DNA of 64,000 nt from an uncultured Flavobacteriales bacterium. Its GTDB lineage: Bacteria > Bacteroidota > Bacteroidia > Flavobacteriales_D > Parvicellaceae. This document shows positions 1-64,000 of this stretch, piece after piece (position 1 is the first letter of the stretch; every line of letters begins with the position of its first letter). A program made the position numbers and the translations under genes. A model generated the notes under the pieces. The model ran no database searches and was not told the origin of the DNA. It was given only the letters and a program-made list of their open reading frames with translations. The stretch spans positions 434,001-498,000 of the forward strand of contig CALSRM010000003.1 in assembly GCA_943788755.1 (NCBI GenBank). Reading direction: 5' to 3'.

Positions 1-2
1 AA

Positions 3-3000
3 TTAAACGGGATGCCTAATGGGCTTAATGACAAATACCATTATTCGGCGATGTATTTTAGATGGAACTTATTTGGTTCAGGAAATGAAAATTATACTGT
101 AAATAGTAGCGGAAATGTAAATAGCTATACTCCTGCACCAGCGAATGAAGCGGTAAACACTCCGACAGGGAATAAACCGTTAGTTAATATCACTAACCCA
201 TCTGCAAATAACACAACCTTTCAAAATAGTGCCCAAACCATAAGCGCCAACATTTATTATGTTGAAACTAAAGAAAAGGTTCTTTTTAAACAGAATGGAA
301 TTCAACTAAGTAACTTTAATTATAACAGCAATACGAATCATTTTGATGCTTCTGTAATATTGCAGCCAGGAAACAATGTCTTCGAGATTGTTGGGTCTAA
401 TGCATATGGTTCTGATCAAGATTCAAAAATTCTTCTTCTTCAAAACCCTGTTGAAGTTGTCCAGCCTCCAATTGTTACTATTACAAACCCGCCATATTGT
501 CCGTTTATAGTTACGTCATCACAATTTATACTAACGTCTACGGTTTTAAACATTGATAACGCAAATCAAATTACATTTACGTTTAATGGCATAAATTCTG
601 CTAATTTTAGCTATAACATTAGCACTAAGGTTTTTAGTTCAGGATTAACATTAAAAGAAGGAAATAACACGATTCAAATTACAGCGACCAACTCACAAGG
701 AAGTGTTACAAAAACGTGTACAATTAATTATACTGCCGTTAATGCGTTACCTCCAATAGTTGATATTACCTTTCCTGTACTTAATCCTTTTAATACTACA
801 AAATCATTGGTTAATATTAACGCAACAGTGAAAAACGTGACCTTAAAAAACCAAATAAAGGTATATGTTAACGGCGCTATTCAGCAAGCCTTTGTCTACA
901 ACTCAGGGACAAAACAAGTTTCTTTTCCGGCTAATTTAATAGTAGGAACAAATGTGATTCAAATTTCTGCATCCAACGCTGATGGGTATGACTCTGAGTC
1001 AACAACAATAATTTATACGAAACCGCAAAAACTTCCGCCTCCAGTCGTAACATTTGTGAATCCTTCTGTTTCGCTGTACACAATTGCTGTGAGCAACATG
1101 AATATTAAAGCAACCGTGTTAAATGTAAATAGCAAGCCAGGAATTTCGGTAAAGCATAATGGTTCGACACTAACAAACTTTAGTTTTAGCCCAGTCACAA
1201 AGCTAGTTTCTTTTAACGCTAATCTAGTAATTGGAAGTAACGTGTTTGAGATTAAAGGAACAAACACGGTTGGCAGTGATGCTGCAACAGCAACAATTAT
1301 TTACAAAATACCTTTAGAAATTAATCCGCCAGTTGTAACAATTACAAAGCCTAGTGTAACACCTTACATGGTAAATTTCCCTACTCAGTCAATAAACGCT
1401 ACCATTTTAAATGTAAATAACGCAAACAACGTAACTGCTGTATACAATGGTGTTACGGTTTCAAATTTTATTTATGACCCCGCAACAACAGAATTTAGTT
1501 ATTCAGCAAGTTTGTTAGAAGGAGCAAACACACTATTGATTACAGGAACAAATGTGGCTGGAACTGCCTCTAAAACACAAACCGTGATTTACGATGTTCC
1601 TCCTTGTGAAAAACCAACCTTAACACAAGTTTCGCCAGCCGCAAATCCATATGCAACATCTAATTCCAAAGGATATTTGGAGTACAGTATCACAAATGCA
1701 ACATCGGTAGAGTTTAATATTAATGGACAATCTTCACCTGGGTTTAACTTTAATCAAGCTACTGGAAAATTTACTTCAATGCTTCACCTAACAGAAGGAG
1801 CTACTTCTTACGAGGTTATTGCAACAAATAGCTGTGGAAGCACCTCTCAAATGACAGCTATTATTTATGAAGAAGAATTGCCTTGTTACGAACCCACGAT
1901 TAGTTTTATCAACCCATCTGTAAGCCCTTTTGAGCATATTGGAAAAACAGGAAACACATCATTTAATGTGAGTGTTGAAAATATCACTAATGAAAATATG
2001 ATTTTAGTAACACTGAATGGGTCGCCTGTTTCATTTACATACAACTCACTTACAGGTCACGTTGCTGGAGCAGTTTCACTTATCGAAGGAAGTAACACAG
2101 TTTCTATCTCTGCTACCAACGAATGCGGGAACACAACTTCTGAAACTATTATCACTTACGCAGGGGTTCAAGATCAACTTCCCCCTCCCTTAGTCACGAT
2201 AACAGCTCCTAATACAAATCCATATCCTACTTCCAATTCAACTGAGACGATTACAGCAACGGTATTAAATGTTGCTGGGGTAAATGGTATTTCTGCAATT
2301 TTTAATGGAGTTCCAACAACAAACTTTAGCTATAATAGTACAAGTAAGGTGTTTAGTTACAGCGCGCCTCTGATCAGCGGTTTAAATTCTTTAATAATTT
2401 CAGGAACAAATACCGTTGGAACAGATTCTAAGACACAAACTATTACAAAAGCCGAGCCTTGCTTAAATCCTAAAGTACGTTTTGCGGAGCCAACAGCAAA
2501 CGCTAATGGTTATACCTCCTTTTTTGCTACAGTAGGTAATATTATAAATTCCAACCTAATTTTTGTGAGTCATAATGGCTCAACTGTTCCATTTACATAT
2601 GATGCTGCAACTGGTAAAGTGTCCGTAACACTAACTCTGCTAGAAGGAAACAACTTAATAGGCATATCAGCAAGCAATGCGTGTGGAAGTGCTCTGTCGG
2701 AGCATAATATTATGTACACAGCGCCGATCGAAGTGCCTTGTCTTAATCCATTAATTACGATTTTATCACTGCCCATGAGTAATGGCTCACAATATAATTT
2801 TACAGCTGCCGTTTCAAACGTATTATCATCTAGTAATGTAAGTGTTAATTTAAATGGGACTGTTGTATCATCTAATTATAACGCAAATACTGGAAGTTTG
2901 TTAGCATCATTAACCCTAGTTGAAGGAAACAATACAGTTGTTGTAAATGCAAATGAGTGTGATGGCGCAACAGAGACATTAACTGTTGTTTATACAGTGC

Positions 3001-4964
3001 CTTGCGATCCCGTAACGTACAATTTAATCTTGCCGAATGGCAACAGCGCAACAACTGCAGTTGCTACTTATATGATTAAAATTAACACCGAAAATGTTCC
3101 AAGTAATACAAACATCTCCGTTACGCTAAACGGTAATTCAATCCCGTTTACATTCAATCCAAATAGCGGAATGATTGATTGTTCTAATATTCCATTGCAA
3201 GTTGGAGTAAATCCAGTAGTAGTAACTATCGGAAACGACTGTAGTAATGAAACAATATCATATAACATTACTTATGAAGAGCCAATCGTAGTTCCACCAC
3301 CGTGTGAGAACCCTACAATTAGTTTATCTTCCACAGGAACAAGCTCTACAGCAGCTTATAACTTAGCTGGAACAATTGCAAACATTACAGATGTTACTAA
3401 TGTTGCAGTAACCTTGAATGGAAGCGCAATTACTTCTAATTTCAATATAAACAGCGGCAATCTAACATCTTCATTAACCCTAGTTGAAGGAAACAATACA
3501 GTTGTTGTAAATGCAAATGAGTGTGATGGCGCAACAGAGACATTAACTGTTGTTTATACAGTGCCTTGCGATCCCGTAACGTACAATTTAATCTTGCCGA
3601 ATGGCAACAGCGCAACAACTGCAGTTGCTACTTATATGATTAAAATTAACACCGAAAATGTTTCTGATAGTTCGAATATAACAACAACACTTAACGGAGG
3701 ATCAATTCCATTTATATTCGATCCAAACAGCGGAATGATTAGTTGTTCAAACATTGCACTTGAAGAAGGAGATAACCCATTAGTAGTAACTATGGGAAAT
3801 AGCTGTAGTGACGAAACTATATACTACACTATAACCTATGAAGCTCCGGTTATTGAAGAGCTTACATCTTGTGGTCCTCGATTTAATCCGGGAAACGCGG
3901 ATTGGCAATTTTGTTTGGTAACTCCTTCTGGAACATATAATCGAGAGGATTTAGCAAGTAATTCTAACTTTAATTATTCTGGCCCCGCAACGTCAGTTTA
4001 TTTTAAACCAATTGCCGGGGGCGGAGATGCAATTGTTAATGGACAACCTTATTCTGTTCAGAACGGGCAATACTATTTGTTTCAAGGGGGATTAACTGTG
4101 GATGTAAGTTCATCTCACCCCGGTTCAATGGGGCATTGGGAAATTTGCGTCAACTCTAACTCTATTCCTACTTTTGGAAATGGAAACAATCGACCGGCTA
4201 GTCCATGTGAAAATAAAAGTGCAACAGGTGGTGGAAATCAAACAGAAATGGATGCAGGTGGAAAAGCCAAAGAAGCAGCAGAGAAAAAGGCTAAAGAAGA
4301 CCTAGATGTTGCTTACAATTCTGCTATTCAAAAAGCAGATATGTATTATAATTCAAAGAAGTGGTCATCTGCAAAACAATACTATAATCAGGCATCAGTC
4401 CTTAAACCGAACGAAGGCTATCCAAAAAACAAGATTGAAAAATTAGAAGCTTTACTTAAAACAGAGGCACAGAAAAAAGCTGATGCAGCGGCAGCTGCAA
4501 AAGCAAAATCAGATGCTGCTGCAAAAGCAAAATCAGATGCTGCTGCAAAAGCAAAATCAGATGCTGCTGCAAAAGCAAAATCAGATGCTGCTGCAAAAGC
4601 AAAAGCCGCTGCTGCTGCAAAAGCAAAATCAGATGCTGCTGCAAAAGCAAAAGCCGCTGCTGCTGCAAAAGCAAAATCAGATGCTGCTGCAAAAGCAAAA
4701 GCCGCTGCTGCTGCAAAAGCAAAAGCCGCTGCTGCTGCAAAAGCAAAATCAGATGCTGCTGCAAAAGCAAAAGCCGCTGCTGCTGCAAAAGCAAAAGCCG
4801 CTGCTGCTGCAAAAGCAAAAGCCGCTGCTGCTGCAAAAGCAAAAGCCGCTGCTGCTGCAAAAGCAAAAGCCGCTGCTGCTGCAAAAGCAAAATCAGATGC
4901 TGCTGCAAAAGCAAAATCGGAAAAGCCAGAAATTAAGCCAGGGCCAAAAGTGGGGGGAAAGTAA
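3..4964 (+). CDS. Giant Ig-like repeat protein with Lys/Ala repeat tail (5' end missing)
   Basis: The reading frame is open from the first base of the window, so the true start and any signal peptide lie upstream; the ATG at 12 is only the first internal Met. From about residue 55 to 1270 I count 13 degenerate units of about 90 residues. A typical unit starts P-P-x-V-x-I-T-x-P and has a central N-G-x(5)-N-F-x-Y and a closing L-x-x-G-x-N-x-x-x-I-x-x-T-N, which suggests Ig-like beta-sandwich modules. Next come a Cys-containing globular domain (about 1280-1400), a short TPR-like helical pair (about 1430-1480) and a tail of 18 octapeptides rich in Lys and Ala. Repeat proteins of this kind in Bacteroidota are usually surface or secreted, but no T9SS sorting domain is visible. 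The stop codon directly abuts the stop of convergent pdxA. Function unknown. Confidence 0.8.
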   Translation, partial: LNGMPNGLNDKYHYSAMYFRWNLFGSGNENYTVNSSGNVNSYTPAPANEAVNTPTGNKPLVNITNPSANNTTFQNSAQTISANIYYVETKEKVLFKQNGIQLSNFNYNSNTNHFDASVILQPGNNVFEIVGSNAYGSDQDSKILLLQNPVEVVQPPIVTITNPPYCPFIVTSSQFILTSTVLNIDNANQITFTFNGINSANFSYNISTKVFSSGLTLKEGNNTIQITATNSQGSVTKTCTINYTAVNALPPIVDITFPVLNPFNTTKSLVNINATVKNVTLKNQIKVYVNGAIQQAFVYNSGTKQVSFPANLIVGTNVIQISASNADGYDSESTTIIYTKPQKLPPPVVTFVNPSVSLYTIAVSNMNIKATVLNVNSKPGISVKHNGSTLTNFSFSPVTKLVSFNANLVIGSNVFEIKGTNTVGSDAATATIIYKIPLEINPPVVTITKPSVTPYMVNFPTQSINATILNVNNANNVTAVYNGVTVSNFIYDPATTEFSYSASLLEGANTLLITGTNVAGTASKTQTVIYDVPPCEKPTLTQVSPAANPYATSNSKGYLEYSITNATSVEFNINGQSSPGFNFNQATGKFTSMLHLTEGATSYEVIATNSCGSTSQMTAIIYEEELPCYEPTISFINPSVSPFEHIGKTGNTSFNVSVENITNENMILVTLNGSPVSFTYNSLTGHVAGAVSLIEGSNTVSISATNECGNTTSETIITYAGVQDQLPPPLVTITAPNTNPYPTSNSTETITATVLNVAGVNGISAIFNGVPTTNFSYNSTSKVFSYSAPLISGLNSLIISGTNTVGTDSKTQTITKAEPCLNPKVRFAEPTANANGYTSFFATVGNIINSNLIFVSHNGSTVPFTYDAATGKVSVTLTLLEGNNLIGISASNACGSALSEHNIMYTAPIEVPCLNPLITILSLPMSNGSQYNFTAAVSNVLSSSNVSVNLNGTVVSSNYNANTGSLLASLTLVEGNNTVVVNANECDGATETLTVVYTVPCDPVTYNLILPNGNSATTAVATYMIKINTENVPSNTNISVTLNGNSIPFTFNPNSGMIDCSNIPLQVGVNPVVVTIGNDCSNETISYNITYEEPIVVPPPCENPTISLSSTGTSSTAAYNLAGTIANITDVTNVAVTLNGSAITSNFNINSGNLTSSLTLVEGNNTVVVNANECDGATETLTVVYTVPCDPVTYNLILPNGNSATTAVATYMIKINTENVSDSSNITTTLNGGSIPFIFDPNSGMISCSNIALEEGDNPLVVTMGNSCSDETIYYTITYEAPVIEELTSCGPRFNPGNADWQFCLVTPSGTYNREDLASNSNFNYSGPATSVYFKPIAGGGDAIVNGQPYSVQNGQYYLFQGGLTVDVSSSHPGSMGHWEICVNSNSIPTFGNGNNRPASPCENKSATGGGNQTEMDAGGKAKEAAEKKAKEDLDVAYNSAIQKADMYYNSKKWSSAKQYYNQASVLKPNEGYPKNKIEKLEALLKTEAQKKADAAAAAKAKSDAAAKAKSDAAAKAKSDAAAKAKSDAAAKAKAAAAAKAKSDAAAKAKAAAAAKAKSDAAAKAKAAAAAKAKAAAAAKAKSDAAAKAKAAAAAKAKAAAAAKAKAAAAAKAKAAAAAKAKAAAAAKAKSDAAAKAKSEKPEIKPGPKVGGK
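2907..3098 (+). repeat. 192-bp perfect direct repeat, copy 1
   Basis: This segment is identical base for base to 3471-3662, 564 bp (188 codons) downstream and in the same frame. It encodes the end of Ig-like unit 10 and most of unit 11. The other units are strongly diverged in sequence, so this points to a recent in-frame duplication or gene conversion. Confidence 0.95.
3471..3662 (+). repeat. 192-bp perfect direct repeat, copy 2
   Basis: Second copy of 2907-3098. It encodes the end of Ig-like unit 12 and most of unit 13. Flanking sequence on both sides differs between the copies. Confidence 0.95.
4497..4919 (+). repeat. 24-bp tandem repeat encoding Lys/Ala octapeptides
   Basis: There are 18 tandem 24-bp units, the last diverging at its end. 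Two types differ only at two codons: type A encodes AKAKSDAA and type B encodes AKAKAAAA. The order is A A A A B A B A B B A B B B B B A A'. The units are otherwise identical at the nucleotide level, so the array should expand and contract by slippage. No frame of the unit contains a stop, and therefore long spurious open frames exist in other frames and on the other strand here. Confidence 0.95.
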
Positions 4965-6011
4965 TTATGTTCTCTTCTGGGATTTTAGTGGATTTGAATT
5001 GATTTCTTGATAAACCTTTCGGTTGTTATAGATATCCACAGCTGTAAAAACTGTATTTCGAAAAGATTCTTCAGAAGCAATTCCTTTTCCCGCAATATTA
5101 TAGGCTGTACCGTGGTCTGGGGAAGTTCTAACAATTGGCAGGCCGGCAGTAAAATTTACCCCAGCACCAGCAACTAGCGTCTTAAAAGGAGTTAATCCTT
5201 GATCATGGTAAATTGCAAGAATTCCATCGAAGTTCTTAAAGTTGGAAGACCCGAAAAACCCGTCAGAAGGGTAAGGCCCATATACAAGAACTCCCTTTTC
5301 TTGCATTGCTTCTATTGCTGGAAATATAACTTCCTTTTCTTCGTTCCCTAGCATTCCATCTTCACCAGCATGTGGATTTAAGCCTAGGACGGCAATTTTT
5401 GGTTTTTTAATCCCAAAGTCTTTTTCAAGAGAGGACTGTAGTATTTCAATTTTTCTAAAAATCAGATCTTTCGTTAACATCTCTGACACATCCTTCAATG
5501 GAATATGATTGGTAATGGTTCCAACCCTTAATCTATCTAATACCATTAGCATTAAGGAGTCGTCAGCGTTTGAATACGTTGTTAAATATTCCGTATGGCC
5601 AGGAAAATTAAATTTATCACTTTGAATGTTTTTTTTATTGATAGGAGCCGTAACAAGAACATCTATCTTTCCAGCAGCCAAGTCTTCTGTTGCGGCTTCA
5701 AGAGATTTAAAAGCATACCTTCCTGCAGCATCAGTGGATTTTCCCATTTCTACCGCAATCTCTTCTTCCCACAAATGAATTAAGTTTACTTTATTTTCTT
5801 GAGCTTCTGAAGTATTGGAGATTTTATTAAAACTAAAATCATTGATCTCCAGTTCCTTTCTATAAAAAGAAGCGATTTGGGCTGAACCATAAACAATTGG
5901 TGTAATATTTTCGAGAATTCTTACATCCAGAAAGGTTTTTATAATCACCTCCATTCCAACACCATTGAAATCTCCAATAGTAACCCCCACTCTTATGTTT
6001 CCTTTTGACAT
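4965..6011 (-). CDS. pdxA: 4-hydroxythreonine-4-phosphate dehydrogenase
   Basis: PdxA oxidises and decarboxylates 4-phosphohydroxy-L-threonine in DXP-dependent pyridoxal phosphate synthesis, in the cytoplasm. The 348-residue length is normal. The three metal-binding histidines lie in the expected contexts: TNHIPL (H169), LNPHAGE (H214) and IYHDQG (H269). The N-terminal glycine motif reads GDFNGVGME rather than the enterobacterial GDPxGIGPE. The stop codon (complement of 4965-4967) abuts the stop of the upstream convergent gene with no base between them. The aminopeptidase gene lies 18 bp upstream on the same strand, so the two are probably co-transcribed. Confidence 0.95.
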   Translation of the reverse strand: MSKGNIRVGVTIGDFNGVGMEVIIKTFLDVRILENITPIVYGSAQIASFYRKELEINDFSFNKISNTSEAQENKVNLIHLWEEEIAVEMGKSTDAAGRYAFKSLEAATEDLAAGKIDVLVTAPINKKNIQSDKFNFPGHTEYLTTYSNADDSLMLMVLDRLRVGTITNHIPLKDVSEMLTKDLIFRKIEILQSSLEKDFGIKKPKIAVLGLNPHAGEDGMLGNEEKEVIFPAIEAMQEKGVLVYGPYPSDGFFGSSNFKNFDGILAIYHDQGLTPFKTLVAGAGVNFTAGLPIVRTSPDHGTAYNIAGKGIASEESFRNTVFTAVDIYNNRKVYQEINSNPLKSQKRT

Positions 6012-6029
6012 AATAATACGTTGATTCGT

Positions 6030-7454
6030 TTAATAATTTTTTACAAAATCGAAAAATAACCTAACACCTGTTCCCGTGCCGCCTTTAGACAGGTAGCCCG
6101 AATCATTATCTGCCCAAGCTGGACCAGCGATATCAACATGAATCCATGGATAGTCCGTAAAGTGTTCTAAAAATTTTCCAGCAGTGATTGCTCCCGCACT
6201 AGCGCCACCTAAGTTTTTTATATCAGCAATTGGCGATTTTATTTCTTCTGCATATTCATCCCAAAATGGGAACCGAACCGTTCTTTCATAAGTCTTTTCT
6301 CCTGACTCTTGCAGTTTGTTAAATGTTTTATCTGATGCTGTCCCCATAACTACAGATCCATAAGACCCAATTGCTCGCATTGCAGATCCAGTAAGTGTTG
6401 CGGCATCGATAACCAATTCTGGTTTATATTTTTTAGCATAGGCCAGTGCATCTGCTAAAATCATCCTTCCTTCAGCGTCAGTATTTAAAACCTCAACAGT
6501 AGTGCCGTCAAACATGGTTACAACGTCCCCTGGCGCATAAGCGTTTCCTCCTGGCCGATTGTCCGTTGCAGGAACCAAACCCACAACATGAAAAGGGAGT
6601 TTTGCCTTTGCAATTGCGTAAATAGCACAAGAAACTGCCGCTGCGCCACCCATGTCGCACTTCATAATATCCATGCTGTTGGCTGTAGGTTTCAAGCTCA
6701 ATCCTCCCGTATCGTAAACTACACCTTTACCAACTAAAACAATTGGCTTTTTGTTTGTAGCATTTTTGGGTTTCCATTCCATTTTTGTAAATGTCGCTGG
6801 GTCAAGACTACCCTTATTGACGGCCAACAGACCTCCCATTTTTAATGTTTCGAGCTTTACTTGATCCAAAACTTCGACTTTAAAGTTTGCTTTCCCCCCC
6901 ATTTCTTCTATCTGCTTTGATAGCTCTTCAGCGTTTAGAAATGAAACGGGCTCGTTTACTAGATCTCGCGCCCAAAAAGTTGCTTCAACTATTGCGTTTA
7001 ACTCCAATAATTGCTCTTTGGAAATAGCTTCCGATTGTGTATAAATAGATGCTAAAGTGTTTGTTTTTTTCTTAGCGTCTTTAAAATATTTTAAAAATTG
7101 ATAATTAGCTAAAGCCATTCCTTCAGTGGTTGAGGCAAGAAACACTTCCCCTTTCGTCTTGTCATATACAGCAACTTCCTTTTGCTTAAATTGGTTTAAG
7201 GATTGAGTAATGTTGGCGCCAGCTTTTCTAATTTTTTCCTGCGTTTGGCTTGTAGACTTATCGTTAACTTTTACAACATAGGCTTGCTCTTTGAAGCGGT
7301 TAATTAATTTCCACTCAAAATCATCTTTTAGCGTCTCCTTTAAATAATTAAGTTCGTCTTCATTGAATTCTGTTAAACTTAATTGATTGAGGTTTGAAAC
7401 GATATATACCGTACTAATATTTTCTTTTTTGGAAATAGGGAGGACTGAAATCAT
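6030..7454 (-). CDS. Leucyl aminopeptidase, M17 family
   Basis: This is a cytosolic zinc/manganese aminopeptidase that removes N-terminal residues from peptides. The C-terminal catalytic domain carries the M17 signature NTDAEGR (residues 324-330). The metal and catalytic region VGKGVVYDTGG (241-251) holds the catalytic Lys in GKG, and another metal Asp lies in CDMGG (about 267). The 474-residue length fits the family. It is the first gene of a probable two-gene unit with pdxA (18-bp gap). The N-terminal third is weakly conserved, as usual. The symbol pepA is plausible, but paralogues are common in this phylum. Confidence 0.93.
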   Translation of the reverse strand: MISVLPISKKENISTVYIVSNLNQLSLTEFNEDELNYLKETLKDDFEWKLINRFKEQAYVVKVNDKSTSQTQEKIRKAGANITQSLNQFKQKEVAVYDKTKGEVFLASTTEGMALANYQFLKYFKDAKKKTNTLASIYTQSEAISKEQLLELNAIVEATFWARDLVNEPVSFLNAEELSKQIEEMGGKANFKVEVLDQVKLETLKMGGLLAVNKGSLDPATFTKMEWKPKNATNKKPIVLVGKGVVYDTGGLSLKPTANSMDIMKCDMGGAAAVSCAIYAIAKAKLPFHVVGLVPATDNRPGGNAYAPGDVVTMFDGTTVEVLNTDAEGRMILADALAYAKKYKPELVIDAATLTGSAMRAIGSYGSVVMGTASDKTFNKLQESGEKTYERTVRFPFWDEYAEEIKSPIADIKNLGGASAGAITAGKFLEHFTDYPWIHVDIAGPAWADNDSGYLSKGGTGTGVRLFFDFVKNY

Positions 7455-7657
7455 AATACAATTTATTTTGATTGCCGAAATTAGTCAATATTCTCGACTC
7501 TTAAATAGTGGGAGGTCAAAATCCTTTTACCGTTCCCGCAACAAATAGCCTAGATTATTCGTCAATTTAGAACAATGCCTTAATTATTGGCCTATACAAG
7601 CAACAAATTCAGTAATTTCGTGTTTTAAATATGCCTTCTTTTCTAGAGAGATAAAAA

Positions 7658-10330
7658 ATGCAAACGTTGAGTAAATATCTATTGCTTCTAATAGTTGGAT
7701 TACTTCCAGTTTTGACTTTTGCTACGCATAATCGTGGTGGTGAAATTACGTATAGGCATATTTCAGGTCTTACTTATGAGTTTACTATAACCACCTGCAC
7801 GGATATTGGAGATGATGCGCAAGCAAATAGAGACGAATTATTTATTAATTATGGCGATGGAGAAGGAGATACAATACCAAGAATTAGCGAAACTCTATTA
7901 CCATTGGACCATAAGAAAAGCGTATATGTAGGCCAGCACACTTATTCCTCTCCAGGGTCGTATATAATTTGTATGGAAGACCCCAATAGAAATGGAGGGA
8001 TAATTAATATTTATACCGGTGGAGCCGGGAATTCAGATGACGTTGTTTTTTCTATTCAATCCAAATTAATTATTGATCCATTTGCTGGAAATAATGGGGC
8101 AAATAATTCTGTTGTATTTAATGATTGTCCTTGCCCCGCACAAGCCTGTGTAGGACAGCAGTATTGTTACAATAATTTAGCTGTTGATATTGATGATGAT
8201 AGTCTCTCGTATATGCTAGTAGCGCCTTTTGGTGAAAATTGTAGTCAACTACCAGTTCCTACGATGTATCAATTCCCGCATTTAGTTAATGGAGGAACAA
8301 ATACATTTACTATAGACCCTATAACAGGTACAATGTGTTGGGATAGTCCTAATATGGCAGGAGAGTTTAATTATACAGTTAAAGTTACAGAATGGAGAAA
8401 CGGAGCAATAGTGGGGTATGTGATAAGAGATGTTCAGCTCACAATTATTTCAGGCTGTTCTAATGATAGTCCTGTATTAAGCCCTATCCCGGATGTTTGT
8501 GTTGTTGCTGGAGACCCTATTGAGTTTAATGTTTCTGCAACGGATGTAAATACTAACGTACTTACCCTAACGGCTTCTGGGCTCGCATTATCACTGAATA
8601 GTACTCCCGCAGTATTTGATGATGCAACAGGTGCTGGAACGGTGTCAAGTGTTTTTTCATGGAACACTTCCTGTGATAATATTAAAGCTAGCTCCTATCA
8701 AATATTGTTTTCTGTAGAGGATAATGGGACTCCCCAGTTTGCTGATAATTCGGCTACGCAAATAACAATTATTCCTCCACAAGTTACAGGCGTTTCTGCA
8801 AACCCTATTGGAAATAATGTTTCCGTGACATGGGATCCTGCGAGCTGCAATAATGCTGAGGGCTATAGAATATACCGGTCTACTAATCAGTCTTTTAATT
8901 TACCTACGGACTGTTGTTCTGACCCAAATTTAAACGCAAATGGGTTTGTGCAAATCGGACAGCTATTTGGTATAAATAATACTTCTTTTACAGACAATGA
9001 AGGACTTACATTAGGGCTTAGCTATTGTTATGTAGTTCGTGCTTTTTATGATATTGGTCAAGTGGAAAGCTGCCCTTCGGACACCTCATGTGCGCGGTTA
9101 AAAAAGGAAGTTCCGGTAATTACTCATGTTTCCGTTTTACAAACAGATGCGTCTGCTGGTATAGATTCTATAATGTGGTCTAAGCCAACAGAAATGGACA
9201 CATCGCAATATCCCGGCCCTTATCTATATAAAGTATACCATGGACTGAGCGCAAACAATGTCAATACTTTGATTGGACAAACCGCCTCCACCACCAGCCT
9301 ATATAACTCAGACACAACGTTTACGCATTTTAACATCAATACAAGTGATCAGGGAAATTATTATCGAGTAGAGTTATTTTACGACAGTCTAGGAACAGCC
9401 TTATTGGTTGGAACCTCAAATAATGCCGGCTCCATTTTTATAAGCACCGTTCCGAGCGACAATCAAATTACTGTTTTCTGGAATGAAGATGTCCCTTGGA
9501 TAAATACAATCTACTATATATACAGGGCGAATAGTTTTAGTGGGCCATTTTCTTTGGTGGGAACAACCTCCGTGCAAAGCTTTGCAGATACGGGAATAGT
9601 GAACGGCTCACAGTACTGTTATTATTTACAAAGTCAGGGGTATTATAGCTCTTCAAGTATTGTTAGCCCAATATTAAACCTTTCTCAAGTTACATGTGAC
9701 TCCCCTATAGACTTGACCCCTCCGTGTCCGCCTGTTTTATCAATATATGGAAATTGTGAAATTGGAGAGAACACCCTGACCTGGACCAACCCGAATAATT
9801 TATGTGCAGATGATGTAATGAGCTACAACCTTTATTATACTCCGATAGAAGGAAATCAAATGGTGCTGATTGAAACTTTTGATAACAATGGAAACACAAC
9901 ATTTACACACAATGACAATGGTTCTATTGCCGGGTGCTATGCAGTTACGGCTGTGGACTCCGCGCAATACGGAAATGAAAGCGACTCAAGCAATATGGTT
10001 TGCTTTGATAATTGTCCATCTTATTGGCTGCCCAACGTTTTCACCCCAAACGGAGATGGAATTAATGATTTATTTTCAGCATTGGCTCCTTATAGTTACC
10101 TAGAAAGCATCAATATTCAAATTTACAATAGATGGGGCCAGATTATCTTCGAAACAGCTAACCCTGATGTTGATTGGGACGGCACTCACATGAAATCAGG
10201 AAAGATTGTTCCAGATGGTGTTTATTATTATTTGTGTACGGTTAATACGATACGATTGACTGGAATTGAACCAATTTTTTTAAAGGGGTTCTTTCATGTA
10301 TTCTCTCAAGGAAGCGGAATAGGGGGCTAA
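7658..10330 (+). CDS. Secreted T9SS type B cargo (gliding-motility-associated C-terminal domain)
   Basis: A signal peptide (about residues 1-22, ending LTFA) precedes a domain starting THNRGGEITY that is common at the N-terminus of large secreted Bacteroidota proteins. The middle has a cadherin/Ig-like stretch and fibronectin-III-like segments (for example around 375-480 and 590-690). Residues about 787-890 form the type B sorting domain, with WLPNVFTPNGDGINDLF, IYNRWGQIIFE and the closing PDGVYYY block. Such proteins are exported by Sec, moved across the outer membrane by T9SS and left on the surface or released; the specific role is unknown. It stands alone after a 203-bp intergenic region. 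Its stop overlaps that of the convergent channel gene by 4 bp (CTAA). Confidence 0.88.
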   Translation: MQTLSKYLLLLIVGLLPVLTFATHNRGGEITYRHISGLTYEFTITTCTDIGDDAQANRDELFINYGDGEGDTIPRISETLLPLDHKKSVYVGQHTYSSPGSYIICMEDPNRNGGIINIYTGGAGNSDDVVFSIQSKLIIDPFAGNNGANNSVVFNDCPCPAQACVGQQYCYNNLAVDIDDDSLSYMLVAPFGENCSQLPVPTMYQFPHLVNGGTNTFTIDPITGTMCWDSPNMAGEFNYTVKVTEWRNGAIVGYVIRDVQLTIISGCSNDSPVLSPIPDVCVVAGDPIEFNVSATDVNTNVLTLTASGLALSLNSTPAVFDDATGAGTVSSVFSWNTSCDNIKASSYQILFSVEDNGTPQFADNSATQITIIPPQVTGVSANPIGNNVSVTWDPASCNNAEGYRIYRSTNQSFNLPTDCCSDPNLNANGFVQIGQLFGINNTSFTDNEGLTLGLSYCYVVRAFYDIGQVESCPSDTSCARLKKEVPVITHVSVLQTDASAGIDSIMWSKPTEMDTSQYPGPYLYKVYHGLSANNVNTLIGQTASTTSLYNSDTTFTHFNINTSDQGNYYRVELFYDSLGTALLVGTSNNAGSIFISTVPSDNQITVFWNEDVPWINTIYYIYRANSFSGPFSLVGTTSVQSFADTGIVNGSQYCYYLQSQGYYSSSSIVSPILNLSQVTCDSPIDLTPPCPPVLSIYGNCEIGENTLTWTNPNNLCADDVMSYNLYYTPIEGNQMVLIETFDNNGNTTFTHNDNGSIAGCYAVTAVDSAQYGNESDSSNMVCFDNCPSYWLPNVFTPNGDGINDLFSALAPYSYLESINIQIYNRWGQIIFETANPDVDWDGTHMKSGKIVPDGVYYYLCTVNTIRLTGIEPIFLKGFFHVFSQGSGIGG

Positions 10331-11154
10331 CTGTTTCCTAAACTATCACCACAGTACTTGCAAAATTCGGCATTATTATCGTGTCCTTCTTTTGAGCAGG
10401 ATGGGCAAGACTGTGTATTTAGCGCGGTCTCTCGTGAAGATAGCATGCCGGTGGTGACAACGAATACCGTAGGAATAACAATAATAGAATAGCCCATTAC
10501 CATAATTAAAGATGCAAAGACTTGCCCCAAAACAGTTTGAGGAGCTATATCTCCATATCCTACGGTTGTGAGTGTAACAACAGCCCAATAAACGCATCTT
10601 GGAATACTTGTAAACCCATCTTTAGGGTCTTCAATCATATAAATAATAGTTCCCATTATGGTAACAATTGAGAAAACTGCAACTAAAAAAACAATTATTT
10701 TTGGGCGCATTGCTATTAAAATACTTTTGAATGCTTTAGCTTCTTTAAGATATCTAGCTAGTTTTAATATTCTGAACACCCTCAATAAACGTATCGATCT
10801 TATTGCCGCCATCGATGATGCTCCAGTAATAAATAACCCAAGATACGTTGGTAAAATTGATAGTAAATCAATTAATCCATAAAAGCTAAAAATATACTTA
10901 AGAGGTTTTTTTATTGAAATGATTCGAGTAATGTATTCAATTGAGAAAAGGATCGTCAATCCCCATTCGATTATATTTAAAGTCTGTCCGTGTTCTATTC
11001 GTATAGAATTAACGCTTTCTAGCATGACGGTAGCAACACTTCCAAGAATCAGAATTAATAAAACAATGTCAAATAATTTTCCAGCCCGCGTATCTGCTTC
11101 GAAAATCACTTCGTGTAGTGTGTTTTTCCAGGACATCGACTTAGATGGAGCCAT
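10327..11154 (-). CDS. Voltage-gated potassium-channel-like protein with C-terminal zinc ribbon
   Basis: This is a six-transmembrane channel subunit. S1-S3 lie at about residues 25-105. S4 carries regularly spaced arginines (RSIRLLRVFRILKLARYLK). The pore loop has the K+ selectivity filter TTVGYGD, followed by S6. The tail (about 252-275) contains CPSC and CKYC separated by 11 residues, a likely zinc ribbon not needed for a plain channel. It lies 5 bp downstream of the SiaC-like gene on the same strand, so the two are very likely one transcript. Its stop overlaps that of the convergent T9SS cargo gene. The K+ channel fold is clear; voltage gating and the role of the ribbon are inferred. Confidence 0.9.
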   Translation of the reverse strand: MAPSKSMSWKNTLHEVIFEADTRAGKLFDIVLLILILGSVATVMLESVNSIRIEHGQTLNIIEWGLTILFSIEYITRIISIKKPLKYIFSFYGLIDLLSILPTYLGLFITGASSMAAIRSIRLLRVFRILKLARYLKEAKAFKSILIAMRPKIIVFLVAVFSIVTIMGTIIYMIEDPKDGFTSIPRCVYWAVVTLTTVGYGDIAPQTVLGQVFASLIMVMGYSIIVIPTVFVVTTGMLSSRETALNTQSCPSCSKEGHDNNAEFCKYCGDSLGNS

Positions 11155-11159
11155 CTTTT

Positions 11160-11567
11160 TTAGGTTAAAAAATCAAATTTAGCAACCTCAACAACTTTAA
11201 CAGCGCTACTAAGAGACTCTTTATAATAAAGCCCTAGGTCTTTCATATCTTCATCCCCATTTTCATAAACCCATGTTATTTCAACTTCTGTCTTCATGCT
11301 AATCATGTTATCCAATAATTTCATCATACCCGTTATTATTGAAACAGAACTACTATTTAGATAGAGTAGTCCTAAACTCACTTTAGTCTTTGGAGCAGGG
11401 TTTAATGAGTATTCGGCGAGCCACCTAGTAAACTGATAATAGAATTCAGGAGCATTTTCTGGAAATGACCGTCCTTCAATAATAATTTCACCTGTATCCT
11501 TGTTTAAAATAACATGAGGGGTTTTTGCCGAAGAAGCAATTTCTATGTTTTTATATTCAAAATGCAT
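11160..11567 (-). CDS. SiaC-like regulatory phosphoprotein (DUF1987)
   Basis: This 135-residue protein matches the DUF1987/SiaC pattern: an N-terminal T-P-x-V/I beta strand, the GRSFPENAPEFY block (about residues 33-44) and the following WLAEYS. In Pseudomonas, SiaC is switched by phosphorylation through a SiaB kinase and SiaA phosphatase and controls the diguanylate cyclase SiaD. No SiaA, SiaB or SiaD is present nearby. The only close partner is the channel gene 5 bp downstream. The family call rests on motif memory. Control of the channel would be an inference from co-transcription only. Confidence 0.7.
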   Translation of the reverse strand: MHFEYKNIEIASSAKTPHVILNKDTGEIIIEGRSFPENAPEFYYQFTRWLAEYSLNPAPKTKVSLGLLYLNSSSVSIITGMMKLLDNMISMKTEVEITWVYENGDEDMKDLGLYYKESLSSAVKVVEVAKFDFLT

Positions 11568-11588
11568 TGTTAAATTAGTGCAATATAG

Positions 11589-11606
11589 GTATAATATATA
11601 TTATAC
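11589..11606. promoter_or_regulatory. 18-bp perfect AT-rich palindrome
   Basis: GTATAATAT followed by its exact reverse complement lies between the SiaC-like gene and the DUF4249 gene, 22 bp before the SiaC-like start codon. It could be an operator or overlap a promoter. There is no run of T after it to support a terminator. Confidence 0.35.
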
Positions 11607-11616
11607 TTACTAAGGT

Positions 11617-12405
11617 TCAATTACAATAAAGCCATTTGTTATTGCATATGCCCCAAAAAAGCCTATCGCGTCCCCCTCTCAAGTTACTTACAGGGTTTCC
11701 TGGCGCAGCAGATGTTGCGTTCTCACCACTTGCAATTTCTCCTAAAACTTTTAAATAATTGTATGTTTCTTTGTCAATTTCAATAAACTCTATGGATAGG
11801 CTATCGTAATCATTTACTGTAACATCAAACAATGGATATTGCGTTTCCACACCATTTATAAGTAAGTCGTCTAATAAACTTATCTGATTGTCTTTGTCGC
11901 CATTTATAGTCGCTTTAAATCTGTAAAAGTTTTCTTCAGACTCTTTATCCGACCAATGCATCAAAACAAACCATTCTGGGTCTCCAAAACCTCCTGAGTT
12001 CAAAAAATAAGATAGCGAATCTAAATGAGTAGTGTCTGGCAAGTAAGTGCTTGCAGTTATGGTTTGATTACCTGTAACTACTTCAAGATTATAGGTGGTT
12101 TTTAGCTGTCCTATAAGAGTTGGATTTGAATAATAACCTGGTTCAGATTCAGCTAAAATATGCACTACGCCTCCATCGTCAGTGATTGTAACCATCGCAT
12201 CTGATATTGCCTGGAAATCATTGTTTTGATAAAACCCTCCTGACTTTGAGAGGATGACATAATTTTGCGCGGAATCATTCGATACAATAGCGTCGACTAC
12301 TATCTTCTGGTCTGCTTCATTCAACTCAATTAAAATAACTTTTTCGCAAGATGTATTGAAAGCCAAGATTGCTAATGCAATGATATATATGTGTAGAACT
12401 TTCAT
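11617..12405 (-). CDS. DUF4249-type lipoprotein, partner of TonB receptor
   Basis: The N-terminus is a lipoprotein signal with the Cys at about residue 20 (FNTSCEK). It is followed by the hallmark start of DUF4249 proteins: I-E-L-N-E-A-D-Q-K-I-V-V-D-A, then V-S-N-D, and a Thr/Asp-rich beta-sandwich that includes AMVTITDDGG. The gene begins 2 bp after the stop of the TonB receptor and is clearly in the same transcript. DUF4249 lipoproteins regularly accompany TonB receptors in this phylum and probably sit at the outer membrane as a substrate-binding or lid component. The C-terminus (LFWGICNNKWLYCN) looks slightly short but is otherwise ordinary. Confidence 0.8.
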   Translation of the reverse strand: MKVLHIYIIALAILAFNTSCEKVILIELNEADQKIVVDAIVSNDSAQNYVILSKSGGFYQNNDFQAISDAMVTITDDGGVVHILAESEPGYYSNPTLIGQLKTTYNLEVVTGNQTITASTYLPDTTHLDSLSYFLNSGGFGDPEWFVLMHWSDKESEENFYRFKATINGDKDNQISLLDDLLINGVETQYPLFDVTVNDYDSLSIEFIEIDKETYNYLKVLGEIASGENATSAAPGNPVSNLRGGRDRLFWGICNNKWLYCN

Positions 12406-12407
12406 AA

Positions 12408-14773
12408 TTAAAATTTAAAATTGTAAGCAATTGATGGAATTATTTTAAAAAGTGCTAGTTGAACAGCTTCCGTTTGTCCCGGGTTTGCCTCACTTTCTTG
12501 AAATGAGATTTGATACGCATTTTCTCTTGCATATGCGTTATAAACTGAAAAATTCCAGTTGGATTCCCATTTCTTTTTAACCTTTATTTCTTTTTGTGTT
12601 TCTGGATCGATACGCGTTTTAAACTTATCGTTATACAAGGTAACTCCTACATCCAGCCTATGGTAATCTGGCATTCTATAACCATTTCTTTCTGTATAAT
12701 AATTGGCTACAATACCATCCAATTGATATTTTCCGCTTGGGAAAGTTACAGCATTTCCAGTGTAGTAAACCCAACTCACAGATGCTTTTATTTTTTCCGA
12801 AAACCCATACATTGCAACAATCGAAATATCATGGGTCCTATCTTGACGAGCAGGAAACCAGCTCGCAGAATTAATTTCATCAAATTTCTTTTCTGTACGC
12901 GCCAAAGTATATCCGAGCCAACCCGTAAGCTTTCCTTTATTTTTCCGAATTAATATTTCTGCACCATATGCCCTACCAACTCCATAAACAAGCTCGCCTT
13001 CTACGAATTCGTTTAGCAGTACTTCTGCACCTGTTTTATAGTCGATTATATTATTCATAGGCTTGTAATATGACTCCACTGAAAACTCGTAAGTATTATC
13101 TTGGAGGTTTCTAAAATATCCTATGGTAAATTGATCCGAAAGTTGTGGCTTAATATTATTACTACTCGGCATCCAAATATCCGTAGGGCTAGAAGCTGTT
13201 GAGTTAGATAGTAAATGAAGGTATTGATATCCTCTTGAATAAGATGCTTTCATAGAACTATATTCGTCTAACATAAAAGTAGCAGCTATGCGCGGTTCTA
13301 ATCCATGATATTGCTGAAAAACTTCATTTTTACCGTAGTATGTTGTATCTGATACATCGCCATTTTCATCGTAGCTATAAACATCTTGCTCTCCAATAGC
13401 ATAAAAAGATGAATACCTTAATCCATAATTAGCAGATAATCGATTAGAAATTTTCCATTCATCTAATAAATATGCCGACCCTTCAACTGACCTTTTGTCT
13501 TGGACATTCAGATTAGCAATGATTCCATCAGGCTCAATGCTGTTTATTCCTCCCGGTGAAATTTTGTGCGTAAGAACATTAAACCCAAATTTCACATTGT
13601 GCATATCATTCGCAAACCATTGATAATCCTGTTTAAATGTCCAGTCTTTTATTACAGAGGCAATATTGAAGCCGGCACCGCCTATTGTAATTTTGTAATC
13701 ATAATTACTGTAAATAATAGAGGTGTTGGAAAAGAGCTTGTTAGAGTAAATATGGTTCCATCGCAAAGTTGCAGTTGTATTACCCCATTCGAATCCAAAA
13801 GATTCTCCAAAACCAAATTTATCTTGCCCAAAATAACCCGAAAGAAAAACTCTGTCTTTTTCTCCAAAAGAATAGTTGGCTTTTGCATTTATATCATAAA
13901 AATAAAGCGTTGACTCTCTCCTAGAGCTGTCTTTGGAAAGCTTCAAGAAAGTGTCTGCGTAAGTTCTTCTTCCCGAAACAAAAAAAGAACCTTTGTCCTT
14001 CACTATAGGCGCTTCTATTAATAATCTCGACGAGATTAAACCTATTCCACCAGAGGCACTAAACTTCTTATTATTTCCCTCTTTCATTTTTATGTCCATA
14101 ACAGAAGACAATCTACCCCCATATTCTGCAGGAATTCCGCCTTTCATAAGATTTATGTCTTTTAAAGCATCTGAATTAAACACAGAAAAAAAGCCCAATA
14201 AATGCGAGGCATTGTAAACGGGAGCTTCATCTAATAAAATTAAGTTCTGATCTGAAGCACCGCCTCTAACATTAAATCCTGAACTACCCTCACCAGCGCT
14301 TTGAACGCCGGGTAATAGAGTAACTGTTTTTAAAACATCCTTTTCTCCAAAAAGCACCGGGATCGTTTCAATGTCCTTGGGCTTAAGCCTAACCGCACTG
14401 CCGTCTGTATTAGTTAAGTTTTGGTTTTCTTTTTCCGCTGTAATTTCAAGTGCAGCCATAACTTCTGAGCTATTAGAAAGCTCTAAACCTATCACTAAGT
14501 TTTTTTCGAGGACAATTTTTTTGTTTACCGTGTTATACCCCACATAACTATATGATATGGTGTGATCTCCTTGTGGAAGGGTAAGCGAATAAAACCCATA
14601 ACTGTTTGTTACCGTTCCTACACCACTTAAATTTGTTACAGAGACGTAAACCCCGATTAAATCTTCACCGTCAGTTGAGTCTTTAACGGTGCCAGAAATC
14701 GTAAATTTTTCTTGCCCATTGTATCAACTGGGTTGAAAAAATCATTAGCAGAAATAAAATCTCGATTAATCAT
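12408..14773 (-). CDS. TonB-dependent receptor, 5' end frameshifted
   Basis: Outer-membrane importer: plug domain (GGASDQNLILLDEAPVYN and PAEYGGRLSSVMD) followed by a 22-strand-type barrel ending in a terminal Phe. The reading frame is open from 14723 and encodes a carboxypeptidase-like domain (KFTISGTVKDS onward), but it has no ATG there: a TGA lies at 14724-14726. The first available start, GTG at 14543, would cut that domain off. A good signal peptide sits just upstream in other frames. Starting at ATG 14773, it reads MINR, then after one extra base (14761) ILFLLMIFSTQLIQ, then after one further extra base GQEKFTISG. Two single-base changes therefore break the signal peptide. Either the gene is inactive or the sequence has two errors. 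The substrate is unknown; DUF4249 is the partner. Confidence 0.8.
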
Positions 14774-14861
14774 AGCGAGTCACCTTAGGTTTGTTTAATG
14801 AACGACCGTACAAAGTTAAACAAAATTATATATATTGAGTTTATATTTATTGTAAAATTTG

Positions 14862-15464
14862 TTAAAACAACTCTTTTCCGTTCGATGCAAACAACTTTAT
14901 AGCAATGGCCAAAAGTATTATTCCGAATACTTTTTCTAGTACAGCCATTCCGCCCTTACCCAAAAGCTTTTCAATCCCAGCAGTAAGCTTTAAAACCACA
15001 AAAACGCAAATGAGGTTTAATATAATAGCAGCCAAAATATTCACCTGCGCAAACTCTGCTCTCAGAGATATAATAGAAGTCATTGTTCCGGCTCCAGCAA
15101 TTACCGGAAATGCTAACGGCACGATTGAAGCTGTTCGTGACGAAGAACTGTCTTGTTTGTGTTTAAATATCTCTATCCCTAAAACCATTTCTAAAGCCAT
15201 AAAAAACAGGACAAATGACCCTGCTACAGCAAACTCATTTATTCCAACCCCAATCACACTCAAAATTGATTCTCCTAAAAAAAGGAAGCCAATCATTATT
15301 AAAGTTGCAACTGCTGTTGCTCCAAGCGGATGAATAGACCCCGCCGATTGTTTTATTTTGATAATAATTGGCATAGAACCTATTATATCAATAACTGCAA
15401 ATAATATCATTGATGCTACTCCGACCTCTTTCAAGTCGAAACCAAAAAAAACTGATGCGAACAT
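14862..15464 (-). CDS. MarC family integral membrane protein
   Basis: This 200-residue, roughly six-helix inner-membrane protein has the family's features: an N-terminal D-x-x-G-S-M-P segment (VIDIIGSMPI, about residues 25-34) and a central PLAFPVIAGAGTMTSII block after the hydrophilic loop. MarC proteins (UPF0056) have no agreed function; early links to multiple antibiotic resistance were not upheld. It lies 2 bp after purN on the same strand, so it is probably co-transcribed. Confidence 0.88.
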   Translation of the reverse strand: MFASVFFGFDLKEVGVASMILFAVIDIIGSMPIIIKIKQSAGSIHPLGATAVATLIMIGFLFLGESILSVIGVGINEFAVAGSFVLFFMALEMVLGIEIFKHKQDSSSSRTASIVPLAFPVIAGAGTMTSIISLRAEFAQVNILAAIILNLICVFVVLKLTAGIEKLLGKGGMAVLEKVFGIILLAIAIKLFASNGKELF

Positions 15465-15466
15465 AA

Positions 15467-16036
15467 TTATTTAATTTTTAAGATGTATTCTTCTATTGTT
15501 TTTGGAAAATGGGATTTTTCCAAAACGCTGACTTTCTGTGCTAAGGTTTTAGGGGTATCGCTTTGATTCAAAGAACATTCAAATTGATCGATAGTTGCTC
15601 CCTCGTCATACCTTTCATTTACCAAGTGAATTGTAATCCCTGACTTTTTTTCTTTAGCTGCAATTACTGCATTATGGACATTCATTCCATACATGCCTTT
15701 TCCTCCATAATCTGGTAACAAAGCAGGATGTACGTTGATAATTTTATTAGGGTATAAATCAATTAAACTTTGAGGAACTTTTAATAAAAACCCTGCAAGA
15801 ATAACTAAATCCACTTTTCTCTCTGCTAAAAATTCTTCTACTTTAATTGAATTGTCAAATTCTTCTTTGCTAAAAATAAGCGTGGGAATACCAGCTTTTT
15901 TGGCATGATTCAGTGCACCAGCACCAGCCTTATTACACAGCACAGCAACAACGTTTATCAAGTCGTTTGACTTAAAATGTTGTATAATGTTGTAAACATT
16001 ACTCCCTGTCCCTGAAGCGAATAAAGCTATGTTCAT
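15467..16036 (-). CDS. purN: Phosphoribosylglycinamide formyltransferase
   Basis: PurN transfers a formyl group from 10-formyl-tetrahydrofolate to GAR in purine synthesis. The 189-residue length is typical. The phosphate-binding loop FASGTGSN is at 6-13. The catalytic Asn and His are in INVHPALLP (N101, H103), and the catalytic Asp is D144 in RYDEG. It is followed by marC after 2 bp. A Bacteroidota -7 element (TACCTTTG, complement of 16060-16067) lies 24 bp upstream of the start. Confidence 0.95.
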   Translation of the reverse strand: MNIALFASGTGSNVYNIIQHFKSNDLINVVAVLCNKAGAGALNHAKKAGIPTLIFSKEEFDNSIKVEEFLAERKVDLVILAGFLLKVPQSLIDLYPNKIINVHPALLPDYGGKGMYGMNVHNAVIAAKEKKSGITIHLVNERYDEGATIDQFECSLNQSDTPKTLAQKVSVLEKSHFPKTIEEYILKIK

Positions 16037-16059
16037 TTCTTTCGTTTAATAGTTCTGTG

Positions 16060-16067
16060 CAAAGGTA
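16060..16067 (-). promoter_or_regulatory. -7 promoter element for purN
   Basis: On the minus strand the bases read TACCTTTG, matching the Bacteroidota -7 consensus TAnnTTTG, 23 bp before the purN ATG. No clear -33 TTG lies at the right distance, so this is a moderate call. Confidence 0.45.
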
Positions 16068-16265
16068 AATCCAAAACGTATAGAATGGGGTAAAAAAGCA
16101 AATATTTATTATATTCTTCAAGAAGTTGAATTTCTCTTTTCAATGGTTTAGCTTTTACGAATTACTTTATCTGAGGATTCCGGCTATTAAACTATTTTTC
16201 TATATATTTCTAAATTTGGACAAACTACTTTTAAAATCATAAACACAAAACCTATCTATTAGCAC

Positions 16266-16937
16266 ATGAGCGAAAGCAGCTGCCCTTTTATAAAATACAC
16301 TCCGATTAGTCTAACAGAACAAGAGCCATTGGAAAAAAGCTTGTCTTTTTATTACTTCATTAATAAAAGAAGAAGCGTACGTTAGTTTTCGAATAAACTC
16401 GCAAGTAGTAAGGTAATAGAAAATTTTATCTTAACGGCATCTTCTGCGTCTTCAGGCGCACAAACAACCGAGGACTTTTTGTGTTGTTCCCAATGCAGAG
16501 TTAAAAAGTAGAATTAGAGGGTTAGCTGAAAATGAGGGGAAAATTAGTTACGAAGGAAGGATGAGTGATTCTTGGATTAGGGAATTGGGGCCATTAGGGA
16601 CAAATTGGATGAAAGAATTTATAGATATCGCTCCTTGGTTAATAATTGTCATGAAAAAAGCCTATGGTTTTGACGAAAATGGTGAAAAATTAAACTACTA
16701 CTGTGTAAATGAAAGCGTAAGGATCGCGTATGAATTTTAATTACTGCAATACATAACACCGGTTTAGTCACTTTAACACACACTCCAAGTCCTATTAATT
16801 TTCTAACAGAAGCCTTAAATAGATCCGCAAATAAACGCCCTTACTTGTTGATGCCAATGGGTTATACAGATAAAAATGATTTGGGGCCAGATTTAAAAAG
16901 AAAAGATTTATCAGAGGTGGTTGCGTACTATGAATAA
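16266..16937 (+). pseudogene. Decayed nitroreductase / iodotyrosine-deiodinase-family gene
   Basis: About 1 kb here has no intact gene, but a complete FMN-dependent nitroreductase-superfamily protein can be read by joining three frames. ATG 16266 gives an N-terminus with SFYYFINKRRSVR, then a TAG at 16383 where the family has an acidic residue, then FSNK and ENFILTASSASSG. A one-base loss near 16455 shifts to AHKQPRTFCVVPNAELKS, then YEGRMSDSWIRELG and TNWMKEF. Near 16737 a further base is missing before LITAIHNTGLVTLTHTPSP and the C-terminal GPDLKRKDLSEVV. The order of motifs matches iodotyrosine deiodinase-like proteins (RRSVR, SGA-x-x-x-PWTF, DLKRK). The invariant Trp of PWTF is Arg, and a Gly in the VGIA motif is Arg. 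One nonsense codon, two frameshifts and two conserved-site changes show true decay. Confidence 0.85.
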
Positions 16938-17040
16938 GTTCTTAATAACGTATTTATAATAACTTTAATGAAAAGAATTTTGTTGGATTAACGAAATGTA
17001 TTTTATTTGCAATTAGATTTAAATAATTAAAAAAAAAATC

Positions 17041-17274
17041 ATGTCAGATATTCAATCAAGAGTTATCTCAATTATCGTAGATAAATTGGGCGTAGATGAA
17101 GGAGAAGTAACTTCAGAAGCAAGTTTTACAAACGATCTAGGAGCAGATTCTTTAGACACTGTAGAATTAATTATGGAATTTGAAAAAGAATTCAACATTG
17201 CTATTCCAGATGATCAAGCAGAAAAAATTGCTACTGTAGGTGATGCTATCTCTTACATTGGAGATAACAAATAA
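17041..17274 (+). CDS. acpP: Acyl carrier protein
   Basis: This 77-residue acidic carrier protein for fatty-acid synthesis is modified by 4'-phosphopantetheine on Ser37 in the [15 protein letters not shown] motif. It is followed 34 bp later by fabF and then rnc, the common acpP-fabF-rnc order. An A-rich leader precedes the ATG and there is no Shine-Dalgarno sequence. Confidence 0.98.
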
Positions 17275-17308
17275 ATTTATCTTTCTTTTTTAACTTCTAT
17301 AAGCTATT

Positions 17309-18562
17309 ATGGAAAAGAAGCGCGTTGTTGTAACAGGAATGGGAGCATTGACTCCGATTGGCAATACTCTAGATGAGTATTGGAACAATCTTATTAATGG
17401 GGTAAGTGGTGCTGCGCCTATTCAGCAATTTGATGCTTCGCAATTTAAAACACAATTTGCTTGTGAAGTTAAAGGGTTTGGTGTTGAAAGCATTATGCAT
17501 AGAAAAGAGGCTAGAAAACTAGACCCCTTTTCTCAATATGCTGTTGCTACTGCAACTGAAGCCATGGAAGATTCTCGGCTAGACCTTGAAAAGGTAAATT
17601 TAGACAGAGTAGGAGTTATTTGGGGTTCAGGGATTGGAGGTTTACAAACTTTTCAAGAAGAGTGCTTCAACTTTAAAGATGGAGATGGAACCCCACGGTT
17701 CAATCCCTTCTTTATTCCTAAAATGATTGTAGATATTGCTGCAGGCCACATATCTATTAAGTATGGTCTGAGGGGGCCAAACTATGTTACTGTTTCAGCT
17801 TGTGCGTCTGCTACAAATGCCATGATTGATTCCTTAATGCAAATACAATTAGGTAAAGTTGATGTTATGGTAACTGGAGGTTCTGAAGCTGCAGTTAATA
17901 TCGCGGGTATTGGAGGCTTTAATGCTCTACAGGCCCTTTCTAAAAGAAACGACTCCCCAAAGACGGCTTCTAGGCCATTTGATGCAACCCGTGATGGGTT
18001 TGTTTTGGGAGAAGGTTCTGGAGCTTTAATTTTTGAAGAATTAGAGCATGCGAAAGCAAGAGGCGCAAAAATATATGCTGAAGTAGTTGGTGGAGGAATG
18101 ACTGCCGACGCACATCATATCACAGCTCCACATCCGGATGGGACAGGAGCTTCAAGCGTTATGAAGTTGGCCCTAGAAGACGCTGGTCTGGACCCAACTG
18201 CAGTTGATTACGTTAATGTACATGGAACATCAACTCCACTTGGAGATATTGCTGAAACAAAAGCAATTAAAGAAGTATTTGGAGAACATGCTTACAACCT
18301 TAATATTAGCTCAACTAAGTCTATGACAGGTCACTTATTAGGAGCAGCAGGAGCTATTGAGGCAATAGCTTGTGTAAAAGCAGTTCAAGAAGATATTGTT
18401 CCTCCAACAATTAACTTTGAGCACGAAGACGAAAACATTGATTACAAATTGAACTTTACATTTCACAAAGCAGAAAAGAGAACAGTTGATGTTGCGTTAA
18501 GTAATACATTTGGTTTTGGAGGTCACAACACATCGGTGATTGTGAAAAAATACGTTGACTAA
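17309..18562 (+). CDS. fabF: Beta-ketoacyl-ACP synthase II
   Basis: This enzyme elongates fatty acids by condensing malonyl-ACP with acyl-ACP. At 417 residues it has the Cys-His-His triad: C165 in VSACASATNAM, H305 in NVHGTSTPLGD and H342 in MTGHLLGAAG. The C-terminal glycine motif NTFGFGGHN is intact. It lies between acpP and rnc. Confidence 0.98.
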   Translation: MEKKRVVVTGMGALTPIGNTLDEYWNNLINGVSGAAPIQQFDASQFKTQFACEVKGFGVESIMHRKEARKLDPFSQYAVATATEAMEDSRLDLEKVNLDRVGVIWGSGIGGLQTFQEECFNFKDGDGTPRFNPFFIPKMIVDIAAGHISIKYGLRGPNYVTVSACASATNAMIDSLMQIQLGKVDVMVTGGSEAAVNIAGIGGFNALQALSKRNDSPKTASRPFDATRDGFVLGEGSGALIFEELEHAKARGAKIYAEVVGGGMTADAHHITAPHPDGTGASSVMKLALEDAGLDPTAVDYVNVHGTSTPLGDIAETKAIKEVFGEHAYNLNISSTKSMTGHLLGAAGAIEAIACVKAVQEDIVPPTINFEHEDENIDYKLNFTFHKAEKRTVDVALSNTFGFGGHNTSVIVKKYVD

Positions 18563-18576
18563 ATAGTATATTAAGC

Positions 18577-19281
18577 TTGCTGTTCAATCGAAAATCAAAC
18601 GTTAAAAATTCTCATTTACAGTTATTTATTCGTCAAAGTTTTGGGTTTAAACCCAAAAATCTGGGGTTGTATGCTCAGGCATTTAGCCATAAGTCGGTAG
18701 CAAAAAAAAATACCAAGGGATTAAAACTAAGTAATGAAAGGCTTGAGTTTTTAGGGGACTCTGTTATTTCAACCATTGTTTCTGAATATCTGTTTGAAAA
18801 ATTTCCTAATGAGGACGAAGGCTATCTCACTCAAATGCGATCAAAAATCGTAAGCCGAAAAAGTCTGAATTCATTAGGAGAAAAAATTGGACTAGAACCT
18901 TTTGTAAAATATTTAAAGGGCAACTTTCCCTACAAATCATTGTTAGGCAATGTATTTGAGGCTTTTTTTGGGGCAGTCTACCTAGATAGGGGATATAAAA
19001 AAGCAAAGGAAGTATTTATTATATATATACTTGAGCGCTATATTGATTTAGAAAATTTGGAGGCAATTAATATTGACCACAAAAGTCAGTTATTGATTTA
19101 TTGCCAGAAAAATAAATTAGAACTCGAATTTAAAACCCTAAAGGAAGAAACGGAAAAAGGATCAGTTACGTTTACTATGGGCGCTTTCATTAATGGCGAG
19201 TTAAAAGGGCAGTCAACCGCTCTATCAAAAAGAAGTGCCGAACAAGCTGCGGCAGAAATTGCTTCTCAAGAAATTATTTAG
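18577..19281 (+). CDS. rnc: Ribonuclease III
   Basis: RNase III is the double-strand-specific endonuclease for rRNA processing and mRNA decay. The catalytic signature NERLEFLGDS (E54, E57, D61) and the second acidic site NVFEA (E128) are present. The position equal to E. coli Asp114 is Asn (N125). A dsRNA-binding domain closes the protein (about 165-234, with AEQAAAEIA). The only start fitting the conserved N-terminus is TTG at 18577, 14 bp after fabF. The last 8 bp overlap the convergent pseudouridine synthase gene. Confidence 0.93.
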   Translation: MLFNRKSNVKNSHLQLFIRQSFGFKPKNLGLYAQAFSHKSVAKKNTKGLKLSNERLEFLGDSVISTIVSEYLFEKFPNEDEGYLTQMRSKIVSRKSLNSLGEKIGLEPFVKYLKGNFPYKSLLGNVFEAFFGAVYLDRGYKKAKEVFIIYILERYIDLENLEAINIDHKSQLLIYCQKNKLELEFKTLKEETEKGSVTFTMGAFINGELKGQSTALSKRSAEQAAAEIASQEII

Positions 19282-20068
19282 ACGTTTTTAGAAACCCGAC
19301 TTCTTTTTTGTCTAGTATTCTCCATTTCCCTCGCGTAACTTTTCCTTTCTTAAGCCCTGCAAACTCAATTCTATCTAGTTTTACAACATCGTAGCTTAAA
19401 TGCTCAAACATTCTTCTTACAACTCTGTTTTTTCCGGAATGAATTGCTACCAAAACAATAGTTTTTTGACCTCGAGCACCATTATACTCTGCACTATCAA
19501 AAACACTTATCCCGTCTTCTAGTTCAACGCCTTCCGTTAACTTTTCCAAATCGGCCTCTTCAACAGGTTTATCCAACACGGCTTCGTATATTTTTTTCAC
19601 TTCATAGCTAGGGTGAGTAAGTCTTTTGGTTAATTCTCCGTCGTTTGTAAATAACAACAACCCTGTAGTGTTTCTGTCTAATCGACCAACCGGATAAACT
19701 CTTTCTGCGCAGGCTCCTTCTATTAGCTCCATAACCGTTTGTCGATCGTGCGTGTCTGAAACCGTGGTGATATAGTTTTTTGGTTTATTTAGTAGAATGT
19801 ATTTAAAGCGCTCTTTTTTTAATCTTTTCCCCAAATACCGTACATCATCTGAATCACTAACTTTATGTCCCATTTCAGTAACAGCATCTCCATTTACCGT
19901 TACATCTCCTTTCGCTATCAGCTTATCTGCTTCACGCCTAGAACACACACCTGCATTTGCAATGTATTTATTTAAACGGATGTTTTCGACAACCTCCTTA
20001 CTCGTTTCCGATTTATTTGAAATCGTTTTTGATTTGTTCGAGTAGTTTTTTCCTTTCTTATTTCCCAT
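19274..20068 (-). CDS. 23S/16S rRNA pseudouridine synthase, RsuA/RluB type
   Basis: A basic N-terminal extension (1-28) leads into an S4 RNA-binding domain (RLNKYIANAGVCSRREADKL, about 31-50) and the catalytic domain with GRLDRNTTGLLLFTNDG, where the nucleophile is D131. The family converts specific rRNA uridines to pseudouridine. RluB is the likely equivalent, but RluB, RluE, RluF and RsuA cannot be separated by eye. The gene overlaps the 3' end of rnc by 8 bp on the opposite strand. Confidence 0.9.
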   Translation of the reverse strand: MGNKKGKNYSNKSKTISNKSETSKEVVENIRLNKYIANAGVCSRREADKLIAKGDVTVNGDAVTEMGHKVSDSDDVRYLGKRLKKERFKYILLNKPKNYITTVSDTHDRQTVMELIEGACAERVYPVGRLDRNTTGLLLFTNDGELTKRLTHPSYEVKKIYEAVLDKPVEEADLEKLTEGVELEDGISVFDSAEYNGARGQKTIVLVAIHSGKNRVVRRMFEHLSYDVVKLDRIEFAGLKKGKVTRGKWRILDKKEVGFLKTSK

Positions 20069-20117
20069 TATCTATTCCATTCTAGGGCACGAATATCGGA
20101 AAGATTAACCTAAAAAA

Positions 20118-20480
20118 TTATAATGTTGGATAAAAAGCACCTTCTATATGCTTAATATCTTCCGTCTTGTTGCTAATAATAATTGAAATGATGTCAAATC
20201 GAGCCTCATGCTCAATATCATTTTTCATGATATATTCGTTGGCGGCATTAATAATCATTTTTTGTTGTCTATCAGAAACAAAACTTTCGGGGTCTCCATA
20301 ATTGTTAGAGCTTCTTGTTTTAACCTCCACAAAAACAATAACATCCTCTTTTTTTGCTATTAGATCAATTTCAGCTTTTACATATCTCCAATTTTTTTCT
20401 ACTATTGAGTAGCTCTTTTCAAGTAAGTACTCTTTTGCTATTGTTTCTCCCTTTTTTCCTAAAATATGTTTTTCTTCCAT
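20118..20480 (-). CDS. YraN/UPF0102 family nuclease-like protein
   Basis: This 120-residue protein has the Holliday-junction-resolvase-like core of the UPF0102 family: GKKGETIAKEYL at the N-terminus, then AEIDLIAKKED and VFVEVKTRSS (the D...E-x-K metal site), followed by a helix with RQQKMIINAANEYI. Family members are presumed endonucleases of unknown role. It is separated by 49 bp from the pseudouridine synthase gene downstream and is probably co-transcribed with it. Confidence 0.9.
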   Translation of the reverse strand: MEEKHILGKKGETIAKEYLLEKSYSIVEKNWRYVKAEIDLIAKKEDVIVFVEVKTRSSNNYGDPESFVSDRQQKMIINAANEYIMKNDIEHEARFDIISIIISNKTEDIKHIEGAFYPTL

Positions 20481-20577
20481 TGTTTTCTTTTGGTATGATA
20501 CTTGGTTAGGGCATATTATTATTAAATATGATATAAATTTTTATATCTTAGTCGAACTTAAAAAGAAAATTACAATC

Positions 20578-21219
20578 ATGAAAAATAATTTACGAAAAAT
20601 TAGCCTTTCTATATATGCTACTGTTATGTTAGCATCTGTATCTTTAGCGCAATTTGAAGGGGAAATAATCTTTGAAAAAAACGTTGGGAAAATTCACGTT
20701 ATCTACAAGTACTTTGTTAAAGGAAACGATGTTAGGATTGAAGAAGTTGGTGAAGATGGAACAATTGATGGAATCCAACTGATGAATTTAGATGACAAAA
20801 AAACATATGCTCTCAGCCCGGAAAGGAAGCTCTGGTTTGAGACGCCCAACAGAAGGCCAGCAAAATCGTTGGACGTTGACATAAAAAAAACTGGGGAAAC
20901 AAAAGATGTTTTGGGGAAAAAATGTTTTGAGCTGGTTGTTACCAATAAAGAGAAAGATAGAAAAATTGTTTATTGGATTACAAAAGGAGATTATGCTTTC
21001 TTTATTCCTATGCTGAAAACATTAAATAGAAAAGAAAATCAAGCTCTGTATTATTTAGAGATTGAAGGAATTGAAAATCATTTTCCTATGTTAAGTACAG
21101 AGTACACTATTTCAACAGGAGCTGTTGTTTCAAAATTAATAGCACAAAAAATTGAGTCAAAAACAATCAACGCTGAAACCTTTATAATCCCAAAAGATTA
21201 CGGCAAATTTGAAAGATAA
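20578..21219 (+). CDS. Secreted DUF4412-type protein
   Basis: Signal peptide (residues about 1-24, ending SVSLAQ) and a 190-residue mature part. It begins with FEGEIIFEKN and continues with paired strands, and resembles the periplasmic or outer-membrane DUF4412 beta-sheet proteins (signature V-L-G-K-K-C-F-E-L around residue 124). Function unknown. It is followed by a clear rho-independent terminator at 21243-21268. Confidence 0.65.
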   Translation: MKNNLRKISLSIYATVMLASVSLAQFEGEIIFEKNVGKIHVIYKYFVKGNDVRIEEVGEDGTIDGIQLMNLDDKKTYALSPERKLWFETPNRRPAKSLDVDIKKTGETKDVLGKKCFELVVTNKEKDRKIVYWITKGDYAFFIPMLKTLNRKENQALYYLEIEGIENHFPMLSTEYTISTGAVVSKLIAQKIESKTINAETFIIPKDYGKFER

Positions 21220-21242
21220 ATAGCGGATTCTAACTTTTTAAG

Positions 21243-21268
21243 GGTCGTTTTTTCAAACGGCCTTTTTT
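21243..21268 (+). terminator. Rho-independent terminator after DUF4412-type gene
   Basis: Stem GGTCGTTT (21243-21250) pairs with AAACGGCC (21255-21262) with one G-U pair and a TTTC loop. Six T follow (21263-21268). It ends on the last bases of the convergent LD-carboxypeptidase gene. Confidence 0.85.
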
Positions 21269-22172
21269 ATTGCTCAAAAATCACGTTTGAACGAGCTACT
21301 ATTAATTTCGCTTCCTTATTAAGCATTAAAGTCCGGTTGTCGTCTATGTGTCCACAAGGAAAGTTGAAACAAATGGGGTAATCATATTCTTGTACAGCTT
21401 CTTTTATTATCTCTAAGGCTTGCTTTCCAAATGAAATATCGTTGTCATTCATATCCGTCATTCCACCAATAATTAATCCTTCAAGGTTATTCAATTTTCC
21501 AGACAATTTTAAATTCCACATCATTCTATCAATATGGTAGAGGTACTCATCTAGATCTTCGATGAACAATATTTTTCCTTTTGTGTCAATATCGTACTTT
21601 GTTCCAGAGAGACTATAAAGCATGGATAAATTTCCACCAATAATTTTTCCAGAAGCATCCCCTTCTCTGTTTAAAGAGTGTGTCTCAGCAATAATGGTGT
21701 ATTTCTCGCCAAATAAAGCTTTTCGAAATGTCTCTAAAGATTCTTTTGTATTCGTCTCAAAATTTACGGGCATTGTACAGTGCATTGACGAAATATTGCA
21801 TTGACTATTTAGATAATTATGAAGCGCCGTAACATCGCTATAACCACAAATCCATTTTGGGTTTTTGATTAAACTTGAAAAATCAACGCTGTCTAAAATC
21901 CTTACAGTTCCGTATCCTCCCCTAAAACAAATTATTGCTTTAATTGAATTGTCGTTTACTGCATCTTGTAAATCGCTTGCTCTTTGCATGTCGGTTCCGC
22001 AAAACTGGTTACTCTCGGCTCTTAAATTTTTCCCTTCAACCACCTTAAGCCCCCAATTATTCAAAACTTCTTTTGTGTTCGCTAATTTTTCTACATCAAT
22101 CTTTCGAGCAGTTGATATTAGCGATATTTTGTCTCCTTTTTTGAGATTGTTTGGAAGGATTGAATTTTTCAT
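21267..22172 (-). CDS. LD-carboxypeptidase, S66 family
   Basis: The S66 family cleaves the L,D bond of murein tetrapeptides (LdcA) or, in MccF members, acyl-sulfamoyl antibiotics. The nucleophile is S112 in CGYSDVTALHNYL. Family blocks FRGGYGTVRILD (83-94) and, later, FIEDLDEYLYHIDRMMWNL are present. At 301 residues it has no signal peptide and is probably cytosolic, fitting murein recycling. Confidence 0.9.
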   Translation of the reverse strand: MKNSILPNNLKKGDKISLISTARKIDVEKLANTKEVLNNWGLKVVEGKNLRAESNQFCGTDMQRASDLQDAVNDNSIKAIICFRGGYGTVRILDSVDFSSLIKNPKWICGYSDVTALHNYLNSQCNISSMHCTMPVNFETNTKESLETFRKALFGEKYTIIAETHSLNREGDASGKIIGGNLSMLYSLSGTKYDIDTKGKILFIEDLDEYLYHIDRMMWNLKLSGKLNNLEGLIIGGMTDMNDNDISFGKQALEIIKEAVQEYDYPICFNFPCGHIDDNRTLMLNKEAKLIVARSNVIFEQ

Positions 22173-22205
22173 GTATCGAATATATTATATCAAGAGTCAA
22201 AAAAC

Positions 22206-22213
22206 TATCTTTG
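22206..22213 (+). promoter_or_regulatory. -7 promoter element for metG
   Basis: TATCTTTG matches TAnnTTTG and lies 45 bp before the metG ATG. No -33 TTG is seen at the usual spacing. Confidence 0.5.
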
Positions 22214-22258
22214 CGTTCGCATTTTTATAAATCAACCTTTGTGCAAGTAAGCTATTGA

Positions 22259-24319
22259 ATGAAGAATCCAAAAAGATATACTGTTACCGCAGCCCTTCCT
22301 TATGCAAATGGGCCGTTGCACTTAGGTCATTTGGCAGGTGTTTATATCCCCTCAGACATATACGCGCGTTTTTTACGGTCTAACGGAAAAGATGTAGCGT
22401 TTGTTTGTGGTTCGGATGAACATGGTGCAGCAATTACATTGCGTGCAAAAAAAGAAGGAAAAACACCTAAGTCTATTGTGGACCAATATCATGCAATCAA
22501 TAAAAATGTCTTTGGTCAACTAGGCGTAAGCTTTGATGTTTTTCATAGAACATCTTTAGATTTGCACAAGCAAACAGCTTCGGATTATTTTAAATTATTA
22601 GAAGGTAGAGGAGAATTTACCAAAAAGACAACGCAACAATATTACGACGAAGAGTATAGCCAATTTTTGGCAGATAGATATATTACGGGGGATTGCCCAA
22701 AATGTAAAACTCCTGGTGCTTACGGCGACCAGTGTGAAAAATGCGGATCGGACCTTAGCCCTTTAGATTTAGTAAATCCTGTTTCAATTTTAAGTGGGAA
22801 TTCACCAACTTTGAAAGAAACATCCCATTGGTATTTGCCAATGGACAAGCATGAAAACTGGGTTAAAGATTGGATAAAAAATGGGACGTTGGACGGTATT
22901 CAAGTCCATCAGCCCAAAGAATGGAGAAATCAAGTTATTGGTCAGTGCATGAGCTGGATAGACTCTGGATTAAGGCCAAGGGCGATGACGCGTGACTTAG
23001 ATTGGGGCGTTGAGGTTCCTGTTGAGGGTGGAGCTGGGAAAGTCTTATATGTATGGTTTGATGCGCCTATCGGCTATATTTCAGCAACAAAACAATGGGC
23101 CGAAGACACAGGAAGAAATTGGGAAGATTATTGGAAGTCAGCTGACACTAAGTTGGTTCACTTTTTAGCAAAAGATAATATCGTATTTCACTGTATAATA
23201 TTTCCAATCATTCTAAAATTGTTAGGAGGTCATATCCTGCCAGATAATGTTCCTGCTAATGAGTTTTTAAATTTAGAAGGAAAGAAATTAAGCACTTCGA
23301 GAAATTGGGCTGTTTGGGGGCATGAGTATCTAGAAGACTTTCCGGGACAGGAAGACGTGCTTAGATATGTACTTACTTCAATCTCACCAGAAAACAAAGA
23401 CAGTGACTTTTCATGGAAAGATTTTCAAGCAAGAAACAATAATGAGCTAGTTGCGATTTATGGGAACTTTGTGAACCGTTGCTTAGTTTTAACACACAAA
23501 TATTATGAGGGTGCTGTTCCAGAAAGAGGAGAGTTAACAGAATATGATAAAGAGGTTTTAGAAGAATTGGCATTAATACCCTCTAAAGTGTCAAATGCTA
23601 TTGAGTCTTATCGTTTTAGAGAAGCGCAAGCAGAAGCGATGAGCTTAGCGCGTTTAGGAAATAAGTACTTGGCGGATACAGAGCCATGGAAGTTGATTAA
23701 AACGGATCCGAACCGTGTTAAAACAATAATGAACATAGCTCTTCAAATAACAGCAAACCTTACGGTTGTGTTTGAACCTTTTTTACCTTTTACTAGCAAT
23801 AAGTTAGCCGACATCCTGGGAATTAAACTATTAAAGTGGGATGCTGCAGGTCAGAATGATTTAATGAATGTAGGTCATGTCATAAATAAAGCCGAATTGC
23901 TTTTTAGTAAGATTGAAAATGATAAAATAGAAGAACAAATAGCAAAATTAGAAAGAGCTACACAAACAAATAATAAATTCCCACCTATGAAAGATGAAGT
24001 AACATTTGACGATTTCACAAAAATGGATATCCGTGTCGGAGAGATAATGACGGCAGAAAAAGTCGAGAAAGCAGATAAGTTATTGAAGTTAACCGTTAAT
24101 ACAGGCTTAGATACTCGTACTGTTGTTTCGGGAATTGCGGAGCATTATTCTCCTGAAGAGGTTGTTGGACAAAAGGTGTCAATCCTAATGAATTTAGCTC
24201 CCAGAAAGATTAGGGGTGTTGAATCTCAAGGAATGATTTTGATGGCTGAAGATGATGAAGGAAAACTTTCATTTGTTGCTCCAATTAAGGAGATGGAAGC
24301 TGGAGGAGGAGTTAGGTAA
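22259..24319 (+). CDS. metG: Methionyl-tRNA synthetase
   Basis: It charges tRNA-Met. At 686 residues it has the HIGH motif as HLGH (21-24). The zinc knuckle has Cys at 146, 149, 159 and 162. The KMSKS loop appears as KLSTSR (343-348), a common MetRS variant. The C-terminal part from about residue 580 is an EMAP-II/Trbp111-type tRNA-binding domain ([13 protein letters not shown], ending [11 protein letters not shown]), which also supports dimerisation. It is a single gene with its own promoter. Confidence 0.98.
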
Positions 24320-24380
24320 TAACTAATCCTAAAAACCGGTAAAAATCATTACATTTTAGGGGCAGAATAAATACATCTAG

Positions 24381-25814
24381 TTATCGTATTATAACAACTT
24401 TTTTAGACTGCAGCAATTGATTATTTTGAATTACCTGGACAAAATAAGTCCCCGTAGCAAATTGACTACAGTCAATACTTTCCTTGTCGTTATAAACCTT
24501 TTTAGAAAGTAATACCTCTCCTAACTGGTTAAGAAGCTGTATTCTCGAATTAGACACCCCATCTAAAGTTATTTCATTGACAGCAGGGTTAGGGAATATC
24601 GAAATCGTTTTATTTACTTCATTGATTCCAACACTGCCAACAATAGCTGTACGGTACGTAACACCTCCCGTATAACCGTTTTGGTATACAAAGTGGAACA
24701 CACCATCAGCAAAAACAACATCCGGATTAGTCTGGCTTGCAAGTGGTTGTTCGTTTAACAGAGCTATTGAATCAAGTTTTGAATCCCCATCAAATGTATA
24801 TGCAAAATAACATTCATAGCCTGGGGATCCAGAAATATATTCCTGATAAACAACTCCAATTGTATTTCCTTCTCCCGCTATTCTTGGGTAATTTTGTGAT
24901 CCTTGTTGAACCCCTGGCATTCCCCAATTGGTTGTGCTAATTGCATTCGATTTATCCACTGTAGTAATCATTGCTTTTGAGGCTCCTGACGCACCAGTCA
25001 TCCATACCATATAAAAACTATTATTAATAAAAGCCCCATGAGCTCCACTTGATGGACATGCATTTAGAACCCACTCGGCATCGTCGACGTCACCTCCTAT
25101 TGGAAAAGTTGCTCCTCCGTCAGCAGAAAAGGAGGCCCACATATCTCTTAAGTTAGCGTTATTATCTCGAAATAAAAGTGCTTGGTTTGATCCGTTTAAA
25201 ATAATTTCAGAAGGGCAGCAGTCACATACTTCTGCTCCTGATAGCGCTTCACTCGCATTAATTGGTGTTTGCCAAGTTGTTCCTGCGTCAGCGGAGTTAG
25301 AAACGACATAGCGGGGATTAGTCCAGTTCGCATCGTGTGCCATATAACTTGCCGCAATATCTCCATTTACGTTACTTCCAATTGAAGCGAATCTGTTTAA
25401 GCCGCTATACCCACTAATGTTTACCGTATCCGAAAAAGAAACGCCAGCATCTGTTGACGTTACATTATAAACGTCAAATCCAGAATTTAATTCCGCATCA
25501 TAAATAACCCACACTGAATCACCTTTAGCTGCAATATCTGGGCCTGTCCAATTAGCTGTATAAGGGTTTATGCCTGAGGGGCTTACCGCAATAGGCGTGG
25601 AAAATGCTCCGCCATTTAATCGAGAAACATATACGGGTTGAGCGCCCGTTCCTCCTCCCCACACAATAATAGGAACATTATTTGAGGTCAATGCAATTCG
25701 AGGTCGAAGGTTTCCATAACCACTTGCAACTTCTGTTTCGGCAGACCAAAACAATTCTTGTGAAAATGCGAAACTCGTGAGAAATAATACAACAAAAGTC
25801 AAAGATGATTTCAT
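24381..25814 (-). CDS. Secreted Asp-box protein with T9SS type A sorting domain
   Basis: A signal peptide (1-18, FAFSQE) is followed by a probable beta-propeller. At least three Asp-box-like turns are visible (STDAGVSF, NSADAGTTW, SADGGATF), as in sialidases and other BNR proteins. Sialidase catalytic arginines were not identified, so an enzyme call is not justified. Residues about 400-477 are the type A sorting domain: ISIFPNPAVNEITL, then QLLNQLGEVLLSK, then GTYFVQVIQNN and a basic tail. It is likely exported by T9SS and kept on the surface. It is monocistronic. Confidence 0.85.
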   Translation of the reverse strand: MKSSLTFVVLFLTSFAFSQELFWSAETEVASGYGNLRPRIALTSNNVPIIVWGGGTGAQPVYVSRLNGGAFSTPIAVSPSGINPYTANWTGPDIAAKGDSVWVIYDAELNSGFDVYNVTSTDAGVSFSDTVNISGYSGLNRFASIGSNVNGDIAASYMAHDANWTNPRYVVSNSADAGTTWQTPINASEALSGAEVCDCCPSEIILNGSNQALLFRDNNANLRDMWASFSADGGATFPIGGDVDDAEWVLNACPSSGAHGAFINNSFYMVWMTGASGASKAMITTVDKSNAISTTNWGMPGVQQGSQNYPRIAGEGNTIGVVYQEYISGSPGYECYFAYTFDGDSKLDSIALLNEQPLASQTNPDVVFADGVFHFVYQNGYTGGVTYRTAIVGSVGINEVNKTISIFPNPAVNEITLDGVSNSRIQLLNQLGEVLLSKKVYNDKESIDCSQFATGTYFVQVIQNNQLLQSKKVVIIR

Positions 25815-26005
25815 GGCGAATAGCTTATTTTTTTTCCAAATATAACAATAAAGAAGAAGAAATTTTCAAACAAGCTACAACCCAAGATAAAACGCATATA
25901 GCGCTTTAATATAATTAGCTTTATAAAGGAGGGCGTTGTTAGGCTTACAAAACTAAATACGGATAAAATAGGATACTTTTCCTTTAAAATTAATAAATTT
26001 GATAC

Positions 26006-27061
26006 ATGGACATTTCTAAGAAAAAACCGGCCTATGCTATTAGTACACAATTAAGGTTATATCTTGAGAAATTCGATAGAGACATGAAACTTCCTGTGAG
26101 CTATGAGGGTTTGATGCATTGGAAAGAAGGGTTTCCAATTATGGATAAAAACGGAGAAGACACGCTTTGGGAAAGTGTGATGTACGAGCCTTCTCGAATG
26201 GAGGAATTAAATCAAGGCTTAACCCAGGTATATGCATTGCTAAAAACAGATGGTGATCTCTCTGTCATCGGTCACCTTCGGGTGGACCGAATTGACTTTT
26301 GTCATTTTGGAAACTCCAAACCTTTTCGTATCCGAATTATTAACCAGTTTAATGATAACTACGATTATTTCTATGTTAAAATAGCTGATGCTTCTCGCGT
26401 TTATGGATTAGAGTTTGAGCATATTCTTAGTCCAAATCGAATTAATTATTTAGTTGATGGTAATTCACTAATTGAAGAACATATTGCTGGTATTCCAGGA
26501 GATCAATTTATAGATCAGTTTTTGTCCATGCCGAACTTTGGAAAGATTCGATTAGCAAAAGAATTTGTTAAGTTTAACGAGCGTTGTTTTGTGAGGCTCC
26601 TCGGGGATATGAGATCATACAATTATGTAATTGATGTCACTCCTGACTTTGAAGAGGCGCAATACCGAGTTCGCGCAATCGATTTTGACCAACAATGTTA
26701 CGAAGGAAGGAAAAACGTTTACTTGCCTCAATTTTTTAAAGAAAACAATGCGATAGTAGATTTCTGTCGAGACATTATGACGCCTGAAACGATTACGCAA
26801 TATAAATACGAAGAAAGAATTTTGATTAAAAAGAGATACGCATCAGCCTCGTACCGAACGAATGACCTGCTAGTGGCAATAAAACAAGACACCATCTCTA
26901 CGCCTAAAAAAACAGATCAATTAAAAACAGAACTTAACAAATACCATGAAAACCAAGAGTTTAATAGTTGTAAAACTATGGGAGAAATTATGGGTGTTCA
27001 CTTAGAGCTAATGCTTACCAAGCCCATTCCTGAAAAAATTTCCTCTGCTTTTAGGCTTTAG
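26006..27061 (+). CDS. Conserved hypothetical protein, possible protein-kinase-like fold
   Basis: This 351-residue protein has no signal peptide and is probably cytosolic. I do not recognise a named family. Several elements recall protein-kinase-like or aminoglycoside-phosphotransferase folds: YFYVKIAD (K125 as a possible nucleotide-binding Lys), SLIEEHIAGIPGD (154-166, hinge-like), VRLLGDMRSYNYVI (D201 and N206, like the GD-x(4)-N catalytic loop) and RAIDFDQQ (D226 or D228 as metal Asp). The spacing of 25 residues between catalytic-loop Asp and IDFD fits such folds. The kinase idea is inference only. TAAATTTG, a -7-like element, lies 4 bp before the ATG, which would imply a leaderless transcript. 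Confidence 0.5.
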   Translation: MDISKKKPAYAISTQLRLYLEKFDRDMKLPVSYEGLMHWKEGFPIMDKNGEDTLWESVMYEPSRMEELNQGLTQVYALLKTDGDLSVIGHLRVDRIDFCHFGNSKPFRIRIINQFNDNYDYFYVKIADASRVYGLEFEHILSPNRINYLVDGNSLIEEHIAGIPGDQFIDQFLSMPNFGKIRLAKEFVKFNERCFVRLLGDMRSYNYVIDVTPDFEEAQYRVRAIDFDQQCYEGRKNVYLPQFFKENNAIVDFCRDIMTPETITQYKYEERILIKKRYASASYRTNDLLVAIKQDTISTPKKTDQLKTELNKYHENQEFNSCKTMGEIMGVHLELMLTKPIPEKISSAFRL

Positions 27062-27222
27062 CTCTAGAAAAATAAAAACAGGGTTCGTTTATAGGTCTGT
27101 ATTAGGAATGGCCAAGATAAGAATTGGAATAGACAGATGTTATTTATATGGAATATTTGGTAGAAGCTAATAAAAAATTGAAAAAAACAGTAGGCACAAT
27201 TTTGTCTATGGCATGATGCTTG

Positions 27223-27242
27223 GTTATTCCACGTGGAATAAC
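27223..27242. promoter_or_regulatory. 20-bp perfect palindrome with CACGTG core
   Basis: GTTATTCCAC followed by its exact reverse complement. The core TTCCACGTGGAA resembles a parS half-site pair, but the outer bases are TA...TA rather than TG...CA as in the two 16-mers near mnmG. It lies 43 bp upstream of the gene at 27286, so it may instead be a repressor or activator site for that gene. Confidence 0.5.
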
Positions 27243-27285
27243 TGAACAGACATCAACTTTAATGATGAACCATTAAAACAAACAC

Positions 27286-27804
27286 ATGAATGTATTCTTT
27301 ACATACCTTATTGCTGGACTATTAGTGAGTAGTCCAATTGAAGAAAAAAAGTTAACACAAACAATTTCTGGAACAATAACCACTTCTGGAAGTTACTGCG
27401 GTGGAGTTGCTCCTTCGGAAGAAATGCTTCAAAATGCTCAAGCTAAAAGGCCTATGAGTGGTTTTATGGTCTATGTAAAAAAGGGAGCAGAGAACAAATT
27501 AATGTCCAGCATTGTTGATAGCACCCGCACAGACTCCAATGGAAACTATTCATTCGACTTGAAACCAGGAGAATATGTTCTTTTGCAAAAGGAGCAATTA
27601 AATGAAGACGTTTATAAAACATATGAAGCGTCTAAATGGCTTCAAGCAGATGTTGACTGCATGAAATTATGGTGGGAAAAAGGACTATCAAATATAACTA
27701 TTGAAAATGAAAACATTGACAGTTTAAATTTTCATTTTCAAAAACGATGTTTTGTTCCCTTAAGCATTCCTTGTTTGAGGTACTCTGGTCCTTATCCTCC
27801 TTGA
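27286..27804 (+). CDS. Exported carboxypeptidase-regulatory-like domain protein
   Basis: A short hydrophobic N-terminus (1-16) acts as a signal peptide. The mature protein begins LTQTISGTITTSG, has a Cys-containing loop CGGVAPSEE, and then a beta-sandwich motif D-S-N-G-N-Y-S-F-D-L-K-P-G-E-Y (about 84-98) typical of transthyretin/carboxypeptidase-regulatory domains. Four other cysteines (C125, C150, C160 and one near the start) could form disulfides. Function unknown. A 20-bp palindrome lies just upstream. Confidence 0.6.
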   Translation: MNVFFTYLIAGLLVSSPIEEKKLTQTISGTITTSGSYCGGVAPSEEMLQNAQAKRPMSGFMVYVKKGAENKLMSSIVDSTRTDSNGNYSFDLKPGEYVLLQKEQLNEDVYKTYEASKWLQADVDCMKLWWEKGLSNITIENENIDSLNFHFQKRCFVPLSIPCLRYSGPYPP

Positions 27805-27814
27805 TTTACCTCTC

Positions 27815-28402
27815 TCACTTACCTTTCTTAATCATTTTTATCCAAACCTCTCTACCGGATCGAGGCTCAATAGAATTGTAGCATGGGTCCATTATTTCAA
27901 TGTTAAAATAGGGCTCAAAATAACCTATATACTCCTTTATTGTTCCCCCGTAAGGTGGGTGATCTTCATTTAAAGGAGTGCTGAATAGAAGCCCCACTAA
28001 TTTTCCTTCCGAATTGAGTAGCTCTGCCATTTTTTTTGCATAAGAAGACCTTAGGTTTTTATCAATGGCACAAAAAAATGTTTGTTCGATGATTAAATCA
28101 AACGTACCGTTTAGTTTAAAAAAATCTTTATTGTGTAACTGATTGGATGGAAAATGCGGAACACGCGACTTAATATTAGCAATTGCAAATGGAGAAATAT
28201 CAACTACAAAAACATCTTTAAACCCTTTACTTAAGAGGTGTTCGGCTTCATGACTATTACCTCCTCCGGGAATTAGTATGGATAATTCTCTGTCCTGTAA
28301 CTGACTAATATACGCCTCAATTGGCGGAGAAATTTTTCCTAAATCCCATCTCGTGTCATTGCTTTGATAACAATTGTTCCAATACTCTTCTGTCAATTTC
28401 AT
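27815..28402 (-). CDS. TPMT-type SAM-dependent methyltransferase
   Basis: A 195-residue class I methyltransferase of the thiopurine S-methyltransferase family. It starts with YWNNCYQSNDTRWDLGKISPPI, shows the SAM-binding strand ILIPGGGNSHEAEHL (about 42-56) followed by the acidic end VVDISPFAI, and has an HNKDFF motif and the block FDLIIEQTFFCAID. Bacterial members act on thiols, sulfide, selenite or tellurite, but the substrate cannot be told here. It stands alone and is convergent with the previous gene. Confidence 0.85.
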   Translation of the reverse strand: MKLTEEYWNNCYQSNDTRWDLGKISPPIEAYISQLQDRELSILIPGGGNSHEAEHLLSKGFKDVFVVDISPFAIANIKSRVPHFPSNQLHNKDFFKLNGTFDLIIEQTFFCAIDKNLRSSYAKKMAELLNSEGKLVGLLFSTPLNEDHPPYGGTIKEYIGYFEPYFNIEIMDPCYNSIEPRSGREVWIKMIKKGK

Positions 28403-28454
28403 GTCTTATTTATTATTCTTAAATTACAATTCTAGTGATAAAAACCGTTTGAGC

Positions 28455-30890
28455 CTAAAACAAAATCTTATACTGCATAATTGGAAGAATTCCAATTTGG
28501 TATCTGGTTAAAACCGATTGTTTTGAAACGTCATATACTTGGCTAAATACATTTTTTCGATTGGTTGCGTTTTGTATTGTAAATGCCCATTCTTGTGTGA
28601 TCTTTTTGCCATTTACTTTATATCCTATTTTTATGTCTGTTCTAAAATATTCAGGATGCTGAGGAGCAAATGCATTGTCATAATCATAAACTGCAGCATT
28701 CTGCTTTTTACTTTGTTCCAAGTCTATAGGAATGAATCGTTGACCCCCATTTAAGGTAAACTTAATATCTAGCAAGAGCGAACTCTGCTTTTTAGATGGT
28801 TTTTTTGATGTAAAATAAAACTCTTTTCCGACTAAGATATTTGTTGTATAATTTCCATTAAAAGCAGTGTTTCTCTCAAGTCTGTCAATCCCTTTGTAGG
28901 TTGAGTTATAAATTGAACCAGTAAATAAATAATAGAACCCATTGTTTAAGAACCTTTCGACCGTAAGTTCCAAACCATAGTTTGTTCCCGTGCCCTCGTT
29001 TACTAATGTGTCGGGAAATGCTAAATCGAAATTGGCCCCAAAATTTAGTGTGCTATATTGAGGATATCTATAGCTTACGGGAACGTTATCCAGTATCTGA
29101 TAATATGATTCCATTTTTAACCTTGAGTGCTTACCTAAACTTCTATCGTATGCAATAACAAAATGCTGACTTCGAACCATTTTCAACTCTTTGTTTGGAA
29201 TTACAGCTTCTCCTTTATCGTCAAAAACAGTATTTCCAAGAATATCTGTTTGCTCTTTAAAAAACAGCCGGGTTGGGGGGAGTTGATTGTGTAATCCATA
29301 ACCTGCACTAACGGTATTTTTATCATTGTATTTGTATTTAATTCCTAGCCGAGGTTCAATAGCAAAAGTGCTGTTGTATATGAAATATTGGCTGTGAATA
29401 CCCGTATTTAAGGTTAAGTCTTCGTTTACTCTAAATTGCCACTGCACAAAGGGCTGAATAAAATAGGTAGCACCATCATAGTTCGTAAGTTTTTTCCATT
29501 GAGGCTGCAAAGCCACATATGAATTTGTAAAAGGGTTAAGAACACTATCTGACCTTTGATGAATACTATCCTTTAGGTGAAAAAACTTTCGCTGGTTATA
29601 TACCCCTATCTTCAATAGGTTTCTAGCATTAATCTTTTGATTAAAAACTACATTTATAGATTGTTTCCCCTCATAACTATTATTACGGTAATAGGGGTTG
29701 TAGCTGCCATTAGCAGCGTTTAATGTATCGTTTATAATATCGTTTGCCGCAACGTCAACAGCAAAGCTCGTTTTAAGAAAAGCTTTATCATTAAAACGAT
29801 ATGTATTAGATAACGAAATTACTCCTATTCTTGATTTAAAAACAATGTCTTCTCCGCTATCGGTAAATAAATTTTCTTCTCCTTCTTGTTCGCTATCTAA
29901 AAATGAAGCTTCGCTAACACCCCCGACACCCCATAAAACAGTTCTTCCTTTTTTATTTGGAAAATTTAACTTGAACATTGCGTCTTGATAGCCAGGAACA
30001 GCTGTACCTGCGCCAAAATTAAGTCCCATTTTTTTGAATAGACCAAGTGTAGAATAGCGGTAACTAGCAATATAAGATGAATATCGCTCTTTATTAATAG
30101 GTCCTTCAGCTGTAAACTCGAGTCCATTAAACCCAATTTGAGACAAGAACTCGTGTTTCTCGTTGTTACCATTTTTTAGCTTCAAATCAAAAACCCCAGC
30201 CAGGGCATTTCCATATTCTGCTGGAAATGCGCCAGTCATAAAATCAGAGTTATCCAAAACGTTGTTGTTTAAAATACTAATGGGACCCCCCGTTGTGCCG
30301 TTTAAAGCAAAATGATTAGGGTTTGGTATATCTACGTCTTCCAGTCGATACAACACGCCTGTCGGAGAGTTTCCGCGAATTACAATGTCATTTCTACTAT
30401 CGTCTGCTCCTTGAACGCCTGCAAAATTTTGAGCCATTCTAGCCACATCATTTAAACTTCCCGCATACCGTTGGGTCTCTTCAATCGAAAAAGTTCGGGC
30501 GCTAACAGTTGCCATTTTGTTTACGGTTTTGTCTTTGTCTGGACCAGATTTAACCATAACCTCGTTCATAATAATTGATTCTTGAATCTCAATATTAAGA
30601 ATGAGTTCTTTTCCGGAGGTAAGTTCAATATTCGTTAGTGTTTTTGGCGCATATCCAACATAACTTATTTTGATGTTGTGACGACCTATTGGAACGCCAA
30701 CAACTTTGAACCTTCCGTCAAAATCTGTAGCTGCGCCTTGCAGCGGTGTAACTGAAGTAATAACTATATTAGTTCCTGGCAAGGGGGATTTAGAGTCTTT
30801 GTCAATGACGACACCTCTAATGTTCTGTGTTATCTGCGCTTGTCCAAAAAGCGACAGTGCAACAATTAGTGTTGTAACAATATTTTTCAT
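28455..30890 (-). CDS. TonB-dependent receptor with carboxypeptidase-like N-domain
   Basis: Intact outer-membrane receptor of 811 residues. Signal peptide 1-19 (SLFGQAQ). A carboxypeptidase-like domain (24-105) contains TDFDGRFKVVGVP and KISYVGY. The plug has NDIVIRGNSPTGVLYRLEDV and FPAEYGNALAGVFDLK, and the barrel ends in an aromatic residue (YKILF). It lacks a SusD or DUF4249 partner next to it, unlike the receptor at 12.4 kb, so it may import a metal chelate or a small solute; the substrate is unknown. It is followed by the methyltransferase after 52 bp. Confidence 0.9.
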   Translation of the reverse strand: MKNIVTTLIVALSLFGQAQITQNIRGVVIDKDSKSPLPGTNIVITSVTPLQGAATDFDGRFKVVGVPIGRHNIKISYVGYAPKTLTNIELTSGKELILNIEIQESIIMNEVMVKSGPDKDKTVNKMATVSARTFSIEETQRYAGSLNDVARMAQNFAGVQGADDSRNDIVIRGNSPTGVLYRLEDVDIPNPNHFALNGTTGGPISILNNNVLDNSDFMTGAFPAEYGNALAGVFDLKLKNGNNEKHEFLSQIGFNGLEFTAEGPINKERYSSYIASYRYSTLGLFKKMGLNFGAGTAVPGYQDAMFKLNFPNKKGRTVLWGVGGVSEASFLDSEQEGEENLFTDSGEDIVFKSRIGVISLSNTYRFNDKAFLKTSFAVDVAANDIINDTLNAANGSYNPYYRNNSYEGKQSINVVFNQKINARNLLKIGVYNQRKFFHLKDSIHQRSDSVLNPFTNSYVALQPQWKKLTNYDGATYFIQPFVQWQFRVNEDLTLNTGIHSQYFIYNSTFAIEPRLGIKYKYNDKNTVSAGYGLHNQLPPTRLFFKEQTDILGNTVFDDKGEAVIPNKELKMVRSQHFVIAYDRSLGKHSRLKMESYYQILDNVPVSYRYPQYSTLNFGANFDLAFPDTLVNEGTGTNYGLELTVERFLNNGFYYLFTGSIYNSTYKGIDRLERNTAFNGNYTTNILVGKEFYFTSKKPSKKQSSLLLDIKFTLNGGQRFIPIDLEQSKKQNAAVYDYDNAFAPQHPEYFRTDIKIGYKVNGKKITQEWAFTIQNATNRKNVFSQVYDVSKQSVLTRYQIGILPIMQYKILF

Positions 30891-31061
30891 TTCTTATTTT
30901 TGATATCACAAAGAAACAACCGATCTTCTTCAAAAAAAACTAAAAGGTACGAATAGCTATATTTTGGGATGAAATGAAGTGCCTGGCACGAATGGTAGTA
31001 TTATCTCAACAACGAAACAAGCGATTTAAAATGGGCTGATTGCTTCTTAGGAACAGGTACA

Positions 31062-31100
31062 AAAATAAAAAAGTCTCTAACATAGATTTGCTAGAGACTT
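31062..31100 (-). terminator. Rho-independent terminator after lipoprotein gene
   Basis: AAGTCTCTA (31071-31079) pairs with TAGAGACTT (31092-31100), with a 12-base loop. On the minus strand the stem is followed by a T-rich run (complement of 31062-31070). It lies 22 bp beyond the stop of the lipoprotein gene. Confidence 0.85.
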
Positions 31101-31122
31101 AAAAATAGAATTAGTAACTTTT

Positions 31123-31653
31123 TTATTTTTTGAAAGACATTGACATACTCGTTCCTTTTGCCATTGCGTCAATATCAAATTCACCTGGAACCATATTCAT
31201 TGCTTCAGGCATCTGCTCTTTAACTTGAGCTATTAAATCTTCTGCCGTAAGCGCAAGTGTTAACTTATCTGCTGACACACTTTGAACATTTAAAGTCATC
31301 TTTCCTTTTTGACCTTCTACTTCTCCTTCAATAATTAATTTGTCTCCTTCCAGTGACCAATCAAAAGAAAAAGTTTCATCTTCACCTTCTTTCGATAATA
31401 CCAATTTTCCATCTTCCTTCAGGTCAAAAGTAATTGTTTCCGACTCTTCAGAAGCTTCTGAAAGCATATTATTCTTTTCTTCTTCAATTACCCCCCTAAA
31501 TGCAGCAAGGCCATCTCCTAAAGTTAAATCCAAAGAACTAGGGTCTGCTTTCCATTTTCCTGCCATGCCTGCTGAAGTGACTTCAGTTCCTCCGCAAGAA
31601 ACTAAGGATAATGCAGTTAATGCAACTGCTAATGTTTTAAATACGTTTTTCAT
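31123..31653 (-). CDS. Small lipocalin-like lipoprotein
   Basis: A lipoprotein signal ends at Cys20 (ALSLVSCGG). The mature part has a lipocalin-like start (AGMAGKWKADP), then repeated strand pairs with D-L-K-E-D-G-K-L-V-L and F-D-W-S-L-E-G-D-K-L-I-I-E-G, the pattern of the bacterial lipocalin-like (DUF4923/DUF5004-type) proteins. Probably attached to the outer membrane. Function unknown. It is monocistronic with its own terminator. Confidence 0.6.
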   Translation of the reverse strand: MKNVFKTLAVALTALSLVSCGGTEVTSAGMAGKWKADPSSLDLTLGDGLAAFRGVIEEEKNNMLSEASEESETITFDLKEDGKLVLSKEGEDETFSFDWSLEGDKLIIEGEVEGQKGKMTLNVQSVSADKLTLALTAEDLIAQVKEQMPEAMNMVPGEFDIDAMAKGTSMSMSFKK

Positions 31654-31778
31654 TATAATTAAATTTTGAGTTTAGTTTGCAAATGAAAACCAATCTGTGC
31701 AATTAAACAATTTAATCACATAAAAACTTGATAAACAATATCGTTTAGCCGTTAAATAGTATTTATTAGCTTTACACC

Positions 31779-32768
31779 ATGAAAAGTAATGGTGTAATTG
31801 GAGGAGGAAGCTGGGCGACGGCAATTGTAAAAATACTATCGAACAATATTGACGGGTTTACTTGGTGGATGCGAGATGATAATCAAAGGGAATATATTGT
31901 CGGGCACAACCACAATCCGAAATACCTACAGTCTGTGGTTATTGACAATAATATTGTAACACCAACAACGGATCTAAAATTGACAATAGAGGAAAATGAT
32001 ATTCTTATAATAGCCACTCCTTCTGCTTTTATAGATGAAACATTTTCAAAGTTTTCAAAAGAAGACTTTGAGGGAAAATATATTATTTCAGCTGTAAAAG
32101 GGATTATCCCGCAAACGAATGAAATTCCGGCAGATTATTTCTATAACAAATTTGGTGTTCCTTTTGAAAATATTGGAATAATTAGTGGGCCTTGCCACGC
32201 AGAAGAAGTTGCTCTAGAAAGACTCTCCTACTTAACGATTGCAAGTCCAAACAAAGCGTTAGCGGATCAAATCGCCAACAATTTATCTTGCCGATATATT
32301 AAATGTTCTGTATCAGATGATTTAATAGGAACAGAAATATCTGCGGTTCTAAAAAACGTATATGCGTTAGCAGGTGGAATCTGCCACGGACTGGGTTATG
32401 GTGATAATTTTCAAGCTGTATTGATGAGTAATGCTATTCAGGAAATTTCCCGTTTTGTGGATGCTGTTCATCCTATTCATCGAGATGTGAAATCTTCGGC
32501 ATATTTGGGGGATTTATTAGTCACCGGCTATTCTTTATACAGCCGAAATAGAACTTTCGGAAACATGATAGGAAAAGGGTATTCCGTAAAGGCAGCTCAA
32601 CTAGAAATGAATATGGTTGCTGAAGGTTATTATGCTACTAAATGCATTATGGAAATAAATGAAAAACACAAAGTAGACCTTCCTATTACCAAAGCGGTTT
32701 ATCATATCTTATATGACAAGATTTCTCCTTCAATTGAAATGAAAATTCTTTCGGATAGTTTGAGCTAA
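31779..32768 (+). CDS. gpsA: Glycerol-3-phosphate dehydrogenase (NAD(P)+)
   Basis: GpsA reduces dihydroxyacetone phosphate to sn-glycerol-3-phosphate for phospholipid synthesis. The Rossmann motif GVIGGGSWATAI is at residues 5-16. The catalytic Lys lies in AVLKNVYALAGGICHGLGYGDN, the standard block of the family. The 329-residue length is normal. The start ATG lies only 3 bp after TAGCTTTA, a near match to the -7 element, so the transcript may be leaderless. Confidence 0.95.
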   Translation: MKSNGVIGGGSWATAIVKILSNNIDGFTWWMRDDNQREYIVGHNHNPKYLQSVVIDNNIVTPTTDLKLTIEENDILIIATPSAFIDETFSKFSKEDFEGKYIISAVKGIIPQTNEIPADYFYNKFGVPFENIGIISGPCHAEEVALERLSYLTIASPNKALADQIANNLSCRYIKCSVSDDLIGTEISAVLKNVYALAGGICHGLGYGDNFQAVLMSNAIQEISRFVDAVHPIHRDVKSSAYLGDLLVTGYSLYSRNRTFGNMIGKGYSVKAAQLEMNMVAEGYYATKCIMEINEKHKVDLPITKAVYHILYDKISPSIEMKILSDSLS

Positions 32769-32801
32769 TGGTTACTAATTGAAAAAAGCACTTTCCAAAA
32801 A

Positions 32802-33227
32802 CTACAAATACTTGCATTTCATAGTCACTTTTTTGTCTTCTTTTCCTAAGACAAAGCTAAAGTCTTTAAAATTAGGCTTGGAATAACCTACGTGAAAATA
32901 ATTTGAAAAAGCAAATCCCTCTTTAGGAAATAAATATTTATATCTCATTTTTCTGTCAAAATCTTCATCGTCTAAAAGAGCAATTCCATAAACCCCTGGA
33001 CTTAATCCTTCGATAGCTGCAATTACTTTCCCGTTTTTTAGCTTCGTTTTTAAAACTGTTTTTTTCAAAACCGCGTTTCTGTTTTTATAATCAATATCGT
33101 TAGTATAAACACCAAGCAATAAATGACCTTCAGTATTGCGAACATGCGTAATTTCAATTGACAAAGTTTGTGCTGCAACAACCTCAAAGAAAAAAAAAGG
33201 TATAATAAGAAAAATGACTATTTTCAT
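32802..33227 (-). CDS. Secreted DUF2141 domain protein
   Basis: Signal peptide (1-19, EVVAAQ) followed by a 120-residue beta-sandwich matching the DUF2141 pattern. The pattern runs from LSIEITHVRNTEGHLLLGVY through a central LSPGVYGIALLDDEDFDRKM to PKEGFAFSNYFHVG, S-K-P-N-F-K-D-F-S-F. Exported proteins of this family are widespread in Bacteroidota and have no known role. Confidence 0.85.
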   Translation of the reverse strand: MKIVIFLIIPFFFFEVVAAQTLSIEITHVRNTEGHLLLGVYTNDIDYKNRNAVLKKTVLKTKLKNGKVIAAIEGLSPGVYGIALLDDEDFDRKMRYKYLFPKEGFAFSNYFHVGYSKPNFKDFSFVLGKEDKKVTMKCKYL

Positions 33228-33432
33228 TGTGTCTAAAATAATTTAATTATACATCCTTTAATTCTGAACAATCTAAACAAATAGTAGAAATAACATCTCT
33301 TTTTTAAAAACTAACCACAAACACCTGATTTACATACACTTACGCACTGGCAAATAGAGCCGCCTGAACAAACTATCTTTACTTTTTGATATATATGAGT
33401 CTTAAAACTAATAAACACCCCTTAAATTAGCT

Positions 33433-34341
33433 CTAAACACCTTTTTTATGCCGAATCACGTAAATCTGACTTGAATACCTATTGTTTTTTGAATTAGCAG
33501 CAACATTCGATCTAAGTCCGTTTATAAAACCTGAAAATATATTTCCTCCTTTATACTTTTCAGAAATCATACTTATGTAATAAGAATCAAATTTCATTGG
33601 CAATATTTCAACAACCTCCATTCCGTGTTTAGAAAAAAGTTGTTTCATATTATCGGGCCTAAAATGATATAAGTGAATTGGCAAATCATAGGCAGCCCAG
33701 CTTGATTTATAGTGTTCAGCATCTTTACTGGAACAATTTGGTACCGCCACTATTAAAACGCCTTCTTTCTTTAATATCTTTTTGTATTGTTCTATGTCTT
33801 TGTTCAAATTATATACATGCTCTAGAACATGCCACATAGATATTACATCAAAGGTATTCGATTCAACCTCATACAAATGACCCAAGTCCTTCGCCTCAAT
33901 TGCATTTTTCTCGATTGCCATTTTTCGAGCAGATTGATCCGGCTCCAGTCCAAGCGTTTTCCAGTTCTGCGATTTACAGTAACCTAAAAAATCTCCGGTA
34001 CCACAGCCAATATCCAAAATAACTTTCTCTTTTGAATACTTTGCTGCCAAATTTTCTTTTTGCTTAATTGCTCGTGAACGCACAATGTGGTAAACCCTGT
34101 TTACGAACCCTTTTTTTGTTCCAGAATGAGAAACATAGTTTTCCGATTTATAATAATCTCCTATTGTATCTTCCGTAGGAATTGGATTCGTAAACCGAAA
34201 AGAACAAGCAACACATTCTACTATTTTAAAAAGGTCATTACTTACGTTATGATCTTCTGCCTCTATAAATTCCTTTTGAGATTCCCCTCCACAAACGGGG
34301 CACTTTTCGATGTTTTTTAATTGATGTTCCACGTGAAACAA
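33433..34341 (-). CDS. Zinc-ribbon class I SAM methyltransferase
   Basis: The N-terminus has a CPVC...CVAC four-cysteine ribbon (about residues 15-43), typical of sugar and lipid methyltransferases of the methyltransferase-11/13 type. The SAM fold follows, with VILDIGCGTGDFL (motif I, about 104-116) and ISMWHVLEHV (post I). The substrate is unknown; a surface-polysaccharide role is common for this architecture. The start is TTG at 34341, which lies inside a parS-type 16-mer, so the protein begins MFHVEH, a sequence often produced when a parS site spans a start codon. No ATG gives the conserved N-terminus. Confidence 0.85.
   Translation of the reverse strand: MFHVEHQLKNIEKCPVCGGESQKEFIEAEDHNVSNDLFKIVECVACSFRFTNPIPTEDTIGDYYKSENYVSHSGTKKGFVNRVYHIVRSRAIKQKENLAAKYSKEKVILDIGCGTGDFLGYCKSQNWKTLGLEPDQSARKMAIEKNAIEAKDLGHLYEVESNTFDVISMWHVLEHVYNLNKDIEQYKKILKKEGVLIVAVPNCSSKDAEHYKSSWAAYDLPIHLYHFRPDNMKQLFSKHGMEVVEILPMKFDSYYISMISEKYKGGNIFSGFINGLRSNVAANSKNNRYSSQIYVIRHKKGV
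34325..34340. promoter_or_regulatory. parS-type ParB-binding site 1
   Basis: TGTTCCACGTGAAACA matches the degenerate chromosomal parS consensus TGTTNCACGTGAAACA exactly. It covers the start codon of the methyltransferase gene and is repeated exactly, in the same orientation, at 36308-36323. Confidence 0.8.
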
Positions 34342-34416
34342 TTTATTAATTTATAATTTCTCCTTACTTTGCTTCGTTAAAAGACACAAAAATCTTCAGT
34401 CCAGAATAATTCAATT

Positions 34417-36291
34417 TTATCTACCGAGATAGATCATTAACACCGAGATATCAGACGGCTTAACCCCGCTAATTCTAGAAGCCTGTCCAAGTGTGCCAGG
34501 ACGGATTCCCTTCAATTTTTCTTTAGCTTCATTAGAAAGAGAAGAAAATTTACTGTAGTCAATCTCATCCGGAATAGTAACATATTCCAGCCTTGAAAGC
34601 TTCTCTGCAACGTCCTGTTCACGGTCTAAATAACCTTTATATTTTATCATTATTTCGGCTTGCTCCAAAACATCTCGTTTTTCATTTCCAATAGTATCAA
34701 TAAATTCATTTAGGCTGTCGTTTGCAATTTGTAAGTCATGGATAGTCAAAAATGGTCGCGCCAAAACCCCATCCATTTTTATCTTCTGTTTAATCGGCGA
34801 AGTATTCTTATTCTCTAAAATTGGATTAATCCTTATCGGATCAATTGATGTTTTGCGAATAAATTTTATTAGTTCCTCCGTTTTAAACTTCTTTTCTGCA
34901 ACCTTCCTCATGCGCTTTTCTGAAGCTAGCCCAATATTAAACCCTTTTTCGGTAAGTCGTAAATCAGCATTGTCCTGACGCAACAATATCCGATATTCAG
35001 CACGTGAAGTAAACATTCGGTATGGCTCTTCGGTGCCTTTCGTAATCAAATCATCAATCAAAACACCAATATATGCTTCGCTACGCGAAAGTGTAAACTC
35101 CTCCTTTTCCTGAACCTTAAGCGCCGCGTTAACTCCGGCAATAAGACCCTGGCTTGCAGCCTCTTCATAGCCCGTCGTTCCGTTAATTTGACCCGAGAAA
35201 TACAACCCTTCTACCAACTTAGTTTCAAGCGTGTGCTTTAATTGAGTAGGTGGAAAATAATCATACTCAATAGCGTAACCAGGACGAAACATTTTTGCAC
35301 TTTCAAAGCCCGGAACCAACTGAAGCGCCCTTATCTGAACATCTTCTGGCAAACTCGTGCTAAAGCCGTTTACATAGTACTCTATAGTATCCCAACCTTC
35401 CGGCTCGGCAAATATCTGATGACGATTACGCTCTGCAAAACGATTAATTTTATCTTCAATAGAGGGGCAATATCGCGGACCTATACTTTTAATAGCGCCA
35501 TTAAACATGGGAGATCTGTCAAAACCAGTCTTTAACATTTCATGAACCTCAGGATTTGTGTAGGTTATCCAACAACTTTTTTGCTGTGTAAGGAATTCTG
35601 TTTCGTCAGAATAGGAAAACTTCTTTGGGTTAATATCACCAGGCTGTTCGTCCATTTTTGAAAAATCCAAAGACCGACCATCAACTCGTGGAGGAGTTCC
35701 TGTTTTCATCCTTCCAGATTCGAAACCAATTTCAACTAATTGCTCTGTTATCCCATGCGCAGCTTTCTCCCCCATTCTGCCACCACCATATTGTTTTTCT
35801 CCGAGATGAATGGTTCCGTTTAAAAAAGTTCCGCTGTTAAGGATTACAGACTTCCCTTTTATCTTAATTCCCATGGCTGTCTTTACGCCCGTAACCTTAT
35901 TATTAAGCGTTGTTATACCAACAGCCATATCTTGCCAAAAATCGACATTTGGGTTTTGTTCGAGAACTAACCTCCATGTTCTAGAAAATAACATACGGTC
36001 GCATTGAGCTCTAGGGCTCCACATCGCTGGGCCTTTACTTAAGTTTAAAAGTTTAAACTGAATTGCGCTTTTATCGGTAACAATTCCGGTATAACCACCT
36101 AAAGCATCTATTTCCCGAACAATTTGCCCCTTTGCAATTCCGCCAATAGCAGGATTACAACTCATCTGTCCAATGGTCTCCATGTTCATTGTAATCATCA
36201 ACACCTTTGACCCCAGGTTAGCTGCTGCTGCTGCAGCTTCATTGCCCGCGTGTCCACCTCCAACAACTATAACATCATACTCTTGCAGCAT
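34417..36291 (-). CDS. mnmG: tRNA uridine-5-carboxymethylaminomethyl modification enzyme
   Basis: MnmG (GidA) works with MnmE to modify U34 of certain tRNAs, using FAD and methylene-tetrahydrofolate. The FAD-binding motif [16 protein letters not shown] is at 9-24. The [11 protein letters not shown] block (about 47-57) and the KTGTPPRVD motif are present, and the 624-residue length is standard. It is flanked on both sides by identical parS-type 16-mers. The gene is near the origin in many bacteria. Confidence 0.98.
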
Positions 36292-36307
36292 TTTATTCTT
36301 CTATTAA

Positions 36308-36323
36308 TGTTCCACGTGAAACA
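36308..36323. promoter_or_regulatory. parS-type ParB-binding site 2
   Basis: TGTTCCACGTGAAACA, identical to the site at 34325-34340, lies 17 bp upstream of the mnmG start codon. A second short palindrome, AACACGTGTT, overlaps its right end. Confidence 0.8.
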
Positions 36324-36355
36324 CGTGTTGCCCTATTCTTTTGTTTATCAGCCAC

Positions 36356-36787
36356 TTAATAGCTAGCTAACATGCTTAATGCCCTCTCTTCCATACTTCG
36401 CATTTCTGCAATATCTTCGGCTGTCTTATCCTTAAACCCGAGCAAATGTAATAAACCATGCGCAATTACTCTGTTAAGTTCATTAATTTGCGTTTTCCCA
36501 AACGTTTTTGCATTTTCATTAGTTCTGTCAATAGAAATAAATAAGTCCCCGGAAATCCAGTCATCTTCACAATAATCAAATGTAATAATGTCTGTAAAGT
36601 AATCATGCTTCAAATGCTCCTGATTCATCTTCAATAAGTAATCATCTGAGCAAAATATGTAGTTTAATTCACCAACTTTTTTATTATGGCTTTCCACCAG
36701 CTTTAACAACCAGTTTGAAGTGGTGCTTTCACTCTCCAACGCAAAAGAGATATCTTCGGTATGGAAAAAAATATTGTTTGGCGGCAT
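36356..36787 (-). CDS. ybeY: Endoribonuclease YbeY
   Basis: YbeY is a metal-dependent RNase for 16S rRNA 3' end maturation and ribosome quality control. The signature is AHGLLHLLGFKDK, with H110 and H114. The third ligand position, His in enterobacteria, is Asp120 here; to my knowledge this K-D-K form is usual in Bacteroidota. The 143-residue length is normal. It lies between mnmG and the RsbW-like gene on the same strand. Confidence 0.93.
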   Translation of the reverse strand: MPPNNIFFHTEDISFALESESTTSNWLLKLVESHNKKVGELNYIFCSDDYLLKMNQEHLKHDYFTDIITFDYCEDDWISGDLFISIDRTNENAKTFGKTQINELNRVIAHGLLHLLGFKDKTAEDIAEMRSMEERALSMLASY

Positions 36788-36798
36788 AGTTTAGGTGT

Positions 36799-36822
36799 AA
36801 AAAAATCCCGTAAAAAACGGGA
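36799..36822 (-). terminator. Rho-independent terminator after RsbW-like gene
   Basis: TCCCGT (36806-36811) pairs with ACGGGA (36817-36822) around a 5-base loop. On the minus strand seven T follow (complement of 36799-36805). It separates the RsbW-like gene from ybeY. Confidence 0.8.
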
Positions 36823-36859
36823 CAACTTAATATATGTGATTGGATTTAAGGGTTTCAAG

Positions 36860-37288
36860 TTAGCATTCGAAAGTCAGTTCAACAATCCTTCCGTTTTCTT
36901 CAAATATAACCTCATCTGCTAGGTTTTTCATTAAAAAAATTCCTCTTCCATTTGGCTTTTCAATATTCTCTGGATCTGTTGGGTCCGGCAAGTTGTCAAA
37001 ATCAAAGCCTACTCCTTCGTCTTGGATTCTGAATTTTAATTTATTTTCATCTTGGCCACAAGCAACCGATGTTTTTTTATTTGCATCTAGTTTATTCCCA
37101 TGATGAATCGCGTTGTTTACCGCTTCAGTTAAAGCAATTAAAATGTTGCCGTAATTATCTTCAGGTATTTTTAATTCTTCACAAACGTTATCCACTAGTT
37201 TTTCTACCAAATAAATATTCTCTGCTTCTGAAGGAAAATCTATATTCTGCATTATTAAAAATGTTTGTGTCGTCATGGTATCACTCAT
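36860..37288 (-). CDS. RsbW/SpoIIAB-like ATP-binding protein
   Basis: A stand-alone HATPase_c domain of about 142 residues. The N box is ALTEAVNNAIHHGN, the G1 box is DEGVGFD and the G2 box is NGRGIFLMKNL. Such proteins act as serine kinases and anti-sigma factors in partner-switching systems, but no anti-anti-sigma or SpoIIE gene is next to it. I chose ATG 37288 over the TTG at 37291; it overlaps the DUF4175-type stop by 8 bp, which suggests coupled translation. A terminator follows. Confidence 0.85.
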   Translation of the reverse strand: MSDTMTTQTFLIMQNIDFPSEAENIYLVEKLVDNVCEELKIPEDNYGNILIALTEAVNNAIHHGNKLDANKKTSVACGQDENKLKFRIQDEGVGFDFDNLPDPTDPENIEKPNGRGIFLMKNLADEVIFEENGRIVELTFEC

Positions 37289-40200
37289 CAATTTGATTAA
37301 AATACTCGTTCACTTTGTTTTTATAGTATGGCTTAAGAGAAGGGGGAATTGTTTTTAGCATTTCGATTTCCTTCTCTTTATCCTCCTTATACTCAAGATA
37401 TTCATTTGGGTTACTAAAAAGTTGATCTTTTGCCTCATTCGCTTCTCTTTTCTCGTCAAACTCTCTTTCCCTTTGGGCCTTCTCATGTTCCAAAAGCCGA
37501 GTCATAATGTCTTTATGGCGTGTTAGAGTCTCGTTCGAAATTCTTTTGTTGACAATATCTTCCTCCAACTTCTCCATGTCTTTGGCTATCTTTTTTAACC
37601 CGTTTCCGCTTCCAGAGCCGTCTTTATTCAATTCCTGGCCCATTTGTTCCATTTGTTTTCTCAAGGCACTTTGCTCCGCAGCCATTTGAGCAATCTCTTT
37701 ACTAGACATCCCTCCCATTCCTCCACCACCTTCTTTTCCTCCTGGATTTTTGCCTCCGTCTCCTTTTTCTCCGTCTTTCTTACCTCCCGGGTTATCTCCT
37801 TTTTCTAAGGATTTCTTCATCTTATCGAGCTGTTTTTTTAATGCATCTTGCATTTCCTTCATGCTTTTAGCGGAAGGTTTTCCCTTCCCTTTCCCTCCTG
37901 GCTTATTGCATTCCCCTTCTCCTGGCGGTCCTTTTTGTTGCTCTTGCATTTGTTTAATAACCTCGTCAAACAAAAGCGCTAAATTGTTGACAGCTGTCAT
38001 TACATACTGTTGCTCACTTGAAGCCTTGGGGGTTTGTCTGTCAGCAATATGCTTGACGACGTTTTCAATATTCTTATTCATAGCCGCAACTTCCTTGTTA
38101 ATATGAGGGCCTAGCTGCATAATTCTTTTACTCAAAGCGAAAAGAGAATCTTCCAGCAGTTGCGCATCATCTTCCAATTTACGTTGTCTTTGTCCTAATT
38201 TAACATATTGCGGATCTTTTGGATTCAAGCCCTTCAGTTCATCCATAACTTCCTCTTGCTCAAAAGAAAACTGGATCAAATTCTCCAGTAATTGACGCAA
38301 AGAGTCCATGTTCTCGCCCTCTTTTTGCTCCTTATCTTTTGATTTCATGTTCTTTAGCATCTGCGAAAGCTCTTCCAAGTCCTCTGCAGCTTGATCTTGT
38401 TTCTCCGAAGCTTTTTTATTTTTTTTCTCTTCTATATTTTCCTTGCTTTCGTTCATCTCATCAGAGATTTTCTTCTCTTCCTCTTTAGTGTCGAGCATGT
38501 TCTTTTTCTTCTCCAGGCCCTCATTCAAATCCTCCAATTCTTTCATTTCTTCTTGAATATTTTTAAACTCTTCATTCAATTTTTCTTGTTCCTTATTCAG
38601 TTGAAAATTAGATTCCTCTTTATTCTTGGTTTCCTTTGATAAACCCTTTTGCTTATCCGCTAAATCATCTAATCGGTTAGTAATTTTTTCTAATTTGCTG
38701 TCAAATTCCATTTGTTTGAATTGCTCTAACGATCGATCAAGTTCCTTTTCCATTTGTTCTTGAGACAATTCAATTTCCTCTATCTTATTTAATAACTGAT
38801 CCTTATTCAACTCCTCTAACATCTTTTGAAGCTCATTGTACATCTCCTTCATTTCATCCGTCATCAATTGTTCAAACAGTTCATTTAGTTGTTTTTGCTT
38901 TTCTAAGATGTCTTCACTCATCTTTTCATATTCATTCTGCTCGTTGTTTTTCTTGCTGTTCTCCTGTTTCATCTGGTTAATTTTATTCTCCAGACTTTGT
39001 TGCTTCTTTAAAAAATCTTCCAACCTATTTTTATCTTGCCAATCAGGTTTTGATTTTTCTAAAAGGTTCTTTTGAATTGCCTTTAACTCCTCTTGTAGTT
39101 TTTGCGCCTCCTCTAAGTTTTCTGAAAGCTTATCTTTAATGTCCTGATTTGACTTATCAGCTTTATTTGCAAGCTCATTTAATGTAGGGGCTTTATAAAT
39201 TCTAGTTTGAGAACGAGAAGACTTTGGTCCATTTAGTCCGTCATTATCCCAAACCACAAAGTGATGTTCTATAGCTTCGCCCGGGCTTAAATTAAGTTCA
39301 GACATGTTTAAATAGTGAAAAAACTGTTCCTTCTTATAGTTTTTAGAAATAGGGACTTTAAAGGACTCAAACTTTCCTGCTTTTCCATCATTGACTCTTC
39401 TATACTTAAACACAAGGTTGGTGAAGCCATAATCATCCGCAATTTCTCCATTGAAATAATGAATAAATGTGTTCCCAGAATCCAATTTCTCTCCTACACT
39501 TATAGAAGGGGAGAGGTCTTTAACTACATTTAGAAAATAGGCTATAGAATCATTGTTCGTAATGAATTCATTCTGGGTAGAAATTGAATAGCCACAGCTA
39601 TTGAAGAGCTGTTGGCTATGGCTAAACGAGTTCTGCCCAAAAGGGTTAAGTACAACCAATGAATCAGGGAAACGAAGGTTTATATGATTCGTGTTTTTTG
39701 TCATAAAAACCCATTCTGCTTTGGTGCCTGATGGAAATGTCAAGTCGCCTACGTTGTTTATTTCCTCGTCTTTTAGTCCTGTATATTCCGGATAATCTAG
39801 TTTAATTAGAAAGCCCATTAATGACGGTTTCGGTATTACACTAAGCAAGTAGCTCTCAGAAGAAATATCGTCTGCTGTTAAGAAAAAATCGTGATCTTCG
39901 TTCACGTTTCTAAATGTGTGTTCAAATGAAACTTTGCTTGTCTTTTTTAGTTTATGCTTTCTATCGCCCACATTAACATAAACTGAGCTAGGAATATGGC
40001 TTCCGCTAACCTTCACAGATAACACAAAGTTTTCTTGTTGAATTACTTCAAGATTTTCGTTTTGAACCTCAAAACGAAACGCCGCACTAGTAGCGATATA
40101 TGTATTATGATGCAATATATTATCTGTGCTTTTTAAAATAATACTGCTATCCGCAAAAGAAATAATGAGCAAAACAACTATTGGAAATAATAGAACTTTT

Positions 40201-40673
40201 AAATACTTTTTGTTATCTGATAAATCAATCGCGGCAGTAAACGATACTTCTGTAAACTGACTTATTCTTTGGTCTATACTTGCAGAAACCAATGTAAGCT
40301 GCCCTTGTTGGATGCGCTCTTTACTTTCACTTAATTGGATCGTATTTAGAATCTTATCTTTTACATCCTCAAAGTGATTTCCAACAATTTTTGCAGCTTG
40401 TTCGTAAGAAATTACTTTTCCTAATTTCGCTAACTTAACAAGAGGGATGGCCACATAAAAAACTAAAATAAATAATGCTAACCCAAAATAACCGTAAAAC
40501 AACAGTGACCTGCCGATCACATCAAATTCTCCAAAATATTCTAGAAGAATTGCAAATAAAAAGAAAGAGCACAACAAGGTAGAGCTATAAATAAGGCCTT
40601 TTAAAAGCCTGTTTTTATAATACTTACGAATAAATCCGTCAAGTTTTTCTATAAGAATGTCTATTCCGTTCAT
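37281..40673 (-). CDS. DUF4175-type giant coiled-coil membrane protein
   Basis: An envelope protein of about 1130 residues. It has two membrane helices near the N-terminus (about 25-45 and 55-80) and a third near 165-185, then a beta-rich part (about 200-500). A very long Glu/Lys/Gln coiled coil follows (about 510-830), then a Gly/Lys/Pro-rich linker (about 930-985) and a last helical segment. It resembles the DUF4175 family; function unknown. The ATG at 40673 is preferred over TTG 40682, because that TTG is part of a promoter -7 element TACCTTTG. The 3' end overlaps the RsbW-like gene by 8 bp. Confidence 0.8.
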   Translation of the reverse strand: MNGIDILIEKLDGFIRKYYKNRLLKGLIYSSTLLCSFFLFAILLEYFGEFDVIGRSLLFYGYFGLALFILVFYVAIPLVKLAKLGKVISYEQAAKIVGNHFEDVKDKILNTIQLSESKERIQQGQLTLVSASIDQRISQFTEVSFTAAIDLSDNKKYLKVLLFPIVVLLIISFADSSIILKSTDNILHHNTYIATSAAFRFEVQNENLEVIQQENFVLSVKVSGSHIPSSVYVNVGDRKHKLKKTSKVSFEHTFRNVNEDHDFFLTADDISSESYLLSVIPKPSLMGFLIKLDYPEYTGLKDEEINNVGDLTFPSGTKAEWVFMTKNTNHINLRFPDSLVVLNPFGQNSFSHSQQLFNSCGYSISTQNEFITNNDSIAYFLNVVKDLSPSISVGEKLDSGNTFIHYFNGEIADDYGFTNLVFKYRRVNDGKAGKFESFKVPISKNYKKEQFFHYLNMSELNLSPGEAIEHHFVVWDNDGLNGPKSSRSQTRIYKAPTLNELANKADKSNQDIKDKLSENLEEAQKLQEELKAIQKNLLEKSKPDWQDKNRLEDFLKKQQSLENKINQMKQENSKKNNEQNEYEKMSEDILEKQKQLNELFEQLMTDEMKEMYNELQKMLEELNKDQLLNKIEEIELSQEQMEKELDRSLEQFKQMEFDSKLEKITNRLDDLADKQKGLSKETKNKEESNFQLNKEQEKLNEEFKNIQEEMKELEDLNEGLEKKKNMLDTKEEEKKISDEMNESKENIEEKKNKKASEKQDQAAEDLEELSQMLKNMKSKDKEQKEGENMDSLRQLLENLIQFSFEQEEVMDELKGLNPKDPQYVKLGQRQRKLEDDAQLLEDSLFALSKRIMQLGPHINKEVAAMNKNIENVVKHIADRQTPKASSEQQYVMTAVNNLALLFDEVIKQMQEQQKGPPGEGECNKPGGKGKGKPSAKSMKEMQDALKKQLDKMKKSLEKGDNPGGKKDGEKGDGGKNPGGKEGGGGMGGMSSKEIAQMAAEQSALRKQMEQMGQELNKDGSGSGNGLKKIAKDMEKLEEDIVNKRISNETLTRHKDIMTRLLEHEKAQREREFDEKREANEAKDQLFSNPNEYLEYKEDKEKEIEMLKTIPPSLKPYYKNKVNEYFNQIDE

Positions 40674-40679
40674 TGAGCG

Positions 40680-40713
40680 CAAAGGTATAACCTTAATCCA
40701 GCGTTTGGTTCAA
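40680..40713 (-). promoter_or_regulatory. Promoter for DUF4175-type gene
   Basis: On the minus strand TTG (complement of 40711-40713) and TACCTTTG (complement of 40680-40687) are spaced by 23 bp, within the range for Bacteroidota promoters. The -7 box ends 6 bp before the ATG at 40673, so the mRNA would be leaderless or nearly so. Confidence 0.55.
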
Positions 40714-40921
40714 GAAATACGGGAATTCTACTGTTTTGTTGCCAAAAAGACTGTGATTTTTTCTTGAATTCATTAATCTGTTCGAATACACCAAAAAGGA
40801 CTGGGGTTTCGGGACAGAAAGAATACAACTGGAGCTTCCTCAACCCTCCACTTCAAGCGAGATCGTCATAAATCTGACAGAAACAAGACAAAAATCATGT
40901 GTTTGCAGCATAGGTTTTCCA

Positions 40922-40929
40922 TACCTTTG
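40922..40929 (+). promoter_or_regulatory. -7 promoter element for queD
   Basis: TACCTTTG lies 18 bp before the queD ATG. A TTTG lies 16 bp upstream of it, slightly closer than the usual 17-23 bp. Confidence 0.5.
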
Positions 40930-40947
40930 TGCAAAATCACTACGTAA

Positions 40948-41382
40948 ATGAACATTCGAATAACCAAAGAATTTGATTTTGAAGCAGCCCATGCTTTAGA
41001 TGGCTATGAGGGCAAGTGTAGGGATATTCACGGACATTCATACCATTTAAAGATTACCTTAATTGGCGAGCCCAATAATGACGTCTCCCTATCTGATTGC
41101 GGCATGGTTGTTGACTTCGGGGATGTAAAAGCCATTGTTCGTGAGCATATTTATGAGGAGTTTGATCATCGATTATTATTACGTAATGATTCCCGGTTTA
41201 AGGGTATCGAAAAGGACAATGAACGTGTTCGCTATGTAGATTATCAACCTACTTGCGAAAACATGTTGATTGAGATTATAGAGATGATTCAAAAACATTT
41301 ACAAGGAAAGGTTAAGTTGCATTCGGCGTTTTTACGAGAGACCGCAAACAGCTATGCTGAGTGGTTTGCAAACGATAACTAA
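40948..41382 (+). CDS. queD: 6-carboxy-tetrahydropterin synthase
   Basis: QueD converts 7,8-dihydroneopterin triphosphate to 6-carboxy-tetrahydropterin in queuosine synthesis. Zinc ligands H15, H28 and H30 are seen in FEAAHAL and CRDIHGHSYH, and C24 gives the QueD-type C-x3-H-x-H motif that separates it from mammalian PTPS. A PTCEN motif lies near residue 108. At 144 residues it is slightly longer than E. coli QueD. It is a single gene divergent from the DUF4175-type gene. Confidence 0.93.
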   Translation: MNIRITKEFDFEAAHALDGYEGKCRDIHGHSYHLKITLIGEPNNDVSLSDCGMVVDFGDVKAIVREHIYEEFDHRLLLRNDSRFKGIEKDNERVRYVDYQPTCENMLIEIIEMIQKHLQGKVKLHSAFLRETANSYAEWFANDN

Positions 41383-41489
41383 TAACGCGAAGATTTGCCG
41401 GAAACAAACTACCATATAATATATTAAACCTACGTTTTTAAGCGCTTTTGTGGATGAATTAAACGCCAGAAGAACAATAAAAAATTAAA

Positions 41490-42854
41490 ATGGATATCTC
41501 CTTAATTAGAAAATACAATGTTCCCGGCCCAAGGTATACATCATACCCAACGGTTCCTTTTTGGAACAAAGAAGGTATTAAAAAACAAGACTGGGTTAAA
41601 ACTTTCCAAAAAGCTTTTGATGAAAGTAACGGTCCCGAAGGAATTAGCATTTATATTCATCTGCCTTTTTGCGAAAATCTTTGTACGTTTTGTGGTTGTC
41701 ACAAAAGGATTACAAAACGTCACGATGTTGAAGAGCCATACATTGAGACAGTATTAAAAGAATGGCAATTATATTTAAAACATTTTTCTGAAAAACCAAA
41801 AATCAAGGAAGTCCATTTAGGAGGTGGAACACCAACTTTTTTCAGTGCTGAAAATCTTAAAAAGTTAATTAATGGGATCGTAGAAACTTCTGACCTAATG
41901 GAAGGTTACGAATTCAGTTTTGAAGGACATCCTAATAACACAACCGAAGAGCAATTAAACGTACTGTACGGGTTAGGTTTTAGACGCTGTAGCTTCGGTG
42001 TACAGGATTACGACCCAATTGTTCAGAAAACAATCAACCGGATACAGCCATTTGAAAATGTAGAAAGGGTTACTAAATTAGCACGTAAAATTGGATACAC
42101 TTCTATAAGCCATGATTTGGTCTTTGGCTTGCCAAAGCAAAATTTACAAAACATAATCGACACCATTAATAAAACAAAAGAATTAAAACCCGACAGAATT
42201 GCTTTTTATAGCTACGCTCATGTCCCATGGATAAAAGGGCTAGGGCAGAGAGGTTATGATGAAAATGATTTACCCAAAGACGAAGTAAAAAGAGAGTTAT
42301 ACGAAGTCGGCAAACAGCTGTTTGATAAAATTGGGTACGTAGAGGTGGGGATGGATCATTTCGCGCTTAAAACAGATTCTATGTACAAAGCGATGGAAGA
42401 GAAAACACTTCATCGCAATTTTATGGGGTATACTTCTGGGAAAACAGCGTTAATGGTTGGCTTAGGCATGTCTGCCATTAGCGATAGTTGGTACAGTTTT
42501 GCGCAAAATGTGAAAACAGTAGAAGAGTATCAAGAAATCGTTAATCTAGGAGAGTTTCCATTATTAAGAGGGCATTTACTTTCTGAAGAAGATCTAATTA
42601 TCCGTAAACATATACTCAACATAATGTGCCATTTTGAAACTTCATGGAAAAACCCCGATCAACAAACACCTGCGTTTTTAGAGGGTTTAAAACTTCTTGA
42701 TGAAATGAGAGAAGATGATTTGGTTGTGGTTGAAGACAATAAATTGTCCGTTCCTGAAAAAGGTAGGTTATTCGTAAGAAATATTTGTATGTGTTTTGAC
42801 GCTAAAATGATTCGCAATAAACCAGAAACTCAACTATTTAGTCAAACGGTATAA
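41490..42854 (+). CDS. hemN: Oxygen-independent coproporphyrinogen III dehydrogenase
   Basis: This radical SAM enzyme makes protoporphyrinogen IX in haem synthesis without oxygen. The N-terminus GPRYTSYPTVPFW (13-25) is specific to true HemN rather than HemW. The 4Fe-4S site is CENLCTFCGC (C61, C65, C68), and the glycine motif HLGGGTPTFF follows. At 454 residues it is full length. It stands alone. Confidence 0.97.
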   Translation: MDISLIRKYNVPGPRYTSYPTVPFWNKEGIKKQDWVKTFQKAFDESNGPEGISIYIHLPFCENLCTFCGCHKRITKRHDVEEPYIETVLKEWQLYLKHFSEKPKIKEVHLGGGTPTFFSAENLKKLINGIVETSDLMEGYEFSFEGHPNNTTEEQLNVLYGLGFRRCSFGVQDYDPIVQKTINRIQPFENVERVTKLARKIGYTSISHDLVFGLPKQNLQNIIDTINKTKELKPDRIAFYSYAHVPWIKGLGQRGYDENDLPKDEVKRELYEVGKQLFDKIGYVEVGMDHFALKTDSMYKAMEEKTLHRNFMGYTSGKTALMVGLGMSAISDSWYSFAQNVKTVEEYQEIVNLGEFPLLRGHLLSEEDLIIRKHILNIMCHFETSWKNPDQQTPAFLEGLKLLDEMREDDLVVVEDNKLSVPEKGRLFVRNICMCFDAKMIRNKPETQLFSQTV

Positions 42855-43035
42855 GCCTATCTAATCCAGCGAGAGGATTGAAGCTTAATACTGAAGTTAA
42901 CATCTCTTGCTTTCCTCAATAACGTTTTTGAGTAGCGCCAATTCGTGTCTTTGGATTCAACAAAAATAAAAAGCCTGTAAGAAGAGAAAACTTTTTAGGT
43001 GTTTTCACGTACAAGTCTCGGTATTTTCGACACGA

Positions 43036-45756
43036 ATGAAAAAAAAACTGTTAATAGTTCTACTACTTTTTATCTCAGTTCATGGGTCCACTCAACGGTT
43101 TCAAAAAATAAACAAACTCGAATCTTCATTAAACTCAGAAACTGATCGTAAAAAATTGGCAATTGAGTTGTGCGAATTGTCCAAGCTTTATGAGCCTTCT
43201 AATCCAGAAAAGGCCATGGAAAATGCCCGTCGCAGTTTAACCATCAGTAAGAGCCTCCAATATAACTCGGGAATAGTTAACGCATATAACCAAATTGGTG
43301 TCTTAGAGCGAAATTTTGCGCAATATCAAGCCGCTTTAGACGCTCATTACAGTGCGCTAAGAAACAATGAGCAAAACAATAATCAAAGCGGGGTCGCTTT
43401 TAGTAATTTATTCATTGGTAATGTTTACCAGGAAATGGGGAGATTTCAAATAGCAGAAGACTTTTATTTAGCCTCACTTGAAATAGCTAAAGAAATTAAT
43501 TGTTCGTTATGCTTGTCAAAAGGTAATTCTCGATTAGGGGGTTTAAGCCATGATCAAGGAAAAGATAACTTATCGATTCAGTATTACTTAATTGCATTAG
43601 AAAAGATTTCTTTAACCAATAATATAGAAGAGATGGCTGAAGTAAATAGAAGCGTAGGGTTTTTATACAAGAACACAAAAAGAAATGGTCGGGCGTTGGA
43701 ACACTATTTAAAATCGCTCGACGGTTTTGAAAGGGTCAATAACAAAGAAAAACAGTCCATTCTTTGTTTTGAAATAGGGTCAATCTATCAAATTGAAAAT
43801 GAGCTTGACTTAGCTTTGCTATATATGAAAACAAGCCTTGGTTTAGCTGAAAAAACCGGACTAAAAGCATATATAAAAAAGGGATATGAGAATTTAGCAA
43901 ATGTCTACGAAAAAAACGAAAATCATAAGTTGGCTTACGAGTATCTTAAATACTACCTAGCAATTAAAGATACTCGGGAGATCTCTGAGTTAGAAGCACA
44001 GCTAGACATTGAAAATAAAAATCAGGAAATACAGCTTCTCAACAATGAAAAGGAATTAAAAGCGCAGGAGTTAAAAAGTAAGAATATTGTAACATACATT
44101 ATGTTAATGGTTTTCCTTATCGTGACGGTTCTTGCTTTATTTCTGATTTTTGCTTTGAAACAGAAAAATAAAATCAACCGCCAGTTGAAAATTGCCAACG
44201 ACGACGCAAACCGCTCCCGAATGGATAAAGAAGAATTTTTTGCATATACCAGTCATGAGATTAGAACTCCTTTAAATGCTGTGGTCGGAATGTCAAGGTT
44301 ATTGGGCGAAACAGACTTAAACACCGGTCAGCAAAAGTACTTAAAAACAATAAATTCAAGCGCACAAAACATATTGTTTCTTGTAAATGATGTTTTGGAT
44401 TTATCAAAAATAGAATCTGGAACAATTGAACTCGAAAATGTAGACTTTTGCATTCAGGACGTTATTACTGAGCTAATAAATAGCCTTGATTTTAAGCTTA
44501 GAGAGAAAAATGTATCTTTAATCTCAAAGTTAGACAAGAGCATCCCAAAAGTTTTAATGGGGGACCCACACAGGATAAACCAAGTCGTTTTAAACCTAGT
44601 AGATAATGCAATTAAGTTTACTGCAGACGGAGAGGTTTGTATTGCGGTCAACGTAACCCTTGAAACAGAAGAGTCAATCTCCCTTTTATTTCAAATATCA
44701 GACACAGGAATCGGTATTAGAAGAAGCCGGCTAGATACCGTTTTCGACTCCTTTAAGCAAGAGACCACGCACACAACAAGACAATATGGAGGTACTGGTT
44801 TAGGGCTCTCAATTACTAAAAATTTAATCCAAATAATGGGTAGTAAAATTCATTTAAAAAGCACCTATGGGGAGGGTAGTAAGTTTTCATTTGAACTGGA
44901 ATTAAAGAAAAGTAAAAAGAAAACACTCAGTGATAGGGTATTAAATAGTAGCGCAAGTCCTTTAAGAGACATAAAAGTTTTGGTCGTTGATGATAATACG
45001 CTAAACCGAGAAATCTTCTTTGACCTATTAAATAATTATAAAAATAACGTAGAAGTTGAAATGGCAGATGATGGAAAAATGGCACTGCTGAAAATAAAAC
45101 AATCTAATTATGACATTATATTAATGGACATTCAAATGCCAATAATGGATGGTTACGAAGCAACCCGACAAATTAGAAGGCTAAAAGGCAGTAAGGCAAG
45201 CACTCCTGTTATAGCTATGACTGCACATGTGCTAGACGGTGTTGCGGAAAAGTGCAATCAAGCGGGAATGAACGACTACATTTCCAAGCCAATTAACCTT
45301 GCTATTTTGCATCAAATTATAAAAAAGCACATAAATAAAAAGCAGTCGAGTGATTCATCCGCTCTTGAAGATCTGACGAAAGAGGATATAATTTTTGATA
45401 CAACACATGTTCATTTAGATAAATTACTACAGATTGTTAATAATGACTATTCAAAGCTCGAAAAATACATCTCTATTTTCTTTAACAACGTTCCTAGTGA
45501 TTTGGAGAGCCTAAAAGAGGCAGTTAATTCCCAAAAATGGGAAGAGTTAGGAAAAATAGCTCATAAAATAAAAGGGAGTGTTGGGTACATGGGAATCTCC
45601 TCAATTAAAAAAGACCTCCAAACTCTAGAGAAAGTAAGCAAAGAAGTTGGTGATTTAGAGGGAATTGTAGATATTGTGAACGGAGTTGCAGATGTGCTTG
45701 AATTAGCAATGAAAGAGCTCAAAGAAATTAAGGGTGAACTAAAGGAAAAAGTATGA
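43036..45756 (+). CDS. TPR hybrid histidine kinase with REC and Hpt domains
   Basis: A 906-residue sensor. Signal peptide 1-19; extracytoplasmic TPR repeats about 45-310; short coiled coil 315-348; membrane helix 351-374. The HisKA domain has H407 in SHEIRTPLNAVVGMS. The HATPase domain has NLVDNAIKFT, SDTGIGI and GGTGLGLSI. The receiver domain has D698 in LMDIQMPIMDG and Lys751. A C-terminal Hpt domain has H843 in IAHKIKGSVG. The input signal is unknown, though a TPR sensor in the periplasm suggests a protein or peptide ligand. Its stop overlaps the next gene by 4 bp (ATGA), so it is surely paired with the LytTR regulator. Confidence 0.93.
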   Translation: MKKKLLIVLLLFISVHGSTQRFQKINKLESSLNSETDRKKLAIELCELSKLYEPSNPEKAMENARRSLTISKSLQYNSGIVNAYNQIGVLERNFAQYQAALDAHYSALRNNEQNNNQSGVAFSNLFIGNVYQEMGRFQIAEDFYLASLEIAKEINCSLCLSKGNSRLGGLSHDQGKDNLSIQYYLIALEKISLTNNIEEMAEVNRSVGFLYKNTKRNGRALEHYLKSLDGFERVNNKEKQSILCFEIGSIYQIENELDLALLYMKTSLGLAEKTGLKAYIKKGYENLANVYEKNENHKLAYEYLKYYLAIKDTREISELEAQLDIENKNQEIQLLNNEKELKAQELKSKNIVTYIMLMVFLIVTVLALFLIFALKQKNKINRQLKIANDDANRSRMDKEEFFAYTSHEIRTPLNAVVGMSRLLGETDLNTGQQKYLKTINSSAQNILFLVNDVLDLSKIESGTIELENVDFCIQDVITELINSLDFKLREKNVSLISKLDKSIPKVLMGDPHRINQVVLNLVDNAIKFTADGEVCIAVNVTLETEESISLLFQISDTGIGIRRSRLDTVFDSFKQETTHTTRQYGGTGLGLSITKNLIQIMGSKIHLKSTYGEGSKFSFELELKKSKKKTLSDRVLNSSASPLRDIKVLVVDDNTLNREIFFDLLNNYKNNVEVEMADDGKMALLKIKQSNYDIILMDIQMPIMDGYEATRQIRRLKGSKASTPVIAMTAHVLDGVAEKCNQAGMNDYISKPINLAILHQIIKKHINKKQSSDSSALEDLTKEDIIFDTTHVHLDKLLQIVNNDYSKLEKYISIFFNNVPSDLESLKEAVNSQKWEELGKIAHKIKGSVGYMGISSIKKDLQTLEKVSKEVGDLEGIVDIVNGVADVLELAMKELKEIKGELKEKV

Positions 45757-46442
45757 GATGTTTAGTTGTAGATGATGACGAACTTTCTAGAAATGTATTA
45801 GTAGATTTAATTAGTGAAACTGACTCTTTGGAGATTATAAAGTCTTGTGAAAACGCTATTGATGCATTTAATATAATTAAGGAAGAACATATTGATTTGG
45901 TTTTTCTAGATATTGAAATGCCTAAAATGGACGGCATGGAAATGCTTAGGACATTAAGCCCGCTGCCGCAAATTATTTTAGTCACTTCTCATTCGGAATA
46001 TGCCGTAGAATCTTATGAACACGATGTTACTGATTTTATTCAAAAGCCCGTCTCACAAGCTCGTTTCTTAAAGTCGGTAGACAAAGCACTTCGTCGTTTT
46101 GAAGAAAGTAGGGCAAACATCACTTCTAAAGACAAAACTATTTTTATTAAGACTGAATCCAAATTAGTTCAGATTAACACGGAAGATGTTTTATGGGTAG
46201 AGGCATTGGGCAACTACATGCGAATTTTTACTCCAAATGGGAAATATACAGTGCTAAGCACAATGAAAGACATTGCGTCTAAATTATCTTCGGGTGACTT
46301 TGCTAGAGTGCATAGGTCTTTTATTGTAAGGGTTGATAAAATTGAAACCATTGAGGACAACTACATTTTAATCAATCAAAAACAAATAAGTATAGGAAAA
46401 GCTTATAAAGATGGGCTTTCTAAACGACTCAATATGCTGTAG
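45753..46442 (+). CDS. LytTR-family response regulator
   Basis: A 229-residue receiver plus DNA-binding protein. The receiver has phospho-acceptor D53 in VFLDIEMPKMDG. The LytTR domain (about 128-229) starts IFIKTESKLVQI and contains DVLWVEALGNYMRIFT and FARVHRSFIV. It overlaps the hybrid kinase gene by 4 bp, so the kinase's Hpt domain is the likely phosphate donor. Target genes are unknown. Confidence 0.95.
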   Translation: MRCLVVDDDELSRNVLVDLISETDSLEIIKSCENAIDAFNIIKEEHIDLVFLDIEMPKMDGMEMLRTLSPLPQIILVTSHSEYAVESYEHDVTDFIQKPVSQARFLKSVDKALRRFEESRANITSKDKTIFIKTESKLVQINTEDVLWVEALGNYMRIFTPNGKYTVLSTMKDIASKLSSGDFARVHRSFIVRVDKIETIEDNYILINQKQISIGKAYKDGLSKRLNML

Positions 46443-46462
46443 TTTTTTCTTGGAAAGCTAAC

Positions 46463-46627
46463 CTAACCAACCACAATGTAGATAGCCCTAAACCCTCCAA
46501 TACCCTGTTTTTTTTCTCCACTTGGGTACTTTGGTTCATCTGTTATAGCAACCTCTGCAAATTTCAACTCTTTATACTTTGCAAGTCTAGCAGTAATTTC
46601 TGAATTAAAAGCAAATCGCTTTTCTTG
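46463..46627 (-). pseudogene. 3' remnant of a GT2 polyprenol-phosphate glycosyltransferase
   Basis: A 54-codon minus-strand fragment, closed upstream by TGA at 46628-46630 and ending at TAG 46463-46465. It encodes EKRFAFNSEITARLAKYKEL, then FAEVAITDEPKYPSGEKKQG and GGFRAIYIVV. This matches the C-terminal end of DPM1/GT2 enzymes (F-x-F-x-x-E-I-T-A-x-L-A, E-V-x-I, Y-x-x-G-K-K, G-F-R-A-L). In another frame just upstream lies RLKKWLRNVAVFANLRMT, possibly an earlier part. The rest of the gene is missing; the GT-C-like gene next to it ends within 60 bp. Confidence 0.7.
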
Positions 46628-46680
46628 TCATTCTTAAGTTTGCAAAGACAGCAACATTTCTAAGCCATTTTTTTAATCGC

Positions 46681-48198
46681 TTAAAAAGGGTCGAAATTGT
46701 ATTCGTCTTCGCCTACTATAGCTTTTTCCTGATCTGGCTTTTGTAGACGTCTTTCTTGACAAACCCAGTCATCCGCACTCATCTCCATTTTTAAAAATAC
46801 GCCCCAATATGCCTTTTCTGTCATTGCGTCCCAGTGAATGATGCATCTTCTATACTGAAATGTTTGTATTTGATTTAGTGCAATAAGCAAGGCTACAATC
46901 AATAATATAGGGATTGAAGTGAACCTCTTTTTAAGAGCCACAGAATAAAAACTAGCTATAGGTATTGCAAGCAAGCCATAAGAGTCGATCATCGGCCTAC
47001 TTCCAAAGCCTCCGCCATACCACCAGGACCACCAACTGTATAGCACGATTATATTTATTAATAAAAACACTGCCGTGGATAAAAAATATTTCCGATGAAT
47101 TTTAAATAAAGACAACAAGCCAATAAATGCAAATATCATGATTGGTGTATAGACCAACCATCCTTTTCTGTAGCTGAATAAGCCCTCAAGAATATGCTGA
47201 TTGTTAAAATAAAACCGCTCATTAACGTATGAATTAAAAAGCCAACTTCCCGTAATATATTTCCAATATACTAATTGAGGAGACAGTACAATAAAGAAAA
47301 GAAAAACTATAGCCATTATGTGTAAATACTTTGCAATGAAAAATTGCATTCGTTCTATAAATAGCTTTTTTGTATAAACCCCATATAGCAAAGGGAAAAG
47401 AAATATTAAAATATTGACAGGCCGAATTAAAACGATAAGACCCAACAGCAGCCCTAGGTAAACCGCTCTTTTGAAATTTTGTTCTGTCAACCATAATATA
47501 CTTTGGAAAATAAAGCAGGTTATTAACGAAAAAGAAAATGCATGAGACATTGCTGGTTCTGCGCTTGCATAATAATACAAATTAGTACCTGCTAAGACCG
47601 TAACCATTGTTAGGCTAGTAACCCATTCTGAAAAAGTGAAAAGCAATAATTTTCGAAGAAAAAATAAGCCAATAAATAGATAAAAAAGGCAGGACAGAAC
47701 AAGGAAAAATTCGTAAGGCTGAGAAAATCCGTTTGACTCATATTTAGAAAGATACGCAAAACCATGGGCCATAAAAAAGAAAGGAGCATACATAAAAGAC
47801 ATACCCATGGTTGTTTTAATAACCTTTATCTCTCCTGCAGGGTCTCTTTCTAAGTCTCTATTTAGTCGCTCTGGCCAAAACTGATGTTTTGCTGAATAAT
47901 TTACTCCGTCTGTATCAATAAAATCGAGTGAAAGATCGTGATGAATAAAGATTGCTGGCAGATAGCCATAATAAGACGTAACATCCCAGGTAATTATTTT
48001 AGCGTTAGTTTCGGCATGTTTCCATTTTTTTAAATTAAGTGTTGTCCAAATCATAATAACCAATAGTAGCCAAAACGTTATTTTAGAAGCACTATTAAAA
48101 TATGTATTAACTCTTTGAAACACAATAAATTTTATCTTGGACTCATATGGCTTTCCTACAACTAGTTTCTTGCGAAAATATTGTATTTTAAAATACAA
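46681..48198 (-). CDS. Multi-spanning GT-C-like membrane protein
   Basis: A 505-residue protein with about ten membrane helices. The first periplasmic loop holds WDVTSYYGYLPAIFIHHD (about 70-87), in the place of the catalytic acidic motif of GT-C/PMT-type glycosyltransferases, and a C-terminal soluble tail follows. It probably transfers a sugar from a polyprenyl-phosphate donor to an envelope glycan or protein; donor and acceptor are unknown. The start is uncertain: TTG 48198 lies in an 18-bp palindrome, and GTG 48123 is an alternative that also precedes the first helix. It sits next to a GT2 remnant. Confidence 0.7.
   Translation of the reverse strand: MYFKIQYFRKKLVVGKPYESKIKFIVFQRVNTYFNSASKITFWLLLVIMIWTTLNLKKWKHAETNAKIITWDVTSYYGYLPAIFIHHDLSLDFIDTDGVNYSAKHQFWPERLNRDLERDPAGEIKVIKTTMGMSFMYAPFFFMAHGFAYLSKYESNGFSQPYEFFLVLSCLFYLFIGLFFLRKLLLFTFSEWVTSLTMVTVLAGTNLYYYASAEPAMSHAFSFSLITCFIFQSILWLTEQNFKRAVYLGLLLGLIVLIRPVNILIFLFPLLYGVYTKKLFIERMQFFIAKYLHIMAIVFLFFIVLSPQLVYWKYITGSWLFNSYVNERFYFNNQHILEGLFSYRKGWLVYTPIMIFAFIGLLSLFKIHRKYFLSTAVFLLINIIVLYSWWSWWYGGGFGSRPMIDSYGLLAIPIASFYSVALKKRFTSIPILLIVALLIALNQIQTFQYRRCIIHWDAMTEKAYWGVFLKMEMSADDWVCQERRLQKPDQEKAIVGEDEYNFDPF
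48181..48198. promoter_or_regulatory. 18-bp perfect palindrome at a questionable start
   Basis: TTGTATTTT followed by its exact reverse complement covers the TTG that would start the GT-C-like gene. It could be an operator, and it argues for a later start (GTG 48123). Confidence 0.35.
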
Positions 48199-48354
48199 GA
48201 AACTGCAATTATACCCTTTTAAATAGTTTATGCCAATTATTATATATACTCCTTTTAAGCTTTAAGTGGGCTCAAGTTTCTTTTATGAGTTTTTCGAATT
48301 CGCTAGCATCAAGGCTACATAAAATAGTTTTTGTAAGTTTGCCATAAATTTAGC

Positions 48355-49950
48355 TTGAAGCTTCTACAATCACATAAGTTTTTATACTGGGCAAGCCTTT
48401 TATTGGTAATTTTATTTTGTGCCTTAATGATTTTCCAATTGTCATTAGATGATATGGAGTGCTTAATAAATAGTGACTCCTTGTACTTACCATCGATTTA
48501 TAATGATTTATATGTTTCAGGAAACACAATATCAGGATGGAATCTAAGTCCTGCGCCATCATTTTTCCCAGATATGCCAATCTTTTTTTTTTATATGTTT
48601 ATCACAGGAAATTTTATTATTTCTATTTTACTTTATGGCTTAACTCAGATAGGGTTAATTAGCTTAGGGTTCTTATTGGTTATTAAGCAGTTTAGTAAAA
48701 GCGCCTATCCCTATTTATGTTTTTCTCATTTATTTTTAATACTTTTTATTTTGGTAGAATTAATAGATGAGGATTTTGGTTTTTCTTATTATATTGTTTC
48801 TAACTCATATCACATGAGTGCTTTTATAAGTGCTTTATTTTGTCTGAATTACTCCCTTTTATTTTATAAAACCTCGAACACTATTTGGATGGCAATATTA
48901 TTGGGTCATGGAACGATAGCTTTAATGTCGGATAAGCTATTCATTATTACATTTATTATTCCTGTAATAGTTGTGTTTTTCTTTACGGGGCTTTTTAAAA
49001 ACAGAATACGTTCAGTGGTTCTTCTAGGATCGTTCTGTTTAACATATTATTTTGGCACGTATTTTTATGAGTTGATAAGAAGCAGTAATTCAATTACCAT
49101 TCCCGAACCTCACAAGTATTTGGCTTATGAGAACATTGCTAATTCATTTGAGGTAATGTTTGAGCAGCTCGGGAGCTATTTGTTTAGCTTTTCTATTCGA
49201 TCCAGTATATTAATTATAGCGATCGTTTCCTTCCTGTGTCTTGGGGGTTTTTTAGTTAAGAGGCTAATAGTGTTTCGTAAAAAAGGAAAAGAGTTATTTG
49301 ATTCTCAATTTATAGTTTACCTTTTCTTTTTTCTTTTTTCAATATTCGTGTTTCTTGCACCGGCTCTTAATGGAAGCTATACTGGATGGGACACCCTTCG
49401 GTATAACTATTCAGTCTATGTTGCTTTAGTTTTATTGTTTCCTGTTCTGCTTTTCTCAAGGCGGAAACTTGAATGGTTGATTTCAAGAGGACAACACTCC
49501 TTTTTTGCACTACTAGTAGTGTTTTTCGCTTTTCTAGTTGTTGGGCTCATTCAAGGGAAAAGAACAAACCTAATTACATATTACCCTAAAATTGCACGTT
49601 TTATGGATGACTTTGTGGAAAAAGAAGGTTTAGGTATGGGAGTGGCGGTTTATTGGGACGCTAAAGTTATAACAATGTGTACTAAGAAAAACATAAAAGT
49701 CTTTGCAGCTTTTGAAGAAATGGCGCCTTACTATCATGCTACGAATCAAAACTGGTTTTATCAAAACAATGATGGCTCTCCTGCTATATTTGATTTTATA
49801 TTAGCGCCAAATCAAAATATGATAGATAATGCTGAAAAGTATTTGGGACCAATTTCAAAAACAATTAATACACCTTACTTTATTATTGCAAAAACAAAGC
49901 CATTTAGGTTTAATCCCGAAACGTATTTACCTTATTTGGTAGCTGACTAA
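48355..49950 (+). CDS. Multi-spanning membrane protein of unknown function
   Basis: A 531-residue protein with about eleven predicted membrane helices and a C-terminal soluble domain (about 410-531). The first loop contains DSLYLPSIYNDLY (about 41-53), in a place where GT-C glycosyltransferases have acidic residues, and the tail resembles those of uncharacterised polysaccharide-associated membrane proteins. The start is TTG at 48355, and no ATG precedes the first helix. It is divergent from the GT-C-like gene and convergent with the methyltransferase gene, whose stop overlaps its own by 4 bp (CTAA). An envelope glycan role is inferred from neighbours only. Confidence 0.65.
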   Translation: MKLLQSHKFLYWASLLLVILFCALMIFQLSLDDMECLINSDSLYLPSIYNDLYVSGNTISGWNLSPAPSFFPDMPIFFFYMFITGNFIISILLYGLTQIGLISLGFLLVIKQFSKSAYPYLCFSHLFLILFILVELIDEDFGFSYYIVSNSYHMSAFISALFCLNYSLLFYKTSNTIWMAILLGHGTIALMSDKLFIITFIIPVIVVFFFTGLFKNRIRSVVLLGSFCLTYYFGTYFYELIRSSNSITIPEPHKYLAYENIANSFEVMFEQLGSYLFSFSIRSSILIIAIVSFLCLGGFLVKRLIVFRKKGKELFDSQFIVYLFFFLFSIFVFLAPALNGSYTGWDTLRYNYSVYVALVLLFPVLLFSRRKLEWLISRGQHSFFALLVVFFAFLVVGLIQGKRTNLITYYPKIARFMDDFVEKEGLGMGVAVYWDAKVITMCTKKNIKVFAAFEEMAPYYHATNQNWFYQNNDGSPAIFDFILAPNQNMIDNAEKYLGPISKTINTPYFIIAKTKPFRFNPETYLPYLVAD

Positions 49951-50639
49951 GATAATTTCCCTATATACACCCAATCTCCATTCATCCTTTTACAACTAAA
50001 TTTTTCTAATTTAAACAAAGAAGATAGTCTTTCTTCAAAAAGGTAAAAATTCACATGCTCGTCTAAGGTATAGTAGTAATACCTTTGTCTAGGCACAACG
50101 ACAACCAATTGCTTTTTTGCTACTCTTAGTAACTCTTTTACTGCTAATCTTTCTTCGATAATATGCTCAAGTGTATGGGAACAAGTTACAACATCAAAAG
50201 AATTATTTTCGAAAGGAAGTTTTTCAACAAACCCCTGCACTAAATTTGCACTTGAAAATTGCAGTTTGTCAACAATGTCACAACCGGTTAATTCAAGGTT
50301 CAGCACTTCTGCTCGTTCTAAAAAGTATCCTTTCCCACATCCCACGTCCAAAAGCGATACGGCCTCTTTATCTATGTTAGACAATATCCATTTTATGCTT
50401 GATTCATTTAGGTCTGTTTTTCTGTTTCTTGAGATAGTGTTTAATCCATTGTAAAAGGAGCTATATTCTTTCTCAGACCATTTATAAACAAGGGTTTTAA
50501 AGCTCATGGCTGTTTTTAAATCTTTCCCTCTGTATGCGTACCAAAAAAAAGGATACATAAACCATTTACTATCTCTTATGGCGGACGGAACTAACTCATC
50601 CATTAGATACCGAATTATATTTGTAACTCCTCTATTCAC
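49947..50639 (-). CDS. Class I SAM-dependent methyltransferase
   Basis: A 230-residue methyltransferase with SAM motif SLLDVGCGKGYFLE (about 95-108), acidic loop TGCDIVD, and FDVVTCSHTLEHI (about 138-150), as in methyltransferase-11 proteins. It starts with GTG at 50639, overlapping the stop of the upstream GT2 gene (GTGA, 4 bp), so translation is coupled. It probably acts in the same glycan or lipid pathway as that GT2. The substrate is unknown. Confidence 0.85.
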   Translation of the reverse strand: MNRGVTNIIRYLMDELVPSAIRDSKWFMYPFFWYAYRGKDLKTAMSFKTLVYKWSEKEYSSFYNGLNTISRNRKTDLNESSIKWILSNIDKEAVSLLDVGCGKGYFLERAEVLNLELTGCDIVDKLQFSSANLVQGFVEKLPFENNSFDVVTCSHTLEHIIEERLAVKELLRVAKKQLVVVVPRQRYYYYTLDEHVNFYLFEERLSSLFKLEKFSCKRMNGDWVYIGKLS

Positions 50640-51358
50640 TTTTCTTTTTTGATATATCGTTTTATTATATGATTCCGTTTAATCATAGCCAATTCTTTTA
50701 TCATAATAAGGCCGTGTTTCAAAAGACGGACACTACTCCCTTCGGTGTTTCTTAATACTACGGGCAACCTTTTAATATTATAATTTCGTTTAAGTGATAT
50801 ATATAGCAGCTCTACATCAAATGCAAAGCCATTAATTCGAGAAACACTAAACAGGTCTTGCGCTACAGCTTTAGAAAACCCTTTTAAGCCGCATTGCGTA
50901 TCAAACATTCCTGTAGTAACTAACCTCCCAATTATAAAAGAAAAAACCATACTCCCTAATTTTCTAAACCAAGAGATCTCTTCAAAATATTCTGATTGAG
51001 GAAGGGTTCGGTCTCCGATGACTACATCAAACTCCTTTTCTTTTAAGTACTTATAAAATTCCTTAATGGATTCGAAACTAAAAGGGATGTCTACGTCTGT
51101 ATAAATGATATAATCCCCCTTCGCGTTCAGCACTCCATTTTTTACGGCTCCTCCTTTCCCTAAGTTTTTTTCATTCTCTAGGTATCTACACGAGTATTGT
51201 TTGGCAACTTTTTTTGTTTCTCCATTGTCTTTCGACCCATCATCAACAATAATAATTTCGTAACTGGCTATTGATTTGTCTAACCACAAAATAAACTCAT
51301 CAAGCTGTTTTGCTATGATTTTAGAGCCTTTAAATGACGGGATAATAATCGTAAGCAT
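50636..51358 (-). CDS. GT2 glycosyltransferase, dolichyl-phosphate glucosyltransferase-like
   Basis: A 240-residue GT-A-fold enzyme. It begins TIIIPSFKGSKII, has the nucleotide-binding Asp pair IIVDDGSKD, then KNLGKGGAVKNGV, and a metal-binding DVDIPFS motif in place of the usual DAD. GDRTLPQS and TQCGLKGF are typical of ALG5/DPG-type enzymes, which charge polyprenyl phosphate. It has no C-terminal membrane helix. The gene lies 9 bp after scoB and overlaps the methyltransferase gene. A donor role for the nearby GT-C-like proteins is a reasonable inference. Confidence 0.88.
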   Translation of the reverse strand: MLTIIIPSFKGSKIIAKQLDEFILWLDKSIASYEIIIVDDGSKDNGETKKVAKQYSCRYLENEKNLGKGGAVKNGVLNAKGDYIIYTDVDIPFSFESIKEFYKYLKEKEFDVVIGDRTLPQSEYFEEISWFRKLGSMVFSFIIGRLVTTGMFDTQCGLKGFSKAVAQDLFSVSRINGFAFDVELLYISLKRNYNIKRLPVVLRNTEGSSVRLLKHGLIMIKELAMIKRNHIIKRYIKKEK

Positions 51359-51367
51359 TAACTATTA

Positions 51368-52027
51368 TTAAATTACCATCTCTGGAATCTCTCCTTCAAT
51401 AATTAAAACTCCTTCTGTGGCTGTTTGAATTTCTTCAACAGATACCCCAGGAGCTCTTTCTAAAAGCCTAAAACCAACACCCTCAACTATGTCTAATACA
51501 GCAAGATTAGTAACCACTTTTTTTACGCAGCCAACACCTGTAAGTGGCAGGGAACATCTCTTTAAAAGCTTACTTTCGCCTTTTTTATTCGCATGCATCA
51601 TGGCAACAATGATGTTGTCAGCACTAGCCACTAGATCCATTGCACCACCCATGCCTTTGACCATTTTACCTGGTATTTTCCAATTAGCTATGTCTCCATT
51701 TTCAGAAACCTCCATTGCTCCTAAAACAGTTAGTTGCACGTGTTGTCCTCTAATCATTGCAAAACTTGTAGCAGAATCAAAATAAACCGCCCCATCCAAC
51801 GCGGTAATGGTTTGTTTTCCCGCATTTATTAAGTCAGCGTCTTCTTCTCCGTCAAATGGAAATGGGCCCATCCCTAATATTCCGTTTTCTGACTGGAACT
51901 CGACTTCTGTTCCTTCCGGTATATAATTAGCAACTAGCGTTGGAATACCAATACCTAAATTAACATACCATCCATCTCTTAGCTCCTGCGCAATTCGCTT
52001 TGCAATTCCTGTTTTATCTAGACTCAT
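51368..52027 (-). CDS. scoB: 3-oxoacid CoA-transferase subunit B
   Basis: The B subunit of succinyl-CoA:3-ketoacid (or acetate) CoA-transferase. The catalytic Glu is E47 in QSENGILGMGP, and GWYVNLGIGIPT (19-30) is the normal N-terminal block. The 219-residue length is typical. The gene start overlaps the 3' end of the GT-C-like gene by 14 bp. It is separated from its partner scoA by that gene, which is unusual for this heteromer. The exact CoA acceptor cannot be told from sequence. Confidence 0.93.
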   Translation of the reverse strand: MSLDKTGIAKRIAQELRDGWYVNLGIGIPTLVANYIPEGTEVEFQSENGILGMGPFPFDGEEDADLINAGKQTITALDGAVYFDSATSFAMIRGQHVQLTVLGAMEVSENGDIANWKIPGKMVKGMGGAMDLVASADNIIVAMMHANKKGESKLLKRCSLPLTGVGCVKKVVTNLAVLDIVEGVGFRLLERAPGVSVEEIQTATEGVLIIEGEIPEMVI

Positions 52028-53816
52028 TTTCGGGTAATTTTAACTCGAAGACATTCGAGATGATATTTGACAACACATAATCATGTAGTCCTCTGTTCCA
52101 AAGATATACTTTTATTTCTTTTTCTTCTGAAGATATATTATCTAAAACAAAATGGTGTAAAAAATCATCGTCAATCAATTGACTTTGATAAGCGGTTTCA
52201 AATGAATAATAAAAATATCTGCCATTAGAGCCATCTTTATTAATAGAGGACACAATCAAGTAGATTTTGTTTTTGCTTTCCAATGTTTGGAGGCTGCCCG
52301 AGACAGACACTTGAATATCACTAGCCTCTAGGCTATCACAATCGAAAACAGCTAGTTTGTAGTGTTCTTGATTAGTTGCAATATCATTCGCAATAACCAC
52401 TTCTATTTCATTCCGAATCATTGGCTTTTTACGCTTAAAAGCTATGTAAGTTGATGGCGGGTGAATCGCAATCGTATCGTATAGTTTTGAAATATCCGGA
52501 TTGGTTATTACAGTGGTTTTTGTAACAATAATGTCTGTGAGGGTGCTATTCGGATCACTAAACAGCCCAACACTCGACTTATTTTTATAGTGAGATTCAA
52601 AATAAGGCCAATTCCAGTTCATGATATGATATATCATAATGCTATTCTCAGGTTTTATCTGTTCCTTCACTTTTGCAAAAAACTCATGGTTTATTCTTTC
52701 GTCAGGAGAAAAAACCGAAGTATCCAGGCTAAGGTGGCCGAGAAATGATATTGGGAAAAACAGAAAAAGCCAATGCAGCCATTTTCCAATTTTTATGTTG
52801 TCGAAAACATAAAACAACATTAATAGAAATAATAATACAAAATAAATTCCTGTCCTATCTTCAGGATAATTAACTTCAAATAACCAAGCTAAAAGAAGTA
52901 TTCCAATGAGGTTTCCAAAAAACAAACAGGCATAAATTACAAAAGGGGCTTTAAACCATTCCTTTAGCTTGGAGCTTTTCAACCTTAATATCAAATAAAC
53001 TATAAAAGAAGGCAAAAAGACAGTAAATAAACATACCTTAACCAATCACCATCAAAAAACAAAATATATCGACTCAAGGTCTCTTCCTGTAACCTCCCAC
53101 AACCCATCTAAACTCCCATAATACAATGCTCCTTTTTCTCTCAAAAGAAAACCGTAGTAAATAAACGGAGATAAGAATACTATAAAACCAATATGAACAA
53201 GCCATTCTTTAACCTTATCAGATAAGCTTTGTACGTCGTTTCTAAAGAAAAAAGTAAATATGTTGATTCCCACCAAAATAAAACATGTGTTTGCAAATGT
53301 TAAATTGGCCGAAACTGTTAAAATCAAAAAGAGGTATGTATATAATAATGATCTTAAATCGTTTGTTTTTTGAAAGTTGATAAAATGTACTAAAACCCAA
53401 ACAAAAAAACCAAAAGAAAGGCCATAGCCTCTGGCATTGGCAAAATACTCCATAATAAAAGGAATAGTGTTTAAGGCAATTACACTCGTTAGTTTTAAGT
53501 AAGGTGTTTTAAATGATTTTGTGAGTTTTATTGTTCCAAAAAAGTAAACAACAAAAGCCAACAAGTTTGGTAAGCGTAAAATTGCAAAATTGTCTCCAAA
53601 TACTTTATAAAGCTGGTGACCAATGAATGAATTAAGTAAGTGGTTGTTGGCGTCCCAATGCATGGATTCTCCAACATAATCTCCATGATAGAAATATAAT
53701 ATAAAAGTTGCCACCTCATCATGCAATGTTTCGTTGTAAATTATTCGAAGTAATAAATAAACAAAGACAAATAGAAAAAGAAGAGCTAAGAACCCTTTAT
53801 ATATTTTATCGTTCAT
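52014..53816 (-). pseudogene. GT-C-like membrane glycosyltransferase, interrupted by two in-frame TGA codons
   Basis: Two open frames, 53052-53816 and 52014-53045, are in the same frame. They form one ordinary protein with about ten helices in the N-terminal two thirds and a soluble tail. They are separated only by TGA (53052-53054), TGG, TGA (53046-53048). The N-terminal part has LHDEVATF and HWDANNHLLNS in the first loop, as in ArnT/PMT-type GT-C enzymes. One explanation is an extra T in the run of six T before the first TGA and a missing base about 15 nt later, giving FVFDGDWL. The second half has only a TTG start. ATG 53816 overlaps scoA by 11 bp, and the 3' end overlaps scoB by 14 bp. 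Either the gene is dead or the sequence has errors. Confidence 0.7.
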
Positions 53817-54516
53817 CGTTATTCTCATCTCGAACCGTTCTTTGCTCAATTCTCTTTTCGTAGCTCGCTCCTTCAAATATTCTTTGAATAAATATTCCTG
53901 GTGTATGAATTTGATTTGGATCTAATTCTCCTGCAGGAACTAAATGCTCAACTTCCGCAATTGTTATCTTTCCAGCCATTGCCATCATGGGATTAAAGTT
54001 TCTCGCGGTTCCCTTAAAAATAAGGTTTCCAGCCGTATCGCCTTTCCATGCTTTTACAATTGCATAATCTGCTGTTAAAGCCGATTCTAATATGTGGGGT
54101 TTTCCATTAAACACCCTTACTTCTTTACCTTCTGCAACCTCAGTACCATAGCCAGCGGGGGTGAAAAATGCTGGAATTCCTGCTCCTCCGGCTCTGCATC
54201 GCTCCGCAAGACTTCCTTGTGGAATTAAATCAACCTCTAATTCACCGCTAAGCATCTGCCTTTCAAACTCGTCATTTTCTCCTACATATGAAGAAATCAT
54301 TTTTTTAATTTGTCGGTTTTGAAGCAAGAGTCCCAAACCAAAATCATCAACACCTGCATTGTTGGAGATACATGTCAGCTCCTTAGTGCCGAGCTTAACT
54401 AATTGGGATATGCTGTTTTCCGGAATACCGCATAAACCAAAACCTCCAAGCATAATTGTCATGCCATTTTCTATCCCGGCACAAGCTTTTTCAACGTTAT
54501 CAAATACTTTATTCAT
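53806..54516 (-). CDS. scoA: 3-oxoacid CoA-transferase subunit A
   Basis: The A subunit of the same CoA-transferase as scoB. The N-terminal glycine motif is [26 protein letters not shown] and [24 protein letters not shown] follow, as is standard in the family. The 236-residue length is normal. It starts 21 bp after the PBP1A stop on the same strand, and its end overlaps the interrupted GT-C-like gene. Confidence 0.93.
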
Positions 54517-54537
54517 ATGTAATGTGTTTTACTTAAT

Positions 54538-57069
54538 CTACCATTCTTGATTCTTTTCGTCCCAGACGTCCATTTTTGGTTCAAACTCTTTATATTGATT
54601 ACAATCAAGAGGGTCTCCTATAATGGAAGAGGGAGGGGTAAAATCAGATTGCGATATATTTAATGTAGAGTCTGCATAAACTTTTTTCATATAATAGCAC
54701 CACATCGGAAGGGCCATGTTTGTTCCCATTCCAAGCTGCAAACTCCTAAACCGAACTGCTCTATCTTCAGCTCCTACCCAAACTCCTGTCACCAAGTCAG
54801 GCGTGAGCCCCATAAACCATCCATCAGATTGGTTTTGAGTAGTCCCTGTTTTTCCAGCTACAGGGATTTCTCTGTCTATTCCGGCATAAGGTCTTTTTTC
54901 CGTTTCTTTACCTCTCATGCGAATAGCGGTTCCCCCAACTAAGGCTCTTCCGGTTGCTTTGTTCTTAAGGGTTGGATGACGAATTCCGGTAGTTACAAGC
55001 TTCATCATTTGAAGAATGGTGTATGCTGTTTCCTCCTTCCATATTTCCTTAGAATAAATCTCTGGCTCATAAATAACATTGCCGTTCTTGTCTTCTATTT
55101 TAACAATATAAGTTGGTTTTATGTAAACTCCATTATTTACAAAAGATGTTAAAGCGCCAACCATATCGTACACAGACAAGTCAAAAACCCCGAGCGCCAT
55201 CGATGGAACAGGAATAAACCTTGAGGTGTCCATTCCCATTTGTGAAACACGGTCAAACGTTTCATCCAACAACCCTTGTTTTCCTTTTTTAACTATTCCT
55301 GCTGTAATGTTGTTCATTGAATTTGCCAAAGCATAAGGTATGGGCATCATTTCATTTGTAAACCCGGTGCCAGAATTACTTGGGCACCATTGTTTTTCTC
55401 TATACTTATTATAAGGAATATCAACACAGTACTTTATATCAAAAAAAGACTCATCACAAGGCTCTATTAAGCCAAGCTCTAATGCGGTTCCATAAATAAA
55501 CGGCTTGAATGTTGATCCAACCTGGCGTTTCCCTTTTTTAACCATATCATATTTAAAGTGATTAAAATTAGGCCCGCCCACCCATGCTTTAATTTGCCCT
55601 GTTTGTGGCTCAATAGAAACCATACTCGCACGCAACAGGGTTTTATAGTAACGTATGGAGTCCATTACGGTCATTATAGTGTCTTTTTCATAATTTTCGG
55701 ACTGCCAATCAAAAACTTTCATTTTACGCTTTGTTAAAAACATTTCCGCTAAATCCTTTTTGCTTTTCACCTCAGTTTGGTGATGACAGTAGCTACAAAC
55801 ATATTTATCGCCTTCCTTCGACACATATTTTTCCGGCCGTTCACAATATCCACATATTTTTCCAACATATACTTTATATAGTTGCGAACGACGCTTTGCT
55901 CGTTCCATCAAAGTGTCAATTTGAGCGTCAGTTAAATCATTTGAAAAAGGAGGGCGCTTCCATTTTGAGCTGTTCGTAAAAAAATCTTCTTGTAAATCGT
56001 ATTTTAAATGCTCTTGAACTGCCCACTCTGCATAAGCTTGCATTCGGGAGTCTAATGTAGAGTATATCTTTAACCCATCTGAATATATGTCATAAGACCT
56101 TCCATCTTGATCAACAATAACATGGTCACCATTTTCATCTTTTTCTCTTAAAATATTAGAGACTTCCCTTCGCAATGTCTCTCTAAAATATGGAGCTAGC
56201 CCGCTTTGGTGGTCTACTCTTGTATATTCCAAGCCAAGAGGAAGTTTCCTAACTGAATCATACATGGGTTGTGAAATATATTTAGCTTTTAACATTTGGC
56301 TTAAAACAACCTCCCTTCGCTTAACAACCTCTTCTGGCCTACGCAATGGATTAAACAATGATGGGTTTTTTGCCATTCCAACAAGCATAGCGGCTTCGTG
56401 GAGCTTTAGTTCCTCTGGTCTTTTTCCAAAATAAACCTGTGAAGCTGAATTAATGCCAACGGCGTTGTTTAAGAAATCAAACTTATTAAAGTACATCGTT
56501 ATAATCTCTTCTTTTGTGTAGTTTTTCTCAAGCCTACTTGCTATCAGCCATTCTTTAAACTTTCTCTTTACAAGGTCCCATTTGTTCACCATCTTTTTCC
56601 TTGGAAACAGAAGCTTAGATAGTTGTTGAGAAATGGTGCTTCCTCCTCCTTGGCTTTTTTGCCCAGTAACAACCCCTTTTACAACTCTTCCGAGCGCACG
56701 TAAATCAACCCCAGAATGTTTATAGTACCTAACATCCTCTGTTGCCACCAATGCTTCAACCAACCAATGAGAAAGGTCATTGTATTTTGTGTTGGTTCTG
56801 TTCTCTTTATAGTATTTGCCTAATTCAACCCCGTCTACAGAAAACACTCTTGAAGCTAGGTTGCTTTGAGGATTCTCCAACTCTTCAAACCCGGGAAGGG
56901 TTAAATCATCTGAAATATTTAACATGATATAAATTCCTATGAAAGGGACCAACATTGTTAGCCATAACAAACTAATAATTGTCCATCTAGACCACTTCTT
57001 GAGTTGTCTTTTGACAACTTTTGCACCTTCATCCTTTGGTTTGTCTGGTTCCGCTATATTCTCTTGCAT
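54538..57069 (-). CDS. Penicillin-binding protein 1A with inserted four-cysteine ribbon
   Basis: A bifunctional murein polymerase. It has a cytoplasmic tail, a membrane helix (about 30-52), and a GT51 domain with E111 in ATEDVRYYKHSG and GGGSTISQQLSKL. The transpeptidase motifs are S519-x-x-K522 (GSTFKPF), S584-M-N and GKTGTTQNQSDGW. Between the two domains, residues 406-409 (CGYC) and 425-428 (CSYC) form a CxxC-x15-CxxC ribbon (55780-55854), which is outside the cytoplasmic membrane. I know of no such element in classic PBP1A. The gene is the first of a run with scoA, GT-C-like, scoB, GT2 and methyltransferase. A TACTTTTG element (complement of 57086-57093) lies 16 bp upstream. Confidence 0.93.
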   Translation of the reverse strand: MQENIAEPDKPKDEGAKVVKRQLKKWSRWTIISLLWLTMLVPFIGIYIMLNISDDLTLPGFEELENPQSNLASRVFSVDGVELGKYYKENRTNTKYNDLSHWLVEALVATEDVRYYKHSGVDLRALGRVVKGVVTGQKSQGGGSTISQQLSKLLFPRKKMVNKWDLVKRKFKEWLIASRLEKNYTKEEIITMYFNKFDFLNNAVGINSASQVYFGKRPEELKLHEAAMLVGMAKNPSLFNPLRRPEEVVKRREVVLSQMLKAKYISQPMYDSVRKLPLGLEYTRVDHQSGLAPYFRETLRREVSNILREKDENGDHVIVDQDGRSYDIYSDGLKIYSTLDSRMQAYAEWAVQEHLKYDLQEDFFTNSSKWKRPPFSNDLTDAQIDTLMERAKRRSQLYKVYVGKICGYCERPEKYVSKEGDKYVCSYCHHQTEVKSKKDLAEMFLTKRKMKVFDWQSENYEKDTIMTVMDSIRYYKTLLRASMVSIEPQTGQIKAWVGGPNFNHFKYDMVKKGKRQVGSTFKPFIYGTALELGLIEPCDESFFDIKYCVDIPYNKYREKQWCPSNSGTGFTNEMMPIPYALANSMNNITAGIVKKGKQGLLDETFDRVSQMGMDTSRFIPVPSMALGVFDLSVYDMVGALTSFVNNGVYIKPTYIVKIEDKNGNVIYEPEIYSKEIWKEETAYTILQMMKLVTTGIRHPTLKNKATGRALVGGTAIRMRGKETEKRPYAGIDREIPVAGKTGTTQNQSDGWFMGLTPDLVTGVWVGAEDRAVRFRSLQLGMGTNMALPMWCYYMKKVYADSTLNISQSDFTPPSSIIGDPLDCNQYKEFEPKMDVWDEKNQEW

Positions 57070-57085
57070 GTTTTTTAATAGACCT

Positions 57086-57093
57086 CAAAAGTA
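57086..57093 (-). promoter_or_regulatory. -7 promoter element for PBP1A gene
   Basis: On the minus strand TACTTTTG matches TAnnTTTG, 16 bp before the ATG at 57069. A TTG is found only 15 bp further upstream, so the -33 match is weak. Confidence 0.4.
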
Positions 57094-57238
57094 ATAAATT
57101 TTTAGAGGCAAGAATTGGATGTCTATTAATACGTTTTTAAAAAGCTGGCGCACCCTCATATGCTTAAGCGCCATAATGAAACTATTTGAGGAATTAGCCT
57201 CATATTTATCGATTCACACTATAAAAAAGGAATAATCG

Positions 57239-57268
57239 TTGTATAGTTAAAAACAAACATTATCTTTG
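57239..57268 (+). promoter_or_regulatory. Promoter of the atp operon
   Basis: TTG (57239-57241), 19 bp, then TATCTTTG (57261-57268): a full match to the Bacteroidota TTG/TAnnTTTG promoter at the preferred spacing. The leader to the atpB ATG is about 35 nt. Confidence 0.75.
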
Positions 57269-57307
57269 CACCGATTTTTGTAACCTTAGACGGATTTTAG
57301 ATTGAAA

Positions 57308-58405
57308 ATGCAGCAAAAAACAACTAATAAACTGATAGTATTATTGGGAATTATTTTCTTATTTAATACGAACCTGAAAGCCCAAGATCATGAGAATGAT
57401 CATACAACAACTGAAGAAAATGAGCAATCAGGGTTCGATCCAGTTGCATTCGCTTTCGACCATGTATTAGACGCCCATGAAGTTCATATTGCTGGTGAAG
57501 GAGCTTCTTCTATTACCTTGCCTCTTCCTATTATTCTTTGGACCGAGAAAGGTCTTGTTTCTTTCTTGTCATCTTCTTTTCACCATGACAATGAAGGGCA
57601 TCATATTGTAGAAAAAAAAGGATTAAACTTTGTTAAGTACCATGAAAAAATATATCAACTAAGCGATGGAGAGTCTCATATAAGGTTCGAGGGAAAAGAA
57701 ATTGTTAATGCGACACAGCCATTAGATTTTTCAATAACCAAAGCGGTGTTTACTATGTTTTTGGTGGCTTTCTTACTGTTTTTTATCTTTTTGAAAGTGG
57801 CAAGGTTTTACAAAAAAAATGGTGTCGTTGCCCCTAAGGGAATTGTCTCATGGATGGAGCCGCTAGTGTTATTTGTAAGAGATGACATTGCTGAACCAAA
57901 CATTGGAAGCAAGAAAGATAAGTTTATGCCTTATCTACTTACGGTGTTTTTCTTTATTCTTATAGGAAATTTATTAGGCCTTATTCCTTGGATTGGCAGC
58001 CCCAACTTAACTGGAAACATTTCTGTCACAATCACATTAGCAATGTTTACCTTAATTATACAGTTAATATTTTCTAAGAAGCCATTCTGGAAACACATAT
58101 TTATGCCTCCGGGGGTACCTTTGGCTTTGTACCCAATTTTGGTTCCCATTGAAATCGCAGGAATCTTTATTAAGCCTGCCGCATTATTGATTCGTTTGTT
58201 TGCGAACATGACTGCAGGGCATATCATTGTTATCTCTTTAATCTCGATTATTTTTGTAAAACAAAGCGTTGCATGGTCTGGACTATCGGTTCCCATGGCT
58301 TTATTTATCTCGACTTTAGAATTACTAGTAGCCTTTTTACAGGCATATATTTTTACCATGCTTTCTGCGTTGTTCATCGGAACAGCGGTAGAAGAAGCGC
58401 ATTAA
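57308..58405 (+). CDS. atpB: F0F1 ATP synthase subunit a
   Basis: Proton-channel subunit of the ATP synthase. It has the long N-terminal extension seen in Bacteroidota: a signal-like segment (NTNLKAQD) and about 100 exported residues before the five-helix core. The essential Arg lies in LIRLFANMTAGH, matching E. coli R210. I chose ATG 57308 over TTG 57302. It is the first gene of atpB-E-F-H-A-G. Confidence 0.95.
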   Translation: MQQKTTNKLIVLLGIIFLFNTNLKAQDHENDHTTTEENEQSGFDPVAFAFDHVLDAHEVHIAGEGASSITLPLPIILWTEKGLVSFLSSSFHHDNEGHHIVEKKGLNFVKYHEKIYQLSDGESHIRFEGKEIVNATQPLDFSITKAVFTMFLVAFLLFFIFLKVARFYKKNGVVAPKGIVSWMEPLVLFVRDDIAEPNIGSKKDKFMPYLLTVFFFILIGNLLGLIPWIGSPNLTGNISVTITLAMFTLIIQLIFSKKPFWKHIFMPPGVPLALYPILVPIEIAGIFIKPAALLIRLFANMTAGHIIVISLISIIFVKQSVAWSGLSVPMALFISTLELLVAFLQAYIFTMLSALFIGTAVEEAH

Positions 58406-58427
58406 TTAGCAAATAAATAAACAATAA

Positions 58428-58661
<234 letters not shown>

Positions 58662-58670
58662 AAACAACTT

Positions 58671-58705
58671 TAGGAGAAATTCAGGGATTGCCTGTTTTTC
58701 TCCTA
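58671..58705 (+). terminator. Stem-loop between atpE and atpF
   Basis: TAGGAGAAA (58671-58679) pairs with TTTCTCCTA (58697-58705). Inside it CAGG (58682-58685) pairs with CCTG (58691-58694), leaving a symmetric TT/TT internal loop. The T-rich tail after it is broken by A, so it is more likely an mRNA-stabilising or partial-termination element that raises atpE expression than a full terminator. Confidence 0.6.
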
Positions 58706-58742
58706 TTATTATTTTAGTTTATACAGTATAAAAAAATAAAAC

Positions 58743-59237
58743 ATGGATTTAGTCATACCTAGCATTGGTTTAATTTTTTGGACATCTTTAGTCTTTATCA
58801 TATTATTATTTCTTCTTGGAAAATTTGCGTGGAAGCCAATTTTAAGTTCCGTTAAAGAGCGTGAAACGAAAATTGAGTCTGCTTTAGAAGCGTCTAAAAA
58901 AGCTAGAGAAGAAATGGCTGCGTTAAAATCTCAAAACGAAGACTTAAGAAAAGAGGCTTTAGTTGAAAGGGACGCCTTACTTAAAGAAGCTCGTGAGATG
59001 AAAGATAAAATTGTTGCCGAGGCTAAGAACACGGCCAAAGAAGAGGGTGAAAGAGTTATTGAGTCTGCAAGAGAAGTGATAACAAATGAGAAAATGGCTG
59101 CAGTTACTGAAATTAAAAACCAAGTTGCAACATTGTCAATTGAAATTGCAGAAAAAATCGTTAAAGAAAAACTTTCAACTGACGAGAAACAAAAGACTTT
59201 GGTAGATGGGTTAGTTAAAGAAATAAACCTTAACTAA
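58743..59237 (+). CDS. atpF: F0F1 ATP synthase subunit b
   Basis: The peripheral-stalk subunit: a single N-terminal membrane helix (about 5-27) followed by FAWKPILSSVKERE and a long charged coiled coil to the C-terminus. The 164-residue length is usual. It is followed by atpH after 1 bp. Confidence 0.97.
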   Translation: MDLVIPSIGLIFWTSLVFIILLFLLGKFAWKPILSSVKERETKIESALEASKKAREEMAALKSQNEDLRKEALVERDALLKEAREMKDKIVAEAKNTAKEEGERVIESAREVITNEKMAAVTEIKNQVATLSIEIAEKIVKEKLSTDEKQKTLVDGLVKEINLN

Positions 59238-59238
59238 A

Positions 59239-59796
59239 ATGAGAGAGTCGCTAGCAGGAAGTAGATACGCTAAGTCTTTAATTGCATTGTCAATTGAGAA
59301 AAACGAACTTGACGCTATATATAGCGATATGGTTTTGATTTCTGAAACAATTGAACAGAGTAAAGGCTTAGATACTTTGCTGAAAAGCCCAGTTGTCAAA
59401 ACAGATAAAAAGCAAGGGGTTTTGACCGCTATTTTTGGTAAAAACACAACTGAACTAACAAAACAGTTCTTAGTGCTTATTTCTTCTAGAAATAGAGAGG
59501 CATTAATTGGAGATATCGCTAGCGCTTTTGTCCGTCAATATAAAGTAATTAATAAAATAATAGTTGCTGAACTTACTTCAGCTGTTAAATTAGACGCGGC
59601 TCAAAAGGAAAAAATACTTCAACTACTTAATACTCAAGATGGCTCTAGTATAGAGGTTATTGAAAAAATAAATCCCGACATTATAGGAGGTTTTATTGTT
59701 AGGGTTGATGACAAACAAATTGACGCCAGCATCAGCAGAAAGTTAAACGACTTAAGGCAAGATTTTAGCAAAAACCAATATATAGCAGATTTTTAA
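59239..59796 (+). CDS. atpH: F0F1 ATP synthase subunit delta
   Basis: The stalk subunit that links F1 to subunit b. It begins with AGSRYAKSLIALS, and the C-terminal strand IIGGFIVRVDDKQIDASISRKL (split by the family's typical G-G-F) is conserved. The 185-residue length is normal. Confidence 0.96.
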   Translation: MRESLAGSRYAKSLIALSIEKNELDAIYSDMVLISETIEQSKGLDTLLKSPVVKTDKKQGVLTAIFGKNTTELTKQFLVLISSRNREALIGDIASAFVRQYKVINKIIVAELTSAVKLDAAQKEKILQLLNTQDGSSIEVIEKINPDIIGGFIVRVDDKQIDASISRKLNDLRQDFSKNQYIADF

Positions 59797-59816
59797 TTTA
59801 GATAAATTATAATAAA

Positions 59817-61403
59817 ATGGCAGGAATTAAACCAGCTGAGGTTTCAGCAATATTGAGAGAGCAGCTTTCAAGCTTTAAAACTGAAGCGGAATTGGAAGAA
59901 GTAGGTACTATTCTTCAAGTAGGTGATGGTATTGCGCGTATTTATGGGCTTTCGGCCGTACAATATGGCGAGTTAATTGAGTTTGAAGGAGGTTTGCAAG
60001 GGATTGCTTTAAACCTTGAAGAAGATAACGTAGGTGCGGTACTATTGGGTTCTGCAAATAGCTTAAACGAAGGAGATACAGTTAAACGTACAGGCAAGAT
60101 TGCTTCTGTTCAGGTTGGAAAGGGAATGCTTGGTCGTGTTGTTGATACATTGGGAAGCCCTATTGATGGTAAAGGGCCAATTGAAGGTGACTTATACGAA
60201 ATGCCTATCGAGCGTAAAGCTCCCGGTGTTATTTATCGTCAACCAGTTACTGAACCCTTACAAACAGGGATCAAAGCAATCGATTCGATGATTCCGGTAG
60301 GAAGAGGACAAAGAGAACTTGTAATTGGCGACAGACAAACGGGAAAAACTACTGTTTGTATTGATACAATTATCAATCAAAAAGAATTTTACGATAGGGG
60401 AGAGCCTGTTTTTTGTATCTATGTTGCAATAGGCCAAAAAGGATCCACTGTTGCGGGAATAGTAAACAAATTAGAAGCTGCTGGGGCAATGGACTATACG
60501 GTTGTTGTTGCTGCAAATGCATCTGACCCTGCTCCGATGCAATTTTACGCTCCTTTCACGGGTGCGGCAATTGGTGAGTTTTTTAGGGATACTGGTGAGC
60601 CCGCACTGATTGTTTATGATGATTTATCAAAACAGGCCGTGGCTTATCGTGAGGTTTCGTTGTTGCTCAGAAGACCTCCGGGACGTGAAGCATACCCTGG
60701 AGATGTGTTTTACCTTCATTCAAGGTTATTAGAAAGAGCTGCAAAAGTAAACGCTTCGGATACCATTGCCGCACAAATGAATGATTTGCCGGAATCAATT
60801 AAACACCTGGTTAAAGGTGGCGGTTCCCTAACAGCACTTCCAATTATCGAAACACAAGCAGGAGATGTTTCTGCATACATTCCTACTAATGTAATTTCTA
60901 TTACAGATGGACAAATTTTCTTAGAGGCTAATTTGTTTAATTCTGGAGTTCGTCCGGCGATTAACGTAGGTATTTCTGTGTCGCGCGTGGGTGGAAACGC
61001 GCAGATTAAGTCAATGAAGAAAATTGCGGGTACATTAAAATTAGATCAAGCTCAATATAGAGAACTTGAAGCGTTTGCTAAGTTTGGTTCTGATTTGGAT
61101 GCCGCAACTATGGCGGTTCTTTCAAAAGGTGAACGGAATGTTGAGATCCTTAAACAAGGTGAAGGTGCTCCAGTTCCTGTCGAGCAACAAGTTGCAATTA
61201 TATACTGTGGATCCAAAGGCTTAATGAATGATGTTCCAGTTAAAAAGATTAGAGCGTTTGAAGAAGAATTTTTAAGCTTTATGAGAAACAGTCATGCTGA
61301 TGTGTTGGCTGATTTAAAATCAGGGAAGATAAAAGATAATGCTGCGTCAATAATTGAAAAAGTTGCAGCTGATTTATCTGCAAAATATAAGGTAGAAGCA
61401 TAA
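59817..61403 (+). CDS. atpA: F0F1 ATP synthase subunit alpha
   Basis: The non-catalytic nucleotide-binding F1 subunit, 528 residues. Walker A is GDRQTGKT (171-178), the Walker B strand is [12 protein letters not shown], and the ATP synthase signature [10 protein letters not shown] is present. It is followed by atpG. Confidence 0.99.
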
Positions 61404-61422
61404 TATTGAACTTTAGTTTCAG

Positions 61423-62298
61423 ATGGCCAACTTAAAAGAAATACGAAATAGAATAACTTCTGTAAATTCAACAATGCAGATTACCTCTGCCATGAAAATG
61501 GTATCGGCTGCAAAATTGAAACGTGCGCAAGACGCAATTACACAAATGCGCCCATATGCTCAAAAACTGCAGGAAATTTTAGGAAATTTAACATCTTCCT
61601 TGGACACAAGTGATAATGTTTACGCGCAAGAACGTGAATTAAAAAATGTTCTAATTGTTGGAATTAACTCTAACCGTGGGCTTTGTGGTGGCTTTAATAA
61701 TAATGTTGCAAAAAAGGTGAAACTTATTGCCGCAGAACACAAAAACAGTAATGTTAACATTCTTCCTGTTGGAAAGAAAATGGCTGACGCCATCAAGAAT
61801 ACTGATTTTGTAATAAAAGGAACCTCATTACCTAGCCATACTGAAGAGCTTTGGAATAATTTATCCTTTGAAGCTGTTTCTGAAGTTGCGCAAAACTTAA
61901 TGGACCGATTTGCAGAAGGGAATTTAGATAAAATTATTATTGTTTACAATGCATTCAAAAACGCAGGTGTTCAGCTTGTTACAACAGAACAGTTTTTGCC
62001 AATCGTTCCTGCAAAACAGGACGAAAAAACTAGCTCAGATGATTACATCTTTGAACCATCAAAAGAGGAAATTGTAAATAGTTTAATTCCAAATTCGCTA
62101 AAAACCCAACTATATAAAGCAATGCTTGATTCATTTGCCTCTGAGCACGGAGCAAGAATGACCGCTATGCACAAGGCAACTGATAACGCAACTGATCTCA
62201 AAAAAGAACTACAGTTGTTCTACAATAAAGCTAGGCAAACTGCTATAACCAATGAGATTTTAGAAATTGTTGGTGGAGCAGAGGCGCTAAACGATTAA
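61423..62298 (+). CDS. atpG: F0F1 ATP synthase subunit gamma
   Basis: The rotor shaft. The N-terminal helix ANLKEIRNRITSVNSTMQIT, the SNRGLCGGFN block and the C-terminal signature ITNEILEIVGGAEAL are intact, at 291 residues. atpD and atpC do not follow; a separate atpDC locus is usual in Bacteroidota. The gene is convergent with the membrane-bound PKD protein gene, with 29 bp between them. Confidence 0.98.
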   Translation: MANLKEIRNRITSVNSTMQITSAMKMVSAAKLKRAQDAITQMRPYAQKLQEILGNLTSSLDTSDNVYAQERELKNVLIVGINSNRGLCGGFNNNVAKKVKLIAAEHKNSNVNILPVGKKMADAIKNTDFVIKGTSLPSHTEELWNNLSFEAVSEVAQNLMDRFAEGNLDKIIIVYNAFKNAGVQLVTTEQFLPIVPAKQDEKTSSDDYIFEPSKEEIVNSLIPNSLKTQLYKAMLDSFASEHGARMTAMHKATDNATDLKKELQLFYNKARQTAITNEILEIVGGAEALND

Positions 62299-62327
62299 TT
62301 TATTTTTGTCTTCGGATATACATTCAC

Positions 62328-63428
62328 TTACCTACTTAGTGTAATTGGACCGGTATGCTCATAAACCTTTCCGTCAATTCCACGGGCGCTTATTAAGTAA
62401 AAATATGTGCCTATGGGAATATTCTCTCCGAATTTATCCTTCCCGTCCCAGGAATTATCAATTGATTGGGATTCAAATATTACGTTGCCCGAACGATCAA
62501 ACACTTTCATTTGGAACATTGCAAGGTTTTTCCCTTTAACCGTGCAGAAGTCGTTTATGCCGTCTCCGTTAGGTGTAAACACATTTGGCAAAACTGTAAT
62601 AGCACTATTGGCCTCAACCTCTATAACGCGATAATCCGCTTTCTCCTCACCGTTTTCATCAGTTACAATCAATTCGATAGTATACGTGCCATATTTATCA
62701 AATGTGTGTGAAGGACTTGCATCCTCACTAGATGTTCCGTCTCCAAAATTCCAAAGAACACTTCCACGTGTTGCCGAGTTCGAAAAATAAACGTCTAATG
62801 GTGCATATCCACCCACAGGAGAAGCAATGATTGTTGCGATTAGTTCATCTTCTTGTGTTTGAACTATAATAATTTCCTTTTCCTCAATAACCTTGTTGTC
62901 CACCTTAGGCCCTTGTGCTGTCTGTTGGTGTTTAATTCTACTTTTAGGTGTTAAAAAAGAGTTGATTATCGAGCTAGGAGCTGTAATAGAGCTTCTGGCC
63001 GTGCTTTTGACTGAGGGTGTAACTATAAATGTTTTCTTTTCTTCTTCTTTTACTGATGGATCATTAGAATCAATTGGTGAATTATTTAAAATATTGCTTA
63101 CCGCTAATTCATCGTCATTCGCCACTTGATGAATCATTTTATCCTCAGTTTCAATAAGGGGTGTAGGGTTGACTTTCGGCAATGGCTTTGACTCTTTAGC
63201 CACAGGGGACATTACTAAAACAGTGGCAATTGTACAAATCAAACCTGTGCTAATGGCAACACCTGTGGTAGAAAACAGCTTACTAATAAGCGACGTAGCG
63301 CCGCTTGATGGCGCCCCTGATGTTACAATAGAGCTAGAAATATTTGACCACATAGCATCATTAACTGGGGACTCAAAGCTCTCCAGCTTCGATTTAAATA
63401 GCTTTTCTATGTTATTTTCAAAACTCAT
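62328..63428 (-). CDS. Membrane-anchored PKD protein with type B domain, putative anti-sigma partner
   Basis: A 366-residue protein with no cleavable signal. Residues 1-50 are cytosolic, with FENNIEKLFKSKLESFESPV and AMWSNI, a pattern seen in Bacteroidota proteins encoded after ECF sigma genes. One membrane helix follows (about 56-74), then a Ser/Thr/Lys-rich linker, a PKD domain (about 205-272, with WNFGDGTSSEDASPSHTF) and a C-terminal gliding-motility-associated type B domain (from about 278, LPNVFTPNGDGINDF). Its ATG overlaps the sigma stop (TAATG), so translation is coupled. An anti-sigma role is inferred from architecture and position. A T9SS-type domain on a membrane-anchored protein is odd. 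Confidence 0.85.
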   Translation of the reverse strand: MSFENNIEKLFKSKLESFESPVNDAMWSNISSSIVTSGAPSSGATSLISKLFSTTGVAISTGLICTIATVLVMSPVAKESKPLPKVNPTPLIETEDKMIHQVANDDELAVSNILNNSPIDSNDPSVKEEEKKTFIVTPSVKSTARSSITAPSSIINSFLTPKSRIKHQQTAQGPKVDNKVIEEKEIIIVQTQEDELIATIIASPVGGYAPLDVYFSNSATRGSVLWNFGDGTSSEDASPSHTFDKYGTYTIELIVTDENGEEKADYRVIEVEANSAITVLPNVFTPNGDGINDFCTVKGKNLAMFQMKVFDRSGNVIFESQSIDNSWDGKDKFGENIPIGTYFYLISARGIDGKVYEHTGPITLSR

Positions 63429-63979
63429 TATTTCTCTAGTTCTGTTATTTTCTCACGCAACATTGCTTTTGCTCTTGAAAATTGGGACTTTGAAGTACTA
63501 ACTGTAACATTCATTTTTTTTGCTATTTCCTTATGTGAATAACCCTCAATCGCATATAAATTAAACACCGTTTTATAACCTAGTGGCAGTTCCTGTAGCA
63601 CCTTCAATAAGTCTTCTGCGACAAGAGTTTCAAAAATGAAATCATTAAACCCAAAAGCAAAGGCCACATCGTCAATTTGTCCCTGGTGTTTTAGCTTTTT
63701 ATTCTTGCGAATAGCATCTAAAGCTGTATTAACAAATATTCTCCGCACCCACCCTTCAAAAGAGCCCGCTCCTGAATACGCTCCCAATTTATCAAAGACC
63801 TTAACAAACCCATCTTGCAGCACGTCTTGTGCCTCTTCCATGTTCGCCATATATCGCAGACAAACACCCATCATCTTTGGACCAAGCTTATTATATAAGG
63901 TTCTTTGAGCTAGAGGATTGCTTTCTAAACATCCCTTAATCATTTGTTCCTCAGACATATTTCGCTTATCTAGTACCAT
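63428..63979 (-). CDS. ECF-family RNA polymerase sigma factor
   Basis: A 183-residue sigma-70 family protein. Region 2 contains DVLQDGFVKVFDKLGAYSGAGSFEGW and the -10 recognition helix RRIFVNTALDAIRK. Region 4 is a helix-turn-helix, YSHKEIAKKMNVTVSTSKSQFSRAKAML. Start ATG 63979; ATG 63958 (MSEEQMI) is also possible. The next gene, 1-bp overlap, encodes its likely membrane regulator. The promoter lies beyond the window edge. Confidence 0.93.
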   Translation of the reverse strand: MVLDKRNMSEEQMIKGCLESNPLAQRTLYNKLGPKMMGVCLRYMANMEEAQDVLQDGFVKVFDKLGAYSGAGSFEGWVRRIFVNTALDAIRKNKKLKHQGQIDDVAFAFGFNDFIFETLVAEDLLKVLQELPLGYKTVFNLYAIEGYSHKEIAKKMNVTVSTSKSQFSRAKAMLREKITELEK

Positions 63980-64000
63980 AGACTTCTTTCTATAAAAAAA

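Follow-up and report, generated by a model that had tools for sequence, protein, structure and literature searches.

An unassigned protein family of Bacteroidota and Verrucomicrobiota with invariant kinase motifs and a kinase-like predicted fold

The window analysed here, a stretch of 64,000 nucleotides, carries at positions 26006-27061 of the plus strand an open frame that encodes a protein of 351 residues (ATG start, stop codon included); the opposite strand of the same interval is broken by many stops. The gene stands alone. It begins 191 bases after a divergently oriented gene on the minus strand (24381-25814), and 224 bases 3' of it lies a gene for a 172-residue protein (27286-27804, plus strand) with a weak carboxypeptidase-regulatory-like match. 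The product of the divergent gene bears a Por_Secre_tail sorting domain (E = 6.3e-12) in addition to a sub-threshold BNR-repeat match, and is, judging from these matches, a probable type IX-secreted protein. A single copy of the 351-residue gene is present in the window's own genome. No RNA families were found with Rfam between positions 20000 and 34000 and no tRNA genes across the whole window, scans for promoters and terminators returned no more than shuffled sequences gave, and no small same-strand HipB-like partner adjoining the gene was seen in the window.

The original prediction had listed the protein as unassigned and as the possible founder of a new kinase-like family. Unassigned it remains, as no family in Pfam, NCBIfam or PADLOC was matched at E <= 10, phmmer and hmmsearch comparisons with PDB sequences gave no usable match, and hmmscan against PHROGs gave no usable family assignment. 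In particular, neither PF00454, the PI3K family, nor APH (PF01636) matched the window protein (P0001) at E <= 10; when 49 members of the family were compared at E <= 1, 23 Pfam families gave a match, and neither PF00454 nor APH was one of them. HipA (PF07804), CotH/Fam20C and the LanM dehydratase domain (PF13575) also gave no Pfam-A match at E <= 10, CotH being compared by hmmscan alone. As a side observation, the 95-position profile phrog_36767 was weakly matched (E 0.0064-0.038) at residues 102-139 of P0001 and at the equivalent residues of L092 and L108, that is, in all three members tested; these matches, near residues 100-139, span the stretch from the candidate P-loop to helix alpha-C described below.

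Conservation was assessed in a set assembled from 177 homologous loci, which yielded 175 distinct proteins and, after one of 290 residues had been dropped, 174; eleven more from a search of the phylum brought the total to 185. Among the 174 proteins 32 columns are invariant, and among the 185, 29 of 351. The three spaced elements on which the kinase proposal was built, V-K-I-A-D (K125), L-L-G-D-M-x-x-x-N (D201, N206) and A-I-D-F-D (D226, D228), are all present as written, and not one of the 185 distinct homologues differs at K125, D201, N206, D226 or D228. The residues invariant throughout the 185 also include D128, R131, G134, E138, H159, G162, G200, M202, F227, Q229, Y239 and N247. Around the motifs the wording is less fixed: either V or I occurs at residue 124, the residue after K125 is variable, and at residue 203, two positions after D201, 163 of the 185 proteins have R and 22 have H.

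An AlphaFold2 model computed from 49 sequences has a kinase-like fold with good confidence (pLDDT 88.0, pTM 0.86), and fold searches return kinases on top; structure prediction and a fold search were the checks proposed at the outset. From its N-terminal side the modelled core consists of strands 91-99, 107-113 and 118-126, helix 129-141, which carries E136 and E138, and strands 148-151 and 154-158, followed by a hinge, helices 165-171 and 180-196, the loop with D201 and N206, strands 207-212 and 219-224, the D226-F-D228 motif and further helices. This order of strands and helices is the general kinase plan. The core modelled alone (residues 85-351) again showed the kinase element order with a pLDDT of 87.6, so that a bilobal kinase fold is predicted in both models. 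The loop after D-F-D has the lowest confidence of the core, with block means of 73 and 67.

The conserved motifs fall in the elements of the model where a kinase would carry them. Residues 102-109 (G-N-S-K-P-F-R-I; 26309-26332, plus strand, as are all intervals that follow) lie between strands 91-99 and 107-113 and form a candidate ATP-phosphate turn, or P-loop, together with the start of the next strand; among 174 homologues N103 and P106 are present in all, R108 in 173, and 164 carry G and 10 carry A at position 102. K125, the presumptive ATP lysine, stands at the end of strand 118-126 ahead of helix 129-141, the equivalent of alpha-C; D128 and R131 come next, where the helix starts (residues 125-132, K-I-A-D-A-S-R-V; 26378-26401), and all three are invariant in the 185. 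A candidate for the alpha-C glutamate that pairs with the lysine is found in E-F-E at residues 136-138 (26411-26419), where E138 is conserved in 185 and E136 in 183 of 185 proteins. The predicted hinge between the lobes (residues 157-166, E-E-H-I-A-G-I-P-G-D; 26474-26503), between strand 154-158 and helix 165-171, contains the invariant H159 and G162. The putative catalytic loop (residues 198-206, L-L-G-D-M-R-S-Y-N; 26597-26623), with G200, D201, M202 and N206 in all 185, places D201 and N206 in the loop after helix alpha-E; D226 comes after the next hairpin, in a putative metal-binding, DFG-equivalent segment that follows strand 219-224 (residues 224-229, A-I-D-F-D-Q; 26675-26692) and whose D226, F227, D228 and Q229 are invariant. 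An activation-loop-like segment ensues (residues 230-249; 26693-26752), with conserved Y239, P241 and N247, the first and last of these in 185 of 185; it is a candidate for the part that recognizes the substrate.

The key residues of kinases, in the numbering given in passages of PMC1821047, are G52, K72, E91, H164, D166, N171 and the DFG aspartate D184. Judged from how the motifs are spaced and where they lie in the model, the equivalents of K72, D166, N171 and D184 are K125, D201, N206 and D226. Candidates for the equivalent of E91 are E136 and E138, and G102 is a candidate for that of G52. The histidine of the HxD motif (equivalent to H164) is absent, residue 199, two before the catalytic D201, being L in 173 and I in one of 174 proteins. 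According to the same passages, nearly all key residues are missing from some kinase family or other (PMC1821047).

Foldseek searches with the whole protein gave VPS34 as the top hit (E = 1.3e-5) in a list that also included Ser/Thr kinases and Bud32, and in the viral library giant-virus Ser/Thr kinases led (E = 3.7e-6). As TM-scores in the whole-protein search reached only 0.25-0.40, the Foldseek searches by themselves say just "kinase-like". The structural class was examined with VIA-align, which re-aligned chains picked by Foldseek and whose Z-scores can be trivial below 8. With the whole protein, the best 50 of 996 chains all belonged to the PI3K/PI4K/PIKK class (mTOR, ATM, VPS34, PI4KIIIbeta), with Z of 11.3-13.6 over 244-280 residues; with the core, the best 50 of 1000 chains again all belonged to this class (Z 10.6-12.4, rmsd 3.6-4.3 Å, 209-231 residues), unlike the Foldseek list for the core model, which consisted nearly entirely of Ser/Thr kinases. 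APH, HipA, CotH and LanM chains stood outside the best 50 of either run and may still rank lower. The proposed kinase-like fold is supported, with one correction: the nearest solved folds among the chains compared are those of PI3K/PI4K/PIKK enzymes rather than of HipA, APH or CotH; this class assignment rests on two predictions from nearly one alignment.

Profile-profile comparison with hhalign gave no significant link to any kinase family compared, among them HipA and APH, two of the families named for such a search at the outset. APH was the least bad (E = 0.0069, 27 columns, probability 5.6%), followed by HipA_C in the wrong register (E = 0.11), Pkinase (E = 0.27) and PI3K (E = 0.47). The profiles were built from 4 and then 6 sequences for PI3K/PIKK, the E-value above being that with 6, from 24 for HipA_C, 21 for APH and 15 for Pkinase, segments with a stop or of 150 residues or less having been excluded, and the family alignment used in the comparison is not very diverse (Neff 3.1). 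Scoring of windows around the motif anchors gave z values of 2.0, 2.0 and 2.6 for PI3K, 2.3 and 2.7 for APH (two windows) and 2.2 for Pkinase in one of three. Since the PI3K values are matched by APH, and once by Pkinase, this scoring does not decide the class.

Taken together, the kinase-like predicted fold, the invariant motif residues, their location in the appropriate elements and the lack of a family match support the proposal of a kinase-like family, which is new but lies inside the known kinase superfamily. With a probability of about 0.68, we favor the reading that its members are active, cytosolic, single-domain, ATP-dependent phosphotransferases with a PI3K/PI4K/PIKK-type fold, which would act on a soluble target and not on an inositol lipid. 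The observations establish the gene, how conserved and widespread it is, and the places of its motifs in the predicted fold; catalysis, the use of ATP and the type of substrate are our inference. As the residues needed for ATP use are kept, the protein is, on the evidence of its sequence, probably a working kinase. Its predicted structure suggests a fold like that of the PI3K/PIKK core, and probably a similar way of working; in view of the absence of a PI3K profile link despite the likeness in fold, we do not count the protein among the members of PF00454. In the mechanism that we propose, the ATP phosphates would be bound by K125 and the metal ions by N206 and D226, and the acceptor hydroxyl would be positioned by D201 with the aid of the basic residue 203 (R, in some members H). 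The target would be a soluble cell component, with a protein side chain or a metabolite as the likeliest choice. The PI3K-like wording of K-x-x-D-x-x-R and G-D-x-(R/H)-x-x-N argues for this reading, as does the protein's want of any membrane stretch (top 19-residue Kyte-Doolittle mean 0.63). Against it count D-F-D in place of D-F-G, the low Foldseek TM-scores, the hhalign E-value for PI3K compared with that for APH, the mismatch with PF00454, the undeciding anchor-window scores and the lack of a conserved partner gene (see below).

A rival reading is that the protein is a much-diverged small-molecule kinase of the APH/choline-kinase cluster, its likeness to PI3K reflecting similar packing of C-lobe helices only. 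APH is the sole family with a profile alignment, albeit a weak one, that keeps the right register (G-D-x-x-x-x-N ... I-D), its anchor-window scores equal those of PI3K, and the I-D-F-D wording resembles that of APH members. The protein departs from them in having L for the histidine of H-G-D and in the missing Pfam match, in P0001 as in the 49 members, and APH structures did not appear among the best 50 in either VIA-align run, lower ranks being possible. We consider this reading unlikely, though the likeliest of the rivals. A kinase fold put to other chemistry, such as transfer of AMP or glutamate, appears quite improbable. Such switches are known in the superfamily from SelO and SidJ, and the unusual wording (D-F-D, no HRD histidine) could be taken as a hint of one, but the classical catalytic positions are all kept in 185 of 185 proteins, and nothing points to a rewired active site. 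Very little speaks for a pseudokinase or non-catalytic scaffold beyond D-F-D where D-F-G is expected: K125, D201, N206 and D226 are unchanged in all 185 homologues, and the invariance of the catalytic positions, kept even in the most diverged copy (L259), is what one expects of an active phosphotransferase and not of a pseudokinase. An inositol-lipid kinase like VPS34 is scarcely credible, for although the nearest solved folds include lipid kinases as well as PIKKs, an inositol-phosphate synthase was found in 3 of the 44 genomes that have the gene and in 2 of the 36 that lack it (counts that concern synthesis, not uptake), and with 41 of 44 gene-bearing genomes devoid of the synthase, an inositol lipid is an unlikely target.

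Homologues are present in 15 of 39 genomes of the host family, 82 of 299 of the host order and 128 of 395 sampled genomes of the host class; in the phylum, 69 of 247 genomes gave a match at E <= 0.01, one of which (E = 0.0096) was treated as noise. Among named genomes, at least 592 of 594 pattern-matching stretches encode a relative. Of the best 80, which were kept for study, seven come from Verrucomicrobiota (L066, L092, L093, L108, L111, L113 and L116) and the other 73 from Bacteroidota, as far as record names tell. Plasmids (72,556 records), phages (50,697 records) and viral contigs yielded no match. A quick tree of the 174 proteins, in which support is weak at 58 of 171 inner branches, united six of the seven verrucomicrobial sequences with one from Bacteroidia and put the seventh apart from them; proteins from the window's own family were spread over several separate places. 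These scattered positions suggest that transfer or loss of the gene is common. L259, on the longest branch (2.8 changes per column) and with 42% identity to the window protein, still has all catalytic residues. Together with L258 it resides in G521; both copies there are full-length (E = 3.7e-143 for L258 and 1.6e-112 for L259), and such a pair was seen in no other genome. At another locus (L011, genome G026) the homologous frame ends early, at 290 residues, with a TGA inside the match, and is possibly a truncated or broken copy. Four long homologous frames (L228, L229, L230 and L038) contained no other domain above its cut-off.

When the open reading frames of the 80 named loci and the window were clustered, no neighbour recurred across families, and gene order around the kinase-like gene was conserved within families only. 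Eight Chitinophagaceae-like loci (L079, L080, L081, L082, L087, L107, L110 and L112) share the surroundings of the gene, with a periplasmic-binding-protein-like gene upstream in seven and an aldolase-like gene downstream in seven. In two Spirosomataceae-like loci (L094 and L103) a RodA/FtsW-like gene lies upstream, at gaps of 59 and 25 bases, and in L096 and L114 a gene for 410 residues (transporter-like in L096) stands between the RodA/FtsW-like gene and the kinase gene. The names periplasmic-binding-protein-like, aldolase-like and RodA/FtsW-like were read from the neighbour sequences alone.

We found no description of this family in the open-licence literature, a search that does not in itself show its absence in print. 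An almost frozen active site, presence in 128 of 395 genomes of the class and the lack of a Pfam or NCBIfam model suggest that the family may be a missing piece of bacterial phosphorylation. A broader proposal, which we put forward tentatively and hold to be possible but somewhat doubtful, is that a minimal single-domain kinase of the PI3K/PIKK structural class, of about 350 residues, is native to Bacteroidota and Verrucomicrobiota and has a bacterial target unrelated to inositol lipids. If true, the catalytic core of mTOR, ATM and PI3K would have a bacterial relative that stands on its own, in a class known from bacteria mainly as LanM domains and pathogen effectors. Were the likeness to PI3K/PIKK enzymes real, the family would provide a bacterial counterpart, small and soluble, to kinases that have otherwise been studied as parts of large eukaryotic complexes, and would bear on possible bacterial roots of that class.

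Several bacterial systems invite comparison. HipA has a kinase-like fold in bacteria; the present protein differs from it in lacking a Pfam match and a profile link, and in its stand-alone gene with no HipB-like neighbour seen in the window. Two widespread, novel bacterial kinase-like families, Lani_1194 and Lcin_0519, are described in parts of a study of the Legionella kinome, which includes kinase-like effectors near PI3K families (PMC9758233). Lani_1194, also found in Flavobacteriales, has R for the lysine, Lcin_0519, mainly from Proteobacteria, is without alpha-C, and both carry methyltransferase domains, which, as described there, set them apart from the family reported here (PMC9758233). 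The LanM dehydratase domain (CylM; DUF4135, PF13575), as presented in part of PMC4550811, is a precedent for a bacterial PI3K-type fold lacking sequence similarity; its D-x-H motif is a further point of likeness, its fused cyclase and kinase-activation domain are points of difference. Unlike LanM, the kinase-like protein ends at 351 residues, has no PF13575 match and is not fused to a cyclase. A link to LanM was rejected, PF13575 being found in just 2 of 149 genomes of the class, at L270 (G361) and L271 (G330); the DUF4135 frame in G361 is 516 residues long and may therefore lack the cyclase domain.

The closest solved folds in both VIA-align runs are those of PI3K/PI4K/PIKK enzymes (VPS34, p110, PI4KIIIbeta, mTOR, ATM; PF00454), eukaryotic kinases that act on lipids or in stress signalling. 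PI3K was listed as eukaryotic-specific in the relevant part of a 2007 kinome survey that distinguished 20 families of kinase-like proteins (PMC1821047). Our family differs from these enzymes in its size of about 350 residues in a single domain, in R being commoner than H in the catalytic loop, in D-F-D for D-F-G, in the absence of a sequence-profile match and in bacterial hosts mostly without inositol synthesis. In the catalytic loop, G-D-x-(R/H)-x-x-N compares with G-D-R-H-x-x-N in PI3K, so that the spacing is kept but the R-H pair is not. Shared with PI3K/PIKK enzymes are I-D-F, an ATP lysine placed directly before alpha-C (by four residues) and the pattern K-x-x-(D/E)-x-x-R, which reads K-x-x-D-x-x-R in the family, K-x-G-D-D-L-R in PI3K and K-G-H-E-D-L-R in mTOR.
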